Assembly: GCA_019800895.1 (NCBI GenBank)
Contig: JAHVKF010000002.1
Location: 868,001 to 932,000, forward strand
Reading direction: 5' to 3'
Length of the DNA: 64,000 bases
Source of the DNA: Halomonas denitrificans
Lineage (GTDB): Bacteria; Pseudomonadota; Gammaproteobacteria; Xanthomonadales; Wenzhouxiangellaceae
Made by a program: the position numbers and the translations under genes. Under the pieces are notes generated by a model. It made no database searches. It had not been told where the DNA came from and saw nothing but the letters and a program-made list of their open reading frames with translations. Positions 1 to 64,000 of this stretch are shown one piece after another (within the stretch, counting starts at the first letter, position 1; every line of letters starts with the position of its first letter).

Positions 1-269
1 AGGATGTACGGGTCGGCCAGGGGATTGCGCAAGAGCACCTGCATCAGCACGCCGGCCAGGGCCAGCAGGCCGCCGGTGACCAGCGCCGCGACCGCCCGCG
101 GCAGGCGCAGTTCCAGGGCGATCCGCCACCCCATCGGGTCGTCGGGCCAGCCGAAGCCGCTGGAGCCGGTCATGATCGCGGCCAGCAGGGCGAGTGCGGC
201 GACCGCCAGGCCGGTGACGATCAGGCCGACCAGCGCCGGACCGCCGCGGTGCGGCCGCCATCGGGTCAT
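1..269 (-). CDS. FecCD/BtuC-type ABC transporter permease, N-terminal part (cut by window edge)
   Basis: The reading frame opens with ATG at 269 and runs off the left edge, so only about 89 residues are visible. A hydrophobic first helix is followed by the block LRLPRAVAALVTGGLLALAG and then QVLLRNPLADPYIL, which is the hallmark start of FecCD/BtuC permeases. This family forms the membrane channel of importers for iron-siderophores, haem or vitamin B12, working with a periplasmic binding protein and an ATPase, neither of which lies in the window. The substrate cannot be told from this fragment. The family call is firm because of the conserved RNPLADP motif. Confidence 0.85.
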   Translation of the reverse strand, partial: MTRWRPHRGGPALVGLIVTGLAVAALALLAAIMTGSSGFGWPDDPMGWRIALELRLPRAVAALVTGGLLALAGVLMQVLLRNPLADPYI

Positions 270-282
270 CGCGCGATTCCTT

Positions 283-321
283 GGTCAGTCACGGCGGTCA
301 GTCACGGCGGTCAGTCACGGC
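283..321. repeat. Three perfect tandem copies of a 13-bp unit
   Basis: The unit GGTCAGTCACGGC occurs three times head to tail at 283-295, 296-308 and 309-321 with no mismatch. It sits just upstream of the FecCD permease start (269, minus strand), in the 253-bp space between that gene and rppH, where I see no other gene. It could be a slippage-generated repeat or clustered binding sites; nothing in the sequence decides between these. Confidence 0.9.
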
Positions 322-522
322 TCGGTCATCGGCCTTCGGGGCAGGTCGGTCCGCCGGAACCGTGTGCGGATCGGAGGGCGTTCATCGTACGTCGCCGGCG
401 GTTTGCTTTACCATGGAGGGCAGTGAAGATTCGCGGGCCGCGCGGATCGGTGGAGGTCCTCGGCGCAAGGTAGCACAGCGCCGGCCGAGGACGACCCGGT
501 CCCGGTCCGAACGAGAACATCG

Positions 523-1065
523 ATGATCGACGCCGACGGCTTTCGCCCCAACGTGGGCATCGTGCTGGCGCGCCACGACGGCCGGGTCTTCTGGGCCCGC
601 CGGGCGGGCCAGGACGGCTGGCAGTTCCCGCAGGGCGGGATGAATTCCGACGAGACGCCCGAAGAGGCGATGTACCGCGAGCTGGCCGAGGAAACCGGCC
701 TGAAGCCCGAGCATGTCGACGTACTCGGTGCCACGCCGGGCTGGTTGCGCTACAAGCTGCCGCGCAACATGCGGCGGCGCCATCAGAAGCCGGTCTGCAT
801 CGGTCAGAAGCAGGTCTGGTTCCTGCTCGATTTTCGCGCCGACGACAGTGCGCTGGACCTGCAGGCCACCGGGCACCCGGAGTTCGACCATTACCGCTGG
901 GTCGATTTCTGGTTTCCGGTGTTCAACGTCATACCGTTCAAGCGCCGTGTCTACCAGCGGGCGCTGGAGCACCTCGAGCCGCTGGTGCCGGCCTTCCGGC
1001 CCGAGCACCGCGACCCCAGGCTGCCCCTGCCCGCCGCACTGCGCGCCAACCACCGAGGAGGCTGA
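523..1065 (+). CDS. rppH: RNA pyrophosphohydrolase RppH
   Basis: A 180-residue Nudix hydrolase that removes pyrophosphate from 5'-triphosphorylated RNA and so licenses decay by RNase E. The full Nudix box spans residues 38-60: G38, E44, the R52-E53-L54 step, E56-E57 and G59. The start [14 protein letters not shown] and the downstream GWLRYKLP and [10 protein letters not shown] blocks are typical of RppH rather than of nucleotide-sugar Nudix enzymes. Length matches the E. coli protein (176). The marC-family gene starts only 3 bp after the stop, so the two are probably co-transcribed. Confidence 0.95.
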
Positions 1066-1068
1066 CTC

Positions 1069-1671
1069 ATGGACCTGATCGGAGCCTTCGTCCTGCTGTT
1101 CGTGGTCATGGACCCGCTCGGCAATGTCCCGATCTTCCTGTCGGTGCTCGAGCAGGTCGAGCCCGAGCGACGCTACAGGGTGCTGGCGCGCGAGCTGCTG
1201 CTGGCGCTGGCGATCCTGTTCGGCTTCCTGTTCGGCGGCCAGTACCTGCTCGCCGCGCTGCACCTGAGCCAGTATTCGATCAGCGTCGCCGGCGGCATCA
1301 TCCTGTTCCTGATCGCGCTGAAGATGATCTTCCCGGTCCCCCGTGCGATGCGCGACGACCTCGAGGACGAGGACGACGAGCCGTTCATCGTGCCGCTGGC
1401 CGTGCCGATGGTTGCCGGGCCGAGCGCCATGGCGATCCTGCTGCTGCTGGCCACCCGCCACCCGGACCAGATCGGCATCTGGTCCCTGGCCCTGTTCCTG
1501 GCCTGGCTGGCGACCGCGATCATTCTCGGCGCGGCACCGCTGCTCAAGCACGTGCTCGGCCGTCGCGGCCTGATCGCGATGGAGCGCCTGATGGGCATGC
1601 TGCTGGTCGCCATTGCCGTCCAGATGTTCCTGGAAGGCATCACCGAATTCCTTGGAGAGTACGCACTATGA
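1069..1671 (+). CDS. MarC/YhgN-family integral membrane protein
   Basis: A 200-residue inner-membrane protein with about six hydrophobic segments. The N-terminal stretch FVVMDPLGNVPIFLSVL and the later SVAGGIILFLIALKM and VPLAVPMVAGPSAM blocks are the conserved signature of the MarC family (UPF0056, E. coli YhgN/YchE). The family's transport role is unsettled, and early links to multiple antibiotic resistance were withdrawn. It starts 3 bp after rppH, and its TGA overlaps the ATG of the next gene (ATGA at 1668-1671), which implies translational coupling with the peptidase. Confidence 0.9.
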   Translation: MDLIGAFVLLFVVMDPLGNVPIFLSVLEQVEPERRYRVLARELLLALAILFGFLFGGQYLLAALHLSQYSISVAGGIILFLIALKMIFPVPRAMRDDLEDEDDEPFIVPLAVPMVAGPSAMAILLLLATRHPDQIGIWSLALFLAWLATAIILGAAPLLKHVLGRRGLIAMERLMGMLLVAIAVQMFLEGITEFLGEYAL

Positions 1672-3122
1672 TCCGTTTCTCGCCCCTCGCCCGCAGCGCG
1701 CGGGCCGCGCTTCTGTCGATCCCGGCCGCCCTCGGGCTCGTTTCGTTCGCCCTGGCCCAGCCCTTCGATGCCGCCGACCTCGACGTCGCCCGCGAACTCC
1801 GCGAGCAGGCGCTGGCCAGCGACCTCGCCTACGAGATCACCGCCGACCTGACGACCCGCGTCGGCAATCGACTGGCCGGCAGCGAGAACGACGCCCGGGC
1901 GGTGGAGTGGGCCGTCGAGATGTTCGAGTCGATGGGCTTCGACCGGGTCTGGACCGAGCCGGCCACCTTTCCCTACTGGACCCGCGAGACCGAGCGTGTC
2001 TCGATCGTCGCGCCGACCGAGCAGGAACTGGTCGCCATCGCGCTGGGCTTCTCGCCGGCCACGCCCGACGGCGGTGTCGAAGCCGAAGTCGTGATGTTCG
2101 ACGACCTCGACGACTTCGAGGCCGCGTCGCCCGATTCGGTCGAGGGCCGGATCGTGTTCATCCGCAGCCGCATGGAGCGCGCGCGCGACGGTTCGGGCTA
2201 CGGCCCGGCGGTGCAGAAGCGCGCCCGCGGCTCGGTCGTCGGCGCCGAGAAGGGTGCCGCTGCGGTCGTGATCCGGTCCGTGGGGACGTCCACGGACCGC
2301 TTCGCCCACACGGGCATGATGCGCTTCACGGCCGGCTCCCGGCTGGTGCCCGCCGCGGCCATCTCCAACCCGGACGCCGACCAGCTCGAGCGCCTGATGA
2401 CCGGCGATGCGGCCGTTCGCATGCGGGTCGAGATCGAAGCCTCGGTGAACGAGACCTACACCAGCCGGAACGTGATCGCCCAGATCGACGGCGCGGCGGA
2501 CCCGGAGTCGATCGACGCGCCAATCGTGGCGATCGGCGCCCACCTGGACTCCTGGGACGTGGGCACCGGCGCCCTCGACGACGCGGCCGGAGTGGGCATC
2601 GTGACCGCGGCGGCCAGGCTGATCATGGAGCACGCAGACGAACACGGCGCCCGGCCCGACCGATCGATCCAGGTGATCCTGTTCGCGGCCGAAGAGATCG
2701 GCCTGTGGGGTGGCCGCGCCTGGGCCGACGCGCACGGCGACGAGGTCGAGCGTTACCTTGTGGCGTCGGAATCGGATTTCGGTGCCGGCCGGATCTACGC
2801 GATGACCGCCCGCGTGGCCGACGAGGCCATGCCGGTGATCGAGGCGATCCAGGCCGAACTGGCGCCCCTGGGCGTCGAATCGGTCGAGCGCGGCGGCGGG
2901 GCCGGCCCGGACTTCACCCCGATGCTGGCGCGCGGCCTGGCCGCGGTCCGCCTGCGCCAGGACGGCTCGAAGTACTTCGACTACCACCACACCGAGAACG
3001 ACACGCTGGACAAGGTCGATCCCGAGGCGATGAAGCAGAACGTCGCGGCCTTTGCCGTGTTCACGTGGCTGGCGGCGCAGTCGCCGGTCGGCTTCGGCTC
3101 CGGGCCCGAACTGTTGGATTGA
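1668..3122 (+). CDS. Exported M28-family metallopeptidase with PA domain
   Basis: A 484-residue zinc aminopeptidase or carboxypeptidase-like enzyme. Residues 1-30 form a signal peptide ending SFALAQ, so it acts in the periplasm or outside. Residues about 110-260 fit a protease-associated insert, and the catalytic M28 core follows. The expected ligands and base are visible: H292 in AHLDSWD, D304 in GALDDAAG, E342/E343 in AAEEIG, D370 in SESD, and the YHHTEND histidines at 440-441. The ATG overlaps the marC stop. Family identity is secure; the exact substrate is not inferable. Confidence 0.92.
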   Translation: MIRFSPLARSARAALLSIPAALGLVSFALAQPFDAADLDVARELREQALASDLAYEITADLTTRVGNRLAGSENDARAVEWAVEMFESMGFDRVWTEPATFPYWTRETERVSIVAPTEQELVAIALGFSPATPDGGVEAEVVMFDDLDDFEAASPDSVEGRIVFIRSRMERARDGSGYGPAVQKRARGSVVGAEKGAAAVVIRSVGTSTDRFAHTGMMRFTAGSRLVPAAAISNPDADQLERLMTGDAAVRMRVEIEASVNETYTSRNVIAQIDGAADPESIDAPIVAIGAHLDSWDVGTGALDDAAGVGIVTAAARLIMEHADEHGARPDRSIQVILFAAEEIGLWGGRAWADAHGDEVERYLVASESDFGAGRIYAMTARVADEAMPVIEAIQAELAPLGVESVERGGGAGPDFTPMLARGLAAVRLRQDGSKYFDYHHTENDTLDKVDPEAMKQNVAAFAVFTWLAAQSPVGFGSGPELLD

Positions 3123-3275
3123 GCGGGTCTTCGGTCGCGGTCGCTCTTCCTGAATCGACGTCAGGTCAGGCGGCAGGGGATCGTCCACCGTCGCGGGCGT
3201 GAGAACGAGGCTGGCTGCAGCCGGGGTTCGAGCCCGGCGGCAAGTGAGGGCGCCGAGTCGGCCCCCGGTCGGTCC

Positions 3276-3845
3276 TCAGTCGGTTCCGGTTACTGCCTCG
3301 TCGGACACGAGCCGCTGGACCTGCTGCCCCAGCACGCCATCGACCGCTGCAGCCCAGTCCTCGAGTTCGCTGCCGGCAACGGCGTAGTTCAGGGTCAGGT
3401 CGGTGCCGCCGTCCTCGGCGTCCGCCAGCGAGACGGTCAGCACGCCGTCGACCGGCAGGGCCTGCAGCGGTCCCAGCCCACCGCTCATCCGCAGCATCCG
3501 GCCCGGCGCGGCGAGGGCCACCCGCAGGTGCTCGACCGATCCGCCGCCGTCCAGCGTCTCGCAGAAACAACCCCCGGCGCGCGCCTCGAGGCGGAGGTTG
3601 GCCGCATCGCCCGACCAGGTGTGGTCCGGATGCCACCAGGCGGCCGGCTCGATCAGGCGCGTCCAGGTCTCGGCCGGGGATCCGGGCGCGGTCGCGGTGT
3701 GTTCGACCACGAAGCCCGACGCGTCGACCTCGACGACCTCCGCGTGAAGCGCGGCCGACGCGGCGAGGGCGGCGACGGCTGCAGCCTGCAGCGAAATTCG
3801 CGCCGAAACCCGCGCGAAACGGTTGACAATCATTCGCATTCGCAT
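3276..3845 (-). CDS. Secreted SRPBCC-fold (START/AHSA1-like) protein
   Basis: A 189-residue protein with a signal peptide (basic start, hydrophobic AAAVAALAASAALHA, cleavage after AxA). The mature part has the pattern of the SRPBCC superfamily: VEHTATAPGSPAETWTRLIE, then WWHPDHTWSGDAANLRLEA and GGTDLTLNYAV. These proteins bind hydrophobic ligands, but no ligand can be named. Three in-frame ATGs lie at 3845, 3839 and 3833; I chose 3845 because GGGAGA sits 6 bases before it. The start lies inside the bfd promoter, so the two divergent genes cannot be freely transcribed together. Confidence 0.75.
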   Translation of the reverse strand: MRMRMIVNRFARVSARISLQAAAVAALAASAALHAEVVEVDASGFVVEHTATAPGSPAETWTRLIEPAAWWHPDHTWSGDAANLRLEARAGGCFCETLDGGGSVEHLRVALAAPGRMLRMSGGLGPLQALPVDGVLTVSLADAEDGGTDLTLNYAVAGSELEDWAAAVDGVLGQQVQRLVSDEAVTGTD

Positions 3846-3851
3846 TATTCT
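3823..3851 (+). promoter_or_regulatory. bfd promoter with overlapping Fur box
   Basis: TTGACA (3823-3828), a 17-bp spacer and TATTCT (3846-3851) form a near-consensus sigma-70 promoter. The spacer and -35 region contain ACAATCATTCGCATT followed by a second CGCATT, matching the Fur box style ATAATCATTCTCATT known from pseudomonads and xanthomonads. The predicted start of transcription is at 3857-3858, which is the ATG of bfd itself. Fur control fits the known induction of bfd in iron starvation. The promoter fit is seen directly; Fur binding is inferred. Confidence 0.75.
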
Positions 3852-3857
3852 TCTCCC

Positions 3858-4133
3858 ATGTTCGTATGCATCTGCAACGCCGTCAGCGACCGGGACATCC
3901 GTGCCCACGCCGAGTCGGGCGTGTCCACCCTGGATGAACTGCGCCTGCGCACCGGCTGCAGCGACTGCTGCGGCCAATGCGCCGACGAGGCCGAGGAAAT
4001 CCTCCAGGCCACGCTCGCCGCGCGGCTGACGGGCGGTTCGACCGGTCACCCGACCCAGGACCTGCCGTCCGCGCCGCGGGAATCCGAGCCCAAGCGGCCG
4101 GTGCTGCCCGTCATGAGCCCCCAGCCGGCCTGA
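3858..4133 (+). CDS. bfd: Bacterioferritin-associated ferredoxin Bfd, long C-terminus
   Basis: A [2Fe-2S] protein of the BFD fold that delivers electrons to bacterioferritin to release stored iron. The start MFVCICNAVSDRDIR and the four ligands C4, C6, C38 and C41 match E. coli Bfd; two further cysteines, C34 and C37, are extra. At 91 residues it is longer than the usual 64, with a Pro/Arg-rich tail after residue 65 whose role is unknown. No purine-rich Shine-Dalgarno sequence precedes the ATG, which instead sits at the predicted transcription start, so the message looks leaderless. Regulation is probably by Fur. Confidence 0.92.
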   Translation: MFVCICNAVSDRDIRAHAESGVSTLDELRLRTGCSDCCGQCADEAEEILQATLAARLTGGSTGHPTQDLPSAPRESEPKRPVLPVMSPQPA

Positions 4134-4260
4134 TCGACCTGGCCGCGGCCTCCTCGGGCGTTCGCCCGTTCGCTCGCGACCTTTCTTCAACTGGATTCTT
4201 CGTTCGCCGACTCTCCGGCAATCGGTTCGCTGTTCGTACCGAAGCGTCACTCCGTGCCGG

Positions 4261-5097
4261 TCACGGCATCTGCGTGGCCAACGCGCCGCGGTGCACCTCC
4301 GGGTTGTAGTAGCGCGTACGGATACCGCTACCCTCGAACCGGTCCGCGCTCGGCGGCGCCAGGATGCCGCCCTTGCGGGCCTGGGTCGCCGACCACCAGC
4401 CCGACGGGTAGCAGGGCTGCGGAAAGCCCAGGGTCCGGATCGTGTCGAAGCCGGCCTTCTCCATGTTGCCGCGAATTCCTTCGATCAGGTTCTGGTGGAT
4501 CAGCGGCGATTCGCTCTGCTGGACCAGGATGCCGCCGTCGGCCAGGGCGCGGTGGCAGTCGGCCACGAACTCGGGCCCGAACAGGCCCTCGGCCGGACCG
4601 ATGGGGTCGGTGGAATCGACCAGGATCACGTCCAGCGATCCAGCGACCGTGTTCTTGATGAACGCCAGGCCGTCGTCGAAGACCAGTTCGGCGCGCGGGT
4701 CGTCGTTGCGCTCGCACAGTTCCGAAAAGTGCTTCTCGCTCAGCCGGGTGACCTGCTCGTCGATCTCGCACTGCACCGCCGACTCGACCTCGCGGTGGGC
4801 CAGCACCTCGCGCAGCGTGCCGCAGTCGCCGCCGCCGATGATCACGACCCGCTTCGGCGCCGGGTGCGCGAACAGCGCCGGGTGGGTCATCATCTCGTGG
4901 TACAGGAAATTGTCCCGCGTGGTCAGCATGACGAAGCCGTCGATGACCATCAGGTTGCCCCAGTGACGGGTCCGGTAGACGTCGATGGTCTGGAACTCGG
5001 TCTCGACGTGATCGAGATGCTCGTCGACCTGCCAGCCGACCACGCTGCCGGCCTCCTTGCAGACCTCGGTGAACCAGTTCTCGGAGTCGGGCAGCAT
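4261..5097 (-). CDS. speE: Spermidine synthase SpeE
   Basis: A 278-residue aminopropyltransferase that makes spermidine from putrescine and decarboxylated S-adenosylmethionine. Family landmarks are visible: the N-terminal LMVIDGFVMLTTRDNFLYHEM, the nucleotide-binding IIGGGDCGTLREVL, the catalytic VDSTDPIGPAEGLF and the substrate-site block QQSESP. I start at ATG 5097 (MLPDSENWF) because AGAGG lies 7 bases upstream; an upstream TTG at 5118 is not needed. It diverges from speA through a shared promoter region, so two steps of the arginine-derived polyamine route are controlled together. Confidence 0.95.
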   Translation of the reverse strand: MLPDSENWFTEVCKEAGSVVGWQVDEHLDHVETEFQTIDVYRTRHWGNLMVIDGFVMLTTRDNFLYHEMMTHPALFAHPAPKRVVIIGGGDCGTLREVLAHREVESAVQCEIDEQVTRLSEKHFSELCERNDDPRAELVFDDGLAFIKNTVAGSLDVILVDSTDPIGPAEGLFGPEFVADCHRALADGGILVQQSESPLIHQNLIEGIRGNMEKAGFDTIRTLGFPQPCYPSGWWSATQARKGGILAPPSADRFEGSGIRTRYYNPEVHRGALATQMP

Positions 5098-5128
5098 CTT
5101 CGAACCTCTCGGTGGCAATGAGCCCCGT

Positions 5129-5170
5129 ATTGTAGCCAGCCGCCGTCTTCCTGCCGGCGGCCCTTACAAT
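5129..5170. promoter_or_regulatory. Symmetrical divergent speE/speA promoter
   Basis: Two identical -10 boxes face outward: TACAAT on plus at 5165-5170 for speA and TACAAT on minus (ATTGTA at 5129-5134) for speE. Between them lies an inverted repeat, GCCGCCG (5139-5145) and CGGCGGC (5155-5161), separated by 9 bases, so any -35 contacts of the two promoters overlap there. Predicted leaders are about 20-25 nt with Shine-Dalgarno sequences in both. The arrangement suggests one regulator or one competition event controls both genes. Confidence 0.65.
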
Positions 5171-5198
5171 GCTCGTCTCTTCGCACGCAAGGTCTGCC

Positions 5199-7088
5199 AT
5201 GGGCACCGAAACGACCGTCGAATCGATCGACGCCGCTCGCCGACGCTACGCCATTCCGAACTGGTCGGAAGGCTTCTTCGATGTCGACGGCGAGGGCCGG
5301 CTGGTCGCCAGCCCGTCGGGGCCCGGCGGCGAGTCCATCGCCCTGACCGACGTGGTCGACAAGGCGCGCCGCCAGGGCCTTCGCCTGCCGCTGCTCGTGC
5401 GTTTCCCGGACATCCTCCGCCAGCGCGCGGCCGACCTGCGCACCGCCTTCGAGACCGCGATCCAGGCCAGCGACTACGCCGCTGCCTACACGCCGGTCTA
5501 CCCGGTCAAGGTCAACCAGCAGTCCTCGGTGGTCGGAACCCTGGCCTCGGTCGACGGCCTCGGGCTGGAAGCCGGCAGCAAGCCCGAGTTGATCACCGCG
5601 CTGGCGGTGGCACCGGCCGGCCGCACGATCATCTGCAACGGCTACAAGGACGCCCAGTACATTCGCCTGGCGCTCAGCGGCCTGAAGCTCGGCCTCAAGG
5701 TGATCATCGTCATCGAGAAGCCGGGCGAGTGGGCGCTGATCGAGCGCGAGGCGCGGGCGATGAAGATCGACCCGGTGCTCGGCGTTCGCCTGCGCCTTTC
5801 GGCCCTGGGCAAGGGCAACTGGCAGAACACCGGCGGCGAGCGGGCCAAGTTCGGCCTGGCCGCCGGGCAGCTGGTCGAGCTGGTCGAGACCCTGCGCGAG
5901 GCCGGCTGCCTGGACTGGCTGAAGCTGCTGCACTTCCACATGGGGTCGCAGATCTCGAACCTGCGCGACATCCAGCACGGCGTCCGCGAGGCGGCCCGCT
6001 ACTACGCCGAGCTGCGCGCCGACGGCGTGCCGATCGACACGCTCGACATCGGCGGCGGCCTGGGCGTGGACTACGAGGGCGGCCGGGCGCGCACCTACTG
6101 CTCCATGAACTACTCGATGGGCCAGTACGCGCAGGCGATCGTCGGCGGCATCGCCGACCTGTGCCGCGAGCGCGAACTGCCGATGCCGGCGCTGGTCTCC
6201 GAGTCGGGGCGTGCGCTGACCGCGCACCATGCGGTGCTGGTCACCCACGTGACCGAAACCGAGCGCTTTCCGCGCGGCCTGGAGTTCGCGCTGGGCGAGG
6301 GCACGCACCCGGTGGTGGTCCACCTGAGCGAGCTGCTGGGCTCGGTCGACGACCGCGAGCCGGAGGAATGCTTCCTCGAAGCCGAGCACTGGCTCGACGA
6401 GGGCCGCAACCTGTTCATGTACGGCGACCTGCCGCTGGACGACCGCGCCCGCCTCGAGCCGCTGTACTTCGCGATCCTGGAAAAGGTGGCCGACAAGCTC
6501 GACCCCGACCACCGGCGCCACCGCGAGCTGCGCGAGCGCATCCGCTTCCACCTGTCGGACAAGTACTTCATCAACCTGTCGATCTTCCAGTCGCTGCCGG
6601 ATATCTGGGCGATCGACCAGGTGTTTCCGATCGTGCCGCTGCACCGGCTCGACGAGAAGCCGACCCGCCGGGCGGTGCTCGAGGACCTGACCTGCGACTC
6701 CGACGGCCGCATCGACCACTACGTCGAGCGAGGGTTGCTCGAGCCGACGCTGCCGGTCCACGAGCTGCGCCCGGGCGAGCCCTACCTGCTCGGCATCTTC
6801 ATGGCCGGGGCCTACCAGGAGACGCTCGGCGACATCCACAACCTGTTCGGCGATACGGACAGCGTCGACGTCGCTGCCGGCGCCGACGGCTTCACGCTGC
6901 GCAACGAGCGCCCGGGCGACACGGCCGACAGCCTGCTCGAACTGGTCGGCTTCCAGCCGCGCCAGCTGCTCGCCGCGTGCCGGGCCAAGGTGGCGGCGGC
7001 CGGCCTGCCCCGGGAGCAGGCCGACTCCATCGAGCGCCTGCTGACCGAGGGTCTCTCGGCCTATACCTACCTGGAGACCGGCGCATGA
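5199..7088 (+). CDS. speA: Biosynthetic arginine decarboxylase SpeA
   Basis: A 629-residue PLP enzyme (fold III) that converts arginine to agmatine, the first step of putrescine synthesis through the agmatine route. The PLP lysine is K104 in YPVKVNQ; other family blocks are GLGLEAGSKPEL, the glycine-rich HFHMGSQISN and DIGGGLGVDYEG, and the C-terminal PYLLGIFMAGAYQETLGDIHNLFGD. Length is close to E. coli SpeA (658). ATG 5199 is chosen over 5169 because AAGG precedes it by 7 bases and because it follows the predicted promoter. Its TGA overlaps the next gene's ATG. Confidence 0.96.
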   Translation: MGTETTVESIDAARRRYAIPNWSEGFFDVDGEGRLVASPSGPGGESIALTDVVDKARRQGLRLPLLVRFPDILRQRAADLRTAFETAIQASDYAAAYTPVYPVKVNQQSSVVGTLASVDGLGLEAGSKPELITALAVAPAGRTIICNGYKDAQYIRLALSGLKLGLKVIIVIEKPGEWALIEREARAMKIDPVLGVRLRLSALGKGNWQNTGGERAKFGLAAGQLVELVETLREAGCLDWLKLLHFHMGSQISNLRDIQHGVREAARYYAELRADGVPIDTLDIGGGLGVDYEGGRARTYCSMNYSMGQYAQAIVGGIADLCRERELPMPALVSESGRALTAHHAVLVTHVTETERFPRGLEFALGEGTHPVVVHLSELLGSVDDREPEECFLEAEHWLDEGRNLFMYGDLPLDDRARLEPLYFAILEKVADKLDPDHRRHRELRERIRFHLSDKYFINLSIFQSLPDIWAIDQVFPIVPLHRLDEKPTRRAVLEDLTCDSDGRIDHYVERGLLEPTLPVHELRPGEPYLLGIFMAGAYQETLGDIHNLFGDTDSVDVAAGADGFTLRNERPGDTADSLLELVGFQPRQLLAACRAKVAAAGLPREQADSIERLLTEGLSAYTYLETGA

Positions 7089-7939
7089 AGACCGGCTGGA
7101 TCGGGCTCGGCGCGATGGGCGCACCGATGGCCGGCCACCTGCACGCCGCCGGCCTGCTGCACGGAGCCTGGAACCGCGGCGCGGCTCGTCGTGACGCCTT
7201 TGCCGACGCGTATCCCGACGCCGCCGTGGCCGAGTCGCCGGAGGCGCTGGCCGAAGCCGTCGACGTGCTCGCCCTGTGCGTTTCCGCCGACGCCGACCTC
7301 GCCGCGGTCCTCGACCGGGTCGCGGACCGCCTGGCGCCCGGCACGGTCGTGGTCGACCACTCCACCGTCTCGCCCGCGGCCGCGCGCAGCGCGCACGCGC
7401 GCCTGACCCAGCGCGAGGTCGCCTTCGTCGACGCGCCGGTCACCGGCGGCGTCGAGGGCGCGAAGAACGGCCAGCTGGCGATACTGGTCGGCGGCGATGC
7501 CGAGGCCGTCCAAACGCTGCACCCGCTGTTCGACGCCTACGGCAAGGTCTGGAAGCACCTCGGCCCGCCCGGGTCCGGCCAGGCGGCCAAGGCGGTCAAC
7601 CAGCTGATCGTCGCCGGCATCGCCGAGGCGGTCTGCGAAGCGCTGGCGCTGGTCGAGAAGCTGGACCTGCCCGCCGACGACATGCTCGAACTGCTCGGCG
7701 GCGGCGCGGCCGGCAACTGGTTTCTCGACAAGCGCGGGCGGACCATGCTGGCCGATTCCTTCGAAACCGGCTTCGAGCCGGCCCTGCTGCTGAAGGACCT
7801 GAAGATCTGCCGCGCGCTGGCCGACGAGGCCGGCCTGGAATCCACCGTGCTGCCGGGCGCGATCGCCGACTACCAGCGGCTGGTCGACGGCGGCGAAACG
7901 GGCCGCGATATCTCGGCGCTGATCCGGCTGAAGCGCTAG
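7085..7939 (+). CDS. NAD(P)-dependent beta-hydroxyacid dehydrogenase (3-hydroxyisobutyrate dehydrogenase family)
   Basis: A 284-residue oxidoreductase. The Rossmann motif GLGAMG (7-12) opens the protein, VDAPVTGGVEGAKNG (about 115-129) is the substrate-binding loop, and K169 with N172 in AKAVNQ are the catalytic residues of this family. The C-terminal LLLKDLKICRALADE is also characteristic. Members include 3-hydroxyisobutyrate dehydrogenase, tartronate semialdehyde reductase and GLYR1-like enzymes; the substrate cannot be chosen from sequence alone. It overlaps the speA stop by the ATGA junction, so it is translated with speA although no shared pathway is evident. Confidence 0.88.
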   Translation: MKTGWIGLGAMGAPMAGHLHAAGLLHGAWNRGAARRDAFADAYPDAAVAESPEALAEAVDVLALCVSADADLAAVLDRVADRLAPGTVVVDHSTVSPAAARSAHARLTQREVAFVDAPVTGGVEGAKNGQLAILVGGDAEAVQTLHPLFDAYGKVWKHLGPPGSGQAAKAVNQLIVAGIAEAVCEALALVEKLDLPADDMLELLGGGAAGNWFLDKRGRTMLADSFETGFEPALLLKDLKICRALADEAGLESTVLPGAIADYQRLVDGGETGRDISALIRLKR

Positions 7940-7972
7940 CGAATCGATCGACACTCATCTTCGGAGACGTTC

Positions 7973-8887
7973 ATGGACTACCTCAGGACCCCCGACGATC
8001 GCTTCGAAGGCCTGCCCGACTGGCCCTTCGATCCGAACTATCTCCATGTCGACGACACGGAGGGCGGGCGGCTGCGCGTGCACTACGTCGACGAGGGGCC
8101 GCACGATGCCGATCCGATCCTCCTGCTCCACGGCGAACCGACCTGGAGCTACCTCTACCGCCACATGATCCCGCCGCTGGTCGACGCCGGCCATCGCGTG
8201 ATCGCGCCCGACCTGGTCGGCTTCGGCCGCTCCGACAAGCCGGCGCGGCAGCAGGATTACAGCTACGCGCGCCACGCGCGCTGGCTGGCCTCGACCATCG
8301 CCCAGCTCGAACTCACCCGCATCACCCTGTTCTGCCAGGACTGGGGTGGCCTGCTCGGCCTGCGTCTGGTCGGCGAGAAGCCGTCGCGCTATGCCCGGGT
8401 GGTGGCCGCCAACACCTTCCTGCCGACCGGTGACGAACCGGTCGGCGAAGCCTTCGAGCAGTGGCGTGCGTTCTCGCAGTCGGTGCCGGAATTCCCGGCC
8501 GGCGCCATCGTCGACAAGGGCACGGTCCGCTCGTTGAGTGCGGCCGAGCAGGCGGCCTACGATGCACCGTTTCCCGAAGAGACCTTCAAGGCCGGGGCGC
8601 GGCGCTTTCCGATGCTGGTGCCCGTGCGGAAGGACGACCCGGAAGCCGAGACCAACCGCGACGCCTGGAGCGCGCTGGCGCGCTTCGACCGGCCATTCCT
8701 GACCGCCTTCGGCGACAGCGACCCGATCACTCGCGGCGCGGACCGCATCCTGCAGCAGCGCATCGCCGGCGCGGCCGGGCAGGCCCACGAGACGGTCGAG
8801 GCCGCCGGCCACTTCCTGCAGGAAGACCAGGGTCCGCGCCTGGCTGAAATCATCGTGAACCTGATCGATACTACGCCTGTACCCTGA
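7973..8887 (+). CDS. Haloalkane dehalogenase (HLD-I type alpha/beta hydrolase)
   Basis: A 304-residue hydrolase predicted to split carbon-halogen bonds to give an alcohol and halide. The HGEPTWSYLYR oxyanion block with E55, the nucleophile D123 followed by halide-binding W124 in CQDWGG, the acid at D248/D250 in FGDSDPIT and the base H280 in GHFLQED form the complete set expected for subfamily I enzymes. Epoxide hydrolases share the fold but lack the D-W pair. The gene starts 33 bp after the dehydrogenase, probably in the same transcript. The natural substrate is unknown; many such genes lie outside pollutant-degrading operons. Confidence 0.88.
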   Translation: MDYLRTPDDRFEGLPDWPFDPNYLHVDDTEGGRLRVHYVDEGPHDADPILLLHGEPTWSYLYRHMIPPLVDAGHRVIAPDLVGFGRSDKPARQQDYSYARHARWLASTIAQLELTRITLFCQDWGGLLGLRLVGEKPSRYARVVAANTFLPTGDEPVGEAFEQWRAFSQSVPEFPAGAIVDKGTVRSLSAAEQAAYDAPFPEETFKAGARRFPMLVPVRKDDPEAETNRDAWSALARFDRPFLTAFGDSDPITRGADRILQQRIAGAAGQAHETVEAAGHFLQEDQGPRLAEIIVNLIDTTPVP

Positions 8888-8900
8888 TCCTGCCGATCCG

Positions 8901-9659
8901 ATGCCCGAGACCGCCGGCCGCTTCCTCCGCCCCCCGTTTCCGCCCGCTCGATCCGCCGCGTGCTTCTGCGGCAGCGGTCGACGGTTCAAGCACTGCTGCG
9001 GATGCACCGGCGCCGACCGGTCGACGCCGGCCGGCATCGGCATCGTGCCCGACTTCCTCGACGCGGCGACCTGCCGGTCGATGGTCGAGCATGCCGGCAG
9101 CTGCCGCTCGGAACGCCTGAAGGTCATCGACCCACAGCGGTCCACGCCCGGCAAGGTGGTGTCGAAGGACGACGATCGCCGGGTCACCGAATGGGTCGAG
9201 CTGGGCGACCGGCAGGCCGAACTCGATCGCTGGGTCGTGCGTGCCCTGACCGAGACCATCGCGCCGGTCTGCAAGCGGTCCTTTGCCTGGTTCGAGCGGC
9301 CCCACGTGCTCAAGTACCGGCCCGGCGGGTTCTACGAGGGCCACGCCGACAGCGACCACGTCGACCCGAACACGGGCCGCTGGCAGAAGGTGCTGGACCG
9401 CGACGTCAGCCTGCTGATCTACCTCAACGACGGCTTCGAGGGCGGCACGCTGCACTTCGAGCACTTCGAGTTCACGCTGCAGCCGAAGCCCGGCATGCTG
9501 GTCTGGTTTCCGTCGGACGTCCGCTACAAGCACACCGCGCGGCCGGTCACCGACGGCCTGCGCTACGCGGTGGTCAGCTGGGCGGCCTTCGACGACGAGC
9601 CGCGGGTCAAGGACGCACCGCCGCGCAGCGCGGTCGGGCTGCCCCGGCCGGGCGAGTGA
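8901..9659 (+). CDS. SEC-C motif / 2OG-Fe(II) oxygenase fusion, copy 1
   Basis: A 252-residue protein. Residues 21-33 carry the SEC-C zinc motif (C21, C23, H31-C32-C33), and residues 130-232 hold a prolyl-4-hydroxylase-like 2-oxoglutarate dioxygenase: iron ligands H148, D150 and H211, and the 2OG-binding R221. The zinc knuckle is normally seen in SecA and in proteins that touch ribosomes or chaperones, so a protein substrate such as a ribosomal or translation protein is plausible but inferred. A close paralogue follows 31 bp downstream with identical residue spacing. The dehalogenase gene ends 13 bp upstream. Confidence 0.85.
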   Translation: MPETAGRFLRPPFPPARSAACFCGSGRRFKHCCGCTGADRSTPAGIGIVPDFLDAATCRSMVEHAGSCRSERLKVIDPQRSTPGKVVSKDDDRRVTEWVELGDRQAELDRWVVRALTETIAPVCKRSFAWFERPHVLKYRPGGFYEGHADSDHVDPNTGRWQKVLDRDVSLLIYLNDGFEGGTLHFEHFEFTLQPKPGMLVWFPSDVRYKHTARPVTDGLRYAVVSWAAFDDEPRVKDAPPRSAVGLPRPGE

Positions 9660-9690
9660 CGATCGCGCGCCGGATCCTGGAGGAACGCCG

Positions 9691-10434
9691 ATGACCGACG
9701 GACCGGACTTTCCCTTCCGCGAACCGTTTCCGCCGGGCCGGACCGCGCCGTGCTTCTGCGGAAGTGGCCAACGATTCAAGCATTGCTGCGTCGCGGCCGG
9801 GCGGGAAGGGCGGGTGCCGCACGGCATCGGCATCGTTCCGGACTTCCTCGATGAAGCCGAGTGCAAGGCGATCTGCGACGAGTTGAAGGACCGTCCTTCC
9901 GAACGGCTCCTTGCCGTCGACCACCAGCGCTCGAACGCCGAGCGCACGGTGCGCAAGCTCGACGATCGGCGGGTCACGGATCGGGTCGAGGTCGGCGACC
10001 TGCAGGCCCGGCTCGACGGCTGGGTCGAGCGCGCCCTGGCCGAGCGGATCGGGCCGGCCGTCGGCCGCGAGTTCGCGTGGTACGAAGAGCCCTACGTACT
10101 CAAGTACAACCCGAGTGGCTTCTTCGTCTCCCACGCCGACAGCGACACGATCGACCCCGCGGCAGGGCGCTGGAAGAAGGTGCTGGACCGCGACGTCAGC
10201 CTGCTGATCTACCTCAACGACGAATACACCGGCGGCCGCCTCGACTTCGAGCACTTCGAGTTCTCGCTGCGGCCGAAGGCTGGCATGCTGGTCCATTTCC
10301 CCTCCGACATGCGCTACCAGCACGCCGCGCGACCGGTCGAGTCCGGCCTGCGCTTCGCGATCGTCAGCTGGGCCGCGTTCACCGATTCGAAGCGGGTCAA
10401 GACGCGACCGCCCGACGAGGCGAAGATGCTCTGA
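9691..10434 (+). CDS. SEC-C motif / 2OG-Fe(II) oxygenase fusion, copy 2
   Basis: A 247-residue paralogue of the preceding gene with the same numbering of key residues: C21, C23, H31-C32-C33 for zinc; H148, D150, H211 and R221 for the oxygenase. GGAGGA precedes the ATG by 7 bases. The core around residues 162-177 is identical at DNA level to copy 1 over 48 bp (10175-10222 against 9385-9432), while the termini have diverged, which points to gene conversion or strong constraint. Function is as for copy 1; why two are kept is unknown. Confidence 0.85.
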   Translation: MTDGPDFPFREPFPPGRTAPCFCGSGQRFKHCCVAAGREGRVPHGIGIVPDFLDEAECKAICDELKDRPSERLLAVDHQRSNAERTVRKLDDRRVTDRVEVGDLQARLDGWVERALAERIGPAVGREFAWYEEPYVLKYNPSGFFVSHADSDTIDPAAGRWKKVLDRDVSLLIYLNDEYTGGRLDFEHFEFSLRPKAGMLVHFPSDMRYQHAARPVESGLRFAIVSWAAFTDSKRVKTRPPDEAKML

Positions 10435-10478
10435 TCATCGATGCGCTCGACGCACCGACACGCACCGGGAGCCACTGG

Positions 10479-10898
10479 ATGACCAACAAGACCGTACCGA
10501 CCGACGCCAGCGTACAGGCCTACCTCGACGCCATCGACGACCCCTCGCGCCGCGCCGATTGCGACCGGCTCGTTGAACTGATGCAACGAGTGACCGGCGA
10601 GCCGCCGACGATGTGGGGCCCGTCGATCATCGGCTTCGGCAGCTACCACTATGTCTACGACTCCGGCCGCGAGGGCGATATGTGCCTGACCGGCTTTTCG
10701 TCGCGCAAGACCGCGCTCTCGATCTACGTGATCAGCGGCTTCGAAGACCGACCGGAACTCATGGAGCGCCTGGGGACGTACAAGACCGGCAAGAGTTGCC
10801 TGTACGTCAAGCGATTGGAGGATGTCGATCTCGATGTGCTCGAAGCGTTGGTCCGGGATTCGGTCGCGGAACTTCGCAAGCGCTATCCGCCGGCCTGA
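10479..10898 (+). CDS. DUF1801 domain protein
   Basis: A 139-residue soluble protein of the DUF1801 (YdhG-like) family, recognised by MWGPSIIGFGSYHYVYDSG, the GDMCLTGFSSRKTALSIYV strand pair, and KTGKSCLYVKRLEDVDLDVL. The biochemical role of the family is not established. ATG 10479 is chosen as the first start after the preceding oxygenase stop that gives a normal family N-terminus. The 3' end overlaps the convergent PsiE-like gene by 16 bp (10883-10898). Confidence 0.85.
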   Translation: MTNKTVPTDASVQAYLDAIDDPSRRADCDRLVELMQRVTGEPPTMWGPSIIGFGSYHYVYDSGREGDMCLTGFSSRKTALSIYVISGFEDRPELMERLGTYKTGKSCLYVKRLEDVDLDVLEALVRDSVAELRKRYPPA

Positions 10899-11329
10899 AT
10901 CTCGCCCTTCCGGTTGACCCGGATCCGCAGCATGATCAGCGCCGCGCCGGCCAGCAGCAGGATGGCGGCGGCCTCGTACAGCACCGCCTGCGGGGCCATG
11001 TCCTTGCCCTGCAGCACGATCAGCCGCGAGAGCGCGGTGATGGCGATGAAGATCGGGTACATGAACGGCGACCCCACACCCGTGTAGAACACCGCGATCA
11101 TCGCCAGAACCTCGGTGTAGAGGAACATCAGCAGGATGTCGGCCAGGGTGATGTCGCGCAGTTCGACCACCCGGAGGATCTCGATGCCGGCCGCGCCGAG
11201 GGTCATCAGGGCGGTGACGATCAGCAGGCCCTTCTCGATGTAGCCGAAGCCGGCCATGGCCACGCGGTCGGCGGCCGCGTTCGCGGCGAGATCGCCGGCG
11301 GCGGGGGTCTGTTCCTGTTCGGCCGACAT
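10883..11329 (-). CDS. PsiE-family (phosphate-starvation-inducible E-like) membrane protein
   Basis: A 148-residue protein with four predicted membrane helices, at roughly residues 33-52, 63-84, 88-108 and 115-135. The block LLIVTALMTLGAAGIEILRVVELRDITLADILLMFLYTEVLAMI matches the PsiE family. The family name comes from phosphate-starvation induction in E. coli, but its function is unknown. It is transcribed alone on the minus strand, convergent with the DUF1801 gene and divergent from the exported hydrolase at 11520. Confidence 0.8.
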   Translation of the reverse strand: MSAEQEQTPAAGDLAANAAADRVAMAGFGYIEKGLLIVTALMTLGAAGIEILRVVELRDITLADILLMFLYTEVLAMIAVFYTGVGSPFMYPIFIAITALSRLIVLQGKDMAPQAVLYEAAAILLLAGAALIMLRIRVNRKGEIQAGG

Positions 11330-11519
11330 GGCTCTCTCCCTGGCGTGTCTCGTGACGGGCCTGTTTCGGCGCCGGCCTGGCTCGGCACGGGCCTGTTTGC
11401 ACGACTCTAGCAGTGGGGGGTGACGAGCGCCAATGCCGGCGTTCCGTCACATCTCGCCGCACCCTGCGTCTCTTGTCTTCGAACCCTCTTCGAAATCCAA
11501 TTCGAAACCGGAGACGCCC

Positions 11520-12446
11520 ATGCACCGCACCCTCTTACCGCTGATTCAACGTTCGATCCTGCTCCTCGCCCTTGCGCTGGCCTTTGTTGCGACCCCGCCG
11601 GCCCTCGGCGCCGACGACCCGCGCCCGTACCGGGTCGACACCGCCGGCGAGGGTCGCTCGATCTGGCTGATTCCCGGCCTGTCCAACCCCGGCCACGTCT
11701 GGGACGACCTGGCCGGGCGCCTGCGTGCGGCCGGCTACCGCACCTACGTGCTCACACTCGCCGGCTTCGCCGGTGTGCCGGCCGTTCACGGCGACGGGCC
11801 GTTCCTGCCGCGCGTCCGCGACGCGCTGGCCGACGATCTTGCGGCCGAATTCGAAGAGAACCCCGGCGCGCCGCCGGTGGTCATCGGCCACTCGCTGGGC
11901 GGCTTCCTGGCGTTCTGGCTGGCGGCGACCGAGCACCAGCACCTGGCCGGCGCGATCGCCGTCGACGGCGTGCCGTACCTGGCCGCGCTGGGCAACGCCG
12001 AGGCGACCCCGGAGAGGCAGCGCGGGGCCGCCGACCAGCTGGCCGCGTTCATGGCCAGCCTGACGCCCGAGCAGTTCGCGCAGCAGAACCGGATGAGCCT
12101 GCAGGGCATGGTCGTCGACCCCGAGGCGCGGCAGCGGGTCGGCGACGACAGCGTCCGCTCGGATCCCGCGACGGTCGGCCGCGCCGTGGCCGAGATGCTG
12201 ACCACCGACCTACGCCCCCTGATGTCCGACGTCGAGGTGCCGGTGCTGCTGGTGCAGGCCGCCGACAGCGGCGCGAACGACGCCATGCGCGCCGCCTACG
12301 CCGCGCAGGTCGACGCCATCCCGGACCACCGCCACGTGGTCGCCGAGCAGGGCCGCCACTTCGTCCAGCTCGACGACCCTGAGTTCCTGGCCGGCGAAGT
12401 GCTGGAATTTCTCGCCCGCATCGAGCAGGATGCCGGCGATGAGTGA
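11520..12446 (+). CDS. Exported alpha/beta hydrolase
   Basis: A 308-residue serine hydrolase with a signal peptide (residues 1-30, ending PPALGA). The nucleophile elbow is GHSLGG with S125, preceded by the oxyanion strand IWLIPGLSNPGHVWDDL, and the C-terminal base is the His in EQGRHFVQLDDP. Substrate is unknown. ATG 11520 has GGAGA 6 bases upstream and gives a clean signal peptide, so I prefer it to 11433. Its stop overlaps the start of the sigma factor gene, so both are probably translated from one message. Confidence 0.85.
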   Translation: MHRTLLPLIQRSILLLALALAFVATPPALGADDPRPYRVDTAGEGRSIWLIPGLSNPGHVWDDLAGRLRAAGYRTYVLTLAGFAGVPAVHGDGPFLPRVRDALADDLAAEFEENPGAPPVVIGHSLGGFLAFWLAATEHQHLAGAIAVDGVPYLAALGNAEATPERQRGAADQLAAFMASLTPEQFAQQNRMSLQGMVVDPEARQRVGDDSVRSDPATVGRAVAEMLTTDLRPLMSDVEVPVLLVQAADSGANDAMRAAYAAQVDAIPDHRHVVAEQGRHFVQLDDPEFLAGEVLEFLARIEQDAGDE

Positions 12447-13572
12447 GGTCACCGCACTGGTCCAGCGACACCTGCCGGCCGCGCGTTCGGGCGACCGCCG
12501 CGCCTTCGCCGCGCTGGTGGCCGCCACCCAGGGCACGGTGGCCAGCATCGCGCTGGCGATCGTACGCGACGTGCAGCACAGCGAGGACGTCGCCCAGGAG
12601 GTGTATCTGCAGGTCTGGAGCAAGCTCGACGAGCTGCGCAACCCCGACAGCTTCCTGCCTTGGCTGCGCGAGATGACCCGCAATCGCTCGCTCGACTTCC
12701 TGCGCCGGCGCAAGGTGCGCCCGGGCGACATTCCCAACGAAGACCCCGAGGCCCGGCTGGCCCAGCTGGCCGCTTCGGACCGCACTGCGGACGTCGTCGA
12801 AGAGGACGAGCGCGCCGCTGCGCTCGAGCAGGCCTTCGACGCACTGCCGCCCGAGGCGCGCGAAGTGCTGGCGCTGTACTACCGGGAAGGCGAGTCCACG
12901 GCCCAGGTCGCCTCGCTGCTGGGCCTGCGGCCAGCCACGGTTCGCCAGCGCCTGTCGCGAGCGCGCAAGGCGCTGGCGGCCGGGGTCGAACAGGCGCTTG
13001 CCAGCAACCTGGTCCGCACCGCGCCCGGCGCGGCGTTCACCGCCGGCATCGCCGCGCTGCTGACGACCGCATCGCCGCCGGCCGCGGCCGCCGCCGTGGC
13101 GGCAGGCCTGGGCAGCAAGTCGCTGATCAAGCTGTTCGCGACCGCCGGTCTCGGCGTCGCCCTCGCGCTGCTCGGCGGCATCGCCGGCGTGGTGATGGGC
13201 ATCCGCCCGCACCTGAAGACCGCCTTCGACGAGCGCGAGCGGCTCGAGCTGCTGGCGCACCGTCGAAAAGGCGTGGCGGCGGTCGTGTTTGCCGTCGGCG
13301 GCTTCACCGCCTCGGCCTTCGTGCCGGGCGCGTGGCTTCCGATCGCCGTGTTCGTGCTGTTCTTCGGCGTCATCGGCTACCAGTCGGCGGTGGCCATCCC
13401 GCGCACGCTCGCCCGCCGCATGGCCCACGAGCTGGCAGTGGACCCGACCGCCCCCGCGCGCCACCGCCGCCAGCGCATCTGGTGCTGGGTCGGCCTCATC
13501 GGCGGTGGTCTGTCCGGCTTCGGCGGCCTGATCGCCGGGCTGGTGTCGTCGGGGCGTCTGCCGCTGGGTTGA
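12439..13572 (+). CDS. ECF-type sigma factor with C-terminal membrane domain
   Basis: A 377-residue fusion. Residues 18-92 are sigma region 2 (AFAALVAATQ, DVQHSEDVAQEVYLQVW, FLPWLREMTRNRSLDFLRRRK), and 126-181 are region 4 with a helix-turn-helix (ESTAQVASLLGLRPATVRQRLSRAR). After an Ala-rich link, four hydrophobic helices follow at about 232-254, 278-295, 299-316 and 347-369. ATG 12439 is preferred because AGGA lies 8 bases before it. No separate anti-sigma gene follows, so the membrane part may tether or control the sigma part; that is inference. The preceding exported hydrolase is translationally coupled to it. Confidence 0.85.
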   Translation: MSEVTALVQRHLPAARSGDRRAFAALVAATQGTVASIALAIVRDVQHSEDVAQEVYLQVWSKLDELRNPDSFLPWLREMTRNRSLDFLRRRKVRPGDIPNEDPEARLAQLAASDRTADVVEEDERAAALEQAFDALPPEAREVLALYYREGESTAQVASLLGLRPATVRQRLSRARKALAAGVEQALASNLVRTAPGAAFTAGIAALLTTASPPAAAAAVAAGLGSKSLIKLFATAGLGVALALLGGIAGVVMGIRPHLKTAFDERERLELLAHRRKGVAAVVFAVGGFTASAFVPGAWLPIAVFVLFFGVIGYQSAVAIPRTLARRMAHELAVDPTAPARHRRQRIWCWVGLIGGGLSGFGGLIAGLVSSGRLPLG

Positions 13573-13633
13573 GCACGGACTGCCGTGCGTGACCTGCCCG
13601 AGAGGGTGGTGCGGTCACGGCGAGGTCGTGGTG

Positions 13634-13975
13634 CTACAGCATCCCCAGCACGGCCTGCATCTTCTTGTCGATCAAGGCCATCTCCGGCTCATCGAGCCGG
13701 GCCAGCGGCCCGTCGCTGAACCGGCCGGTGTCCAGGGACTGGATCTTGTCGATCATCACCCACGAGGATTTGCGCAGGCGTCCGCGCGGCGGCACTTCGA
13801 CGCGCAGGGCATCCGCGCCGGCCCAGAGTTGTGAGGTCAGCGGCAGTACGATCAGGGTTCCGGGCGATTCCAGGGTCAACCAGTCGGCCTGGACGATCAC
13901 GCACGGCCTCGCTTTGCCGACTTCCCGCCCTCGAAAGGGCTTGAAGCTCGCGACCCAAACCTCGCCGCGCTGCAT
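13634..13975 (-). CDS. PemK/MazF-family toxin (endoribonuclease)
   Basis: A 113-residue toxin of the MazF/PemK fold, expected to cleave mRNA in a sequence-specific way. Conserved features are the opening MQRGEVWVASF, the KARPCVIVQADW block carrying the active-site arginine, LIVLPLTSQ, and the RKSSWVMIDKIQSLD strand, which has Ser in place of the usual Thr. It begins 2 bp after the antitoxin stop on the minus strand, the classic antitoxin-first order. The 5'-proximal antitoxin is expected to neutralise it and to repress the pair. All core motifs are intact, so it is probably active. Confidence 0.92.
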   Translation of the reverse strand: MQRGEVWVASFKPFRGREVGKARPCVIVQADWLTLESPGTLIVLPLTSQLWAGADALRVEVPPRGRLRKSSWVMIDKIQSLDTGRFSDGPLARLDEPEMALIDKKMQAVLGML

Positions 13976-13977
13976 TC

Positions 13978-14280
13978 TCAGTCCCACCACCGCTCTTCGG
14001 GATCGACCCCCGCGGCACGCTCTTCGGTGTCGATGTTCTCCAGCCAGTCCTCGACACCCTCCTCGGCGACGGCGGTGGCCTCGCCCTTCGCGTCGGGATC
14101 CGAGTACAGCGCCCTGGCCGCCCGGCGCATTTCCGCCACGACCCGTTCCTTCTGCTTGCGCGTGAGGTAGTCGCCGACCGCCTCGCGCACGAGCTCCGAG
14201 CGGCTGCGCGCGGTCCGCCGCATCTCTTCGTCCAGCTTCTTCTCGACGTCCGGCGGCAGGCGTACGCTGATGTTGGCCAT
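13978..14280 (-). CDS. Ribbon-helix-helix antitoxin
   Basis: A 100-residue antitoxin. Residues 1-45 form an RHH (CopG/Arc-type) DNA-binding domain: the beta strand MANISVRLPP, then DVEKKLDEEMRRTARSRSELVREAV. The acidic C-terminus, residues 60-100 (DPDAKGEATAVAEEGVEDWL), probably wraps and blocks the toxin. It is the first gene of the pair with the PemK/MazF toxin. Upstream on the minus strand an A+T-rich stretch around 14290-14325 contains TGTATTACG and imperfect dyads such as GTACACTTCGTGACAC, a fair candidate for the autoregulated promoter. Confidence 0.9.
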   Translation of the reverse strand: MANISVRLPPDVEKKLDEEMRRTARSRSELVREAVGDYLTRKQKERVVAEMRRAARALYSDPDAKGEATAVAEEGVEDWLENIDTEERAAGVDPEERWWD

Positions 14281-14408
14281 GTGCGACACATTGCGTAATA
14301 CAAAACGTGTCACGAAGTGTACTCGGCTGGGCGCGCCGTCGCAATTTCTTGGGCAATGACGATCGCAAGCGCTCGTCCGTGCAGCAGGCCAGGCGGGGGT
14401 TGGAGCGC

Positions 14409-14605
14409 CGAGGCGTACGGGCGCCTCGTGGTCTCGCGGTGCGGAGCGCGTTCGGTTCGGAGGTGACGTGATTCGCGGTCCGCGAACCGAGGGCAGTGGC
14501 CCAAGCCACGGCCGAGGGCCGCGGACCGCTAAGCGCGGTGCCTCCGAGCGAACCTGAAAGGGCGATTTATCGTCGCGCCCGTGCAGCGGGGCAACGAGGT
14601 GCCCC
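14409..14605. repeat. Dense cluster of inverted repeats between antitoxin and recG
   Basis: At least five dyads occur here: CGAGGCG/CGCCTCG (14409-14415, 14422-14428); an outer arm GGTTCGGAGG (14454-14463) pairing with 14541-14554 with a 3-base bulge; GCGGTCCGCG/CGCGGACCGC (14475-14484, 14520-14529); an inner hairpin GTGGC-CCAA-GCCAC (14496-14509); and GGGGCA/TGCCCC (14588-14593, 14600-14605) touching the recG stop. Several nest into one long stem-loop. No open reading frame explains it. The GGGGCA hairpin may terminate recG, although a T-run is lacking. Confidence 0.75.
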
Positions 14606-16702
14606 TCAAACGTCGGCAAACTGCTCCGAATCGCCGATCCAACGTTCGATCAGCACGTCGGCCGAGTCGCGGTCCAGCTTCGCGGCCAGGGCCGGCACCT
14701 GCTCGACCCGGTCCGCGTCGCGGGCCAGGTCGGCGATGCGGAAGCGCAGCATGCCGGTCTGGCGCGTGCCGAGCACTTCCCCCGGGCCGCGCAGCTCCAG
14801 GTCGCGCTCGGCGATGCGGAAGCCATCCGTAGTTTCGCGCATGACTTCCAATCGGGCCTTGGCCAGCTCGCCGAGGGGCGGCTTGTACATCAGCACGCAG
14901 GCGGCCTGCTCGCTGCCGCGGCCAACCCGGCCGCGGAGCTGGTGCAGCTGCGAGAGCCCGAGCCGCTCGGCGTTCTCGATGATCATCAGGCCGGCGTTGG
15001 GCACGTCGACGCCGACCTCGATGACCGTCGTGGCCACCAACAGGTGGATCTCGCCGGCCTTGAAGCGCTCCATCACCGCCTGCTTGTCGCGCGCCTTCAT
15101 CCGGCCGTGTACCAGGCCGACGTCGAACTCGGGCAGTTGTTCCTTGAGCGCCTCCCAGGTGGTCTCGGCGGCCTCGGCCTCGAGCAGGTCGGACTCCTCG
15201 ATCAGCGGACAGACCCAGTAGGCCTGGTGACCGGCCGCCAGCTGCGTTCGGATCCGGTCGACCAGTTCGTCGCGGCGGTCGTCGCGGACCAGCGCGGTGG
15301 TCACCGGCTTGCGGCCCGGCGGCAGTTCGTCGATGACCGAGACTTCCAGCCCGGCGTAGGCGGTCATGGCCAGCGTGCGCGGGATCGGTGTCGCGGTCAT
15401 CACCAGCTGATGCGGAATCCGCGTGCGTCCCCGGCCCGTGGCCTCGGCCCCCTTGGCCGCCAACGCCAGCCGCTGGTGAACGCCGAAGCGGTGCTGCTCG
15501 TCGACGACCACCAGCCGCAGCCGATCGAATTCCACGCCCTCCTGGAACAGCGCGTGCGTGCCGATCGCCACCGGCGCGCCATTGGCGAGCTTCTCCAGCG
15601 CCTCGCGCCGCGCCCGGCCGCTGACCTTGCCGGCCAGCCACACGGGCTCGATGCCCAGCGGCTCGAACCAGGCCGAGAAGTTCTCGCGGTGCTGCTCGGC
15701 CAGGATCTCCGTCGGCGCGACGATCGCCGCCTGCGCCCCGGCGCCGACGGCCTGCGCCACCGCCGCGGCGGCCACCAGCGTCTTGCCCGAACCGACGTCG
15801 CCCTGCAGCAGCCGGCGCATCGGGCGCGTGCCCGAAAGGTCCTTCGAGATTTCGCCGATGACGCGCGTCTGTGCCCCGGTCGGCGTGAACGGGAACTGCG
15901 CCAGCAGTTTCGCTACCAGCCCGGCCTCGTCGTCCAGTGCATCGGCGTGCTGCTTCGCCCGGGCCCGGTTCAGGCGCGCCAGCGCCAGGTGGTGGGCCAG
16001 CAGCTCCTCCAGCGCCAGCCGCTGCACGGCCGGGTCGTAACCGTCGATGATCGCGTCCAGGTTGGCCGTCGCCGGCGGCCGGTGGACCGTGGCCAGCGCC
16101 TCGGCCAGCGTGCCGAGGCCATCGACCTTGCCCAGCGGGTCGGGCAGGGCGAGTTGCCCGTTCAACGCGCGGTCCACGGTTTCGAGAATGCGCTCGGCGA
16201 GCCGTGCCTGGCCCAGCCCGGCGGTGGTCGGATAGACCGGCGTCAGGTGGTCGGGCAGCGGCGGCTCGTGCCCTTCGCGGAGGTTCCTGCACTGCGGGTG
16301 CGCCATCTCGTAGCCTTCGGGCCCGAAGCGCACCTCGCCGAAGCAGCGCACGAGGTTGCCGACCGCGAACTGGCGCTTCTGGCTGGTGTAGAAGTTGAAG
16401 AAGCGCAGCACCACCTGGCCGCTGTCGTCGGCGACCACCACCAGCAGGCTCTTGCGGCGCGCGTAGCGCACCTCCTGGTGCGTCACGCGTCCCTGGATCT
16501 GCGCCGTGGTCGACGGCCGAAGGCGGCCGATCGGCGTGATCCGCGTCCGGTCCTCGTAGCGCAGCGGCCGGTGGAACAGAAGATCGACCTCGTCGATCAA
16601 CCCCAGCGCCTTGAACTTCGCCGCGATCGCCGGCCCGACGCCGTTCAGTTCGGAAATCGGGCGGCCTGCGCGCGCAGCCGGTTTCGACGATGGATCGGCC
16701 AT
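14606..16702 (-). CDS. recG: ATP-dependent DNA helicase RecG
   Basis: A 698-residue helicase that remodels stalled replication forks and recombination intermediates by branch migration. The N-terminal wedge/OB domain (about 60-150) is followed by Walker A GDVGSGKT (301-308), the DEQH box in VVVDEQHRFG, and the C-terminal helicase signatures VGLVHGRMKARDKQAVM, LLVATTVIEVGVDVPNA and QLRGRVGRG. Length agrees with E. coli RecG (693). ATG 16702 gives the family's normal start; longer frames only read into ridA. It is the last gene after ridA, in the usual spoT-ridA-recG order except for the block inserted upstream. Confidence 0.96.
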   Translation of the reverse strand: MADPSSKPAARAGRPISELNGVGPAIAAKFKALGLIDEVDLLFHRPLRYEDRTRITPIGRLRPSTTAQIQGRVTHQEVRYARRKSLLVVVADDSGQVVLRFFNFYTSQKRQFAVGNLVRCFGEVRFGPEGYEMAHPQCRNLREGHEPPLPDHLTPVYPTTAGLGQARLAERILETVDRALNGQLALPDPLGKVDGLGTLAEALATVHRPPATANLDAIIDGYDPAVQRLALEELLAHHLALARLNRARAKQHADALDDEAGLVAKLLAQFPFTPTGAQTRVIGEISKDLSGTRPMRRLLQGDVGSGKTLVAAAAVAQAVGAGAQAAIVAPTEILAEQHRENFSAWFEPLGIEPVWLAGKVSGRARREALEKLANGAPVAIGTHALFQEGVEFDRLRLVVVDEQHRFGVHQRLALAAKGAEATGRGRTRIPHQLVMTATPIPRTLAMTAYAGLEVSVIDELPPGRKPVTTALVRDDRRDELVDRIRTQLAAGHQAYWVCPLIEESDLLEAEAAETTWEALKEQLPEFDVGLVHGRMKARDKQAVMERFKAGEIHLLVATTVIEVGVDVPNAGLMIIENAERLGLSQLHQLRGRVGRGSEQAACVLMYKPPLGELAKARLEVMRETTDGFRIAERDLELRGPGEVLGTRQTGMLRFRIADLARDADRVEQVPALAAKLDRDSADVLIERWIGDSEQFADV

Positions 16703-16742
16703 GCCCAATCCTAGTCCCGATCCGGACCTCGATCCGTCCGAA

Positions 16743-17129
16743 TCAACCGGGAATGTGCGCGATCGCGTCCATCTCCACGTCCACGCCCTTCGGCAGCGCC
16801 GCGACCTGCACCGCGGCGCGGGCAGGGTAGGGCTCGGCGAAGTACTCCGCCATGATCGAGTTGACCTCGGCAAAGCGCCCCAGGTCGGTCAGGAACACGT
16901 TCAGCTTGCAGATGTCGTTCAGGCTGCCGCCTGCGGCCTCGCAGACCGCGGCCAGGTTGTCGAATACCCGGCGCGTGCGGGCCTCGAAATTGCCGTCGAT
17001 CAGCTCGCCGGCGGCCGGGTCGAGCGGGATCTGGCCAGAGAGGTAGATTGTGTCGCCGGCGCGAATGGCTTGGGAGTACGGGCCGATGGCGGCGGGGGCG
17101 GAGGGGGTGTGGATGGGATGTTTGTGCAT
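16743..17129 (-). CDS. ridA: Reactive intermediate deaminase RidA
   Basis: A 128-residue YjgF/RidA protein that hydrolyses 2-aminoacrylate and related enamines/imines to keto acids, protecting PLP enzymes. Seen motifs are AIGPYSQAI (14-22), [24 protein letters not shown] and the essential R104 in [15 protein letters not shown], with E119 near the end. The trimer-forming fold length is standard. It ends 40 bp before recG on the same strand. In many gammaproteobacteria spoT lies directly upstream; here about 5.9 kb separates them. Confidence 0.95.
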
Positions 17130-17222
17130 GGTCGGACGGGCTCATTATCGGAATGGTGTCAGGATATACCGAGGACAGCAGGCGCATGGTTTGCAGGTCG
17201 ACGAGCCCGCTAGGCTCCCGAT

Positions 17223-17460
17223 ATGGTTGGGACGATTTCTAGCGATGTGCTTGCAGTCCTCGGGCTTTTTTTCGTTTACGTGGTGTTTAGCCCTGAAGAG
17301 CCGACGCGAGCAGATACCTTCATCGCGGAATCTAATGGACACCCGCATGATCGAGCGAACTTTTGGCTGCGTTTGCTGGTGTCACGACATGGGTGTCCGC
17401 ACTCTACGTTGATCATTTGTTCAAAGGCGAACCGTTTTCTCTTACGCTGGGAAACTCATG
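17223..17460 (+). pseudogene. Possible frameshifted small membrane protein
   Basis: From ATG 17223 one frame reads MVGTISSDVLAVLGLFFVYV, a plausible membrane helix, and loses protein-like character near 17350. Another frame, from 17363, then reads MAAFAGVTTWVSALYVDHLF and continues sensibly to about 17460. Joining them needs one frameshift around 17350-17362. The bases here are much less G+C-rich than the flanking genes. This may be a decayed gene of the accessory block or two chance ORFs; I cannot tell which. No homologue is recognised. Confidence 0.3.
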
Positions 17461-17880
17461 GGTTATAAGCGAAGAACCTCACGCTTTCATGTGGATACAG
17501 GGCCGTGCTCGCTGTTCGAGCGCGTTCGATTCAAGATGCAAAGCCCGCGCCGGCTCAAGTGCCATGGAAAGCACGTTTCCGAGAGAGCGCTTCAAAGGGG
17601 TGCGCCGTTGGAGGCGATTTGCGATTTCGACCCGAAAGAGTGGGATCTGATGACAGCCGAGGTCGATGAGGCCAAAGGCAAGTTCGTCAGCTCTGCCTGG
17701 TCGCGAAAAATCGAAGGGCGTACTTGGTGGGTGGTTATTGGTCTCGGTGACTCGATCAAGACTGTAATCGAAAAGGAATCTGACGGGCTGCACGAAAGAA
17801 TTGTGCATTCGGGCGCGCTGTTCAAGAGAGTCGACGCCACGAACCGGGAGCTGATGGCTCAGGAATTCCGGAAAGAGTAA
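17458..17880 (+). CDS. Orphan protein, DUF4258-like layout
   Basis: A 140-residue basic protein that I do not recognise with certainty. The middle reads CHGKHVSERALQRGAPLEAI and later WWVVIGLGDSIKTVI, which resembles the H...ERG...I and terminal TV pattern of DUF4258 and of RelE-like small RNases, but the match is loose. No signal peptide or membrane helix is present. Codon use is visibly less G+C-biased than in neighbouring housekeeping genes, suggesting acquisition. No antitoxin-like partner is evident beside it, so a toxin role is only a suggestion. Confidence 0.5.
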   Translation: MGYKRRTSRFHVDTGPCSLFERVRFKMQSPRRLKCHGKHVSERALQRGAPLEAICDFDPKEWDLMTAEVDEAKGKFVSSAWSRKIEGRTWWVVIGLGDSIKTVIEKESDGLHERIVHSGALFKRVDATNRELMAQEFRKE

Positions 17881-18167
17881 TTCACCCATGACGTTGCCTC
17901 CCCACGAATCCATGCACTTCACTTCATTTCTCTACATCGGCGAGACGGAATCCCGCGCCGGCTTTCTGACCTGGTCGCCTCGAACGATCCCGCCACAAAA
18001 GCGATCGCGCATTTTCCGGGTGGCGCGATGCCTTGGTATTTGCCGTAAAGGGGGAGAAGAACCGGTGTCTGAAACGCCGGGGGGAGCGGGTCGTCAGCCG
18101 GTGGTTCAGCTCGGCATCGGGAGGGGGCTTGTCCGGGCATCGTGAGGCAGATGATCCGGAGGGCGCG

Positions 18168-20246
18168 ATGAACGACAAGGTCAGCGAGTCAAGAGAACAC
18201 CATTCCTCGGTATCGCGGAGCAAGTCGAGTTCGCTTGGTCTTCAACTTCTGGTGTTCTTCGGCTTGGCCTGGATCGGCCCCGTCCAGGCCGAGCTCTGCA
18301 ACGACGCGCCCGATGCCCGGGCACGTGCCGAAGCGGCGCATCTGCATTCGGCAGCGTCGCCGTTCGCAACCTCCGCGGATGCCGACGAGGACTACGATGC
18401 GCTGGTGATCCACTGCAACCGGAAGCGCGACGGAAAGGGCGACCGCATCGAGGACGAGATTCCGGAGAATCACGCTTTCCCGCCGGACCTGGAGCCCCGG
18501 ATCGTGAAGGGCTCCTACCGCTATTTCGGCCTTGCCCCGGGCATCAAGTACACCTACGACCTGTCGCGCGACAGCGGCACCTGGGTGATCACGCTGCCCA
18601 TCGAGTTCGATCTCCCCAGCCGGCGGCGGGACGCCATCGACCTGCCGATCGCCCTGGCCGACGATCTCGGTCTCACCGCTGCGGGAGGAATCTGTGACGG
18701 GCCGGCCGCAAGCTCGGTTTTCATCCCCACCCTCAACGCAAGCCCGGCGGACCTGTTGGCGGGCGGGCCGATCGACGACGATGACGCGGACGCCGATGCC
18801 GACTCCTGTCGGGTGCCCCGGACCCTTGTGGCTCAGCATGCGACGAGCGGCCTGGAGACCACGGTGATCCACCACTTGAGGGAATTCTGGCGCGAGGAGA
18901 TTACCGCCCGCTGGAATACCCCGGGGGTCTTCCGCGTCGATCCGCTATTCGTCAACTGCGAGCCGATTCTCGGTCACTTGCACAGTGCCTGCGAGAACCC
19001 GACCTCCGCGCAGATGGCGGCCTGGGAGCGCAGCGGCATCATCTGGAAGGTCCGGTTCAACCTCAAGCCGGACCACCGGCCTTCGTTCCGTCGCTGGACC
19101 TTCAAATGGGATTTCATGTACACCGGCACCGACTTCCATCTTCCGCACGAACTGGGCCACGTGTTCGGCCTCGACGACGAGTATGGAGAGTTCGCCAACG
19201 GCATCGGCACCGGCAACCGGGAGTGCACCAACATCCACGTCGACGCCGACGAGTACCTGATGTGCGATAGCGCTGGAGACGTCCAGGCCGTTCACTACTG
19301 GTTGATCACCCGCCGCTACGCCAGCGCCAAGGAATACGCCTGCGACGATACGGGCGATTGCGACGACGGGGAGTTCTGCGCGCGGCGTGGTCCTTCCCGG
19401 AACGTCTGCGAGTTCCGGCGCGAGGAAGGGAGTCGTTGCGGGCGAGTCGAGCAGTGCGATCACGGTCTCGTGTGCCGGGGGCGGCCCTTCGGGCGTTGCG
19501 TGGCACCGTCGAACCGGGATCTGGGCGCGGCCTGCATACGCGACGCGCAGTGCGCGAGCGGCAGTTGCAGCGCACAGGGTGCCTGCCAGTGCGCCGAAGA
19601 CAGCCAATGCGGCGCAGCGGCGTACTGCCGGAAAGGGCCCCCGGGCATCGGAGAGAATCGATGCGAGTCCCGCCGCAACGACGGCCGCGGCTGCACCCGG
19701 GCCAGCCAATGTGCGTCCGGGCGCTGCTCGGCGGGGTTCTGCCGGGCGCAGAACGAGTGCTCCAGCGACGGGGATTGCCAACAGGACCAGTTCTGTCATC
19801 GGGCAGGCGTGAACGACTGCCGGGCCAGGCACCCCAACGGACATACCTGCACCCGCGCCGCACAGTGCGATTCGGGACGATGTTCAGCGGGTTTCTGTGC
19901 GGCAGCGAACGAGTGCAGTCGCGACGGAGACTGCGGCGCCGATCAGTTCTGCCACAGGGCCGGCCGCAACGACTGTCGAGCAAGGCATCCCAACGGGCAC
20001 GTCTGCACTCGCGCCGCGCAATGCGAATCGGGCCGTTGCTCGGCAGGATTCTGCGCGGCGGAGAACGAATGCAGCAGGGATACGGACTGTCTGCTCGACG
20101 AGTTCTGCCACACGCGGGGCCGCAACGACTGCCGCGCCCGCTTCGACCTGGGCCAGAGCTGCACCCGGGATGCCCAGTGCAACAGCAACTGCTGCAAGGT
20201 GCACAACTTGCGGCCCCAGTGCCGACCGACCAACCGCTGCGACTGA
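18168..20246 (+). CDS. Secreted metzincin-like protein with Cys-rich repeats
   Basis: A 692-residue exported protein; GGAGG lies 7 bases before ATG 18168 and a hydrophobic signal (LGLQLLVFFGLAWIGPVQA) ends near residue 41. The zinc site HELGHVFGLDDEY (327-339) has the HExxHxxG pattern of metzincin-type metallopeptidases with E328 as base. Residues about 415-692 are packed with cysteines: a dickkopf/EB-like region and three near-identical 52-residue modules (509-664) plus a partial fourth. Such modules are commoner in animal and myxobacterial secreted proteins. It probably acts outside the cell on proteins or surfaces; substrate unknown. Confidence 0.8.
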   Translation: MNDKVSESREHHSSVSRSKSSSLGLQLLVFFGLAWIGPVQAELCNDAPDARARAEAAHLHSAASPFATSADADEDYDALVIHCNRKRDGKGDRIEDEIPENHAFPPDLEPRIVKGSYRYFGLAPGIKYTYDLSRDSGTWVITLPIEFDLPSRRRDAIDLPIALADDLGLTAAGGICDGPAASSVFIPTLNASPADLLAGGPIDDDDADADADSCRVPRTLVAQHATSGLETTVIHHLREFWREEITARWNTPGVFRVDPLFVNCEPILGHLHSACENPTSAQMAAWERSGIIWKVRFNLKPDHRPSFRRWTFKWDFMYTGTDFHLPHELGHVFGLDDEYGEFANGIGTGNRECTNIHVDADEYLMCDSAGDVQAVHYWLITRRYASAKEYACDDTGDCDDGEFCARRGPSRNVCEFRREEGSRCGRVEQCDHGLVCRGRPFGRCVAPSNRDLGAACIRDAQCASGSCSAQGACQCAEDSQCGAAAYCRKGPPGIGENRCESRRNDGRGCTRASQCASGRCSAGFCRAQNECSSDGDCQQDQFCHRAGVNDCRARHPNGHTCTRAAQCDSGRCSAGFCAAANECSRDGDCGADQFCHRAGRNDCRARHPNGHVCTRAAQCESGRCSAGFCAAENECSRDTDCLLDEFCHTRGRNDCRARFDLGQSCTRDAQCNSNCCKVHNLRPQCRPTNRCD
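19692..20159 (+). repeat. Three in-frame 156-bp tandem repeats in the metallopeptidase gene
   Basis: Units begin at 19692, 19848 and 20004, each 156 bp (52 codons), with a partial fourth unit from 20160. Each encodes CTRAxQCxSGRCSAGFC, then NECSxDxDC, FCHxxGxNDCRAR and a linker. Similarity at DNA level is high, so copy number is likely to vary by slippage or recombination among strains. Confidence 0.9.
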
Positions 20247-20320
20247 GGTCTGCGTCGCGATATCGAGAGGCCGAGCCCGCAGACGCTCATCGAGTTGGAA
20301 GGCAGTCCCTCGCCGATGCG

Positions 20321-20339
20321 GTCTGCGGGGACCGCAGAC
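20321..20339. terminator. Perfect hairpin downstream of the metallopeptidase gene
   Basis: GTCTGCGG (20321-20328) and CCGCAGAC (20332-20339) form an 8-bp perfect stem with a 3-base loop, 75 bp after the metallopeptidase stop. There is no T-run, so termination is possible rather than demonstrated. It could instead be a small dispersed palindrome. Confidence 0.4.
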
Positions 20340-20448
20340 TCCCATCCTGTAGAGACGAAAGAACTCGCGAGACTGCGCCACCTCTAGGAATGCGCTACGC
20401 TGCGCGCATCACGCCGCCTGCTCAGAATCAAACAAGCGAGTTGCCCTT

Positions 20449-20922
20449 ATGTACGACGAACCAGGCTTTCCGCGAGACGTTGAACCAGAAGAGCCTGGAA
20501 TCACGCTTGACACGTTCGTTTACTGCAGCCGTGCGTCTGAAGGCGTTGACGACGCGGAGGTCGATCGCATCATCGAATTCTCCCAACGCCAGAATGCTTC
20601 TAGGGGCATCACCGGCGTGCTGGTCTTCGGCAGCGGCGTTTTCTTCCAATGGGTCGAGGGGCCGCCGACCGAAGTGCAGAAACTGATCGTGAGCCTCCAT
20701 GGCGATTCGCGGCATTTCGATATCGTCGAGTTGGACCGATGTGTCGATAGTCGCGAGCGTCTGTACCCGGCCTGGGGGATGGAGCGAGTCGAAGCCGACG
20801 ACCTCCGCGAAGTGCTTCAGGACGCGCTCGAGAGCACCGAAGATGAGCTTAACATCGCGGCACTGAAGCGAATATTCGAACACCTCGATTCGGCGCCGAT
20901 GGCTTCGCTTGGGCAAAGTTAG
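20449..20922 (+). CDS. BLUF-domain blue-light photoreceptor
   Basis: A 157-residue protein consisting of one BLUF domain with a 20-residue N-terminal extension and a C-terminal helix pair. BLUF domains bind FAD and signal blue light by hydrogen-bond switching between Tyr and Gln. All key residues are present: Y25 in FVYCSRAS, N49 in QRQNASRGITG, Q67 in FFQWVEG, and W109 and M111 in PAWGME. No output domain is attached, so it must act on a partner protein. It lies in the lower-G+C accessory block. Carotenoid genes 40 kb away could be light-responsive, but no link is visible. Confidence 0.92.
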   Translation: MYDEPGFPRDVEPEEPGITLDTFVYCSRASEGVDDAEVDRIIEFSQRQNASRGITGVLVFGSGVFFQWVEGPPTEVQKLIVSLHGDSRHFDIVELDRCVDSRERLYPAWGMERVEADDLREVLQDALESTEDELNIAALKRIFEHLDSAPMASLGQS

Positions 20923-20966
20923 CCAAGCCAGTCCACCAACGCCAAAGCCATCTTCGGACTTTTTTT
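20898..20966 (+). terminator. Intrinsic terminator overlapping the BLUF gene end
   Basis: GATGGCTT (20898-20905) pairs with AAGCCATC (20945-20952), enclosing a second hairpin, GCTTGG (20907-20912) with CCAAGC (20923-20928). A run of seven T follows at 20960-20966. An alternative pairing AGTCC/GGACT (20930-20934, 20956-20960) ends directly on the T-run. The stem overlaps the last codons of the BLUF gene. Confidence 0.5.
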
Positions 20967-21108
20967 CTGTAATCGCGTAGTATCCGCATAGCGGAACCTG
21001 CTGGGTACCCATCCTCCAGGATGAATCGGCTGGACACCCATCACCCGTAATACCCAGTGGGACCTGTTCGGCGTTCGGTACAAGCGTCAGGCTGCGTAAA
21101 ATGACTCC

Positions 21109-21573
21109 ATGAAGATCAGCGAACGCACGAAATCCCGGTGGGCAGCGTATTTCGGCGGGGCGACCGTTGTGGCATCCCTTCTACTGGTGGCCTGGGAGAT
21201 CCGCCAGAACACCGTGGCCCTAACGGCACAGTCGCTGCAAGACCTGAATGCCATGGCAAACGAGATCCTGATGACCGCTGCGGAAAGCAGTCAGTTGTCC
21301 GAAGTCCTGGTCAAGGGCGATGAAGATCTGTCGGCGTTGACCGGTGCCGAACGCTCCCAGTACTGGGCGTACAACTACGGCGTCATCAATGCGATGGACG
21401 CGGCGTTCGGGTTCTATGAGAAAGGCATCCTCGACGAAGCCGATTACTCGGGCTGGCGCAGGTACACCTGCGACTATCTTTCAGATCCTTCCGTCCGAGT
21501 CATCTGGGACGAGGACAAGGCGACCTTCGGCACCGAGTTCTCTGCCTACGTAGAAGCGGAGTGCGGGTTCTGA
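21109..21573 (+). CDS. Orphan protein with one N-terminal membrane helix
   Basis: A 154-residue protein. After a basic start (MKISERTKSRW), one hydrophobic helix spans about residues 13-29 (YFGGATVVASLLLVAWE), followed by the pattern IRQNTVALTAQSLQDLNAMANEI and an acidic helical domain ending in two tryptophan/tyrosine-rich blocks. I have seen this general layout in uncharacterised marine proteobacterial proteins but cannot assign a function. The helix could be an anchor with the rest in the periplasm. It is flanked on both sides by short repeats sharing CTGGACACCCA. Confidence 0.6.
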   Translation: MKISERTKSRWAAYFGGATVVASLLLVAWEIRQNTVALTAQSLQDLNAMANEILMTAAESSQLSEVLVKGDEDLSALTGAERSQYWAYNYGVINAMDAAFGFYEKGILDEADYSGWRRYTCDYLSDPSVRVIWDEDKATFGTEFSAYVEAECGF

Positions 21574-21630
21574 GAAGCCGCTTCCCGGTGCAGATAAGTG
21601 AAGGGCCAATAGACGCCGTATCCGCGCTGA

Positions 21631-21721
21631 GAATCTACCGTTGAATCTACTTTGAATCTACTGGACACCCACGTTGTAGGCACACGTTGTAGGAATTTGC
21701 TGGACGTCCACGGTGTAGGAC
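21631..21721. repeat. Cluster of short direct repeats flanking the orphan membrane gene
   Basis: GAATCTAC occurs three times (21631-21638, 21643-21650, 21654-21661), then CTGGACACCCA (21661-21671), ACGTTGTAGG twice (21671-21680, 21684-21693), a variant CTGGACGTCCA (21700-21710) and GGTGTAGGA. The same 11-mer CTGGACACCCA is found at 21030-21040 on the other side of the gene. The stretch is A+T-rich for this genome. It looks like a degraded repeat array or insertion scar rather than a coding region. Confidence 0.6.
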
Positions 21722-21781
21722 ATCCCTCACGCGTTTCGAGCTCGAATGCACAATGGCGTTGCTCGAGCTTGCCGAGGTGCT

Positions 21782-22348
21782 CTACTTTCGCTCGCGTGGT
21801 CGCGGACGGATAGTGCTTTCGTTCCGTGCACGTCGACCCCGCTTGTCCGAGTAGAAGTCTTGGATCTGCTCGAAGTCGGTCTCGATGTCTTCTCCGGGCA
21901 CAAAGGACTCGCCGATGCCGATCTGCTTCCGGCTGTAGTCGATATAGGCCATGACGACGGGCACGTTCGCGGCGCGGGCGATGTGCCAGAAGCCGGACTT
22001 CCAGTGGTCGGTGAGGCCTCGGGTGCCTTCGGGGGCGATGGCGAGGACGAGGTCGTCCGCGTGATCGAAGCGCTCGGCCATCTGCTCGATCATGTTGCCG
22101 CGCTTGCTGCGGTCGACCGGGATGCCGCCCCAGAAGCGGAAGAGCGGGCCCAGCGGCGACTCGAACAGGGTGTTCTTGCCGATCCAGTGCACCTTCAGGC
22201 CCAGCCCCCAGGCGGCCAGCAGGCCGATGACGAAATCCCAGTTGCTGGTGTGCGGCGCGAAGATCAGCACGTAGCGGCGCGGCGGGGGCTCGTGTTGCGT
22301 CAGTGTCCAGCCGAAGATGCGGAGCAGGAATCGGGCGAGGGCTTTCAT
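21782..22348 (-). CDS. Lysophospholipid acyltransferase family protein
   Basis: A 188-residue member of the PlsC-like acyltransferase superfamily. The catalytic-type motif is APHTSNWD (variant of H-x4-D), followed by WIGKNTLF, GGIPVDRSK and the APEGTR acyl-acceptor block. It is short and lacks extra domains. Members with HTSNWD are often uncharacterised acyltransferases of glycerophospholipid or ornithine-lipid type; the substrate is unknown. ATG 22348 (MKALARFLL) gives the normal family start; the longer 208-residue frame adds nothing recognisable. Confidence 0.85.
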   Translation of the reverse strand: MKALARFLLRIFGWTLTQHEPPPRRYVLIFAPHTSNWDFVIGLLAAWGLGLKVHWIGKNTLFESPLGPLFRFWGGIPVDRSKRGNMIEQMAERFDHADDLVLAIAPEGTRGLTDHWKSGFWHIARAANVPVVMAYIDYSRKQIGIGESFVPGEDIETDFEQIQDFYSDKRGRRARNESTIRPRPRERK

Positions 22349-22420
22349 TCTTGGATGGGAATGTCCGTCAATCCGCCATCTTAGTCCGGGCGCGGTCGCG
22401 CGAACCACGTGGATTGCGAC

Positions 22421-23083
22421 TCACCGCGGCGGGTCGATCTGGCCGCCGATCGAGGCGTTGACGCGGAACCAGCCGGCGATGCTGCGGCGTGGGGCATTCG
22501 TCGGGCGGACTTCGTGGGGGACCTCTTCGGACAGGAACAGGGCCAGGGTGCCGGCGCGCGGGGCGATGCGGGCGCGCTCGGTGGTTTCGTCGTCTTCGTA
22601 CAGCACCAGTTCGCCGGCGTGGTCCGGCTGCCAGTCGGGATTCAGGAAGGCGACCAGGGAGACGACGCGGTTGGCGGCGCCGCGGAAGCTGTCGAGGTGG
22701 GTGCGGTAGAAGGCGCCCGGTGCGTACAGCGCGAAGTGGGCCTCGAACTCGAACAGGCCGAGGAACAGGCGGCGATTGAGCTCGAGCTTGATTGCCTGGG
22801 CGAAGTCGAGGAAGCCTGCCTGGATTTCGGACTCACGGTTCAGCCAGCGGATGCGGTCGCGGCGGATGTCGCGGTCGAGCTGGAAATCGGTCTCGCGGCC
22901 GATGCCGGCGCGCTTCAGGCGGTCCTCGTCTTCGAGGCGGTCGAGCTCGGCGGCCAGGTGCTCGGTGAGTTCTTCGGTGAGAATGCCTTCCCCGGCCCAC
23001 CAGCCGTGGGCGGTCAGCGCGGCGGTGATGTCGTCCAGCGGCAGACGTGCCGCGGACGCCTCAGCCCATTTCGCGCTGGACAC
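22421..23083 (-). CDS. 2OG-Fe(II) oxygenase, EGLN/SM-20-like
   Basis: A 220-residue dioxygenase resembling prolyl-hydroxylase-domain proteins. Iron ligands are H and D in YRTHLDSFRG and the distal H in EEVPHEVRP, with R in RRSIAGWFRVN for 2-oxoglutarate. The bacterial relatives act on elongation factor Tu or other proteins, but here the target is inferred only by family. A GTG start at 23083 overlaps the last 23 bp of spoT, so it is translated downstream of spoT in the same transcript. It is the third 2OG oxygenase in this window. Confidence 0.85.
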   Translation of the reverse strand: MSSAKWAEASAARLPLDDITAALTAHGWWAGEGILTEELTEHLAAELDRLEDEDRLKRAGIGRETDFQLDRDIRRDRIRWLNRESEIQAGFLDFAQAIKLELNRRLFLGLFEFEAHFALYAPGAFYRTHLDSFRGAANRVVSLVAFLNPDWQPDHAGELVLYEDDETTERARIAPRAGTLALFLSEEVPHEVRPTNAPRRSIAGWFRVNASIGGQIDPPR

Positions 23084-25181
23084 GGAAGACCTTGGGGTTG
23101 CGCCGCAGGCGCGTCAGCACGCGGGCCAGCTGGTTGCGGTCCCGCAGGCCGATCAGGAAGTGCAGTTCGGCGGTGTCGCTGGTGCTCTCGCGCTGCTCGA
23201 CGCGCTCGATGTTGGCGTCGGCCTGGCCGATCGAGGCCGAGACCGAGGCCAGCACGCCGGGGCCGTTTACGGTGACGACCTTCAGCAGCGCGCTGAAGCT
23301 GCCGCGCGGCAGCGGCTCCCATGCCACGTCGAGGCTTCGTTCCGGGTGCTGGCGCTCCAGCGCGGGCACGTTCGGGCAGTTGTGGCGATGGACGACGATG
23401 CCCCGGCCCGGCGACAGGTAGCCGGTGATCCGGTCGCCCGGAATGGGGTGGCAGCAGTTGCCGTAGCTGATCGCGTTGCGCTCGGAGCCGCCGACGGTGA
23501 ACACGTCGCCGGTGGCCACCTCGCCGCTGCGCTTCTGGGTGATCGGCAGCAGCTTCTGGGCCACGGTGGCGGCCAGCAGCTCCCCGCGCGCGATGCGCAT
23601 CAGCAGGTCCTCCAGGCGCTCCAGCCCGGCCTTGCGGACGTAGCGGTCGAGCTTGCGGCTGGAGATGTTGTCCAGCGAGCTGTTGCGCCGCGCCAGCGCC
23701 TGGTCCAGCAGGCGGTGGCCGATGGCCACGGAATCGGCCTGTTCCAGGTTCTTCAGGTGCGAGCGGATCGCGGTGCGGGCCTTGGGCGTCACCACGTGCT
23801 CCAGCCACTCCGGCCGTGGTTCGACCGTCTCGTCGGTCTCGATGTGCACGGTCTGGCCGTTCTCGAGCACCGTCGACAGCGGTGACGGCTTGTTGTCGAT
23901 GCGCGCCCGCCGGGCCCGGTTGCCCACGTCCGTGTGGATCGCGTAGGCGAAGTCCAGCGCGGTGGCCCGGGCTTTCAGGTCGATGATCTTGCCGCGCGGA
24001 GTGAACACGTAGATCTCGTCCGGGAACAGCTCGGACTTGGCCGTGTCGATGAACTCCAGCGACTCCTTGGCCCGCGACTGGGTCTCGACGAGCTTCAGCA
24101 GCCACTCGCGGGCGCGCACGGCCGTCGAGCCGTCCGGCGGCGTGGCCTTGTACAGCCAGTGCGCCGCCGCACCCTTCTCGGCGACCATGTCCATCTCCTC
24201 GGTGCGGATCTGGATTTCCAGCGGCACGTTGTACGGCGAGGTCAGCACCGTGTGCAGCGACTGGTAGCCGTTGGCCTTGGGCAGGGCGATGTAGTCCTTG
24301 AAGCTGCCGGGCCGCGGCTTGTACACCGCGTGGACCACGCCGAGGGCCTGGTAGCAGTGCGACTCGGCCTGGGTGACGATGCGGAACGCGTACAGGTCGT
24401 TGACCTGCTCGAAGGGCACCGACTTGTCGCGCATCTTCGAGTAGATGCTGTACATGCTCTTCTCGCGCCCCTCGACCCGCGCCGCCACGCCGGCCTCGTT
24501 CAGGCGCTTCTTCAGCGTGTCGGTGACCGCGTCGAGGATTTCCTTGCGGTGCTTGGTCATCGACCGGAGGCGGCGCGAGATGATCCGGTAGCGGTTCGGG
24601 TGCAGGTGCTGGAAGCCCAGGTCCTCCAGCTCGTTCTTCAGCGCGTTCATACCCAGGCGGTCGGCGATCGGCGCGTAGATCTCCAGGGTTTCCGACGAAA
24701 TCCGACGCCGCGAGGGCGGCGACATGGCCTCGATCGTGCGCATGTTGTGCAGGCGGTCGGCCAGCTTGATGAAGATCACCCGCAGGTCGCGGCTCATGGC
24801 CAGCAGCAGCTTGCGGAAGCTTTCCGCGTCGGCCTCCTGGCGGGTGCGGAACTTCATCTTGTCCAGCTTGGTGACGCCATCGACCAGCTTGGCGACCTGT
24901 TCGCCGAACTCGCGCTCCAGATCGGCCAGCGTGACGTCCGTGTCCTCGACCGTGTCGTGCAGGATCGCCGCGGTGATCGTCTGGTCGTCCATCCGCATGC
25001 CGGCCAGGATGCTGGCCACCGCGACCGGGTGCATGATGTAGTCCTCGCCGGACTTGCGGGTCTGGCCGCGGTGGGCTTCCTCGCCGACCTCGAACGCGTG
25101 CAGGACGGAGGCGACCTGGGTGGGTTCGAGGTACGTATTCAGGAGCCGCTTCAGCTCCTTCACCGCCGATGGATAGGTCAT
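23061..25181 (-). CDS. spoT: Bifunctional (p)ppGpp synthetase/hydrolase SpoT
   Basis: A 706-residue RSH enzyme that makes and degrades the alarmone (p)ppGpp. The HD hydrolase domain (about 25-190) has HDTVEDT and the conserved RGQTRKSGEDYIMHP entry; the synthetase follows (about 230-350) with REKSMYSIYSKM and NGYQSLHTVL. TGS (about 385-450), helical and ACT domains complete it. The hydrolase residues look intact, as expected for SpoT rather than RelA. Length matches E. coli SpoT (702). It is downstream of rpoZ but separated by 530 bp of repeats rather than the usual short gap. Confidence 0.96.
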   Translation of the reverse strand: MTYPSAVKELKRLLNTYLEPTQVASVLHAFEVGEEAHRGQTRKSGEDYIMHPVAVASILAGMRMDDQTITAAILHDTVEDTDVTLADLEREFGEQVAKLVDGVTKLDKMKFRTRQEADAESFRKLLLAMSRDLRVIFIKLADRLHNMRTIEAMSPPSRRRISSETLEIYAPIADRLGMNALKNELEDLGFQHLHPNRYRIISRRLRSMTKHRKEILDAVTDTLKKRLNEAGVAARVEGREKSMYSIYSKMRDKSVPFEQVNDLYAFRIVTQAESHCYQALGVVHAVYKPRPGSFKDYIALPKANGYQSLHTVLTSPYNVPLEIQIRTEEMDMVAEKGAAAHWLYKATPPDGSTAVRAREWLLKLVETQSRAKESLEFIDTAKSELFPDEIYVFTPRGKIIDLKARATALDFAYAIHTDVGNRARRARIDNKPSPLSTVLENGQTVHIETDETVEPRPEWLEHVVTPKARTAIRSHLKNLEQADSVAIGHRLLDQALARRNSSLDNISSRKLDRYVRKAGLERLEDLLMRIARGELLAATVAQKLLPITQKRSGEVATGDVFTVGGSERNAISYGNCCHPIPGDRITGYLSPGRGIVVHRHNCPNVPALERQHPERSLDVAWEPLPRGSFSALLKVVTVNGPGVLASVSASIGQADANIERVEQRESTSDTAELHFLIGLRDRNQLARVLTRLRRNPKVFRVQREMG

Positions 25182-25323
25182 TGGCCTCTCCGAAGCGCTA
25201 CTGCGCGTCCGGCTGCCGGCGTCCGGCGGTGCTCTCGAACGCGCCGCCTCGCTACTGCGCGCGCGCCTGGCACCGCCCGGCAGTGCTCGAAATCCTCATG
25301 GACTCGCGTGTCCATTCCGGTTT

Positions 25324-25588
25324 CTGCGCGCTGGCGGTCGCTGTCAGCCACGCGCTCGCTACGCGCTGCAGCGCGTTCGACCGCGATGAGAGGTTCATTA
25401 GCGCGATCACCGACCACGAGCCGCTCGCTACGCGCGCAGGGGCGCTCCTGGCTCCGTTCTGTGCAACCGGCGTCGCTTCGGTGATCGGGGGTTCCTGATA
25501 CTCCGTAACTTCCGAGGCCGCCGCACCGCGCTACTGCGCGCTGACGGTCGCTGCCAGACACGCGCTCGCTTCGCGCTGCAGCGCGTTC
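25324..25588. repeat. Pair of 55-bp direct repeats in the spoT-rpoZ spacer
   Basis: The 534-bp space 25182-25715 contains no convincing gene. Two 55-bp segments, 25324-25378 and 25534-25588, match at 51 of 55 positions and are built of CGCGCTCGCT and GCGCTGCAGCGCGTTC. Shorter relatives (GCTACTGCGCG, CGCTCGCTACGCG) recur at 25196-25260 and 25421-25440. The antisense reading gives a repetitive Arg/Ala/Ser peptide that I do not believe is coding. The block separates two genes normally transcribed together. Confidence 0.85.
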
Positions 25589-25715
25589 TACGGAGAACCT
25601 GGTTGAACAGGCGCGGCTTCGAGCAGGGAGGAAGGGGTGCACCCGGGGTGCGCGGGCACGGTCAGCGGGGGCCGCTGATCGGTGCATGTCCGGGCGTCCT
25701 GAGGAGAGCGGAAGC

Positions 25716-25985
25716 TCAGTCCTCGTCCGGCGGGGGCGGCGGGAGTTCGGCCTGCATGGCGGCCAGCCGCGCGTCCAGTTCCGCCTGGTAGGTGCGGATG
25801 TTCTCGTGGTCGATCACGCCGTCGGCGATTTCGCGCAGGGCGATCACGGTCGGCTTGTCGGTTTCCTCGTCGACCAGCGGGTCGGCGCCGTTGGCGATCT
25901 GGCGGGCGCGCTGGGCGGCCATCACGATCAGGTTGAACCGGTTCGGTTCGATGTCGATACAGTCTTCTACGGTCACGCGGGCCAT
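25716..25985 (-). CDS. rpoZ: RNA polymerase omega subunit RpoZ
   Basis: An 89-residue omega subunit that helps assemble RNA polymerase and forms part of the ppGpp site. [28 protein letters not shown] and the [10 protein letters not shown] helix are diagnostic. The C-terminus is short and ends in a Pro/Asp-rich tail (PPPPPDED). It lies between gmk (96 bp upstream) and spoT (downstream across a repeat-filled spacer). Confidence 0.97.
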
Positions 25986-26081
25986 GAAGGACTCCTGCGA
26001 AGTTCACGTTGCAAAAAGCGAGCCCGATAGTGTACGCAAAATCGGGCCGGAAAGATACCCGGCAGCAGCGATCGCTCCCGG

Positions 26082-26732
26082 CTAGTCTTCGCGCAACAGG
26101 TCGTCCAGCCGGGCCTGCTGGACCTGCTGCTGGCGGCGCCGGCGCAGCGGCCAGGCGCGCAGGATGCCGACCAGGTCGGCGCGGGCCCGCTCGAAGTCGT
26201 CGTTGACCACGATGAAGTCGAACTCCATGCACGCCGACATCTCGTTGCGGGCCTCGCCGAGGCGGCGCTCGATGGCCTCGGGGCGGTCCGTGCCGCGGCC
26301 GGTCAGGCGCGACTTCAGCACCTCCAGCGAAGGCGGCAGGATGAAGATCTCGCAGGCCTCGGGGTGCGACTGGCGGATCTGCGCCGCGCCCTGGACGTCG
26401 ATCTCCAGCAGCACGTCCTTGCCGTCGGCCCACAGCGCTTCGACGTGCTCGCGGTCCGTGCCGTAGTAGTTGCCGAACACCTGGGCGTGCTCGAGGTAGC
26501 GGCCCTCGCCGATGCGCCGGCGGAAGGTGTCGGCGTCGATGAAGTGGTAGGCCTCGCCGTCGACTTCGCCGCCGCGGGGCGCGCGGGTGGTGTCGGAGAC
26601 GGAGAACGCCAGCCCGGGAAACTCCTCCAGCAGGCTGTTGATCAGGCTGGTCTTGCCCGCGCCGCTGGGCGCGGCTATGACGTACAGCTCGCCGATCCGT
26701 CCCGCTTCGGCCCGCTTCGGCTCACTCGACAT
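26082..26732 (-). CDS. gmk: Guanylate kinase Gmk
   Basis: A 216-residue kinase that phosphorylates GMP to GDP. The P-loop is [10 protein letters not shown]; the GMP-binding segment reads [21 protein letters not shown] and the lid contains [11 protein letters not shown]. The length is normal (E. coli 207) with a small Arg/Gln-rich tail. Its start overlaps the end of yicC by 11 bp, so both are translated together. Confidence 0.97.
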
Positions 26733-27591
26733 TCTGGACCTGCTCGCGCATCTGTTCGATCAGCACCTTGAGTTCGACGGACACCCCGGTCGTCTCGGTC
26801 GCCACCGACTTCGAGCCCAGCGTGTTGGCTTCGCGGTTGAGTTCCTGCATCAGGAAGTCCAGCCGGCGGCCGACCGGCTCGTCCAGGGTCAGCACGCGCC
26901 GGACCTCGGCGACGTGGGCTTCGAGCCGGTCCAGCTCCTCGTCGACGTCGAGCTTGCCGAGCTGCAGGGCGATCTCCTGCTCCATCCGGCCGGGCTCGAT
27001 GTCCGCGCCGAGGCCTTCAAGGCGCTCGCGGAACCGCGTCTCCAGGGCCGTGCGGACCGCAGGCAGGTGCTCGCGGACGATTCCGGCCTGCTCCAGGATG
27101 CCGTCCAGCCGCGGCTCGAGCATCTCGACGATCGCGGCGCCTTCGCGCTCGCGGGCCGCCAGCAGCGCGCCGAGGGTGTCGTCGAGCAGGGCCATCGCGT
27201 TGGCCTGCTCGGCTTCGAAATCGGGCCGCTGCTCGGCGACCAGGCCGGGCCAGGCCAGCAGCCGCACGAGGTCCGGCGGCGCGGAGTCGCCGGCCAGCTC
27301 GGCGAGATCGCGGTGGCGGGCGAGCAGCGACTCGGCCAGCGGTTCGTTCAACGAAAGCGAGGCCGACGCCGACGAGGGGTCGGGCTGGTAGCGCAGCGTC
27401 ACGTCGAACTTGCCGCGGCTGAAGCGATCCTTCAGCCGGGCCCGGATGTCGGGCTCGAGCGCGCGAAACTCCTCCGGCAGCCGGAGCGAGGCTTCGAGGT
27501 AGCGCTGGTTGACGCTTCGGACCTCCCAGGTCAACTGCCCGGAGGCGCCGGCCGCGCTGCGGCTGGCGTAGGCGGTCATGCTTCGGATCAA
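26722..27591 (-). CDS. yicC: YicC-family endoribonuclease
   Basis: A 289-residue protein of the YicC/YloC family, recently recognised as an RNA endonuclease acting in small-RNA decay. The N-terminus MIRSMTAYA, the [18 protein letters not shown]-terminus and the [17 protein letters not shown] and [18 protein letters not shown] blocks are diagnostic. The first codon of MIRSMT is TTG at 27591; ATG 27579 would give MTAYA. I keep TTG because IRSMTA is conserved at the N-terminus in the family. It heads the minus-strand yicC-gmk-rpoZ-spoT series, divergent from rph. Confidence 0.93.
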
Positions 27592-27789
27592 GGCGGGATC
27601 CCGGTTGCGAGGAAAGCGCTACATGGTACCCGATCGACCGTCGCCGGCCCGCCCGGCGGCGCCTGCCGCGGGGACGTCGCCCCGGCCGGACCGCGGCTGC
27701 GTGGTACGCTTCTGCACCCGGATCTCCGGCCCGTTGCAGGGCCGGGGCCCGGCCCCGAATCCACCCGTTCCAAGCACCAGGAGCCTGCC

Positions 27790-28557
27790 TTGTCCCGACC
27801 CCAGTCCCGGCCATCCGGACGCCGCCCCGACCAGCTACGCCCGATCGACATCCAGCGCGATTTCACCATGCACGCCGAAGGCTCGGTGCTGATCAGCTGC
27901 GGCGAGACGCGCGTGCTGTGCACCGCCAGCGTCGAGGACCGCGTGCCGCCGTGGCTTCGCGGCAAGGGCTCGGGCTGGGTCACGGCCGAGTACGGCATGC
28001 TGCCCCGGGCCACCGGTTCGCGGAACATGCGCGAGGCGACCCGCGGCAAGCAGGGTGGCCGGACGCTGGAGATCCAGCGCCTGATCGGCCGCAGCCTGCG
28101 CGCGGTGGTCGACCTGAAGGCGATCGGCGAACGCACGATCACGCTGGACTGCGACGTGCTCCAGGCCGACGGCGGCACCCGGACGGCCTCGATCACCGGC
28201 GCCTACGTCGCGCTGGTCGACGCGGTCGGCAAGCTGATGAAGAGCCGCAAGCTCAAGCGCGACCCGATCCACGGCCAGATCGCCGCGGTCTCCGTCGGCA
28301 TCGTCGGCACGGACCCGGTGCTCGACCTCGACTACGCCGAGGACTCGACCGCCGAGACCGACCTGAACGTGGTCATGAACGACGGCGGCGGGTTCATCGA
28401 AGTGCAGGGCACGGCCGAGGGCCACGCGTTCCAGCGCGCGGAATTCGACCGCATGCTCGACCTCGCCGAGGCCGGGATCCGTGACCTGATGGCCGCGCAG
28501 ACCGCCGCGCTCGAGAGCGAGACGAGCGGCGACAAGAGCGGAGAGGAATCGGCCTGA
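27790..28557 (+). CDS. rph: Ribonuclease PH
   Basis: A 255-residue phosphorolytic 3' exonuclease that trims tRNA 3' ends. [17 protein letters not shown], then [55 protein letters not shown] and [11 protein letters not shown] are standard RNase PH blocks. There is no ATG before the conserved start; a TTG at 27790 has AGGAG 7 bases upstream and gives the right length, so I take it as the start. The stop shares a base with the rdgB ATG (TGATG). It diverges from yicC, the usual order. Confidence 0.96.
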
Positions 28558-29156
28558 TGGCCCGGCGTCCGCTCGTCATCGCCAGCGGCAACGCCGGCAA
28601 GCTGGCCGAGTTCGACCAGATGCTCGGGCCGCTGAATTTCGAGGTCCGTCCGCAGTCGGACTTCGGCGTCGAGACGCCGCCGGAGACCGGCCTGACCTTC
28701 GTGGAGAATGCGCTGATCAAGGCGCGTGCGGCCGCCGAAGCCGCCGGCGGCCCGGCCCTGGGCGACGACTCGGGCCTGGTGGTCGAGGCGCTGGACGGGC
28801 GCCCGGGCATCTACTCGTCGCGCTTCGCTGGCGAAAACGCCAGCGACGACGACAACATCGACAAGCTCCTGGACGAATTGCGCGACCTGCCCGAGGAGCG
28901 CCGCGGCGCGTACTTCTTCTGCTGCCTCGTGCTGCTGCAGCACGCCGAGGACCCGGCGCCGCTGATCGCCACGGGCCGCTGGCACGGTCGCATTCTCGAG
29001 GCACGCCGCGGCACCGGCGGCTTCGGCTACGACCCGGTCTTCCATGACCGGCGCATGGGCGCGACCGCGGCCGAACTGCCGGCCGGCGAGAAGAACCGCG
29101 TCAGCCACCGTGGCCGCGCGCTCGACCAGCTGATCCGGCTGATCGACGAGCGCTGA
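28557..29156 (+). CDS. rdgB: dITP/XTP pyrophosphatase RdgB (HAM1)
   Basis: A 199-residue house-cleaning enzyme that hydrolyses dITP, ITP and XTP to monophosphates, keeping deaminated purines out of DNA. Conserved: VIASGNAGKLAEF, TGLTFVENALIKAR, GDDSGLVVEAL, GIYSSRFAGE, GTGGFGYDPVF and the final SHRGRAL. Length equals the family norm. It overlaps rph by one base and precedes hemW by 25 bp, the common rph-rdgB-hemW order. Confidence 0.97.
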   Translation: MARRPLVIASGNAGKLAEFDQMLGPLNFEVRPQSDFGVETPPETGLTFVENALIKARAAAEAAGGPALGDDSGLVVEALDGRPGIYSSRFAGENASDDDNIDKLLDELRDLPEERRGAYFFCCLVLLQHAEDPAPLIATGRWHGRILEARRGTGGFGYDPVFHDRRMGATAAELPAGEKNRVSHRGRALDQLIRLIDER

Positions 29157-29181
29157 ACAACGTCGGTCCCGAACGCCGGCC

Positions 29182-30351
29182 ATGCCGCTGTCCTTTCCGC
29201 CGCTCGCGCTTTACATCCACCTGCCGTGGTGCGTGCGCAAGTGCCCCTACTGCGACTTCAACTCGCACGTGCGCCCGGACACGCTGCCGGAAGACGAGAC
29301 CGTGGCCGCACTGCTGGCCGATCTCGAAGTCGACCTGCCGCGCGTCTGGGGCCGGGCCGTCCATTCGATCTTCTTCGGCGGCGGCACGCCGAGCCTGTTC
29401 TCCGCCGCATCGATCGGCGCCATCCTCGACGGCGTGTCGGCCCGGGTCCGGCTGGCGCCGGACGCGGAGATCACCCTGGAAGCCAATCCCGGCACGGTCG
29501 AGCACGACCGCTTCGAGGCCTATCGCGCGGCCGGCGTCAACCGGATCAGCCTCGGGGTGCAGAGTTTCGATGACGCGAAGCTCGACGTGCTGGGGCGGAT
29601 CCACGGCGGTGCGGAGGCGCGGCGTGCGATCGACGCGGTGGCCTCGGCGGGCTTCGACAATTTCAATCTCGACCTGATGTGGGCGCTGCCCGGCCAGGAC
29701 GTCGACGGCATGCTCGCCGACCTCGACGCCGCGCTGGCGTTCCGCCCCCCGCACCTGTCGCACTACCAGCTGACGCTGGAGCCGAACACGGTGTTTGCCA
29801 AGCACCCGCCGCCGCTGCCGGACGAGGACACGGTCTGGGCGATGCAGGACGCCGCGGCCGAGCGGCTGGACGGCGCGGGCTACGCCAACTACGAGATCTC
29901 GGCCTGGGCGAAACAGGGCCGACAGGGCCGTCACAACCTCAACTACTGGCGCTTCGGCGACTACCTGGGCATCGGTGCCGGGGCCTCGGGCAAGATCACG
30001 CTGCCGGCCGAGGACGCGGTGCTGCGCACGCGGCGCAGGAAGATGCCCGAATCGTGGCTGCGTTCGGCGGCAACCGGGGCATTCATCGCCGAGAGTGCGC
30101 CGGTGGCGGCCGAAGACCTGGTCTTCGAGTTCATGCTCAACCGCGTGCGCCTGGCCGAGCCGATTCCGCTGGACGAGTTCCGCGCCCGCACCGGACTGGA
30201 CGAGGCCGCGCTGAAGCCCGGTCTCGACCGGGCGATCGGTGCCGGCCTGCTGGTCCGGGAGGGCGACGCGCTGGTTCGCACGGCGCGCGGGGCGCAGTAC
30301 CTCAACGACCTGCAGGCGATGTTCCTGCCCGAACCTTCTGTCAGGACCTAG
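29182..30351 (+). CDS. hemW: Radical SAM family haem chaperone HemW
   Basis: A 389-residue protein related to oxygen-independent coproporphyrinogen dehydrogenase but acting as a haem chaperone. The [4Fe-4S] motif is C17-x3-C21-x2-C24 in WCVRKCPYCDF; SAM-binding blocks FFGGGTPSL and NRISLGVQSFDD follow, then the HemW C-terminal winged part. HemN enzymes have a long N-terminal arm, missing here, which supports HemW. It is the last gene of the rph-rdgB-hemW operon and ends 12 bp from the convergent TonB receptor. Confidence 0.93.
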   Translation: MPLSFPPLALYIHLPWCVRKCPYCDFNSHVRPDTLPEDETVAALLADLEVDLPRVWGRAVHSIFFGGGTPSLFSAASIGAILDGVSARVRLAPDAEITLEANPGTVEHDRFEAYRAAGVNRISLGVQSFDDAKLDVLGRIHGGAEARRAIDAVASAGFDNFNLDLMWALPGQDVDGMLADLDAALAFRPPHLSHYQLTLEPNTVFAKHPPPLPDEDTVWAMQDAAAERLDGAGYANYEISAWAKQGRQGRHNLNYWRFGDYLGIGAGASGKITLPAEDAVLRTRRRKMPESWLRSAATGAFIAESAPVAAEDLVFEFMLNRVRLAEPIPLDEFRARTGLDEAALKPGLDRAIGAGLLVREGDALVRTARGAQYLNDLQAMFLPEPSVRT

Positions 30352-30363
30352 AGCCGGCCCCGC

Positions 30364-33228
30364 TCAGCCGCCGGCGCCGAAGCGCGCGGCGAGCCGCAGC
30401 CAATAGCTGGTGCCGAGCAGGCGGTAGGTGGCGACGTCCGTGTTGGCCTCGTCGGCGTTGGCCAGGAACGGCGGGCGGACATCGGTCAGGTTGTCGATGC
30501 CCGCACCGAGCTGCCAGCTTCCGAAGTCGTATTCGGCGAACAGATCGTGGTACAGCACGCTGCCGGCGCGGTTGACCGTGCCCGGGAAGACTTCGCCGCC
30601 GCGTTCCTCGATGGCGTCGATCCACTGGGCGCGATAGCCGAGCTGCAGGTCACCGCGGCGCCAGTCCAGGTGGTAGCGGCCGCGCCACTCGGGAATCGCG
30701 CCGAAGCGATCCGGGTCGTAGCCGCCGGCGCCGAACAGCGGGTCGGCGCCGGGGAACGCGACCAGGCGGCGTTCGTGGACGTAGGACAGCAGCACGCGCT
30801 GGCCGAGGCGGCCGTCGAGCGCGTCGACGGTCCAGTCGGCTTCGAAATCGATGCCGCGGGTCTCTTCGCGGGCCAGGTTCTGCAGCCGTGCGCCGATCGA
30901 GGTCAGTGCGCCGCCGGGCGCGCGCTCGATGGCGTCGCAGAACACCGCCGCACCGGTCGCCAGGCACTGGCCCAGGACGGTCTCGGCGCCGAGCGCGCCG
31001 ATGCCGTCGTCGATCGTGATGTCGTAGAGGTCCAGGCGCAGGTTGGCGTCGTCGAGGCCGGGCACGCGCCACGCCGCACCGACGGTCCGGATCGTGGCCT
31101 GCTCGGGCGCGAGGCCGGGGTTGCCGCCGGACAACTGCGGCGTCTCCTCGCCGGTCTGGTCGAAGCTGCCGTCGGCCGGCACGCCCTGGGCGATGCAGCG
31201 CTCGATTTCCTGGGGCGTGCGCTCGTCGAAGCGGGCGCAGGGGTCGATCACGATCGGGTTGGACTGGCTGAGCGCGCCGAACAGCTCGCCGATGTTGGGT
31301 GCGCGGAACGCTTCGGAATACTGCGCCGAGACGGTCAGCCGGTCCGTGGCCCGCCACGCGGCGCCGACCTCGAATACCGCGTCGGTGCCGAAGTTCGAGA
31401 AGTGCACGCCGCGAATGCCGAGGTCCAGCTCGAGGTCCGGGGTGACCGGCACGCCGAACTCGAGGTAGGCCTCGATCGCGTCGAACTCACCGCGCGTGGC
31501 GCCGCGCGCCGCCCCCGTGGTGTTGCCGGCCTGCGTGCGCGGGTCGGGGCTCTCGGCCCCGCGTTCCTCGCGGTACTGGAAGCCCGCCGCGGCGGCCAGG
31601 GGCCCGGCCGGCAGGAACGCGAGGTCGCCGGCCAGGTTCAGTTCGGCCACGCGCTGCTCGTTGAAGCCTGTATCGCGCAGGTCGGCGCCGGCCCAGGCCA
31701 GCATCGCCGGGGTGATCGAACCCGGACCGCCGAACAGGTTCAACGGCACGCAGTCGGGAACCGGGTCGTCGATCGTGCCGCAGGTCGGTGTGCCGTCGGG
31801 ATCGATGAACGACGGGCCCAGCGCCGGACGGAGGCGATCGTCGAGCAGGTCGCCGGTCTGGCGCTGGTCGGTCTCGTTGCGGCCCCAGGCCAGGTGCGCG
31901 TCCCAGCGCCACGGACCGACCGGCAGGTCGATCCAGCCCTCGAGGCCGGCGGCGATCCGCCGCGCGTCGTTGTCCTGCTCGAAGCGGCGCGGACCGGCTT
32001 CGACCAGTCGGCGGCGGACGTCGACGAGTGTCTCGCCGAAGGGGTTGTAGACGTTGTCCGCGGCGACCGTGACGTCGGATTCGCGCGTGGTGAAGAAGGG
32101 CAGGGGCGCGAGTTGCGCGCTGGATTCGCGCCGATGCGCCAGGGCCTCGACCCAGCCCTGCATGCCGCCTTCGAAGGTCCAGCGGCCGCTGCCGAACAGG
32201 GTGGTCCGGGTCGAGGCCTGGACCAGGTCCTCGAAGGGATTGAAGTTGAAGCGGTCGGCGTCGGTGAAGGGGCGGAAATCGTCGATCGCGTCGCCGTCCC
32301 GTCCGTCGATCAGCGTGAAGCGCCCGAAGGATGTGCGGAACTGGCCCGCCGGGGGCGCCGAGGAGCCGTCGAACACCCGCCGGTTGTCCGGGCCGTCAAG
32401 CGTCAGGCGGGTCGACGAGAAACCGCGGTCGCCTTTCGACACCGCCGGTTGGTCCACCACCTCGAGTCCGGCGGTCCAGCCGCCGCTCTGGTTGCGACCG
32501 ACGCCCTGGCGACCGATCAGCACGCTGGCCTGGAACGTCTCGCCGTCGCCGCGCTCGGTGACCCGGCCCTGCGCGTTCAGTTCCAGTCCGTCGAAGCGCT
32601 CGCGGGTCAGGACGTTGACGACGCCGGCGACGGCGTCGGCGCCGTACTCGACCGACGCGCCGGCACGGTAGATCTCCACGGCCTCGATCCACGCGGTCGG
32701 GATCATGCCCAGGTCAACCAGGCCCGAGGCGCCGTTGCCGCCCGGCACGAAGCGCCGGCCGTTGACCAGCACCAGCGTGCGTTCCGGTCCGAGGCCTCGA
32801 AGCTCCAGCGTCTCGATGCCGCGCGACAGGTCGCCGCCGCTGCCGCGCTGGCTGGTCGCCGTGTTCAGCGGCGAGCCCGTGAACATCGGCAGCTGCTGCA
32901 GCAGGTCGCCGAGGCGGACCGCGCCGCTGGCGGTGATGGCGTCGCGGCCGAGCCGGGTCAGCGGCTGGGCGCCGGCGCGAATCTGGCTGCGCACGCGCGA
33001 GCCGGTGACCGTGAGTCGGTCGAGCTTGCGCTCGCCGGAGCTTTCAGTGGACGGTTCGGTGGACGGTTCGGTCGTAGCGTCGATCGACGTTGCGGACGAC
33101 GGTGCAGACGACGGTTCGACGGCATCCGCCGGGTCCGCGATCTCGTCCTGGGCCAGCAGCAGCGCGCCCGGCACGAGCAGCACGGCCAGTGCAGCGCACA
33201 GCCTGGTCGGCATCGAATCGGGGTTCAT
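30364..33228 (-). CDS. TonB-dependent outer-membrane receptor
   Basis: A 954-residue receptor with a signal peptide (CAALAVLLVPGALLLAQ). A Ser/Thr/Glu linker with a short TEPSTEPSTE repeat leads to the TonB box-like LDRLTVTGSRVR and a plug domain (about 75-190: ITASGAVRLGDLLQQLPM, RTLVLVNGRRFVPG, VEIYRAGASVEYGADAVAGVVN). The 22-strand barrel ends LRLAARFGAGG rather than the usual aromatic residue. The layout resembles Oar/xanthomonad-type receptors that import peptides or polymers. No transporter or regulator lies beside it, so the ligand is open. Confidence 0.93.
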   Translation of the reverse strand: MNPDSMPTRLCAALAVLLVPGALLLAQDEIADPADAVEPSSAPSSATSIDATTEPSTEPSTESSGERKLDRLTVTGSRVRSQIRAGAQPLTRLGRDAITASGAVRLGDLLQQLPMFTGSPLNTATSQRGSGGDLSRGIETLELRGLGPERTLVLVNGRRFVPGGNGASGLVDLGMIPTAWIEAVEIYRAGASVEYGADAVAGVVNVLTRERFDGLELNAQGRVTERGDGETFQASVLIGRQGVGRNQSGGWTAGLEVVDQPAVSKGDRGFSSTRLTLDGPDNRRVFDGSSAPPAGQFRTSFGRFTLIDGRDGDAIDDFRPFTDADRFNFNPFEDLVQASTRTTLFGSGRWTFEGGMQGWVEALAHRRESSAQLAPLPFFTTRESDVTVAADNVYNPFGETLVDVRRRLVEAGPRRFEQDNDARRIAAGLEGWIDLPVGPWRWDAHLAWGRNETDQRQTGDLLDDRLRPALGPSFIDPDGTPTCGTIDDPVPDCVPLNLFGGPGSITPAMLAWAGADLRDTGFNEQRVAELNLAGDLAFLPAGPLAAAAGFQYREERGAESPDPRTQAGNTTGAARGATRGEFDAIEAYLEFGVPVTPDLELDLGIRGVHFSNFGTDAVFEVGAAWRATDRLTVSAQYSEAFRAPNIGELFGALSQSNPIVIDPCARFDERTPQEIERCIAQGVPADGSFDQTGEETPQLSGGNPGLAPEQATIRTVGAAWRVPGLDDANLRLDLYDITIDDGIGALGAETVLGQCLATGAAVFCDAIERAPGGALTSIGARLQNLAREETRGIDFEADWTVDALDGRLGQRVLLSYVHERRLVAFPGADPLFGAGGYDPDRFGAIPEWRGRYHLDWRRGDLQLGYRAQWIDAIEERGGEVFPGTVNRAGSVLYHDLFAEYDFGSWQLGAGIDNLTDVRPPFLANADEANTDVATYRLLGTSYWLRLAARFGAGG

Positions 33229-33247
33229 GGCGAAGCGGCTGCGCGGA

Positions 33248-34864
33248 TCAGTGCTTGAAGTGGCGTCGGCCCGTGAACACCATCGCGATGCCGTGGCGAT
33301 CGGCGGCCTCGATGACTTCGGCGTCGCGCTTCGAACCGCCGGGCTGGACGATCGCCCGGACGCCGGCCTCGGCCGCGGTCTCGACGCCGTCGGCGAAGGG
33401 GAAGAACGCGTCGGAGGCGAGCACCGCGCCGTCGATCGTCAGGCCCTGTTCGGCCGCCTTGCGGGTGGCGATCCTCGACGAGTCGACGCGGCTCATCTGG
33501 CCGGCGCCGATGCCGATCGTGGCCTCGTCGCGGGCCAGCACGATGGCGTTGGAGCGAACGACGGCGACGGTCGCCCAGGCGAACTCGAGGTCACGCCACT
33601 CGTCGTCGTCCGGCGCGCGCTTCGTGACCACGTCCATGGCGTCCCGGTCCCAGGTCACCCGGTCCAGGGTCTGGGCCAGCCAGCCGCCGTCGATGCGGCG
33701 CAGCTCGTAGCGCCCGCGGTCGTTCCGCGCGACGCTGGGCGAAAGCAGGCGGAGATTCTTCTTCGCCGAGAGCACGTCGAGGGCGGCGGGGTCGAAGCCG
33801 GGGGCGAGGACGACTTCGGCGAACTGGCCGGCGACCGCCTCGGCCGTGGCCCGGTCCAGCGTGTGGTTGAAGGCGAGAATGCCGCCGAAGGCCGAGGTCG
33901 GGTCGCAGGCCAGGGCCTTGCGGTAGGCGGCTTCCAGCGTTTCGCCGCGGGCCGCGCCGCAGGGATTGGTGTGCTTGATGATGACGCAGGCCGGCGGGCC
34001 TTCCTCGAACCGCCCGAGCAGGCCGACGGCGGACCAGGCCGCGTCGGCGTCGAGCAGGTTGTTGTAGGACAGCGGCTTGCCCTGCAGCGGCGTCGCTCCG
34101 GCCAGGCCGCGCGGCTCGGTTTCGCGCTCGCGGTACAGGCCGGCGGCCTGGTGCGGATTCTCGCCGTAGCGCAGGGCGGCGGCGCGATCCAGGTTCAGGC
34201 TCAGGCGCGGCGGCAGCGCGTCGTCGGCGGGCGCTTCATTGTCTGCTTTATCGTCCGCTTCGTCGTCCGCGCCGTCGGTCCGGGCCGCCAGCCACTCGCT
34301 GATCTGGCCGTCGTACTTCGCCGTGTGGGCGAACGCCCGCGTCGCCAGGCGCTTGCGGAGGGCCTCCGACGGTGCGTCGGGCAGGGCCTCGATCACGGCG
34401 CGGTAGTCGGCCGGATCGCACAGCACCGTGACCCGGTCGTGGTTCTTGGCCGCGGCGCGCAGCAGCGTGGGGCCGCCGATGTCGATGTTCTCGATCGCGT
34501 CGGTCCAGCCGCAGTCGGGCTTCGCGACCGTTTCAGCGAACGGATAGAGGTTGACCGCGACCAGGTCGATCGGCGGGATGGCGTGCTCGGCCGCGACCGC
34601 GTCGTCGACGCCGTCGCGGGCCAGGATGCCGCCGTGGACCTTCGGATGCAGGGTCTTGACCCGCCCGCCCATGATCTCGGGAAACCCGGTGTAGCCGGAG
34701 ACGTCGACGACCTCCAGGCCGGCGTCGCGGAGCGTGCGCGCCGAGCCGCCGGTGGACAGCAGCTCGACGCCGGCTTCGGCCAGCGCTTCGGCCAGTTCGA
34801 CCAGGCCTGTCTTGTCCGAAACGCTGAGCAGCGCCCGCCGGATCGGCCGCGCGGAGGTGCTCAT
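33248..34864 (-). CDS. purH: Bifunctional AICAR transformylase/IMP cyclohydrolase PurH
   Basis: A 538-residue enzyme for the last two steps of purine synthesis. The IMP cyclohydrolase domain opens RRALLSVSDKTGLVELAEAL with STGGSARTLRDAGL and GGRVKTLHPKVHGGIL; the AICAR transformylase domain includes LRYGENPHQAA, SYNNLLDADAAW, KHTNPCGAA and the final FTGRRHFKH. An acidic low-complexity stretch (ADDEADDKADNEAPADD, coded around 34225-34285) is inserted between the two domains. ATG 34864 is chosen because it gives the family start; it follows fis by 10 bp. Confidence 0.96.
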   Translation of the reverse strand: MSTSARPIRRALLSVSDKTGLVELAEALAEAGVELLSTGGSARTLRDAGLEVVDVSGYTGFPEIMGGRVKTLHPKVHGGILARDGVDDAVAAEHAIPPIDLVAVNLYPFAETVAKPDCGWTDAIENIDIGGPTLLRAAAKNHDRVTVLCDPADYRAVIEALPDAPSEALRKRLATRAFAHTAKYDGQISEWLAARTDGADDEADDKADNEAPADDALPPRLSLNLDRAAALRYGENPHQAAGLYRERETEPRGLAGATPLQGKPLSYNNLLDADAAWSAVGLLGRFEEGPPACVIIKHTNPCGAARGETLEAAYRKALACDPTSAFGGILAFNHTLDRATAEAVAGQFAEVVLAPGFDPAALDVLSAKKNLRLLSPSVARNDRGRYELRRIDGGWLAQTLDRVTWDRDAMDVVTKRAPDDDEWRDLEFAWATVAVVRSNAIVLARDEATIGIGAGQMSRVDSSRIATRKAAEQGLTIDGAVLASDAFFPFADGVETAAEAGVRAIVQPGGSKRDAEVIEAADRHGIAMVFTGRRHFKH

Positions 34865-34874
34865 GAGCGGCGGC

Positions 34875-35126
34875 TCACAGGCCGTAGCGCTTGATGCGCG
34901 TGCGCAGCGTGGAGCGGGTGACGCCGAGAATGTCCGCGGCCTTCGACTGGTTGCCGCCCGTGTGCTCCAGCACCGTCTCGACCAGCGGTCGCTCGACTTC
35001 GCGAATGATCCTGTCGTGGAGGTCGTTGGGCGGGGTCTGACCCATGTCGTCGAGGTACTGCTTGACGGAGCGGGCGACCACCTCGCGTAGGCAAGGCGAC
35101 TTCGTTTCGGTCTTGGTGGCGGACAT
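34875..35126 (-). CDS. fis: DNA-binding protein Fis
   Basis: An 83-residue nucleoid protein that bends DNA and activates stable RNA promoters. The C-terminal helix-turn-helix VLEHTGGNQSKAADILGVTRSTLRTRIKRYGL is nearly invariant, and VKQYLDDMGQTPPNDLHD forms the dimer helix. It is shorter than the 98-residue E. coli protein at the N-terminus, as in xanthomonads. ATG 35126 has GGAA 7 bases upstream. The fis-purH pair is a conserved arrangement in this branch. Confidence 0.95.
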   Translation of the reverse strand: MSATKTETKSPCLREVVARSVKQYLDDMGQTPPNDLHDRIIREVERPLVETVLEHTGGNQSKAADILGVTRSTLRTRIKRYGL

Positions 35127-35289
35127 TCGGTGTTCCAGGAATCGGGCCGCGCGGCCTTGCGAAAAAAAGGGCCGCAAAGCGTACCACAGCAATTCTTCCG
35201 GGCTGGTGGGAATCTACCGGGTAATACGCGATCGGGCCGCAATCCGTGTCATTTCACCGCGACGCCGGCGAGGCAGGCCCGGCGCTCGC

Positions 35290-36042
35290 TCAGTGGAACG
35301 CCATGCTGAAGCCGGCCGGGGTCGAGCCCTCGACGACCATTTCGAGGACCACGGGAAGGCGCACGTTCGGTGCCAAGGTGCCGTCCGGATCGGCGGTCGG
35401 GTCGAGGTACTGGTCGGGTTCGAGAAGCTTCTGGCCGATCACCTGCTGACTGGCGTCGTACAGGCGCAGATCGATCCGCGGCCAGGCCACCGGTCGGTTC
35501 GAGCGGTTGATCAGCACCGCGCTGACGATCACCGCGTCGCTCAGCGTGGGGTGGCGGTGAAGGTCACGCGAGACCAGTTCGATGGCTGCACCGGGTTCGG
35601 CCGTCGGCGGTTCGCCGAGACCCAGCGCTTCCGGCGGCACGCGCCAGCCTTCGGGGCCGAACAGCTGGAGGCCGATCGACAGCACCGCGACCGCGGCCAG
35701 CGACGGCCAGAGGATCCGGGCCCAGCGCGGGGCGGGGTCGGGCGCAAAATCGGGATCGCCGGCCGGGGAGGGGCCCGGGTCGAAGTCCGTCTCGTCGTGC
35801 TGCGATTCGTTCGCACGCTCGTCGTCGAGCAGCCCGTCCTGCTCGACGTGCGGGTTCAGCATCGGCGGCATGCCGTCGGCCGGGATCGGGATGCTGCCCT
35901 CTCCGGGAATCTCGCGGAACATCGCCGAGAGCGCGTTGATGGTCCGGCCGCAGGCGCCGCAGCGGACCACGCCACCGGCCTGGGCCAGGTCCTCGGGCCG
36001 GATCGGCAGAACGGCCTGGCAGTGCTCGCAGCGGGTATACAT
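35290..36042 (-). CDS. Zinc-ribbon DUF3426 membrane protein
   Basis: A 250-residue protein. Residues 1-32 are an MJ0042-type zinc ribbon (MYTRCEHCQAVLPI and CGACG: C5, C8, C28, C31 by count). A Pro/Asp-rich link and one membrane helix (ILWPSLAAVAVLSIGLQL) lead to a C-terminal DUF3426 domain with LINRSNRPVAWPRIDLRLYDA. The family is unstudied; similar proteins lie upstream of fis in xanthomonads. Position and single helix suggest an inner-membrane protein with a cytoplasmic zinc finger. Confidence 0.85.
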   Translation of the reverse strand: MYTRCEHCQAVLPIRPEDLAQAGGVVRCGACGRTINALSAMFREIPGEGSIPIPADGMPPMLNPHVEQDGLLDDERANESQHDETDFDPGPSPAGDPDFAPDPAPRWARILWPSLAAVAVLSIGLQLFGPEGWRVPPEALGLGEPPTAEPGAAIELVSRDLHRHPTLSDAVIVSAVLINRSNRPVAWPRIDLRLYDASQQVIGQKLLEPDQYLDPTADPDGTLAPNVRLPVVLEMVVEGSTPAGFSMAFH

Positions 36043-36158
36043 TTCTCAGGAAACCTTCTCGGTACATGGCCGGATCGACGTTGTCGGCTCGCTCGGAGCG
36101 AGCCGGCGCAAGAGACCGCTGGTGCAGTGCGAAGGGCGGATCGTCCGTTCCCCGCGGG

Positions 36159-36944
36159 TCAGCCGGCGTCTTCGCTGGTCGCGTCGTCGCCGGCCGGATC
36201 GGGTGCGGCGGTCGGCTCGGTGCCGGTCAGGCGGCGGAACCGCGCCAGTTCTTCGGCGAGCAGCGGCTCGAGTCCGTCGAGCCGGCGCTGGAGGTTGGCG
36301 CGCCGTTGATCGAGTTCGGCCCAGTTGTCGCGCGCCGAACGGATTTCCTCGGCGAGGTGGTCGGGCACGGGACGGCCGTCGCGTTCCAGGGCGGCCGCGT
36401 TGGTCAGCCGCTGGTTGAGGCGCGTTCGAGCCTGCTGCATCAATGCGTCGACCGACCCGAGTTCGGCATCCAGCACCTGCCGCTGGGCCTCGATCGAATC
36501 GCGGACGGCCTCTTCCGTGGGGTAGGCGGCCAGGAACAGGCGGTCCTGCTGCGCCTCGAGGCGGGCCCGCTGCGCGGCGTCGCGCTCGGCGCGGATCCGG
36601 CGTGCCAGCTCGGCCCGCTCCTCGGCGGTCGGGGCACGATCGACGGTCTCTGCGACGCGGCCGTCGGAGGCGATCCGGGCGTGCTCCTGCTGCACCCGCT
36701 CGGGCGGCAGGGTCTGGCTGTAATGGGTTTCGCCGTTCTCGTCCACCCACTTGTAGACGTCCTGGGCGAATGCCGGCCACGGCGCGCAGGCCAGGCCCGC
36801 GACCAGGCCCGCGACCAGGAGGAACGCGACTCCTTCATTCGATCGTGCGCGATTCGAAGCGTCACGGCGCTCCGCGCGCGCCATGACGAGCACTCGGGCG
36901 CGGGTGTGGCTCCCCCGTTCGGCCCCTGTGGTCAGACCCTTCAT
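36159..36944 (-). CDS. DUF4124 domain secreted protein
   Basis: A 261-residue protein. The signal-like hydrophobic stretch VAFLLVAGLVAGLACAPWPAFA ends near residue 60, followed by the DUF4124 core DVYKWVDENGETHYSQTLPP and a long charged helical region rich in Arg/Glu/Gln (about 95-230), probably coiled coil. Starts at 36944 or 36884 are both possible; 36944 has weak GGCGGA before it. DUF4124 proteins are periplasmic or membrane-associated and uncharacterised. Confidence 0.8.
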   Translation of the reverse strand: MKGLTTGAERGSHTRARVLVMARAERRDASNRARSNEGVAFLLVAGLVAGLACAPWPAFAQDVYKWVDENGETHYSQTLPPERVQQEHARIASDGRVAETVDRAPTAEERAELARRIRAERDAAQRARLEAQQDRLFLAAYPTEEAVRDSIEAQRQVLDAELGSVDALMQQARTRLNQRLTNAAALERDGRPVPDHLAEEIRSARDNWAELDQRRANLQRRLDGLEPLLAEELARFRRLTGTEPTAAPDPAGDDATSEDAG

Positions 36945-36958
36945 GATTCCGCCGGCCC

Positions 36959-37624
36959 TCAGGCCGCTCCGTAGTCCCTTTGGTAATCGAGCATAGCAGA
37001 GAGGTCCGCGGACTCCGGCGCATGGCCGGTCGACGACTGGCGAAGTGCGTCAACCAGGTCGGCCAGAGTTGCGATGGCGATCACATCGATCCCCGCTGCT
37101 TTCAACTCAGACCCCGCCGATGCGTCGTCGGTTCCGCGTTCCTGGCGGTCGAGCCCGACGGCGAAGGCGACGACCCGGCCGCCGGCGGCCTCGATCGTGC
37201 GGCGGGCCTCGGCGAAGGCGGTGCCCGCCGACAGGACGTCGTCGATGACCAGCACGCGGCCGTCCACGGGCGCCCCGACCAGCGTGCCGCCCTCGCCGTG
37301 ATTCTTGGCTTCCTTGCGGTTGTAGGCCACGGGCAGGTCGATGCCGTGACGGTCGAGCAGCCGCAGCGCGACGGCCGCCGACAGGGGGATGCCCTTGTAG
37401 GCCGGCCCGAACAGCACGTCGAACTCGACGCCGCTGGACGCGCAGTGATCGGCGATGGCGTCGGCGTAGCAGTCGGCCAGCCGGGCCAGGCTGCCGCCGG
37501 TGCAGAAGCGGCCGGCATTGAAGAAGTACGGGCTGATCCGGCCGGATTTCAGCTCGAAGCGCCCGAAGCGCAGCGCCTCGACCTCCCGGGCCAGCGCGAT
37601 GAAGTCCTGGGTCCATTCGTTCAT
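36959..37624 (-). CDS. pyrE: Orotate phosphoribosyltransferase PyrE
   Basis: A 221-residue enzyme joining orotate and PRPP to orotidine-5'-phosphate in pyrimidine synthesis. Visible are the entry ALRFGRFELKSGRISPYFFNAG, FGPAYKGIPL, the flexible RKEAKNHGEGG loop and the PRPP motif VLVIDDVLSAGTA. Length matches the E. coli enzyme (213). It diverges from xth with 81 bp between them, the usual pairing in gammaproteobacteria. Confidence 0.96.
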   Translation of the reverse strand: MNEWTQDFIALAREVEALRFGRFELKSGRISPYFFNAGRFCTGGSLARLADCYADAIADHCASSGVEFDVLFGPAYKGIPLSAAVALRLLDRHGIDLPVAYNRKEAKNHGEGGTLVGAPVDGRVLVIDDVLSAGTAFAEARRTIEAAGGRVVAFAVGLDRQERGTDDASAGSELKAAGIDVIAIATLADLVDALRQSSTGHAPESADLSAMLDYQRDYGAA

Positions 37625-37705
37625 GGGCGGCAGTGTACCGCCGCTGCCCCAGAGCGCACCATCCAGCGGCTACCATGGGCGCTGTTTTCCGCCCCGACCC
37701 GCTCG

Positions 37706-38482
37706 ATGCGCATCATCAGTCTCAACGCCAACGGCATCCGCGCCGCCCATCGCAAGGGCTTCTTCGACTGGCTGCGTCGCCAGAAGGCCGACGTGGTCTG
37801 CATCCAGGAGACCAAGGCCCAGGAATGGCAGCTCGACGACGCCGAGTTTCGCCCCGCCTACATGAACAGCTGCGTGTATCACGACGCGGAAAAGAAGGGC
37901 TATTCAGGCGTGGCAATCTATGCCCGCAAGGAGCCCGACCGCGTCCAGGCCGGGATCGGCTGGGAGGCCTTCGATCGCGAGGGTCGCTGGCTGCAGGCGG
38001 ATTTCGGCAACACCAGTGTGGTGTCCCTGTACCTGCCCTCGGGGACGTCGAAGGACGAGCGCCAGCAGTTCAAGTACGAGTGCATGGACCACCTCAAGCC
38101 GAAGCTCGAGGAGTGGGCGAAGTCCGGCCGCGACTGGATTATCTGCGGCGACTGGAACATCGCGCACAAGGAGATCGACCTGAAGAACTGGAAGGCCAAC
38201 CAGAAGAACTCCGGGTTCCTGCCCGAGGAGCGCGCCTGGATGGACGAGGTGTTCGGCCCGGTCGGCATGCACGACGCCTTCCGCCGCGTCGACCCGCGGC
38301 CGGAGCAGTACACCTGGTGGTCCAACCGGGGACGCGCCTGGGACAACAACGTCGGGTGGCGGATTGACTACCACGTGACCAGCCAGGGCCCGGCCGACAG
38401 CGCCGGCAGGGCGCGCATCTACAAGGACGTGCGCTTCTCCGACCACGCCCCGCTGATCCTCGATTACGACGCGGATCTCTGA
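37706..38482 (+). CDS. xth: Exodeoxyribonuclease III / AP endonuclease
   Basis: A 258-residue Mg-dependent repair nuclease that cuts at abasic sites. The start MRIISLNANGIRAA, E35 in CIQETKAQ, GDWNIAHKEIDLKN, RIDYH and the terminal SDHAPLILDYD contain the full catalytic set, so it is a nuclease and not a degenerate Crc-type RNA chaperone, which the pseudomonad protein next to pyrE is. ATG 37706 gives the exact family start. It diverges from pyrE. Confidence 0.93.
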   Translation: MRIISLNANGIRAAHRKGFFDWLRRQKADVVCIQETKAQEWQLDDAEFRPAYMNSCVYHDAEKKGYSGVAIYARKEPDRVQAGIGWEAFDREGRWLQADFGNTSVVSLYLPSGTSKDERQQFKYECMDHLKPKLEEWAKSGRDWIICGDWNIAHKEIDLKNWKANQKNSGFLPEERAWMDEVFGPVGMHDAFRRVDPRPEQYTWWSNRGRAWDNNVGWRIDYHVTSQGPADSAGRARIYKDVRFSDHAPLILDYDADL

Positions 38483-38524
38483 GGCTCGGTCTGTGCCGTT
38501 TTCCACGGCTCGGAAAGGCAATCT

Positions 38525-38740
38525 GTCCACGGATGAACACGGATGAACACGGATAGAAAAGCAAGCACAAGCAAGATGCGGAAGCCGAGTTGCACGCGGG
38601 GTCGAGTTGATGGCTTCCTTGTTGGACCCGTTCGATGAGACGGAGTCTCATCAGGCGCTCCACAGATAGCCCGCTGCCGGAGGCAACGACAAGAACAGCA
38701 TCCGTGCTTTATCTGTGTGCATCCGTGTTCATCTGTGGAC
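38525..38740. repeat. 216-bp MITE-like element with 20-bp terminal inverted repeats
   Basis: The left end (38525-38544, beginning GTCCACGGATGAACACGGAT) and right end (38721-38740) are inverted copies with 19 of 20 matches. Inside, a hairpin GATGAGAC-GGA-GTCTCATC (38634-38652) is perfect. The GGATGAACAC unit is also repeated once at the left end. No ORF of note lies inside. The CACGGATGAACACGGAT motif is widespread in intergenic DNA of proteobacteria. The element fills the 302-bp space between xth and ampG, and its right end lies 46 bp before the chosen ampG start. Confidence 0.8.
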
Positions 38741-38785
38741 GACTGGTTTTTCGTTCGAACCGCTGCCTTCCAATCGGCTGGATCG

Positions 38786-40141
38786 ATGTCGGCTGACGCA
38801 ATGACGAGGCGGAGCTGGTCCGAGGCGCTGCGGGTCTATTCGCGGCCGTCGGCGATCCGGATGCTGTTCTTCGGCTTCTCGGCCGGCCTGCCGTTCCTGC
38901 TGGTGTTCACCACGCTGACCGCGTGGCTGCGCGACTACGAGATCTCGCGCTCGGCGATCGGCTTCTTCGCCTGGATCGGCACCACGTACTCGATCAAGGT
39001 GCTGTGGGCGCCGGTGGTCGACCGGGTGGCCCTGCCGGGCCTGACGCGGCTGCTCGGCCAGCGGCGCTCGTGGATGCTGCTGGCCCAGCTCGGCATCGCC
39101 ACGGGGCTGGCCGCGATGGCGCTGACCGATCCGACCGACAGCCTGACCTCGATCGCCCTGCTGGCGCTGTTCGTCGCGTTCTGCTCGGCCACCCAGGACA
39201 TCACGATCGACGCGTTCCGGATCGAGTCCGACGCCGACGAGTACCAGGCCGCCCTGGCCGGTACCTACGTCATCGGTTATCGGCTGGCGATCCTGGCCGC
39301 CGGCGCCGGTGCGCTGTACATCGCCGACTACTGGAACTGGACCGTGGCCTACCTGACCATGGCGGCCTGCATGGGCGTGGGCATGCTGGCGGTGCTGCTG
39401 TCGCGCGAGCCGTCGTCCGCCGACCGCCTCGACATCGAGTCCGATCCGCTGGTCCAGGACTACCGGGCCCGCACGTCGAGCCGAGGCTGGCGCCAGGAGG
39501 CGGGGGCGTGGATCGTCGGTTCCATCGTCGCGCCGTTCAAGGACTTCCTGCGCCGCTACGGCTGGCTGGCGCTTCCCCTGTTGGCCCTGATCGGCCTTTA
39601 CAAGGTCAGCGACCTGTCGATGGCCGCGATGGCCAACCCGCTGTACATCGATCTCGGCTTTTCCTTGTCCGAGATCGCCAGCGTGACCAAGGTCTTCGGC
39701 ATCGTCATGACGCTCCTGGGGGGCGTGGTCGGCGGCGTGGCCGTGGCCCGCTACGGCATCCTGCCGATGATGCTGGTCGGCGCGCTGCTGGTTGCCGGCA
39801 CGAACCTGGTGTTCGCGTGGCTGGCGACCGTCGGCTACAGCCTTCCGGCGCTGTTCGTCACGATCGGCGCCGACAACTTCGCCACCGGCTTCTCCGCCAC
39901 CGTGCTGATCGCCTTCCTGTCCAGCCTGGTCTCGCGCCGCTACACCGCGACCCAGTACGCGCTGTTCAGTTCCTTCATGACCCTGCCGGGCAAGATCATC
40001 GGCGGCCCGTCGGGCCTGATCGTCGACAACGCCGGCTACGTGACCTTCTTCATCTACGCCTCGGCGCTGGGCATTCCGGCGATCCTGCTGATCCTGTGGT
40101 TGATGCGGCGCAAGGCGCTCGACCCGGCAGGGGATGCATGA
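38786..40141 (+). CDS. ampG: AmpG-family muropeptide permease
   Basis: A 451-residue major facilitator with about twelve membrane helices that imports anhydro-muropeptides from cell-wall turnover. Diagnostic blocks are FFGFSAGLPFLLVFTTLTAWLRD, the TQDITIDAFRIE helix, LIGLYKVSDLSMAAMANPLY, DNFATGFSATVLIAFLSSL and TATQYALFSSFMTLPGKIIGG. It is coupled by ATGA overlap (40138-40141) to the following acetyltransferase. ATG 38786 is preferred to 38717, which lies inside the repeat element. Confidence 0.9.
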   Translation: MSADAMTRRSWSEALRVYSRPSAIRMLFFGFSAGLPFLLVFTTLTAWLRDYEISRSAIGFFAWIGTTYSIKVLWAPVVDRVALPGLTRLLGQRRSWMLLAQLGIATGLAAMALTDPTDSLTSIALLALFVAFCSATQDITIDAFRIESDADEYQAALAGTYVIGYRLAILAAGAGALYIADYWNWTVAYLTMAACMGVGMLAVLLSREPSSADRLDIESDPLVQDYRARTSSRGWRQEAGAWIVGSIVAPFKDFLRRYGWLALPLLALIGLYKVSDLSMAAMANPLYIDLGFSLSEIASVTKVFGIVMTLLGGVVGGVAVARYGILPMMLVGALLVAGTNLVFAWLATVGYSLPALFVTIGADNFATGFSATVLIAFLSSLVSRRYTATQYALFSSFMTLPGKIIGGPSGLIVDNAGYVTFFIYASALGIPAILLILWLMRRKALDPAGDA

Positions 40142-40638
40142 GCGAGGTGCTCGTCCGTCCGGCGAGCGGCGCGGACTTCGAGGCGATCCGGACGATCTAT
40201 GCCGAGGCCGTGTCGAACTCGGCCTCTTCCTTCGAACTGGAACCGCCCTCGGTCGAAGAAATGCGGACGCGGCATCGACGCCTCGTCGACGCCGGCTACC
40301 CGTATCTCGTGGCGGTGCTGGATGATCAGCTGGCCGGCTACTGCTACGCCGGACCGTTCCGCGATCGTCCGGCCTATCGCCGGACCGTCGAAAGCTCGGT
40401 CTACGTATCGAGCGCGTTCCGTCGGCGCGGCGTTGCGCGATTGCTCATGGAGCGATTGATCGAGGAATGCGCAACACGCGGTTTCCGTCAGATGATCGCG
40501 GTCATCGGCGGCAAGCGGAACGCAGCTTCGATCGCCCTGCACGAAGTGCTGGGCTTCGCGCACGTCGGCGTGCTGCGCGACGTCGGCCGGAAGTTCGGCG
40601 CATGGCAGGACGTCACCCTGATGCAACGATTGCTCTGA
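40138..40638 (+). CDS. GNAT N-acetyltransferase, phosphinothricin acetyltransferase-like
   Basis: A 166-residue acetyltransferase of the Pat/Bar group (MnaT/YncA-like). VRPASGADFEAIRTIYAEAV opens it; VESSVYVSSAFRRRGVARLLMERLIEE contains the acetyl-CoA loop RRRGVA, and IGGKRNAASIALHEVLGF and WQDVTLMQRLL complete the fold. Such enzymes acetylate methionine derivatives and phosphinothricin-like compounds; the true substrate is unknown. It overlaps ampG. Confidence 0.88.
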   Translation: MSEVLVRPASGADFEAIRTIYAEAVSNSASSFELEPPSVEEMRTRHRRLVDAGYPYLVAVLDDQLAGYCYAGPFRDRPAYRRTVESSVYVSSAFRRRGVARLLMERLIEECATRGFRQMIAVIGGKRNAASIALHEVLGFAHVGVLRDVGRKFGAWQDVTLMQRLL

Positions 40639-40716
40639 CCGACGGGCACCGGCGCTCACTGAAGCAGGCCCTCCACGACGACCCGGCCGCGGTCGCTGGA
40701 GCGCGAGCCGGGCCGG

Positions 40717-42129
40717 TCAGAGCTCCTGGTCCGCGTCCGGACTGAGCAGGTTCTCGCGCTCGGCCTCGTTCGACTCGACGATCACGCGCTTCTCGATCGT
40801 GTCGTCGACCGACACGTCGGACGTGTCCGCATCGGATGCGCCGCTCGACGACGTTGTCTCGTCGGTTGCGGCCCGGGACGGCGAAGCGTCCGCTGCGCCA
40901 GCCGCGTCGACCCGATCGACGATCCGCAGGCGATAGACCGGCTCCGGCATCACGATGCCGGCCTCGTCGAAGGCTTCCTTGACCCGGCGGATCGCTTCGC
41001 TGCGCACCTTGACGAAGCTGGTCTCCTCCTGGTCGACCCAGCCGTAGCAGCGCAGGACCACGTTGGAATCGCCGAGCGCCTCGACGATGACCAGCGCGGG
41101 CGGTTCCTTCAGGACGCCGGGCGTGGCCTCGAGCGTGTCCAGCGCGACCTGCTGCGCGGGCTTGAGTTCGTGGTCCGTGTCGACCCCGACGTCGAACTCG
41201 AAGCGCCGTTCGGGCCTGCGGGTGTAATTGACGATGACCGCCTTGAATACGGTGGCGTTCGGGATCCGCACGTGGTTGCCTTCCGGCGACAGCAGGATGG
41301 TGGCGCGCGAGGTCAGCGCGACGACGTTGCCGAGCTGGCCGTCGATATCGACCAGGTCGTTGACGCCGAAGGGGTTGCGGATGCTCAGGAGGATGGAGGC
41401 GATGTAGTTCTCGACCGTATCGCGCACGGCGAAGCCCAGCGCCAGGCCGAGGATGCCCGCCGCGCCGAGGATCGTGCCGAGCAGGGCGGTGGCGTCGAGC
41501 AGGGCCAGGGCGAGGACCAGGCCGAGGACGATGAACAGCAGGTGCGCGACCTGGCCGAGCAGCTCGGCGATGAACACGTTGGGGCTGAAACGCCGGTAGA
41601 GCGCCTGCCGCCCGCCGACCCAGCGCCCGATCAGCCAGAACAGCACGAAGACCACGAGCGCGACGCCGAACAGGGGCAGTCCGGCAAGCAGGGTGCGGAA
41701 CAGCTCGGCCAGTTCGTTGCCGGTGGACTGCAGCCGATCGTCGAGCGCTCGATTGATCTCCAGCCCGTTCTCCACGTCGACCACGCCCTCGACCTGGCCG
41801 GCCAGGCGCTCGGCGCGCGCGCTGGTGGCCTGAGAGTCCACTTCGCCGGCCAGCTCGACCACCCCGGCCGAAACGGACACGGCAACGCCGTCGAGGGCAT
41901 CGATCTCGGCGTAGATTCCGCGCAGGCGATCGCCGATGCGCTGGTCGATCTGAGGCGTCGATGTCGCCTCGATCGAAGCGGACGCCTCGTCGTTCGGCTC
42001 GTCCACCTGGGCCGCGACCGGGAGGCCGGGCAGGACAAGCAGAAGCACGACGAGGGCGATCGCCACCGGCGGTCGCTGCGCCGTTGAACAACGGAGCGTG
42101 GAACGAGACACCATCGGCAGTCGCATCAT
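40717..42129 (-). CDS. MscS-family mechanosensitive channel with periplasmic BON domain
   Basis: A 470-residue exported-topology membrane protein. A signal segment (VAIALVVLLLVLPGLPVAA) precedes a BON domain (about 65-130: IDALDGVAVSVSAGVVELAGEVDS), followed by membrane helices and the MscS pore region (LGAAGILGLALGFAVRDTVENYIASILLSIRNPF) and beta domain (VALTSRATILLSPEGNHVRIPN). The C-terminus is Ser/Asp-rich. BON-MscS fusions are known; the BON part probably binds lipid or envelope structures. ATG 42129/42126 has GAGGA upstream, which favours this start. Confidence 0.88.
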   Translation of the reverse strand: MMRLPMVSRSTLRCSTAQRPPVAIALVVLLLVLPGLPVAAQVDEPNDEASASIEATSTPQIDQRIGDRLRGIYAEIDALDGVAVSVSAGVVELAGEVDSQATSARAERLAGQVEGVVDVENGLEINRALDDRLQSTGNELAELFRTLLAGLPLFGVALVVFVLFWLIGRWVGGRQALYRRFSPNVFIAELLGQVAHLLFIVLGLVLALALLDATALLGTILGAAGILGLALGFAVRDTVENYIASILLSIRNPFGVNDLVDIDGQLGNVVALTSRATILLSPEGNHVRIPNATVFKAVIVNYTRRPERRFEFDVGVDTDHELKPAQQVALDTLEATPGVLKEPPALVIVEALGDSNVVLRCYGWVDQEETSFVKVRSEAIRRVKEAFDEAGIVMPEPVYRLRIVDRVDAAGAADASPSRAATDETTSSSGASDADTSDVSVDDTIEKRVIVESNEAERENLLSPDADQEL

Positions 42130-42388
42130 GGGCGGGGTCCTCGCGTACGGCTCGTCATCGGGAGTGGTGCGCAACACGCTAGCAGAACACAACCGCGGAG
42201 GCTCGATGGGTGTGTTCGGGACGGTTCGGCGGTGCCGGCGAAAAGGGGCGGAACGGGCCCGATGCCGCTTGTCCGGACGGGCGGCGGGGCGCCGATGCGG
42301 AGCCGGTCACACTCCGGCGTGCGGGTCGGGAACCGGTTCGCTCAAGTTCTTGATGCATCTGGAAAAAAGCTGCGCTAGTCTAGATCCC

Positions 42389-42988
42389 ATGCTGGAAGAA
42401 CTCTCCCAACGCGCCCGATTCCGCCAATGGCTGCAGGCCGTCGCTTCCGGCGAGGTCAGCGAATACCCCGAGCCCTCGGACCTGCCGCGTGACGCGCGGA
42501 TCATGCTCGAAACCGAGGATTCCGTGCGACGTGAGCTGCGCCAGATGCGCAGCGACGTCGGCGTGCTTCGAACGCGCCTGGCCGAACTGGCCGAGGCCGA
42601 CGCGGCGCGCTCGGACGAAGAGCTGGTCAAGAAGATCTCGGCGCGGCTGCGCGAGGCGCGGCGCGCCTCGGTCACCGCCGAGCTCAACAGCGTCTCCTCG
42701 GCCGGCGAACTCCAGCAGGCCCTCGACGAGAAGCAGGCCGAACTCGACGAAGCGCGCGATCGCATCGCCCAGCTCGAGGCGGAGCTCAAGCAGAACCGCG
42801 CCACGCTGGAGCGGGAGCAGGCCAAGCTGCTGCCGGTCGTGCGCTACGCCTATCGGCTGCGCCGCCTGCTGCAGTCGATCTTCGGCGCAGACCAGCTGAC
42901 CGACCAGCACCGCGCGTCGATCGTCGACCTGCTGAAAGCCGGCGGCGTCCCGGTCGACAGCGACCGGCGGGAAGTCACTCGGAACTGA
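42389..42988 (+). CDS. Coiled-coil protein of unknown function
   Basis: A 199-residue charged protein. Residues about 45-155 are heptad-like helix (RRELRQMRSDVGVLRTRLAEL and QALDEKQAELDEARDRIAQLEAELKQ), followed by PVVRYAYRLRRLLQSIFGADQL, which could be a membrane-touching or globular tail. I do not recognise a family. The start MLEELSQRARFRQWLQ has no Shine-Dalgarno sequence. It stands alone between the MscS gene and a probable frameshifted gene. Confidence 0.6.
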   Translation: MLEELSQRARFRQWLQAVASGEVSEYPEPSDLPRDARIMLETEDSVRRELRQMRSDVGVLRTRLAELAEADAARSDEELVKKISARLREARRASVTAELNSVSSAGELQQALDEKQAELDEARDRIAQLEAELKQNRATLEREQAKLLPVVRYAYRLRRLLQSIFGADQLTDQHRASIVDLLKAGGVPVDSDRREVTRN

Positions 42989-43058
42989 TCGATACCGGCC
43001 GGAGCCATCCGGCCGGGGTCGGTAGGGTGCCGGGCCCCACTCGAGAATCGAGATTTCG

Positions 43059-45941
<2,883 letters not shown>

Positions 45942-45967
45942 TCCGGTTCAACGCAGGGCAAGCACCA

Positions 45968-46002
45968 CCCCGGCTTCTTCGGAGGCCGGGGTTCTTCTTT
46001 TG
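45968..46002 (+). terminator. Intrinsic terminator of katG
   Basis: CCCCGGC (45968-45974) and GCCGGGG (45985-45991) form a G+C-rich stem, followed at once by TTCTTCTTTTG. It begins 27 bp after the katG stop, a textbook rho-independent terminator. Confidence 0.85.
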
Positions 46003-46035
46003 TTCGGTCGGTCCCCGGACCCGGTCAGGATTCTC

Positions 46036-46333
46036 CTGTGGGAGCGGGCCTCGCCCGCGATGAACTCATCTCGAGATCAGCACCGGCCATCGCTTGCAAG
46101 GCAAGCTCCCACAGCATCAGACCCGTAGCCCGGGTACGCGCAGCGCACCCGGGGCCTTTCGAGGTCGGATAAACCCCGGGTGCGCTTTGCTTACCCGGGC
46201 TACGAAACCGGGGATCTTCTTGCCGGTCAGCTTCGGTCCCGATGGAGATCCTCCTAAGGAAGCGGGCCTCGACCGCGAAGAAGTGACCTCGAGGTCGGCA
46301 CCTATTATCGCTTGCAGGGCAAGCGCCCACAGG
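46036..46333. repeat. Composite REP/BIME-like repeat block
   Basis: The first element spans 46036-46114: outer CTGTGGGAGC/GCTCCCACAG (46036-46045, 46105-46114), an inner hairpin GCGGGC-CTC-GCCCGC (46044-46058) and a second hairpin GCTTGC...GCAAGC (46092-46106). A related, more degraded element follows at about 46253-46333, with GCTTGC-AGG-GCAAGC at 46310-46324. Between them is an unrelated palindrome (46125-46203, separate entry). No gene lies here. This resembles REP pairs spread by RAYT transposases; no RAYT gene is in the window. Confidence 0.8.
46125..46203. repeat. 30-bp-arm palindrome, copy 1 (GTAGCCCGGGTA family)
   Basis: The arms 46125-46154 and 46174-46203 are near-perfect inverted copies, each starting or ending with GTAGCCCGGGTA and containing GCGCACCCGGGG. 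The loop is 19 bases. A second copy of the same element is found at 59202-59288 downstream of aceK. The motif is known informally from many gammaproteobacterial intergenic regions. Confidence 0.85.
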
Positions 46334-46360
46334 TCCAGTTCGGATGGATCGGTCGCCAGC

Positions 46361-47311
46361 TCAATCCTGTTCGGCCAGCCAGTCCTCGATCAGGAACCGC
46401 GCGATCGAGTCCCGGCGCGGCAGGCAGACCGGCGAGTCGTCGCCCCAGGTGCCCGCCTCGCGGAGCGCATCGGGGGTGAACCAGCGGGCGTCCTCGAGCT
46501 CCTTGTCGTGGCGGACGATCTCGAGCGTACGGGCCGTGGCCCGGAAGCCGAGCATCAGCGACGACGGGAACGGCCAGGGTTGCGAGGCCCGGTAGCGCAC
46601 ATCGCGCACGCCGATGTTGCTTTCCTCCCGCACTTCCCGCGCGACGGCTTCCTCCAGAGATTCGCCGGGCTCGACGAAGCCGGCCAGCGTGGAATAGACG
46701 CCGTCCGGCCAGCCCGGTGCGCGACCGAGCAGGCAGCGGGGAACGCCGTCGCCGTGGAGGCCGCCGTCCTCGACCAGCACGATGATCGCCGGGTCGATGC
46801 GCGGGAAACTCACGCCGCCGCAGTCGCCGTTGCTGCAGCTTCGCTGCATGCCGGCCTTCCGGTTCTCCGCCTCGGTGCCGCAGCGGCCGCAGTGGCGATG
46901 AGTGACATGCCAGTGCGCCATGCCGCGCGCGTAGCTGAGCAGGGCCGCATCCTGGGGCTCGAGCGACGGGCCGATCCGGCGCAGGTCGTGGAAGCGCGCA
47001 TCGCCGGCCAGGTCGAAGGCCTGTTCTTCGTGGAGCGAGGACAGGTCGGCGGCAAGGATCGGCGCATCGTCGATCTCGCCGAGCAGGATCAGTTCGGCGG
47101 CGTGCGCGTGGACATGGGGTGCGGAAACGGAACGCAGCGTGGTCCCGTCGTCGGCGGTCACGAGGTTGCGCCCTCGCCATACGGGCAGCAGCCGCATTCC
47201 GGGATGGCCGAGGGCGACCTCGCGCCAGTCGTCCCGGTCGCGCAGTGGCGAGGTCCGCTTCAACCGCAGGCCGGCGTAAGGAAGGACGATGTGGGTGTCG
47301 CGTTCGCTCAT
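46361..47311 (-). CDS. nudC: NADH pyrophosphatase / RNA decapping enzyme NudC
   Basis: A 316-residue Nudix enzyme that hydrolyses NADH and removes NAD caps from RNA. The zinc ribbon is C141, C144, C159, C164; the Nudix box starts at G211 with E217, R225-E226 and E229-E230, but Asn 232 replaces the usual Gly after EES. The NudC-specific motif SQPWPFPSS (243-251) is intact, so the assignment is firm. The N-terminal domain is longer than in E. coli (257 residues total), as is common in this branch. Confidence 0.93.
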   Translation of the reverse strand: MSERDTHIVLPYAGLRLKRTSPLRDRDDWREVALGHPGMRLLPVWRGRNLVTADDGTTLRSVSAPHVHAHAAELILLGEIDDAPILAADLSSLHEEQAFDLAGDARFHDLRRIGPSLEPQDAALLSYARGMAHWHVTHRHCGRCGTEAENRKAGMQRSCSNGDCGGVSFPRIDPAIIVLVEDGGLHGDGVPRCLLGRAPGWPDGVYSTLAGFVEPGESLEEAVAREVREESNIGVRDVRYRASQPWPFPSSLMLGFRATARTLEIVRHDKELEDARWFTPDALREAGTWGDDSPVCLPRRDSIARFLIEDWLAEQD

Positions 47312-47437
47312 CGTCCCCCGACTCTACCGCAGGAAGCGACGGAAGCCGGCGTGGGCGAAGAGACCCACGGCGATTGACAGCCGCGCGGCTCCGGCGCAAC
47401 GTATTTGTAGACCATCGATGACGGGGACGGCTTCGGC

Positions 47438-47740
47438 ATGAATGCGGTGATGCGACTTCGGGATCTGCCCGGTCTCGGTCCGGCATCGGAGGCGATGCTG
47501 GTCGAGGCCGGCATCGATACACCGGCGGCTCTGCAGCGCGCCGGGGCCGTGGGGGCCTTCCTGGCCGTCGAGCGCTCGCTCGGGGGCACGAGCCTGAACC
47601 TGCTGTACGCATTGGTCGGCGCGATCGAAGGCCGGCCGTGGACGGCCGTCGCACGCGAGGATCGCGAGCGGCTGCTGATGGAACTGGAGGATCGCCGTGA
47701 GTTCGAGCGGTTCGTTCCAGGCGTGGAGGGAGAAGCGTGA
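47438..47740 (+). CDS. TfoX C-terminal domain-like helix-hairpin-helix protein
   Basis: A 100-residue protein matching the stand-alone TfoX/Sxy C-terminal domain: LRDLPGLGPASEAMLVEAGIDTPAALQRAG, then LYALVGAIEGRPW and ERERLLMELE-like helices. The N-terminal TfoX domain is absent. TfoX proteins govern natural competence in some gammaproteobacteria, but single-domain proteins have no proven role. It ends overlapping the next gene by TGATG. Confidence 0.75.
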   Translation: MNAVMRLRDLPGLGPASEAMLVEAGIDTPAALQRAGAVGAFLAVERSLGGTSLNLLYALVGAIEGRPWTAVAREDRERLLMELEDRREFERFVPGVEGEA

Positions 47741-48294
47741 TGAGAAAGAGGTTCCGGACGTTCTGGGCCGGGCTCGTGCTGGCGGGTGCGGCAAGCATCG
47801 CGCCGGCCGGCGAGGGAGGCTTCGACGAAACCCGCACCGCGATCGACGGGCAAGCGCCGCCCGCAGCCTCGATCGATGAACTGTCGTGGCTGGCCGGTTC
47901 CTGGGTCGGGGAAGGCCTCGGCGGCCGGGCGCGCGAAGTCTATTCGCCGCCGATGGGCGGCGTGATCACCGGGCATTTCGTCTTCCAGCGTGGCGATGCC
48001 ATGGGCTTCTCGGAAATCCTGTCGATCGCCCCGCTCGGCGACTCGCTGGTCTATCGGTTGAAGCACTTTCATCCGGACCTGACCGGCTGGGAAGAGAAGG
48101 ACGAGGTCATCGAATTCCCGCTGGTTGCGAAAGAAGGCGATGCCTTCTACTTCGACGGGCTGACGATCCGCAAGGATGGTGAGGACGGCATGGTCGCAGC
48201 GGTCCGGATCGATCGGGGCGACGCCGGGGTCTCGGAGGCGGTGTTCCGCTACCGGCGAGAGAACGGTCGGCCACCGACCGTGGCGGATCGCTAA
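47740..48294 (+). CDS. DUF6265-family exported protein
   Basis: A 184-residue protein with a signal peptide (WAGLVLAGAASIAPAGE). The mature part, LSWLAGSWVGEGLGGRAREVYSPPMGGVITGHFVF, and later YRLKHFHPDLTGWEEKDEV, match the DUF6265 pattern of a lipocalin-like beta barrel. Ligand and role are unknown. GGAGG lies upstream of ATG 47740, which overlaps the stop of the TfoX-like gene. Confidence 0.75.
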   Translation: MRKRFRTFWAGLVLAGAASIAPAGEGGFDETRTAIDGQAPPAASIDELSWLAGSWVGEGLGGRAREVYSPPMGGVITGHFVFQRGDAMGFSEILSIAPLGDSLVYRLKHFHPDLTGWEEKDEVIEFPLVAKEGDAFYFDGLTIRKDGEDGMVAAVRIDRGDAGVSEAVFRYRRENGRPPTVADR

Positions 48295-48546
48295 CCGGGC
48301 AGGGCGGCTTCGCTGCGGACTGCTTCTGGAGTTCGTGCGGCGGTCGCCGTTGTCATCGACCCGTCGGACCTCGCATTGACGCGTGTGTCCGCGCACGTCG
48401 ATAGTCCCGGTCTCGCCGTGCGCCGGCAACTCGACGCCGAGGTGGTCGTTGGACGATTCCGTGGACGAGCCGAGGTCGTCGAGCGCATCGGGTACCAGGG
48501 CGGTGCTGCGCCGCCGGCGAGCCGCGCGTTCCCGGCCCGGCGAAGC

Positions 48547-48885
48547 TCAGTCGATGTCGTCTAGCGTGACGACGAGGTCGCGGCGCGAGACGTCGACGTC
48601 CCAGAACGTGTAGGTATCGCCGTCCTCGTCGACGAGCCGGATATCGAAGATCGGGCTGTTGTAGTTGCGCAGCCAGACCCGGCGACCCTCGCCGTGGGGC
48701 AGGATGTCGGCGCCGAGTACGTCCTCTTCCCAGCTCTGCGCATCCGCCGGGCTGACATAGACGAACATGACCGTGTAGCCGGTGTCGTTGGTGATATCGA
48801 CGTAGTAGTCGGCGGCTTCGGCGCGCCCGGCCAGCAGCGCCAGGAGCAGCAGGAACGGCAGGGCCGCGGTGCGGATCGATGTCAT
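48547..48885 (-). CDS. Small secreted protein of unknown function
   Basis: A 112-residue protein with a clear signal peptide (TAALPFLLLLALLAGRAEA) and a mature beta-rich domain of about 90 residues, containing YYVDITNDTGYTVMFVYVSP, WEEDVLGADILPHGE, SPIFDIRLVDEDGDTYTFWD and VVTLDDID. The many Asp residues suggest calcium or an acidic surface. I do not know a characterised relative. It is monocistronic; no gene is seen in the 250 bp between it and the DUF6265 gene. Confidence 0.75.
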   Translation of the reverse strand: MTSIRTAALPFLLLLALLAGRAEAADYYVDITNDTGYTVMFVYVSPADAQSWEEDVLGADILPHGEGRRVWLRNYNSPIFDIRLVDEDGDTYTFWDVDVSRRDLVVTLDDID

Positions 48886-49237
48886 GGGTTCCCTCCTCGA
48901 CGGGATCGGCCGTCCCGGGCCCGGCGATGGTGCCCGGCCCCCGACCTCGACCCAGTATGGCTACCGGGTCCGACCCGGTCAATCGAGCCGCCGGGCTTCC
49001 CCAGTCGGACGAAGGCAGGCCGCCACTCGCGGACCGGTACGACCGCCGATGGGATCGGTGCCGGTATCGTGGAGGCATTCCGGCTGCGTTTCGGCTGCGT
49101 TTCGGCGCGATCTCCGGGCCGAATGTGCATTCTCCCCATCAATCATATGCATTCCATTTATCAATTGGACCGGCGTTCTCCAAAGGCGTAGGTTATAGAT
49201 CAACCTTCGGGTTCACCTTCCAGTGGGAGACAACACC
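48886..49237 (+). promoter_or_regulatory. Upstream region of the exported katG
   Basis: This 352-bp space holds no gene. CGGCTGCGTTT is duplicated in tandem at 49081-49102. An A+T-rich segment at about 49130-49170 (ATCATATGCATTCC, TTTATCAATTGG) is the likely promoter zone, unusual in this G+C-rich context. GTTATAGATCAACC near 49191-49205 contains an ATAG but no matching CTAT at the right spacing, so I do not call an OxyR site. Confidence 0.4.
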
Positions 49238-51475
49238 ATGCGCAACTTCACCCAATCCCTTGCCGCCCTCGCGGTGGCCGCGTCGCTGGCCCTGCCGGCC
49301 ACCAACGCAGCGGCCGAGATCGTGCGGGACAACCAGTTCTGGTGGCCGGATCAGCTCGATCTGAGCCCGCTTCGCGACCAGGACGCTTCGTCGAACCCCT
49401 ACGACGCCGACTTCGACTACGCGTCCGAATTCGCAACGCTCGACCTCGACGAAGTCAAGGCAGACATCCGCGCCGTGCTGACCGATTCGCAGGATTGGTG
49501 GCCGGCCGACTGGGGCCACTACGGTCCCTTCTTCATCCGCATGGCCTGGCACTCGGCCGGCACCTACCGGGTGATCGACGGCCGCGGCGGTGCCGGCGGC
49601 GGTCAGCTGCGCTTCGACCCGCAGAACAGCTGGCCCGACAACGCCAACCTCGACAAGGCGCGTCGGCTCCTGTGGCCGGTCAAGCAGAAGTACGGCCGCA
49701 AGCTGTCCTGGGCCGACCTGATGGTCCTGACCGGCAACGTGTCGATGGAAGACATGGGCTTCGAGACCTTCGGCTTCGCCGGCGGGCGGGAAGACGACTG
49801 GGAGCCGGACTTCGTCTACTGGGGCCCGGAAGAGGCCATGCTGGAAGCCGAGCGTCGCGACGACGACGGGCTCCTGCGCGGCCCCGTCGCGGCCACCCAG
49901 ATGGGCCTGATCTACGTGAACTCCGCCGGTCCGGGCGGTGTGCCCGATCCGGAAGCAGCCGCAGTGGCCATCCGCGAGAGCTTCGGCCGCATGGCGATGG
50001 ACGATGAAGAAACGCTGGCGCTGATCGCCGGAGGCCACACCTTCGGCAAGGTGCACGGCGCGCGCGACCCGGTCGACTGCGTCGGACCCGAACCGGCCGC
50101 CGCCGGCCTCGAGGAGCAGGGCCTGGGCTGGAAGAACGAGTGCGGCACCGGCAACGGGGCCGACACCATCACCTCCGGCCACGAGGGCGCATGGACCCAG
50201 CAGCCGACGCGCTGGACCATGCTGTACCTGACCAACCTGCTCGGCTTCGAATGGGAGCTGTCGGAGAGCCCGACCGGCGCCCCGCAGTGGGTGGCCAAGG
50301 ACGGTGCGCTCGACGGGTCCGTGCCGGAAGTGCAGGCAGGCGCCGGCCGCACGGCGCCGATCATGCTGACCACGGACATCGCCCTGAAGCGCGACCCGGC
50401 CTACCGCGAGATCGCCGAGCGCTTCCTGAACAACCCGGACGAGTTCGAGGATGCGTTCGCGCGTGCGTGGTTCAAGCTGACCCACCGAGACATGGGCCCG
50501 CGCGCTCGCTACGTCGGCGACGAAGTGCCGATCGAAGTGCTGAGCTGGCAGGACCCGGTGCCCGCGTGGGACGGTGACGTCGTCAGCGACACCCAGGTCG
50601 CCGAGCTGAAGGAGACGATCCTCGACTCTGGTCTCACGGTGCCGGAGCTCGTCCGCACGGCCTGGGCCTCGGCCTCGACCTACCGGGCCAGCGACATGCG
50701 CGGCGGCGCAAACGGCGCGCGCATCCGCCTCGAGCCGCAGATCGGCTGGGAGGTCAACGACCCGGACGAGCTGACCCGCGTGCTGGGCGTGCTGGAAGAC
50801 ATCCAGCTGGACTTCAACGAGGGCGGCGGTGCCGACATCTCGATGGCCGACCTGATCGTCCTCGGCGGTGCCGCAGCGATCGAGAAGGCCGCGGCCGATG
50901 CCGGTCACGACGTCGATGTGCCCTTCGTGCCGGGTCGCGGCGACGCCACGCAGGAGATGACCGAAGTCGACTCCTTCGCCTGGCTGGAGCCGCACGCCGA
51001 TGCGTTCCGCAACTACTACAGCGACGAGCACTACTTCGCGCCGTTGCCGGCGATGGTCGACAAGGCCGCGCTCCTCGACCTCACCGTGCCGGAAATGACG
51101 GCGCTGATCGGCGGCTTGCGTGCCCTGGACGCGAACCGCGCCGGTGCCGAGCATGGCGTGTTCACCGATACGCCGGGCCAGCTGACCAACGATTTCTTCG
51201 TCAACGTGCTGAGCATGGACTACGCCTGGGCGAAGTCCGACGACATGGACGGCGTCTACGTCGGCCGCGATCGCGACTCGGGCGAAGTCCTCTGGACCGC
51301 CACGCCGATCGACCTGGCCTTCGGTTCGAATTCGGAGCTGCGGGCCGTGTCCGAGGCCTATGCGTCGGCCGATGGTGAAGCCGAGTTCGTTGCCGACTTC
51401 ATCGCCGCCTGGGTCAAGGTGATGAACGCCGACCGCTTCGATATCGATGAGGAAGCCATGATGGCGAGCAACTGA
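49238..51475 (+). CDS. Second catalase-peroxidase, exported (KatP/KatG2-like)
   Basis: A 745-residue catalase-peroxidase with a signal peptide ([21 protein letters not shown], cleavage near 26), so it works in the periplasm. R101, W104 and H105 (distal), H267 (proximal) and W104-Y226-M252 (adduct) are all intact. Compared with the first katG, it has a shorter arm before the core and a distinct insert [14 protein letters not shown] 49238 has GGAGA 7 bases upstream. Exported KatGs (KatP, KatY, KatA2-type) are known from pathogens and from Legionella and Caulobacter relatives. Confidence 0.95.
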
Positions 51476-51500
51476 GCGCCTCCGGGCACTCGAGGACAGG

Positions 51501-51531
51501 AAACGGCGCCGCCCCGCGGCGCCGTTTTCGT
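51501..51531 (+). terminator. Intrinsic terminator of exported katG
   Basis: AAACGGCGCCG (51501-51511) and CGGCGCCGTTT (51517-51527) form an 11-bp perfect stem with loop CCCCG, followed by TCGTT. It lies 25 bp after the stop and is a strong rho-independent terminator. Confidence 0.9.
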
Positions 51532-51685
51532 TGCTGCGTCTTCCATTCGCGCCGCTCCGCGTGAACAGCGGGCGCCCCCGATCGACCCGTGCCGGACGGT
51601 CATGCTCGACAGCCGTGGCGAATGGCCCATGCGTCGCTGCCGCTCCTCGCGTAGTGTCTTGGCCGAGCCTCCAGCGAGACCGACC

Positions 51686-52324
51686 ATGGCCGACCCCGCT
51701 CGATTCTGGGACCGCATCGCCGACAAGTACGCCCGGAGCCCGGTCGGCGACGAGGCTGCCTACCGGAACAAGCTGGCCGAGACGCGGAAGCGCCTCGCGC
51801 CGGACATGCGCGTGCTCGAAGTCGGCTGCGGTACCGGATCGACGGCGATCGAACACGCGTCGCACGTCGATCGCATCCATGCCACGGACCTTTCGCCGCG
51901 GATGATCGAGATCGCCCGCGAGAAGGCCGGCAGGCTCGGCGTGACCAACATCGACTTCGAGGCGGCATCGCTGGCCGAGGTCGCTGGCCGGGGGAGGCGC
52001 TACGACGCCGTCCTGGCGCTGAGCCTTCTGCACCTGGTCGACGATCTCGACGAGGCGCTGGCGTCGATCCGCGACCTGGTCGAGCCGGGCGGGCTGTTCG
52101 TGTCGAACACGACATGTCTGGGCGACGGCATGAACTGGTTGCGCCCGATTCTCGCGGTCGGCCGATGGATCGGAAAGGTGCCGCCGGTCGCCTTTCTCAG
52201 GACACATGACCTGGTCCGACGCGTCCGGGCGTCGGGGTTCGAGATCGAGCACGAGTACCGCCCCGCGAGCGGCAAGGGACGCGTGGTGTTCCTGATCGCA
52301 CGCCGCGTGGACTCCGACCGGTGA
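51686..52324 (+). CDS. Class I SAM-dependent methyltransferase
   Basis: A 212-residue methyltransferase. Motif I is VLEVGCGTGSTAIEHA, motif II ATDLSPRMIEIAREKA, and the post-II stretch YDAVLALSLLHLVDDLDEAL; it has no further domain. The C-terminal WLRPILAVGRWIGKVPPVAFLRTHDLV helps lipid or quinone-type acceptors in relatives but does not define a substrate. It overlaps the following VOC gene by 4 bp with a GTG start. Confidence 0.85.
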   Translation: MADPARFWDRIADKYARSPVGDEAAYRNKLAETRKRLAPDMRVLEVGCGTGSTAIEHASHVDRIHATDLSPRMIEIAREKAGRLGVTNIDFEAASLAEVAGRGRRYDAVLALSLLHLVDDLDEALASIRDLVEPGGLFVSNTTCLGDGMNWLRPILAVGRWIGKVPPVAFLRTHDLVRRVRASGFEIEHEYRPASGKGRVVFLIARRVDSDR

Positions 52325-52698
52325 GGCTTGCAACGGTCATCCCGTCGCTGCTGTCATCCGACCTCGCGCGCACGACCGACTTCTACCGGCGACTGGGGTT
52401 CGAACGCACGGGAACGTACCCGGACCCGCTATCGCCCTCGTGGATCGAACTGGCTCGCGGCGACGTCGTCTTCCAGTTCTACCGCGAGCCGCCGATCGGC
52501 ACACCGGAAGGCCCGGTCTTCAGCGGTACGCTCTACATCGCCTGCAGCGATGTCGACACGTTGGCCGGTCAGCTGCAGGGAAAGGTGGACTTTGAATGGG
52601 GTCCGGAGACGATGGACTACGGCCAGCGCGAATTCGCCGTGCGCGACCCGGACGGTTATCGACTCGCTTTCGCTCAGCTGGATCGTTCGCCGGACTGA
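52321..52698 (+). CDS. VOC-superfamily (glyoxalase/bleomycin resistance-like) protein
   Basis: A 125-residue small protein of the vicinal-oxygen-chelate fold: SLLSSDLARTTDFYRRLGFERTG, ARGDVVFQFYRE, SGTLYIACSDVDTLAGQL and the terminal YGQREFAVRDPDGYRLAF. The first metal position (His or Glu) is not obvious, so it resembles bleomycin-binding types more than glyoxalase I. GTG start; overlaps the methyltransferase stop. Ligand unknown. Confidence 0.82.
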   Translation: MRLATVIPSLLSSDLARTTDFYRRLGFERTGTYPDPLSPSWIELARGDVVFQFYREPPIGTPEGPVFSGTLYIACSDVDTLAGQLQGKVDFEWGPETMDYGQREFAVRDPDGYRLAFAQLDRSPD

Positions 52699-52788
52699 GC
52701 GACCTTCCTCTAGCCGGAGCCCCGACGCTGGCCCTCGACCGATCCGCTGCGCTATCCTCGGCGCCAGATCGATTTCCGGGATATCACC

Positions 52789-53238
52789 ATGCGTTTCTTC
52801 ATCGTTGTGTTGATTGCGGTCCTGATGGCCCTGCCTGCAGCGACCCGGTCCGCCGTCGCCGATGACCAGGCGGAACTCGAACACCGATTGCGCACGTTCC
52901 TGGCCGGCGCCAACGAGCGTCCGGCGCACGAATCGTTCTGGGCCGACGACCTGATCTACACCAGTTCGGCGGGCGAGCGCTTCGGCAAGGCCGACATCCT
53001 GGCCGGCTTCGACGAGAAGCAACCGGCCGACGCATTCGATCCCGCCCCGCCTGCCTACGGTGCCGAGGACGTGACCGTCCGCGTGATGGAGGACATCGCG
53101 GTCGTGACCTTCCGGCTGACCGCCCACCTCGACGGGGAACGGATCGGCGAATACTTCAACACCGGGGTCTTCCGCAACGACGACGGCGAATGGAAGGCGT
53201 TCACCTGGCAGGCCACGCGGATTCCCGACGGCGACTGA
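52789..53238 (+). CDS. Exported NTF2-like (DUF4440/SnoaL-type) protein
   Basis: A 149-residue protein with a signal peptide (FFIVVLIAVLMALPAATRSAVA). The mature part has the NTF2-like cone fold pattern: AELEHRLRTFLAGANERPAHESFWADDLIYTSSAGERFGKADIL, then VTFRLTAHLDGE and GEWKAFTWQATRI. Such domains bind small ligands or act as isomerases or hydrolases; none can be chosen. It stands between the VOC gene and the large fusion protein at 53284. Confidence 0.8.
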   Translation: MRFFIVVLIAVLMALPAATRSAVADDQAELEHRLRTFLAGANERPAHESFWADDLIYTSSAGERFGKADILAGFDEKQPADAFDPAPPAYGAEDVTVRVMEDIAVVTFRLTAHLDGERIGEYFNTGVFRNDDGEWKAFTWQATRIPDGD

Positions 53239-53283
53239 ATCCGTGTCGACGATCGACCGGGCCGACCGGGTATATTCCCGGAC

Positions 53284-55689
53284 ATGAACTATCGCTTCGG
53301 GCCGTTCGAACTGGATGACTCGACCGGGGCCCTGACCGGGCCCGATGGCCCGATTCCGCTGCGCCGGCAGACCTTCCGCCTGCTCGAGGTCCTGCTTCGA
53401 CATGCGCCCGCGCTGGTCGATCGCGACACCCTGCTCGACGAGGCCTGGGGGCGGACCGCGCTGTCGGCGAACGTGCTCCCGCAGGCGGTCAGCGAGCTGC
53501 GCCAGGCGCTGGGCGATTCCGCGGCCGATCCGAAGGTGATCGAGACGCTGCACCGTCGCGGGTACCGGATATTGCCCGAGGTGGAGCGCGTCGAGCCCGG
53601 GCCGGCCGGGAACGCGGCCGCATCGGCGCCGGCTCCACCGCGGTCCGGCCGGATCGGGCCGACTACGATCGCGGTGGTCGTCATAGCCGCCGTCGTTCCG
53701 CTGGCGCTGGTGCTGGCCTGGTGGTGGCAGGGCGCCGATCGGCGCTGGGTCGAGAACGAGGTGCTCCCCGCCGTCGAGGCCGAGATCGAAACCGACGTGA
53801 CCGCCGCCTGGCGTCGCGTGCGCGCCGCGCGCGAACGCGTGCCCGACGATCCGCGTCTCGAGCAACTCTGGCTGGACCTCTCCCTGCCCGTGTCGCTGAC
53901 CAGCGAGCCCGAGGGTGCGCTGGTCGAGGTGGCGGGCTACGGCTCGGGACCTGCGGACTGGGTCGCGCTCGGAACCACGCCGCTCGAGGAGGTCCGCCTG
54001 CCGCTGGCCTCGCTGCGATTCCGGGTCTCGAAGGCCGGCTACGCGACGCGGGTCGTCGCGCCCAACGTGCTGCCGTTCGCCGAGCCGTTCCGGCTGCATG
54101 CCGAGGACGAAGCGCCCGAAGGCATGGTCTACGTCTCACCCGGTCCGGTTCGCTACACCAGCGAACGGCGTGAGGTGCCGGGGTTCTGGATCGACCGGTT
54201 CGAAGTCACCAACGCCGAGTATCTCGAGTTCATCGAGGACGGCGGCTATGCCGATCCTGCGCTGTGGCCCGAGCGGGTCGAGATCGACGGGGAACCACTC
54301 GACCGCGACGAACTGCTCGCACGACTGGTCGACGGCACGGGCATGCAGGGCCCGTCGACCTGGGCGCTCGGCCGCTACCCGGATGGCCGCGACGACCACC
54401 CGGTGGACGGAGTCAGCTGGTACGAGGCGGCCGCCTACGCGGCGTGGGCCGGCAAGCAGTTGCCGACCGCGTTCCACTGGTACCGAGCGTCCGGACTCGG
54501 CAGTCCGCAGCCGGCGTTGTTCTCCGACGTCCTGGTGGCCAGCAACTTCGGCGACGACGGCACGCGACCGGTCGGTGCGACGGGCGGTCTCGGGCCCTAC
54601 GGGACCTACGACATGGCCGGCAACGTTCGCGAATGGAGCCGGACCACGGCCGGGACGCGGCGCTACGCGATGGGGGCGGCCTGGAACGAGAACAGCTACC
54701 AGTTCGTCGACTGGCAGGTGTTCGAGCCACATGACCGCAGCGCAGGTGCCGGCTTCCGCCTGATCGAGGTCGAGGCACCCGTCGAGGCGCCCTTGCTGAC
54801 CGACGTGCAGCTCCTTCCGACGCCGAACGAGAAACCGGTCGACGACGCGACCTTCGAGATCTACGCACGGCTCTACGACTACGACGACACCCCGCTGAAC
54901 GCCGAGGTCGTGGACCTCGACGACCGCCACTCCGACTGGCGGCGGGAGCGGATCGAGTTCGACGCGGCCTACGGCGGCGAGCGGGTCATCCTGGAACTGT
55001 TCCTTCCGGCCGACGTCGAGCCCCCGTACCAGACCGTGGTCCATTTCCCGGGCGGCGACGCGCGCCTGCTCGGCAACATCGACGAGGCCGGCCTGCTGCA
55101 CGTCGAGCCGTTCCTTCGAACCGGACGGGCCGTCGCCTACCCCATCTACCAGGGCACCTTCGAGCGCAGTTCTGCGCCGCCCTCCGGCCCGCTCGGCCTG
55201 CGCGACCAGGTGATCGAACAGGTCAAGGATGTCCGGCGTACGATCGACTACCTTGCTACGCGGGAGGACATCGACCTGCAGCGGCTGGCGTTCCACGCCG
55301 TCAGCTACGGCGCGAGTCGATCGCCGTTCGTCCTGGCCATCGAGCCCCGGCTGCGGATGGGCATGATCGTATCGACCGGCCTGTCGCCCTCCACGCTGCT
55401 TCCGCCGGAAATCCACCAGATCGACTACCTGGACCGCGTCACCCAGCCGGTGCTGTTCGTGACCGGGCGCAACGACCTGACCATGTCCTACGACGAGTTC
55501 CAGCGGCCCTTCTTCGAGGCCCTGGCCACGCCCGCCTCCGACAAGCGCCACGTCGCGCTCGATTCCGGCCACCTGCCGCCGGGCTACGACGCGCTCTCGC
55601 GGCACCTGGTGCAGTGGATCGACCGCTGGTTCGGCCCGGTCGCCGACGGCCGCTATGCCCAGGTGGTGCCGGCCTCGCCGAACCCGTGA
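53284..55689 (+). CDS. wHTH-TM-PEGA-FGE-alpha/beta hydrolase fusion protein
   Basis: An 801-residue inner-membrane protein of rare architecture. Residues 1-100 are an OmpR/CadC-type winged helix (FRLLEVLLRHAPALVDRDTLLDEAW, VIETLHRRGYRILPEV). One helix (126-148) crosses the membrane. A PEGA-like region (about 195-270) and an FGE/SUMF1 domain (about 275-500: FWIDRFEVTNAEYLEF, PVDGVSWYEAAAYAAW, YDMAGNVREWS, GAGFRLIE) follow, then an alpha/beta hydrolase (about 530-790) with S674 in AVSYGAS and H763. The first Gly of the nucleophile motif is replaced by Ala or Val, so activity is uncertain. Topology puts the DNA-binding part in the cytoplasm and the rest in the periplasm. Confidence 0.85.
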   Translation: MNYRFGPFELDDSTGALTGPDGPIPLRRQTFRLLEVLLRHAPALVDRDTLLDEAWGRTALSANVLPQAVSELRQALGDSAADPKVIETLHRRGYRILPEVERVEPGPAGNAAASAPAPPRSGRIGPTTIAVVVIAAVVPLALVLAWWWQGADRRWVENEVLPAVEAEIETDVTAAWRRVRAARERVPDDPRLEQLWLDLSLPVSLTSEPEGALVEVAGYGSGPADWVALGTTPLEEVRLPLASLRFRVSKAGYATRVVAPNVLPFAEPFRLHAEDEAPEGMVYVSPGPVRYTSERREVPGFWIDRFEVTNAEYLEFIEDGGYADPALWPERVEIDGEPLDRDELLARLVDGTGMQGPSTWALGRYPDGRDDHPVDGVSWYEAAAYAAWAGKQLPTAFHWYRASGLGSPQPALFSDVLVASNFGDDGTRPVGATGGLGPYGTYDMAGNVREWSRTTAGTRRYAMGAAWNENSYQFVDWQVFEPHDRSAGAGFRLIEVEAPVEAPLLTDVQLLPTPNEKPVDDATFEIYARLYDYDDTPLNAEVVDLDDRHSDWRRERIEFDAAYGGERVILELFLPADVEPPYQTVVHFPGGDARLLGNIDEAGLLHVEPFLRTGRAVAYPIYQGTFERSSAPPSGPLGLRDQVIEQVKDVRRTIDYLATREDIDLQRLAFHAVSYGASRSPFVLAIEPRLRMGMIVSTGLSPSTLLPPEIHQIDYLDRVTQPVLFVTGRNDLTMSYDEFQRPFFEALATPASDKRHVALDSGHLPPGYDALSRHLVQWIDRWFGPVADGRYAQVVPASPNP

Positions 55690-55728
55690 CCCTCGCCAAG
55701 CCCATGATTTGATGAATATTTGAGGAGT

Positions 55729-55748
55729 TCTTGAGGCAAGTCTCAAGA
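55729..55748. promoter_or_regulatory. Inverted repeat in an A+T-rich patch before the secreted protein gene
   Basis: TCTTGAG (55729-55735) and CTCAAGA (55742-55748) form a 7-bp perfect dyad with a 6-bp loop. Just upstream lies TGATTTGATGAATATTTGAGG, markedly A+T-rich here. It could be an operator or a terminator for the preceding gene; there is no T-run, so operator is the better guess. Confidence 0.35.
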
Positions 55749-55835
55749 CTCGAACGTGCTCGAGATCCATGCTTTTCGTCAAGCGGACGGCACCCCGCCG
55801 GCCGCAGGTCCAGACGATACCGAGGAGCATGAATC

Positions 55836-56489
55836 ATGAACGCACGAAACCACACCCGCCGCCGTTTCCTTCGACCCACTTCCGCCGCCGCTGCCTGTCT
55901 CGTGGTCGGCGCAAGTCTCTTCCTCGCCGCCGGCCTGGCCCAGGCCCAGGCCCATCACGGCGGAGGTCCGCCGGAGCGCATCTGCATCCTGCTCGGGATG
56001 CTCGGTACGGCGCCGCCGGCCTGCACCGGCGATGGGCACGGCGTCATCGATCCCGAAGTCGAAGCCCAGCTCGACGCGCTGACCTTGTCGGTCCTGCCCT
56101 TCTACAACTACGACGTCGCCGTCTCGGCGGGCTGGGACACGATCCTGGGCGAATGCGTGGAAAGCCCGATGGGCGGCATGGGCTACCACGTGCACAACAT
56201 GGACCAGCTGATGAACGGCCACCTGAACCTGCTGCGTCCGGAAGTCCTGCTGTTCTCGCCGAACGAGGACGGCTCGATGCAGTTCCACGGCGTCGAATAC
56301 ATCATTCCCGCCGACCTCTGGAACGAGCCGAGCCCGCCGGAGTTCCTCGGCCAGGAGCTGCACTTCAACCCCAACGTTCCGCCGAACGGCATCTGGGCCC
56401 TGCACGTGTGGGTCGGCACGGAAAATCCGACCGGAATCTTCGCGGACTTCAACCCGGAGGTGAACTGCGACTTCGCGCTCGAGGACTGA
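55836..56489 (+). CDS. Secreted protein of unknown function with twin-arginine-like signal
   Basis: A 217-residue protein. The N-terminus has RRRFLRP before a hydrophobic stretch (AAAACLVVGASLFLAAGLAQAQ), suggesting Tat export. Mature features are CILLGMLGTAPPACTG and CVESPMGGMGYHVHNMDQLM, several His residues, and a C-terminal GIWALHVWVGTENPTGIFADFNPEVNCDF. The Cys and His content hints at metal or haem binding, but I recognise no family. A hairpin follows the stop. Confidence 0.7.
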   Translation: MNARNHTRRRFLRPTSAAAACLVVGASLFLAAGLAQAQAHHGGGPPERICILLGMLGTAPPACTGDGHGVIDPEVEAQLDALTLSVLPFYNYDVAVSAGWDTILGECVESPMGGMGYHVHNMDQLMNGHLNLLRPEVLLFSPNEDGSMQFHGVEYIIPADLWNEPSPPEFLGQELHFNPNVPPNGIWALHVWVGTENPTGIFADFNPEVNCDFALED

Positions 56490-56512
56490 GCCGGTCAGCA
56501 GGACCATGCGAG

Positions 56513-56536
56513 GGCCGGTTGCGACCGGCCTTCGCC
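56513..56536 (+). terminator. Hairpin after the secreted protein gene
   Basis: GGCCGGT (56513-56519), loop TGCG, and ACCGGCC (56524-56530) form a 7-bp stem followed by TTCGCC. It lies 24 bp after the stop. The T-run is short, so termination strength is uncertain. Confidence 0.55.
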
Positions 56537-56652
56537 GTTTCGTCGAACGCGTGTCGGGTCGGTGCCGTGATCCTGTCGTAGGATTGCCGTAGCGAAACCG
56601 CCGGTGCAAGCGCATCGTTGGTGCTCCGTCCACCGACCAAGGCGATCCCGAC

Positions 56653-57252
56653 ATGAGAATCGATCCCCACCGAATCCGCACGCTGCGCCAGGCGCGTCAC
56701 TGGTCGCAGGAACAACTGGCGGATGCCTGCGGCGTGAACCTGCGGACCATCCAGCGCCTGGAATCGGGCGCCCGGGCATCGACCGAGACCGTACGCGCGC
56801 TCGCCGCGGTGTTCGAGGTGGACGTGGACTCGCTTCGGGTGAACGCCGGTGCCGCGCCGTCAGGTTCGTCGGAGCCGGACCGGCGAGCACTCGCGGCCAT
56901 CCGTGCGGAGCTGCTGCGCTTCGACGACTTCGCCGGACGAAGCGGCCGCCACGACTACTGGTGGTTCATGCTGGCCGTGGTCCTGGTGCTGGCGGCCGGT
57001 GCAATGCTTCACCCGATCCTGCATGGCCTGCTCGCGCTGGTCCTGTTGGTGCCGCTCCTGGCGGCCGGTACGCGCCGCCTGCGCGATGCCGGCGAGAGCC
57101 CCTGGTGGCAGCTGTTCTGGCTGGTGCCGTTCGGAGTGTTCCTGGTGTTCTGGCTGCAGACCCGGCCGTCGGTGGCGCCGGTGGACGATGAGCCCGGGTC
57201 GAGACCCGGCGCGTCGCCGACGGCGTCGCCGGACACGAACGCCACCGGATGA
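56653..57252 (+). CDS. HTH regulator fused to DUF805 membrane domain
   Basis: A 199-residue fusion. Residues 1-60 are an XRE-type helix-turn-helix (IRTLRQARHWSQEQLADACGVNLRTIQRLESGARAS). Residues about 85-170 match DUF805 (FAGRSGRHDYWWFMLAVVLVLAA, LLAAGTRRLRDAGESPWWQLFWLVP) with three membrane helices. A Pro/Ala/Ser tail ends it. The layout implies a membrane-bound DNA-binding protein. Its TGA overlaps the aceK ATG (57249-57252), so aceK is translationally coupled. Confidence 0.8.
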   Translation: MRIDPHRIRTLRQARHWSQEQLADACGVNLRTIQRLESGARASTETVRALAAVFEVDVDSLRVNAGAAPSGSSEPDRRALAAIRAELLRFDDFAGRSGRHDYWWFMLAVVLVLAAGAMLHPILHGLLALVLLVPLLAAGTRRLRDAGESPWWQLFWLVPFGVFLVFWLQTRPSVAPVDDEPGSRPGASPTASPDTNATG

Positions 57253-58973
57253 ACGCGACGTCGGACCGTCGATCGGCCACCATCGACGGCGCGGTCGCGC
57301 TGCTGGTCGACGCGTTCGACGACTACAACGCGCGGTTCTCCGACATCACCCGGCGCGCCGAACGGCACTTCCTGCGGCGCGACTGGCGCCGGCAGCAGCG
57401 CGACGCACGAGCCCGGATCGACCTCTACGACGATTGCATCGCCGAGACCATCGGCCGCCTCGAGGGCGTGCTGGCCGAGCGCCTCCTGTCGCGCCCGCTG
57501 TGGCTGGACATTCACGAGCGCTATGCCGAGCGGGTGGAGGATCGGCTCGACGCGGAGCTCTACAAGACCTTCTTCAACACGGTCAATCGGCGCCTGTTCA
57601 AGACCCGCGGCGTCGACGCCGGCGTCGAGTTCGTCGCGCTGGATATCGAGCCCACGGCGCACATCACGCGGCCGGTCGATCGGCGCATCTACGGCCTGAC
57701 CGACGATGCCGTCGATGCCTGCCGGCGTCTCCTGTCGGATCCGGACCTGGGCCTGGACGAGCAGGCGCTGGACGCCGGCGCCCGACGATTGGCCGCGCGG
57801 CTGGCCGCGACCTTCGAAGCGGACGGCGGGCCGCTGGCGATCGAGCTGCTGACGGTCCCCTTCTTTCGCGACCGGCGCGCCTACCGCGTCGGCCGGGTCC
57901 TGGGCGACTCGACCTGGCGGCCGTGCATGATCGCGCTCGATCACCCGGAGGCTGGCGTTCGCGTCGATGCGGTCCTGCTCGACCGGACGGCGGTCAGCAT
58001 CCTGTTCGGATTCACCTACAGCTATTTCCACGCCGACCTGCCGACCGTCGGCGACGCGATCGTGTTCCTGCGCATGCTGCTGCCGGACAAGCCGGTCGAC
58101 GAGCTCTACACGGTGCTCGGCCGTGCCAAGCAGGGCAAGACCGAGCGCTATCGCCGCTTCTTCCGTCATCTGGCGTCGGCCGGCGACGAGCGGATCGTCG
58201 AGGCCGAGGGAAAGCGCGGGATGGTCATGGTGGTTTTCACGCTGCCCTCCTATCCGCTGGTCTTCAAGGTCGTTCGCGACCACTTCGCGCCGGGCAAGAA
58301 GATCGGTCGCGAGCACGTGCTGGCGCAGTATCGCTTCGTGTTCCATCACGACCGGGTCGGGCGCCTGATCGATGCCCAGGAGTACCGGCACCTGGTCTTC
58401 GAGCGGTCGCAGTTCGATCCCGAAACTCTGGAGGAACTGCTGAACGAGTGTTCCCGAGCCGTGGAAGTGCGGGGCGACACGGTGCTGGTCCGCCACTGCT
58501 TCGTCCAGCGACGCGTGCGACCGCTCGACCTGTACGTGCGCGAAGTACCCGCGGAGCGAGTGGAAGCGGCCCTGCTCGACTACGGCCGGGCGATCCGTGA
58601 CCTGGCGCGCTCCAACCTGTTCCCTGGCGACCTGTTCCTGAAGAACTTCGGCGTGACCCGCAGCGGTCGCGCCGTGTTCTACGATTACGACGAGGTCTCC
58701 CGGGTGACCGACCTGAACGTGCGCCGGGTGCCCCCGGCCCGCAGCGAGGAAGAGGAATTCTCCGACCACCCCTGGTATCCGGTCGCACCGGGCGATGTCT
58801 TCCCCGAGCAGTTTCCGCGCTTCCTGGACCTGCCGGCCGGCTATCGAACGGCCTTCGACAACGCTCACGGCGAACTGTTCGACCCGGCCTGGTGGATGCG
58901 CCTGCAACGTCGCCTGATCGAACGCCCGGACGCCGACGTGCGGCCCTATCCGCTGGAAGCGAGGCTTTTGTGA
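57249..58973 (+). CDS. aceK: Isocitrate dehydrogenase kinase/phosphatase AceK
   Basis: A 574-residue enzyme that phosphorylates and dephosphorylates isocitrate dehydrogenase to steer carbon into the glyoxylate shunt. Family landmarks: LYKTFFNTVNRRLFKTRGVD, SYFHADLPTVGDAIVFL, YRRFFRHLAS, the kinase part FKVVRDHFAPGKKIGREHVLAQYRFVFHHDRVGRL, and LFPGDLFLKNFGVTRSGRAVFYDYDE. Length equals E. coli AceK (578). It is not next to aceA/aceB here, and follows the HTH-DUF805 gene with an ATGA overlap. Confidence 0.96.
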   Translation: MNATSDRRSATIDGAVALLVDAFDDYNARFSDITRRAERHFLRRDWRRQQRDARARIDLYDDCIAETIGRLEGVLAERLLSRPLWLDIHERYAERVEDRLDAELYKTFFNTVNRRLFKTRGVDAGVEFVALDIEPTAHITRPVDRRIYGLTDDAVDACRRLLSDPDLGLDEQALDAGARRLAARLAATFEADGGPLAIELLTVPFFRDRRAYRVGRVLGDSTWRPCMIALDHPEAGVRVDAVLLDRTAVSILFGFTYSYFHADLPTVGDAIVFLRMLLPDKPVDELYTVLGRAKQGKTERYRRFFRHLASAGDERIVEAEGKRGMVMVVFTLPSYPLVFKVVRDHFAPGKKIGREHVLAQYRFVFHHDRVGRLIDAQEYRHLVFERSQFDPETLEELLNECSRAVEVRGDTVLVRHCFVQRRVRPLDLYVREVPAERVEAALLDYGRAIRDLARSNLFPGDLFLKNFGVTRSGRAVFYDYDEVSRVTDLNVRRVPPARSEEEEFSDHPWYPVAPGDVFPEQFPRFLDLPAGYRTAFDNAHGELFDPAWWMRLQRRLIERPDADVRPYPLEARLL

Positions 58974-58980
58974 GGAGAAG

Positions 58981-59355
58981 GGGACTAGGGGGAAGGGACT
59001 AGGGGCTAGTGACCCCCGCCTCCGGGGGCGCCGGGTGTAAACGTTCCTGGCCCTCAGTCCTGAGCCTCGGTTCGGGCCGAGATCTCGAAGTCGATGACTG
59101 GATAGACCGGGGCGGAAACGTTGTCCGAGGCGATCACCGGCGCCAGATGGCTGGGCTCCGGCCTGAGCGTCATCACTGTGGGTACTGTGGATCGCAGCGT
59201 CGTAGCCCGGGTAAGCGTAGCGCACCCGGGGTTCGTGGCTGGGCCGGTGGCGAAATAGCCCCGGGTGCGCTTGCGCTTACCCGGTCTACGGTACTAGGGG
59301 TCAGGGACCAGTCAAGCCCTCGTCCGTGCACAGGTTCTACCAGCCCCTAGTCCCT
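58981..59355. repeat. Nested repeats between aceK and crtY
   Basis: This 373-bp space (58974-59346) has no gene. AGGGACTAGGGGCT (58994-59007) has an exact inverted copy AGCCCCTAGTCCCT at 59342-59355, which runs into the end of crtY. Inside, GTAGCCCGGGTA-type arms at 59202-59231 and 59259-59288 form a second copy of the palindrome seen at 46125-46203. A GGACTAGGG unit is also repeated directly at 58982-59003. Confidence 0.8.
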
Positions 59356-60525
59356 GGCCCCATCCCCCTCCTTTTCGAGAAACGCCTCCTCGTCGATGAA
59401 CGTGAACGACCGGAAGAACGGCACCGGCGGCTTGCCGACCACCAGGCGGGCCTTGTCGCGCCAGCGCAGGTCGGCGGCGTAGAAGTGTTCGATCAGCGAA
59501 CCGGACAGGCCGTAGAAGCGCTGCATGACGATATAGCGTTTCTCGGATTCCCCGGCGCGGAACAGCAGGCGGTTGAGCATCCGGAAGAAGCCGGTGGACT
59601 CGAAGAAGCGGCGCGCATGATCGCGGGTCAAAGCCGCGAGTTCGGCGCCGTTCATCGGCCACCGGGAGGAGATCGCGTCGGCCAGGGTCAGGGCCTGCGG
59701 CAGCGAGTAGCCGGTCGTCGGGTGGAACAGGGCGGCCCTCAGGCCGCTGCGGGCGACCGGATCGTCGACCGGCCAGAAGGCGTCGAAGTCGCCGGCCAGC
59801 AGGATCGGCAGCACGCCGCGCTCCTCGCGCAGGGTCTGCGCGATGTCCCAGCCGTTCGCCGCGGCGTAGTCGTCGATGGCCGCCGACAGCTGCGAATCGT
59901 CGAGTTCGGCACCGTCGCTGTAGCGCGTGTCCTCGATCAACAGCGTGGTCTCGTCGAAGGGCAGCAGGTAGATGAAGCGATAACCGTCGGCCTGGGAGAC
60001 TTCGGCATCCATGATCACCGGAACATCCACGCCGTGCGGCGCGGCGGTCCGGACCTCGCGGCCGAAGAACTTCTGGAAGCCGAGAACCAGGCCCTCGGAG
60101 CTGGACGGTCCTCTGCCGTCGATCACGGCGCTGCCTTCGATGCGGCCCCGATCCGTGTCGATGAAATCCGGGCCGATAAGCATGGCCCGCGTGTCGGTGT
60201 GGATCTCGACGGAAGCCTCGTGCATGTGGTCGCGCAGCGCGTCGGAGGTGATGCTGAGGTAGGCGGCGTCCAGGCGGCGACGGTATTTCGGGAAGCGCAC
60301 CTCCTGCGCCGGCCAGCGGTGCTGGACCACCGGCGCCAGGACCTCGTGCTGGTCCGGGGACAGGTCGCCGGCATGGAACGACCAGGTGTGGTTGCCGCAC
60401 AGCGCCGGACCCGCTTCGACGATCGTGATTCGTGCGTCCGGATGCGCGGCGCGGACTCGCAGCGCGATCAGGCAGTTGGCCAGGCCGCCGCCGGCCAGCA
60501 GCAGGTGATTCGGGGAGGATGCCAT
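59347..60525 (-). CDS. crtY: Lycopene beta-cyclase CrtY
   Basis: A 392-residue flavin-dependent cyclase of the Gram-negative CrtY family. The N-terminal LLLAGGGLANCLIALR binds the nucleotide, CGNHTWSFH is the CrtY signature, and the centre carries YRFIYLLPFDETTLLIEDTRYSD and the end FFESTGFFRMLNRLLFRAG, MQRFYGLSGSLIEHFYA. It converts lycopene or similar ends to beta-rings. ATG 60525 gives the normal start; the longer frame adds only non-family residues. It is the last gene of a crtD-crtC-crtY series. Confidence 0.92.
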   Translation of the reverse strand: MASSPNHLLLAGGGLANCLIALRVRAAHPDARITIVEAGPALCGNHTWSFHAGDLSPDQHEVLAPVVQHRWPAQEVRFPKYRRRLDAAYLSITSDALRDHMHEASVEIHTDTRAMLIGPDFIDTDRGRIEGSAVIDGRGPSSSEGLVLGFQKFFGREVRTAAPHGVDVPVIMDAEVSQADGYRFIYLLPFDETTLLIEDTRYSDGAELDDSQLSAAIDDYAAANGWDIAQTLREERGVLPILLAGDFDAFWPVDDPVARSGLRAALFHPTTGYSLPQALTLADAISSRWPMNGAELAALTRDHARRFFESTGFFRMLNRLLFRAGESEKRYIVMQRFYGLSGSLIEHFYAADLRWRDKARLVVGKPPVPFFRSFTFIDEEAFLEKEGDGARD

Positions 60526-60562
60526 CGGCCTATTGTGAAGCAACGAAGTGCCGGCGGCAGCG

Positions 60563-61489
60563 TCAACGGACGCGTCGCGGCATCCGGAACGGCAGCATCT
60601 GCTGGACCCAGTAGTTGGTGAATCGGGGCAGCACCAGGCTCTCATGGACCGCGGTGACGGGCTCGCCGAGCAGCCGGGCGCCGACCCGCGAACGGGTATA
60701 GAACGGCGTGTCCTCCCAGACCGCTTCGATGCGCGCCCGTCCGTCCTCCGAGCGCGTCGGCCGGGCCACGCGCCAGCGGCTGCGCGGCAGGTCCACGGGG
60801 GCGGGGGAGGGCAGGTCGTGGAGGCGGCCGTCGCGGTCGAAATGCAGCGCGACGGAACCGTGCTGCCCGTCGCGCTGGCGCGTGTCGTAGAGCACGACCG
60901 GCCCCCGTGCGGTCGACGCGCGGAGCCAGTACCAGCTGTGGAAGCAGCGCTCCAGCGCTTCGACGCCGCGGTTGTGGTCGAGGTAGCCCGCGCCCGACCA
61001 GCGGGTCGCGGGCGACGCCAGGTCGACTTCGACCCGGGCGGCCGGCCAGATCGGCGTCCAGCGGTGTCGGCCGTGCGGATCGAGGTCGATGCTGCGGTCG
61101 TTGCCGACGGCGGGATGGACGCGAATCCGGCCGCGCACCCGCCGGGGCAGGGGCGCGGTCCATTCGTCGAGGTCGATGTCCAGCGATTCCCCGGTCCAGT
61201 GCAGTCCGCTCGGTCCGATCGTGAGCGTCGCGGCTTCGCGGACCAGCGACGAACGATTCCGTTCGGTCATGGTCCAGCGCGTCCGCGGCCCGTAGAGCGC
61301 GACGTTGATCGCGCAGTGGTCGAGCGGATCGGCCTCGCCGTGCGCGCGCGCCCAGAAGTAGTACGGCGAGAAGACGCTGCCGATGAATGCGATCAGGGTC
61401 AGTCCGTACCGGCGGTCGTCGCTGATCGCGTCGACGTACCACCACGCGTAGCCGCCGTCGGCAACGGGACCGTCGAAGGTCGGGATCAT
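60563..61489 (-). CDS. crtC: Carotenoid 1,2-hydratase CrtC
   Basis: A 308-residue hydratase that adds water to the psi-end group of acyclic carotenoids such as neurosporene or lycopene. Diagnostic: DGGYAWWYVDAISDDRRYGLTLIAFIGSVFSPYYFWAR, CAINVALYGPRTRWTMTER and GYLDHNRGVEALE. ATG 61489 overlaps the crtD stop (ATGA), so both are translated together. The pairing with CrtD supports acyclic xanthophyll formation. Confidence 0.92.
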   Translation of the reverse strand: MIPTFDGPVADGGYAWWYVDAISDDRRYGLTLIAFIGSVFSPYYFWARAHGEADPLDHCAINVALYGPRTRWTMTERNRSSLVREAATLTIGPSGLHWTGESLDIDLDEWTAPLPRRVRGRIRVHPAVGNDRSIDLDPHGRHRWTPIWPAARVEVDLASPATRWSGAGYLDHNRGVEALERCFHSWYWLRASTARGPVVLYDTRQRDGQHGSVALHFDRDGRLHDLPSPAPVDLPRSRWRVARPTRSEDGRARIEAVWEDTPFYTRSRVGARLLGEPVTAVHESLVLPRFTNYWVQQMLPFRMPRRVR

Positions 61490-63018
61490 GATGCGGCGCC
61501 CCGGGCGGCGGGCGTGCGCTCCGGCGCCCCGAGTCCGAGGTCGGCTGCCGCAGCGCGGGCGGCCAGGCGACCCGACAAGGCGACCATCGGAACGCCGGCG
61601 CCCGGATGAACACTGCCGCCGGCCAGGTACAGGCCGGCCATTCCGCTGACCGCGCCGGGCCGGGTGAACGACGAACGCCAGCCGTGGGCAGCGGAGCCGT
61701 AGAGCGCGCCGCCCGTGCCCGGGAAGCGCGCTTCGAAATCCGCCGGCGTGGTCGCGCGCGAGCAGCCGGCTTCGACGTTGGCTTCGAGGCCGCACGCGCG
61801 CAGCAGGTCGAACGCGGCGGCCTCGCTGGCGGCGATGGCGGACGCCTCGAACGGCTCTCGATCGCCGGTGGCCGGGGCGTTGGTGATCAGGAACAGCCGC
61901 TCTGGACCGTTCGGCGGGGACTGGCCCGTGGCGCGGTCCTGGGCGCAGACGTAGACCGCGGGCCTCGCGGGCAGGCGGTGGTGGTCGAAGATGTCCTCGA
62001 ACTCTCGCGGGTAGTCGGCCGGGAAGAACACGTTGTGGTGGGCCAGCTCGAAGCCGGCCGGTCGGGCCAGCACCGACCAGGTCAGCGCCGAAAGCGAACG
62101 GTCCGGCGTGGCCACACCGGGCACCGCGTCGGCCGCGGCCGCGCCCAGCAGGCCCCGCGCGATGGCGGCCCGGTCGCAGTTGGCGATCACCGCGTCGGTG
62201 GGCACCCGCTCACCACTGTCCAGGACGACGCCGCAGGCGCGTTCGCGGTCGACGAGCACCTCGGCCACCGGCGTGTCGTAGGCGATGGTGCCGCCGCGCT
62301 GGCGGACGAGCTCGGCGAGGGCTTCGGCCAGCCGCTGCATGCCGCCCTCGATCTGCCAGACGCCGAGCTGCTCGGCATGCGCGATGAGCATCAGCGTGGC
62401 AGGAGCCTGTAGCGGGCTGGAGCCGCAATAGGTGGCGTAGCGCGCGAACAGTGCGCGCAGGCGCGGGTCGCGGAAACTCGCGCCCAGGTGGCGCCAGAGG
62501 CTGTCGAAGGGCCGGATGCGCCAGAGGTCGATCAGGCCGCGCAGACCGGACGCCGCAACCAGGGAAAGCGGTCCCGGTCGCTGGCTGCGCATGAAGGGTT
62601 CGTACAGCGTGTCGAAGACCTCGCGCGCCCGGCGGCAGAAGGCGCGGTAGCGCGCCGCCTCGGCTTCGCCGGCGAAGTCGGCGACGGCGGCGAACGATCG
62701 GTCCGGGTCGGCGAACAGGTCCAGCCGCGAACCATCGGGCCAGGCATGGCGGGCGAGCAGGTCCGCGCGACGGATCGCGACGTGCTCGTCGAGCGCGCTG
62801 CCCGCGTCGCGGAAGAGTTCCTCGAAGATCCAGGCCATCGTGAACACGGTGGGGCCGGAGTCGATGGGCCGGCCGTCGATCTCGATCTCGCGCATCTTCC
62901 CGCCCGGTGCGCCCGCGCGCTCGAACACCGTCACGCGCAGCCCCCGGCGCGCCAGGTCCACGGCGGCGACCAGCCCGCCGATGCCGGCCCCGATGACGAC
63001 CGCGTGCCTCGCGCTCAC
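61486..63018 (-). CDS. crtD: Carotenoid 3,4-desaturase CrtD
   Basis: A 510-residue flavoprotein of the phytoene desaturase family. The dinucleotide fold is VVIGAGIGGLVAAVDLARRGL (7-27), the substrate part follows, and GLYLAGGSVHPGAGVPMVALSGRLAA is the C-terminal flavin motif shared with CrtI. Its linkage to CrtC and to the methyltransferase CrtF points to 1-hydroxycarotenoid 3,4-desaturase (CrtD) rather than CrtI. It heads the minus-strand operon and diverges from crtF. Confidence 0.88.
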   Translation of the reverse strand: MSARHAVVIGAGIGGLVAAVDLARRGLRVTVFERAGAPGGKMREIEIDGRPIDSGPTVFTMAWIFEELFRDAGSALDEHVAIRRADLLARHAWPDGSRLDLFADPDRSFAAVADFAGEAEAARYRAFCRRAREVFDTLYEPFMRSQRPGPLSLVAASGLRGLIDLWRIRPFDSLWRHLGASFRDPRLRALFARYATYCGSSPLQAPATLMLIAHAEQLGVWQIEGGMQRLAEALAELVRQRGGTIAYDTPVAEVLVDRERACGVVLDSGERVPTDAVIANCDRAAIARGLLGAAAADAVPGVATPDRSLSALTWSVLARPAGFELAHHNVFFPADYPREFEDIFDHHRLPARPAVYVCAQDRATGQSPPNGPERLFLITNAPATGDREPFEASAIAASEAAAFDLLRACGLEANVEAGCSRATTPADFEARFPGTGGALYGSAAHGWRSSFTRPGAVSGMAGLYLAGGSVHPGAGVPMVALSGRLAARAAAADLGLGAPERTPAARGAAS

Positions 63019-63086
63019 GAACCTCGAGCAGCCGCGGCGCTGCCGGCATCGGCATGGAGGGCGATCGTCGAACGAGCTGGCAAGGA

Positions 63087-63116
63087 TTGACTCCCCGGGA
63101 ACCGCCTGCGTAGTCT
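63087..63116 (+). promoter_or_regulatory. Candidate crtF promoter
   Basis: TTGACT (63087-63092), an 18-bp spacer and TAGTCT (63111-63116) give a plausible sigma-70 promoter toward crtF, in the 229-bp space shared with the divergent crtD. CTACATAAG follows and could serve an alternative -10. The gene's start or a 17-codon ORF lies about 80-130 bp downstream. Confidence 0.45.
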
Positions 63117-63198
63117 ACATAAGCGGTGGCCGTGGCCGATTCGGCGCGTCCGGGCGACGCGTTCCACGAATCGTGACCGGGAGGAGAGATCGAGATCA

Positions 63199-63251
63199 TG
63201 GAGGTCGCCGAAGCCTGCAGGCCGCGGGGCCCGATCGAGGGCCGGCCTTGA
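63199..63251 (+). other. Possible 17-codon leader ORF overlapping crtF
   Basis: ATG 63199 reads MEVAEACRPRGPIEGRP and stops at TGA 63249-63251, which overlaps the TTG start of crtF (63248-63250). GGGAGGAG lies 11 bases before the ATG. The arrangement would couple crtF translation to a short peptide. It may also be chance; the peptide has no known match. Confidence 0.35.
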
Positions 63252-64000
63252 GCCGCCGGGCGGCGTGGCTCGACGTGCTGCGGGCCCGGCGTGATCGCCT
63301 GCTGGCCGATCCGCGGTTCCAGCGATGGTCGCTGCGCCTGCCGATCGCTCGCTGGATCGCGCGACGCCGCATGCGCGCGCTGTTCGACCTGTGCAGCGGC
63401 TTCGTCTACTCGCAGGTTCTGCTCGCCTGCGTCCGCCTGGACCTCTTTCGACGGCTGGCCGACGGGCCGCGCACCCCTTCCGACCTGGCCGCCGCCACCG
63501 GCGTCCCGCGAGCCTCGCTCGATCGCCTGCTCGAAGCGGCGGCCTCGCTGCGGCTGGTCGAGACACGCAGGCCGGACCGTTACGGGCTCGGGCCGCTGGG
63601 CGCCGCGCTGCTCGGCAATCCCTCGGTCGCGATGATGATCGAGCACCACGATGCCCTGTATGCCGATCTGCACGACCCGGTCGCGCTGCTGCGCGGCGAG
63701 GTCGAGACCACGGAACTCGGCCGCTTCTGGGCCTATTCATGCCATGCGGGCGATACGGCCCTGGACGCCGAACAGACCGCCGCCTACAGCGACCTGATGG
63801 CCGCCTCCCAGCAGATGATCGCCGACCGGGTGCTCGCGGCCTATCCGCTGCGCGCGCATCGGCGCCTGCTCGACGTCGGCGGCGGCGCGGGCGCCTTTGC
63901 GGTGGCGGCGCTCGAGGCGAACCCGGACCTCCAGGCCACGGTCTTCGACCTGCCGTCGGTGGCCGAACGGGCGCGTCGGACCTTCGACGAGCACGGCCTG
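63248..64000 (+). CDS. crtF: Demethylspheroidene O-methyltransferase-like CrtF, cut by window end
   Basis: The visible 251 residues belong to the CrtF/plant O-methyltransferase family. After an Arg-rich start (MSRRAAWLDVLRARR) comes a winged-helix dimer domain (VLLACVRLDLFRRLADGPRTPSDLAAATGVP) and the SAM site LLDVGGGAGAFAVAALEANPDLQATVFDLPSV. It methylates the 1-hydroxyl made by CrtC. The start is TTG 63248, with GAGGG six bases upstream. The C-terminal end is outside the window. Confidence 0.85.
   Translation, partial: MSRRAAWLDVLRARRDRLLADPRFQRWSLRLPIARWIARRRMRALFDLCSGFVYSQVLLACVRLDLFRRLADGPRTPSDLAAATGVPRASLDRLLEAAASLRLVETRRPDRYGLGPLGAALLGNPSVAMMIEHHDALYADLHDPVALLRGEVETTELGRFWAYSCHAGDTALDAEQTAAYSDLMAASQQMIADRVLAAYPLRAHRRLLDVGGGAGAFAVAALEANPDLQATVFDLPSVAERARRTFDEHGL

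Follow-up and report, generated by a model that had tools for sequence, protein, structure and literature searches.

A membrane-bound winged-helix regulator with an FGE-like and hydrolase sensor, and its predicted secreted target, in Halomonas denitrificans

Domain architecture, gene neighborhoods and promoter comparison suggest that the window (the whole 64-kb stretch of DNA analyzed here) encodes a dedicated one-component membrane circuit, in which a regulator with FGE-like and hydrolase domains probably activates one main gene, for a secreted protein, through a site composed of 11-bp repeats. The architecture of the regulator, its conserved catalytic triad, its co-occurrence with a partner gene, and a promoter element with its place in front of that gene were all found by computation. 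In kind, the protein is a one-component transmembrane transcription regulator, a class that is already known; what is new here is the circuit linking regulator, promoter element and secreted partner, in which binding, activation and catalysis are predicted.

The regulator is encoded at 53284-55689 by a single unbroken frame of 801 codons plus stop, which, like all features given below, lies on the forward strand. Its 801 residues comprise, in order, a winged helix-turn-helix (wHTH) domain, a transmembrane (TM) helix, a helical linker, a PEGA-like region, an FGE-like domain and an alpha/beta hydrolase domain. An earlier note on this DNA had described a CadC-like DNA-binding head joined through one helix to PEGA, FGE and hydrolase domains. 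The head is borne out by a Trans_reg_C match in the predicted cytoplasmic portion (residues 23-96, 53350-53571; Pfam E-value 3.2e-16, above the cut-off) and by sequence matches to the DNA-binding domains of CadC, OmpR and PhoB in the PDB. The single helix was likewise recovered, as the one strongly hydrophobic stretch of the protein (approximately residues 127-149, 53662-53730; Kyte-Doolittle 2.7, vs. 1.1 for the runner-up elsewhere), lying in a helix of residues 127-170 in the AlphaFold model. The list of sensor domains stood in part: the FGE assignment is supported by Pfam (E 9.5e-29) and the hydrolase by relatives and structural comparison, whereas the PEGA-like beta region (residues 203-255, 53890-54048; Pfam E 0.045) reaches 14.1 bits vs. 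a cut-off of 20.8, and in six diverged relatives of the ectodomain PEGA is below the cut-off in three and absent from three. The AlphaFold model, built from 16 orthologs, has a moderate mean pLDDT of 76 and displays the long helix starting at residue 127, the beta region, the FGE-like part, where confidence is partly below 50, and the alpha/beta hydrolase, where it is mostly above 75. The protein combines a DNA-binding domain and a TM region in one chain, and a DNA-binding domain with at least one TM region is what defines transmembrane transcription regulators in PMC10269533.

The hydrolase domain (approximately residues 520-790, 54841-55653) has a fold like that of CE7 acetyl xylan esterases. 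Its predicted nucleophile S674 (codon 55303-55305), triad acid D731 (55474-55476) and triad histidine H763 (55570-55572) are invariant in 16/16 orthologs and in 16/16 members of a mixed set consisting of 10 orthologs and the six diverged ectodomain relatives, which bear wHTH, TIR or two-TM N-termini. The complete Ser-Asp-His triad is that of a serine alpha/beta hydrolase, and the two residues whose conservation had been singled out for checking, S674 and H763, passed along with D731. Two positions before S674 there is Gly in 13 of the 16 orthologs and Ala in three, the window protein among the latter. A Pfam match of the regulator itself to a PETase-like hydrolase (residues 661-799, E 0.0011) is below the cut-off; the identity of the domain is backed by the diverged relatives, five of six of which score above the Pfam cut-off of Peptidase_S9, DLH or PETase. 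Moreover, Foldseek matched the regulator model best to CE7 acetyl xylan esterases and cephalosporin C deacetylases (E approximately 1e-12 to 1e-10, target-normalized TM-score approximately 0.65, approximately 14% identity). The CE7 profile AXE1 gives no match to the window protein up to an E-value of 1, and it matches one diverged relative only below the cut-off. The domain keeps the residues of an active enzyme and, to judge from these, may well be catalytically competent.

The FGE/SUMF1-like domain (residues 291-457, 54154-54654) matches Pfam FGE-sulfatase above the cut-off and has sequence matches to EgtB and FGE/SUMF1 in the PDB, features in common with FGE- and EgtB-type domains. Formylglycine-generating enzymes possess an active-site cysteine pair. 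The window regulator contains no cysteine in its 801 residues, which confirms the suspicion that the FGE cysteines were missing, and among the orthologs the sole frequent cysteine column of this part is filled in 11/16 sequences, with none conserved. Because no cysteine is conserved and the window protein has none, an enzymatic FGE role is unlikely for the domain, and for the cysteine-free window protein an FGE mechanism was rejected; instead, the domain is probably a binding fold. Its residues H398, W399, N447, E450, W451 and R492 are invariant in the 16 orthologs. In PMC7159879, the C-type-lectin-fold modules of conflict systems are said to include FGE-type domains.

Homologs spanning most of the regulator are present in 16 of the genomes searched (its own and 60 relatives), in two families of the order, at 51-74% identity; the occurrence of full-length single-frame homologs in other genomes rules out a frameshift fusion of separate genes. 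The G031 copy is divided between two frames, and the closest homolog in a named record is that of Wenzhouxiangella sp. XN79A (72%). When a hydrolase profile was run against 250 genomes of the order, with the best 10 or 12 candidates per genome scored, matches came from 28 genomes: orthologs (at least 436 bits) in 20, diverged relatives (200-269 bits) in six, and short weak matches only in three, with both an ortholog and a diverged relative in G764. The six diverged relatives retain the same TM-to-hydrolase order at 35-39% identity and differ in their N-termini, which carry TIR_2 (L097, 1.6e-15), two TM stretches identified by eye (L098, L099, L100 and L102, the last with an additional stretch that gives no Pfam call) or a diverged winged helix (L101). 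The presence of one ectodomain on several different N-terminal modules is as expected of a sensor. Beyond the order, no complete ectodomain was found at the thresholds used in 274 and 369 genomes of the class and 299 and 398 genomes of the phylum, and plasmids gave no match at 1e-10; the search of 274 class genomes returned nine matches besides the own genome, all to the FGE part only. The recurrence of the same domain order across genomes, which the earlier note had proposed to check, holds for orthologs within the order, and no complete case was seen outside it in the sampled genomes. FGE-hydrolase fusions on Ser/Thr kinases are also known. No Pfam kinase domain is present in the window protein or in the six diverged ectodomain proteins, and no kinase fusion of the same ectodomain was encountered among the matches inspected in the order, class and phylum searches, the latter two of which, with strict thresholds and the best 3 to 8 candidates scored in each genome, could have missed distant kinases.

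The invariance of the triad in 16/16 sequences across wHTH, TIR and two-TM N-termini, together with the CE7-like fold, would also suit an ectodomain that is a working periplasmic esterase, with the head responding to some other cue, such as binding by the FGE-like domain, and signaling independently of catalysis. We consider this reading unlikely in view of the sensor-like distribution of the same ectodomain over various N-terminal modules and of the co-inherited target retained by the wHTH lineage, two points that bear on sensing and say nothing on the need for catalysis.

All-against-all comparison of 19 regulator neighborhoods singled out one neighbor common to several genera and families, and inspection of the neighboring genes, as the earlier note had advised, yielded a conserved secreted partner. 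In the window, this predicted target gene is located at 55836-56489 and encodes a protein of 217 aa with a signal peptide recognized by eye. The partner adjoins the regulator in 11/19 loci, and a separate partner search added a twelfth (G031). Members of the partner family are secreted proteins of approximately 170-260 aa with 46-68% identity to the window copy; none of the families or structures in Pfam, NCBIfam or PDB matches them, and the model of the partner (pLDDT 64) has no structural match below an E-value of 0.7, and we claim no fold for it.

Regulator and partner are strongly associated across genomes. In the 61-genome set, 14 genomes have both, two the regulator only (G023, G036), one the partner only (G027) and 44 neither; in 250 genomes of the order, the corresponding numbers are 17, three (G023, G036, G777), two (G027, G760) and 228. 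The respective Fisher p-values, 8e-11 and 2e-21, are uncorrected for relatedness, which inflates them, as is the value of 6e-7 within the own family (both 12, regulator only two, partner only one, neither 22). In these counts an ortholog is a hydrolase match of at least 436 bits and a partner a match of at least 256 bits, which leaves out the diverged ectodomains (at most 269 bits) and the weak partner relatives in G702, G728 and the second G053 copy; the order samples for regulator and partner (250 genomes each, drawn evenly from the order, with the best 10 or 12 candidates of each genome scored) were taken as identical genomes. The two genes are together in 12 of the 17 genomes that have both and apart in five (G006, G014, G018, G025, G764), and the 12 joined loci comprise seven divergent pairs and five co-directional pairs, one of which is separated by a gene. 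Among the genomes whose ectodomain bears a TIR or two-TM head, 0/5 have a partner match. The genomes with a regulator and no detected partner are 96% (G023), 73% (G036) and 65% (G777) complete, the latter two being incomplete assemblies, and those with the partner and its promoter site and no full-length regulator match are 90% (G027) and 80% (G760) complete.

The partner promoters share an element. One 36-bp motif per sequence was fitted to up to 300 bp upstream of all 19 partner genes from the order sample, with start codons chosen by hand at the signal peptide, and the first base of the motif fell at -116 to -142 from the start codon in 19/19 promoters. The log-likelihood of the fit was 396.5, vs. 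100-113 in 12 shuffled sets that approximately preserved dinucleotides, and information per column is 0.87 bits inside the element vs. 0.15 in the upstream flank. Columns -3, 8, 19 and 30 are A in 19/19 promoters, an exact 11-bp period, and the element consists of four units of the type TTGAGGnnTTT. In the window, the predicted regulator binding site occupies 55709-55750, with the invariant A at 55712, 55723, 55734 and 55745, and the -10-like hexamer CATGCT is found at 55768-55773, 17 bp past the last repeat hexamer. At this distance from the hexamer of the last unit, A is present in 19/19 promoters (column 54) and T in 18/19 (column 58), as expected of a -10 element, and the -35 slot is occupied by the last repeat, not by a consensus -35 hexamer. 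Such 11-bp direct repeats upstream of a -10 element are a PhoB-like recognition pattern, and the window regulator is the predicted ligand of this one.

Binding of PhoB replaces the -35 element. The winged-helix family of the regulator, the head-to-tail 11-bp repeats and the location of the last repeat in the -35 slot together fit PhoB-type activation. A site that overlaps the -35 slot could also be used by a repressor, and the regulator might accordingly repress the partner gene instead of activating it; we give this little credence, as the slot is taken by the last repeat rather than by a consensus hexamer and the distance to the -10-like hexamer is fixed at 17 bp, a layout that fits an activator replacing the -35 element. 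Activation is the reading that we retain.

A model of the element trained on the 12 regulator-adjoining promoters ranked the equivalent site first at 7/7 other partner loci, in which the partner is apart from the regulator or a regulator match is missing; its best match there is at -120 to -145, with 22-42 bits. When the window promoter was left out of training, its site still scored 35.9 bits vs. 9.5 for the best unrelated place on both strands of the 64 kb; the window has this single site at 36-45 bits, with the next unrelated match at 5-9.5, and one strand of a simulated megabase scored at most 11.3. The weaker partner relatives (G702, G728, second G053 copy) have no motif match of at least 7 bits. 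In none of the 12 loci that lack a divergent partner did the 400 bp preceding the regulator contain a site scoring above 1 bit (the highest was 0.2), while the partner's site was present upstream of the regulator in all six divergent loci examined; G023, cut at its 5′ end, and the split G031 were left out of this comparison. The absence of a site of its own upstream of the regulator implies that the arrow runs from the regulator to the partner. With G031 included, the site is positioned between the two genes in seven divergent pairs.

A scan of 10 whole genomes with a degenerate pattern allowing two mismatches, which recovers 14/19 known sites, produced 25 matches, vs. 12 for the reversed control. 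Under matrix scoring, partner promoters account for nine of the 25 (40-50 bits), single matches in G018 and G016 reach 38 and 21 bits, respectively, and the other 14 have at most 15; the partner promoter of G018 was missed by the pattern, and of the two matches in the own genome one is the partner promoter and the other has no matrix support. Given the sensitivity of the pattern and the result of the reversed control, the figure of one site per genome should be read as a minimum, and the weight falls on the matrix scores. The strong extra site in G018 (38 bits) begins 65 bp upstream of an ORF that encodes a small membrane protein, and further sites precede an A8-type secreted gene in G011 (22-25 bits), another secreted-looking ORF in G036 (19-22 bits) and a dehydrogenase-like ORF in G032 (15-19 bits). 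Because of these extra sites, the regulon need not be a single gene and, as far as promoter sequences indicate, can exceed one.

It is improbable, more so than either alternative above, that another regulator binds the element and that the partner and the FGE-hydrolase protein are merely inherited together: wHTH-TPR paralogs in G006, G025, G027 and G029 do share most of the recognition helix (with DNA-binding domains 68% and 55% identical in G006 and G025, and 64% in G027, a genome with partner and site that lacks a full-length regulator match), but the G029 paralog resides in a genome without a partner match, the next best winged helix in the own genome is just 43% identical, and both co-occurrence and the site between divergent genes track the FGE-hydrolase regulator. 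The paralogs may share the element in some genomes.

We infer that the FGE-hydrolase regulator binds the element and activates transcription, that its hydrolase is active, and that a ligand or catalysis is the signal. The cytoplasmic winged helix would be tethered by one helix to a periplasmic sensor, in which a serine hydrolase that retains its Ser-Asp-His triad is combined with an FGE-like binding fold devoid of cysteine. Contact of this sensor with its ligand or substrate would cause winged helices, several at a time, to align head to tail on the four 11-bp repeats that fill the -35 region, the number of repeats suggesting two or more regulator dimers. RNA polymerase would thereby be brought to a weak promoter, and expression of one main gene, which encodes a small secreted protein, would be switched on. 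Most simply, the signal would be an acyl or ester compound sensed by the hydrolase, with the FGE-like domain perhaps serving as a second binding surface. The direct signaling to DNA that the earlier note had suggested is now backed by a predicted target gene and DNA site, with the binding step itself predicted. More tentatively, and with doubts that outweigh our confidence, we suggest that catalysis itself could be the signal: the periplasmic hydrolase would be acylated by a specific ester or acyl substrate, or would turn it over, and this event would be relayed via one helix to winged helices lined up at the promoter of one main gene, whose secreted product handles the same compound. The hydrolase-FGE ectodomain would be a portable enzyme-sensor cassette mounted on heads of the transcription-factor, TIR and two-TM types.

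Many membrane-bound transcription factors, a common class of proteins, have neither a known signal nor a known target. ToxR-CadC-like receptors, as portrayed in PMC10269533 and PMC5430869, likewise consist of a cytoplasmic winged helix, one TM helix and a periplasmic C-terminal sensor, whereas the sensor of the window regulator combines an FGE-like domain and a serine hydrolase with an intact triad; the main text of PMC10269533, a survey of such regulators, contains none of the words "sulfatase," "hydrolase" and "PEGA." Furthermore, CadC is modeled head to head on its DNA site in PMC5430869, in contrast to the four head-to-tail repeats of the site predicted here. The winged helices of PhoB and OmpR belong to the same domain family, and the pho box, two 11-bp direct repeats bound by PhoB according to PMC2648988 and PMC3978041, has the repeat length and orientation in common with our element; the window regulator, however, lacks a receiver domain, and its signal must pass the membrane tether. 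The CE7 acetyl xylan esterases and cephalosporin C deacetylases, the best fold matches, share the Ser-Asp-His triad, whereas the window hydrolase, apart from its low identity to them, is membrane-tethered and fused to a transcription factor. BlaR1 and MecR1 are periplasmic acyl-serine sensors, and BlaR1 signals via a protease to a separate repressor. These proteins have in common with the window regulator a periplasmic serine enzyme domain as a possible signal receiver, a likeness from which we claim no relationship, and the regulator differs from BlaR1 in carrying its DNA-binding domain in the same chain. No paper on this architecture was found among the titles and abstract openings of the open-access literature. 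What we regard as new is this sensor architecture, accompanied by a predicted target and DNA site and directly testable. Sequence comparison alone has here delivered a nearly complete small circuit, with a triad-bearing sensor, a membrane link, a DNA site and a main target, and the system offers a clean model in which to ask if genes can be switched directly across a membrane by an enzyme domain.

Other secreted genes also recur near the regulator. An A7-type gene is divergent to it in four loci (G014, G018, G777, G764), with no promoter motif match near the A7-type genes, and an A8-type gene adjoins it in G006, G023 and G025 and is situated between regulator and partner in G011. As for the partner itself, H118, E154, H190, W192 and C211 are invariant across 10 aligned sequences, and a metal site at H118, E154 and H190 is only a guess. 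Remote relatives of the partner (27-36% identity) are encoded on plasmids of Gemmatirosa, Haloarcula, Ensifer, Neorhizobium and Limimaricola (5/72,556 records), and the predicted circuit provides a first functional handle on this secreted family, which no Pfam family matches and one of whose relatives is encoded on the plasmid of an archaeon.

Matches to the repeat element, the four 11-bp direct repeats that form the predicted binding site of the regulator before partner genes, were also found ahead of other genes. A strong extra site of 38 bits in genome G018 (L139; G018:C17:1109966) has its first base 65 bp ahead of an ORF that encodes a membrane protein of 148 aa, for which no Pfam match was obtained. 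In G011, the gene of the secreted A8 family that is divergent from the partner gene (L024:8355-9118) has its own weaker copy, scoring 22-25 bits with the matrix, with the first base of the element approximately 158 bp ahead of the likely start; at locus L029, a very weak match of 11.6 bits begins 128 bp ahead of the A8 ORF. Genome G036 encodes the regulator, no partner was detected there, and a site of 19-22 bits begins about 90 bp ahead of a secreted-looking ORF that adjoins the regulator gene (L028:5004-5692) and gives a sub-threshold match to Trigger_C. Finally, the partner gene of G032 is followed, at a distance of about 3 kb, by a second site (L042:15848-15883); it lies on the minus strand, scores 15-19 bits and precedes an ORF that, by eye, resembles short-chain dehydrogenases.

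The ectodomain, the part of the regulator from the TM helix to the hydrolase, also occurs behind other N-termini. In genome G631, it is fused, as TM-FGE-hydrolase, to a TIR_2 domain (L097:385-2961), a head familiar from defense and signaling contexts; an ORF resembling TonB receptors by eye adjoins this gene. Four further proteins combine the ectodomain with an N-terminus containing, as judged by eye, two TM stretches (L098:5438-7819, L099:925-3252, L100:2215-4512 and L102:5557-8385). The N-termini of L098 and L099 are of an 'RRKVFRVA' type, which that of L102 resembles; in L102, an additional stretch without a Pfam call separates the N-terminus from the ectodomain.

Remote homologues of the partner were identified in Neorhizobium (L156:3929-4705) and Gemmatirosa (L155). 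The former is followed by a small gene annotated as DUF4242, and the latter by a small unannotated reading frame resembling it.

Within the window, the fusion of an HTH_3 DNA-binding domain with DUF805, presumably a membrane domain, is a candidate second membrane-bound regulator (56653-57252); its gene lies two genes downstream of the regulator, immediately ahead of aceK. A peroxidase-family (catalase-peroxidase-like) protein (49238-51475) may be periplasmic because its N-terminus resembles a signal peptide. The minus strand carries pigment genes (59347-63018): one encodes a lycopene cyclase, another a flavin amine-oxidase/phytoene-desaturase-like protein.
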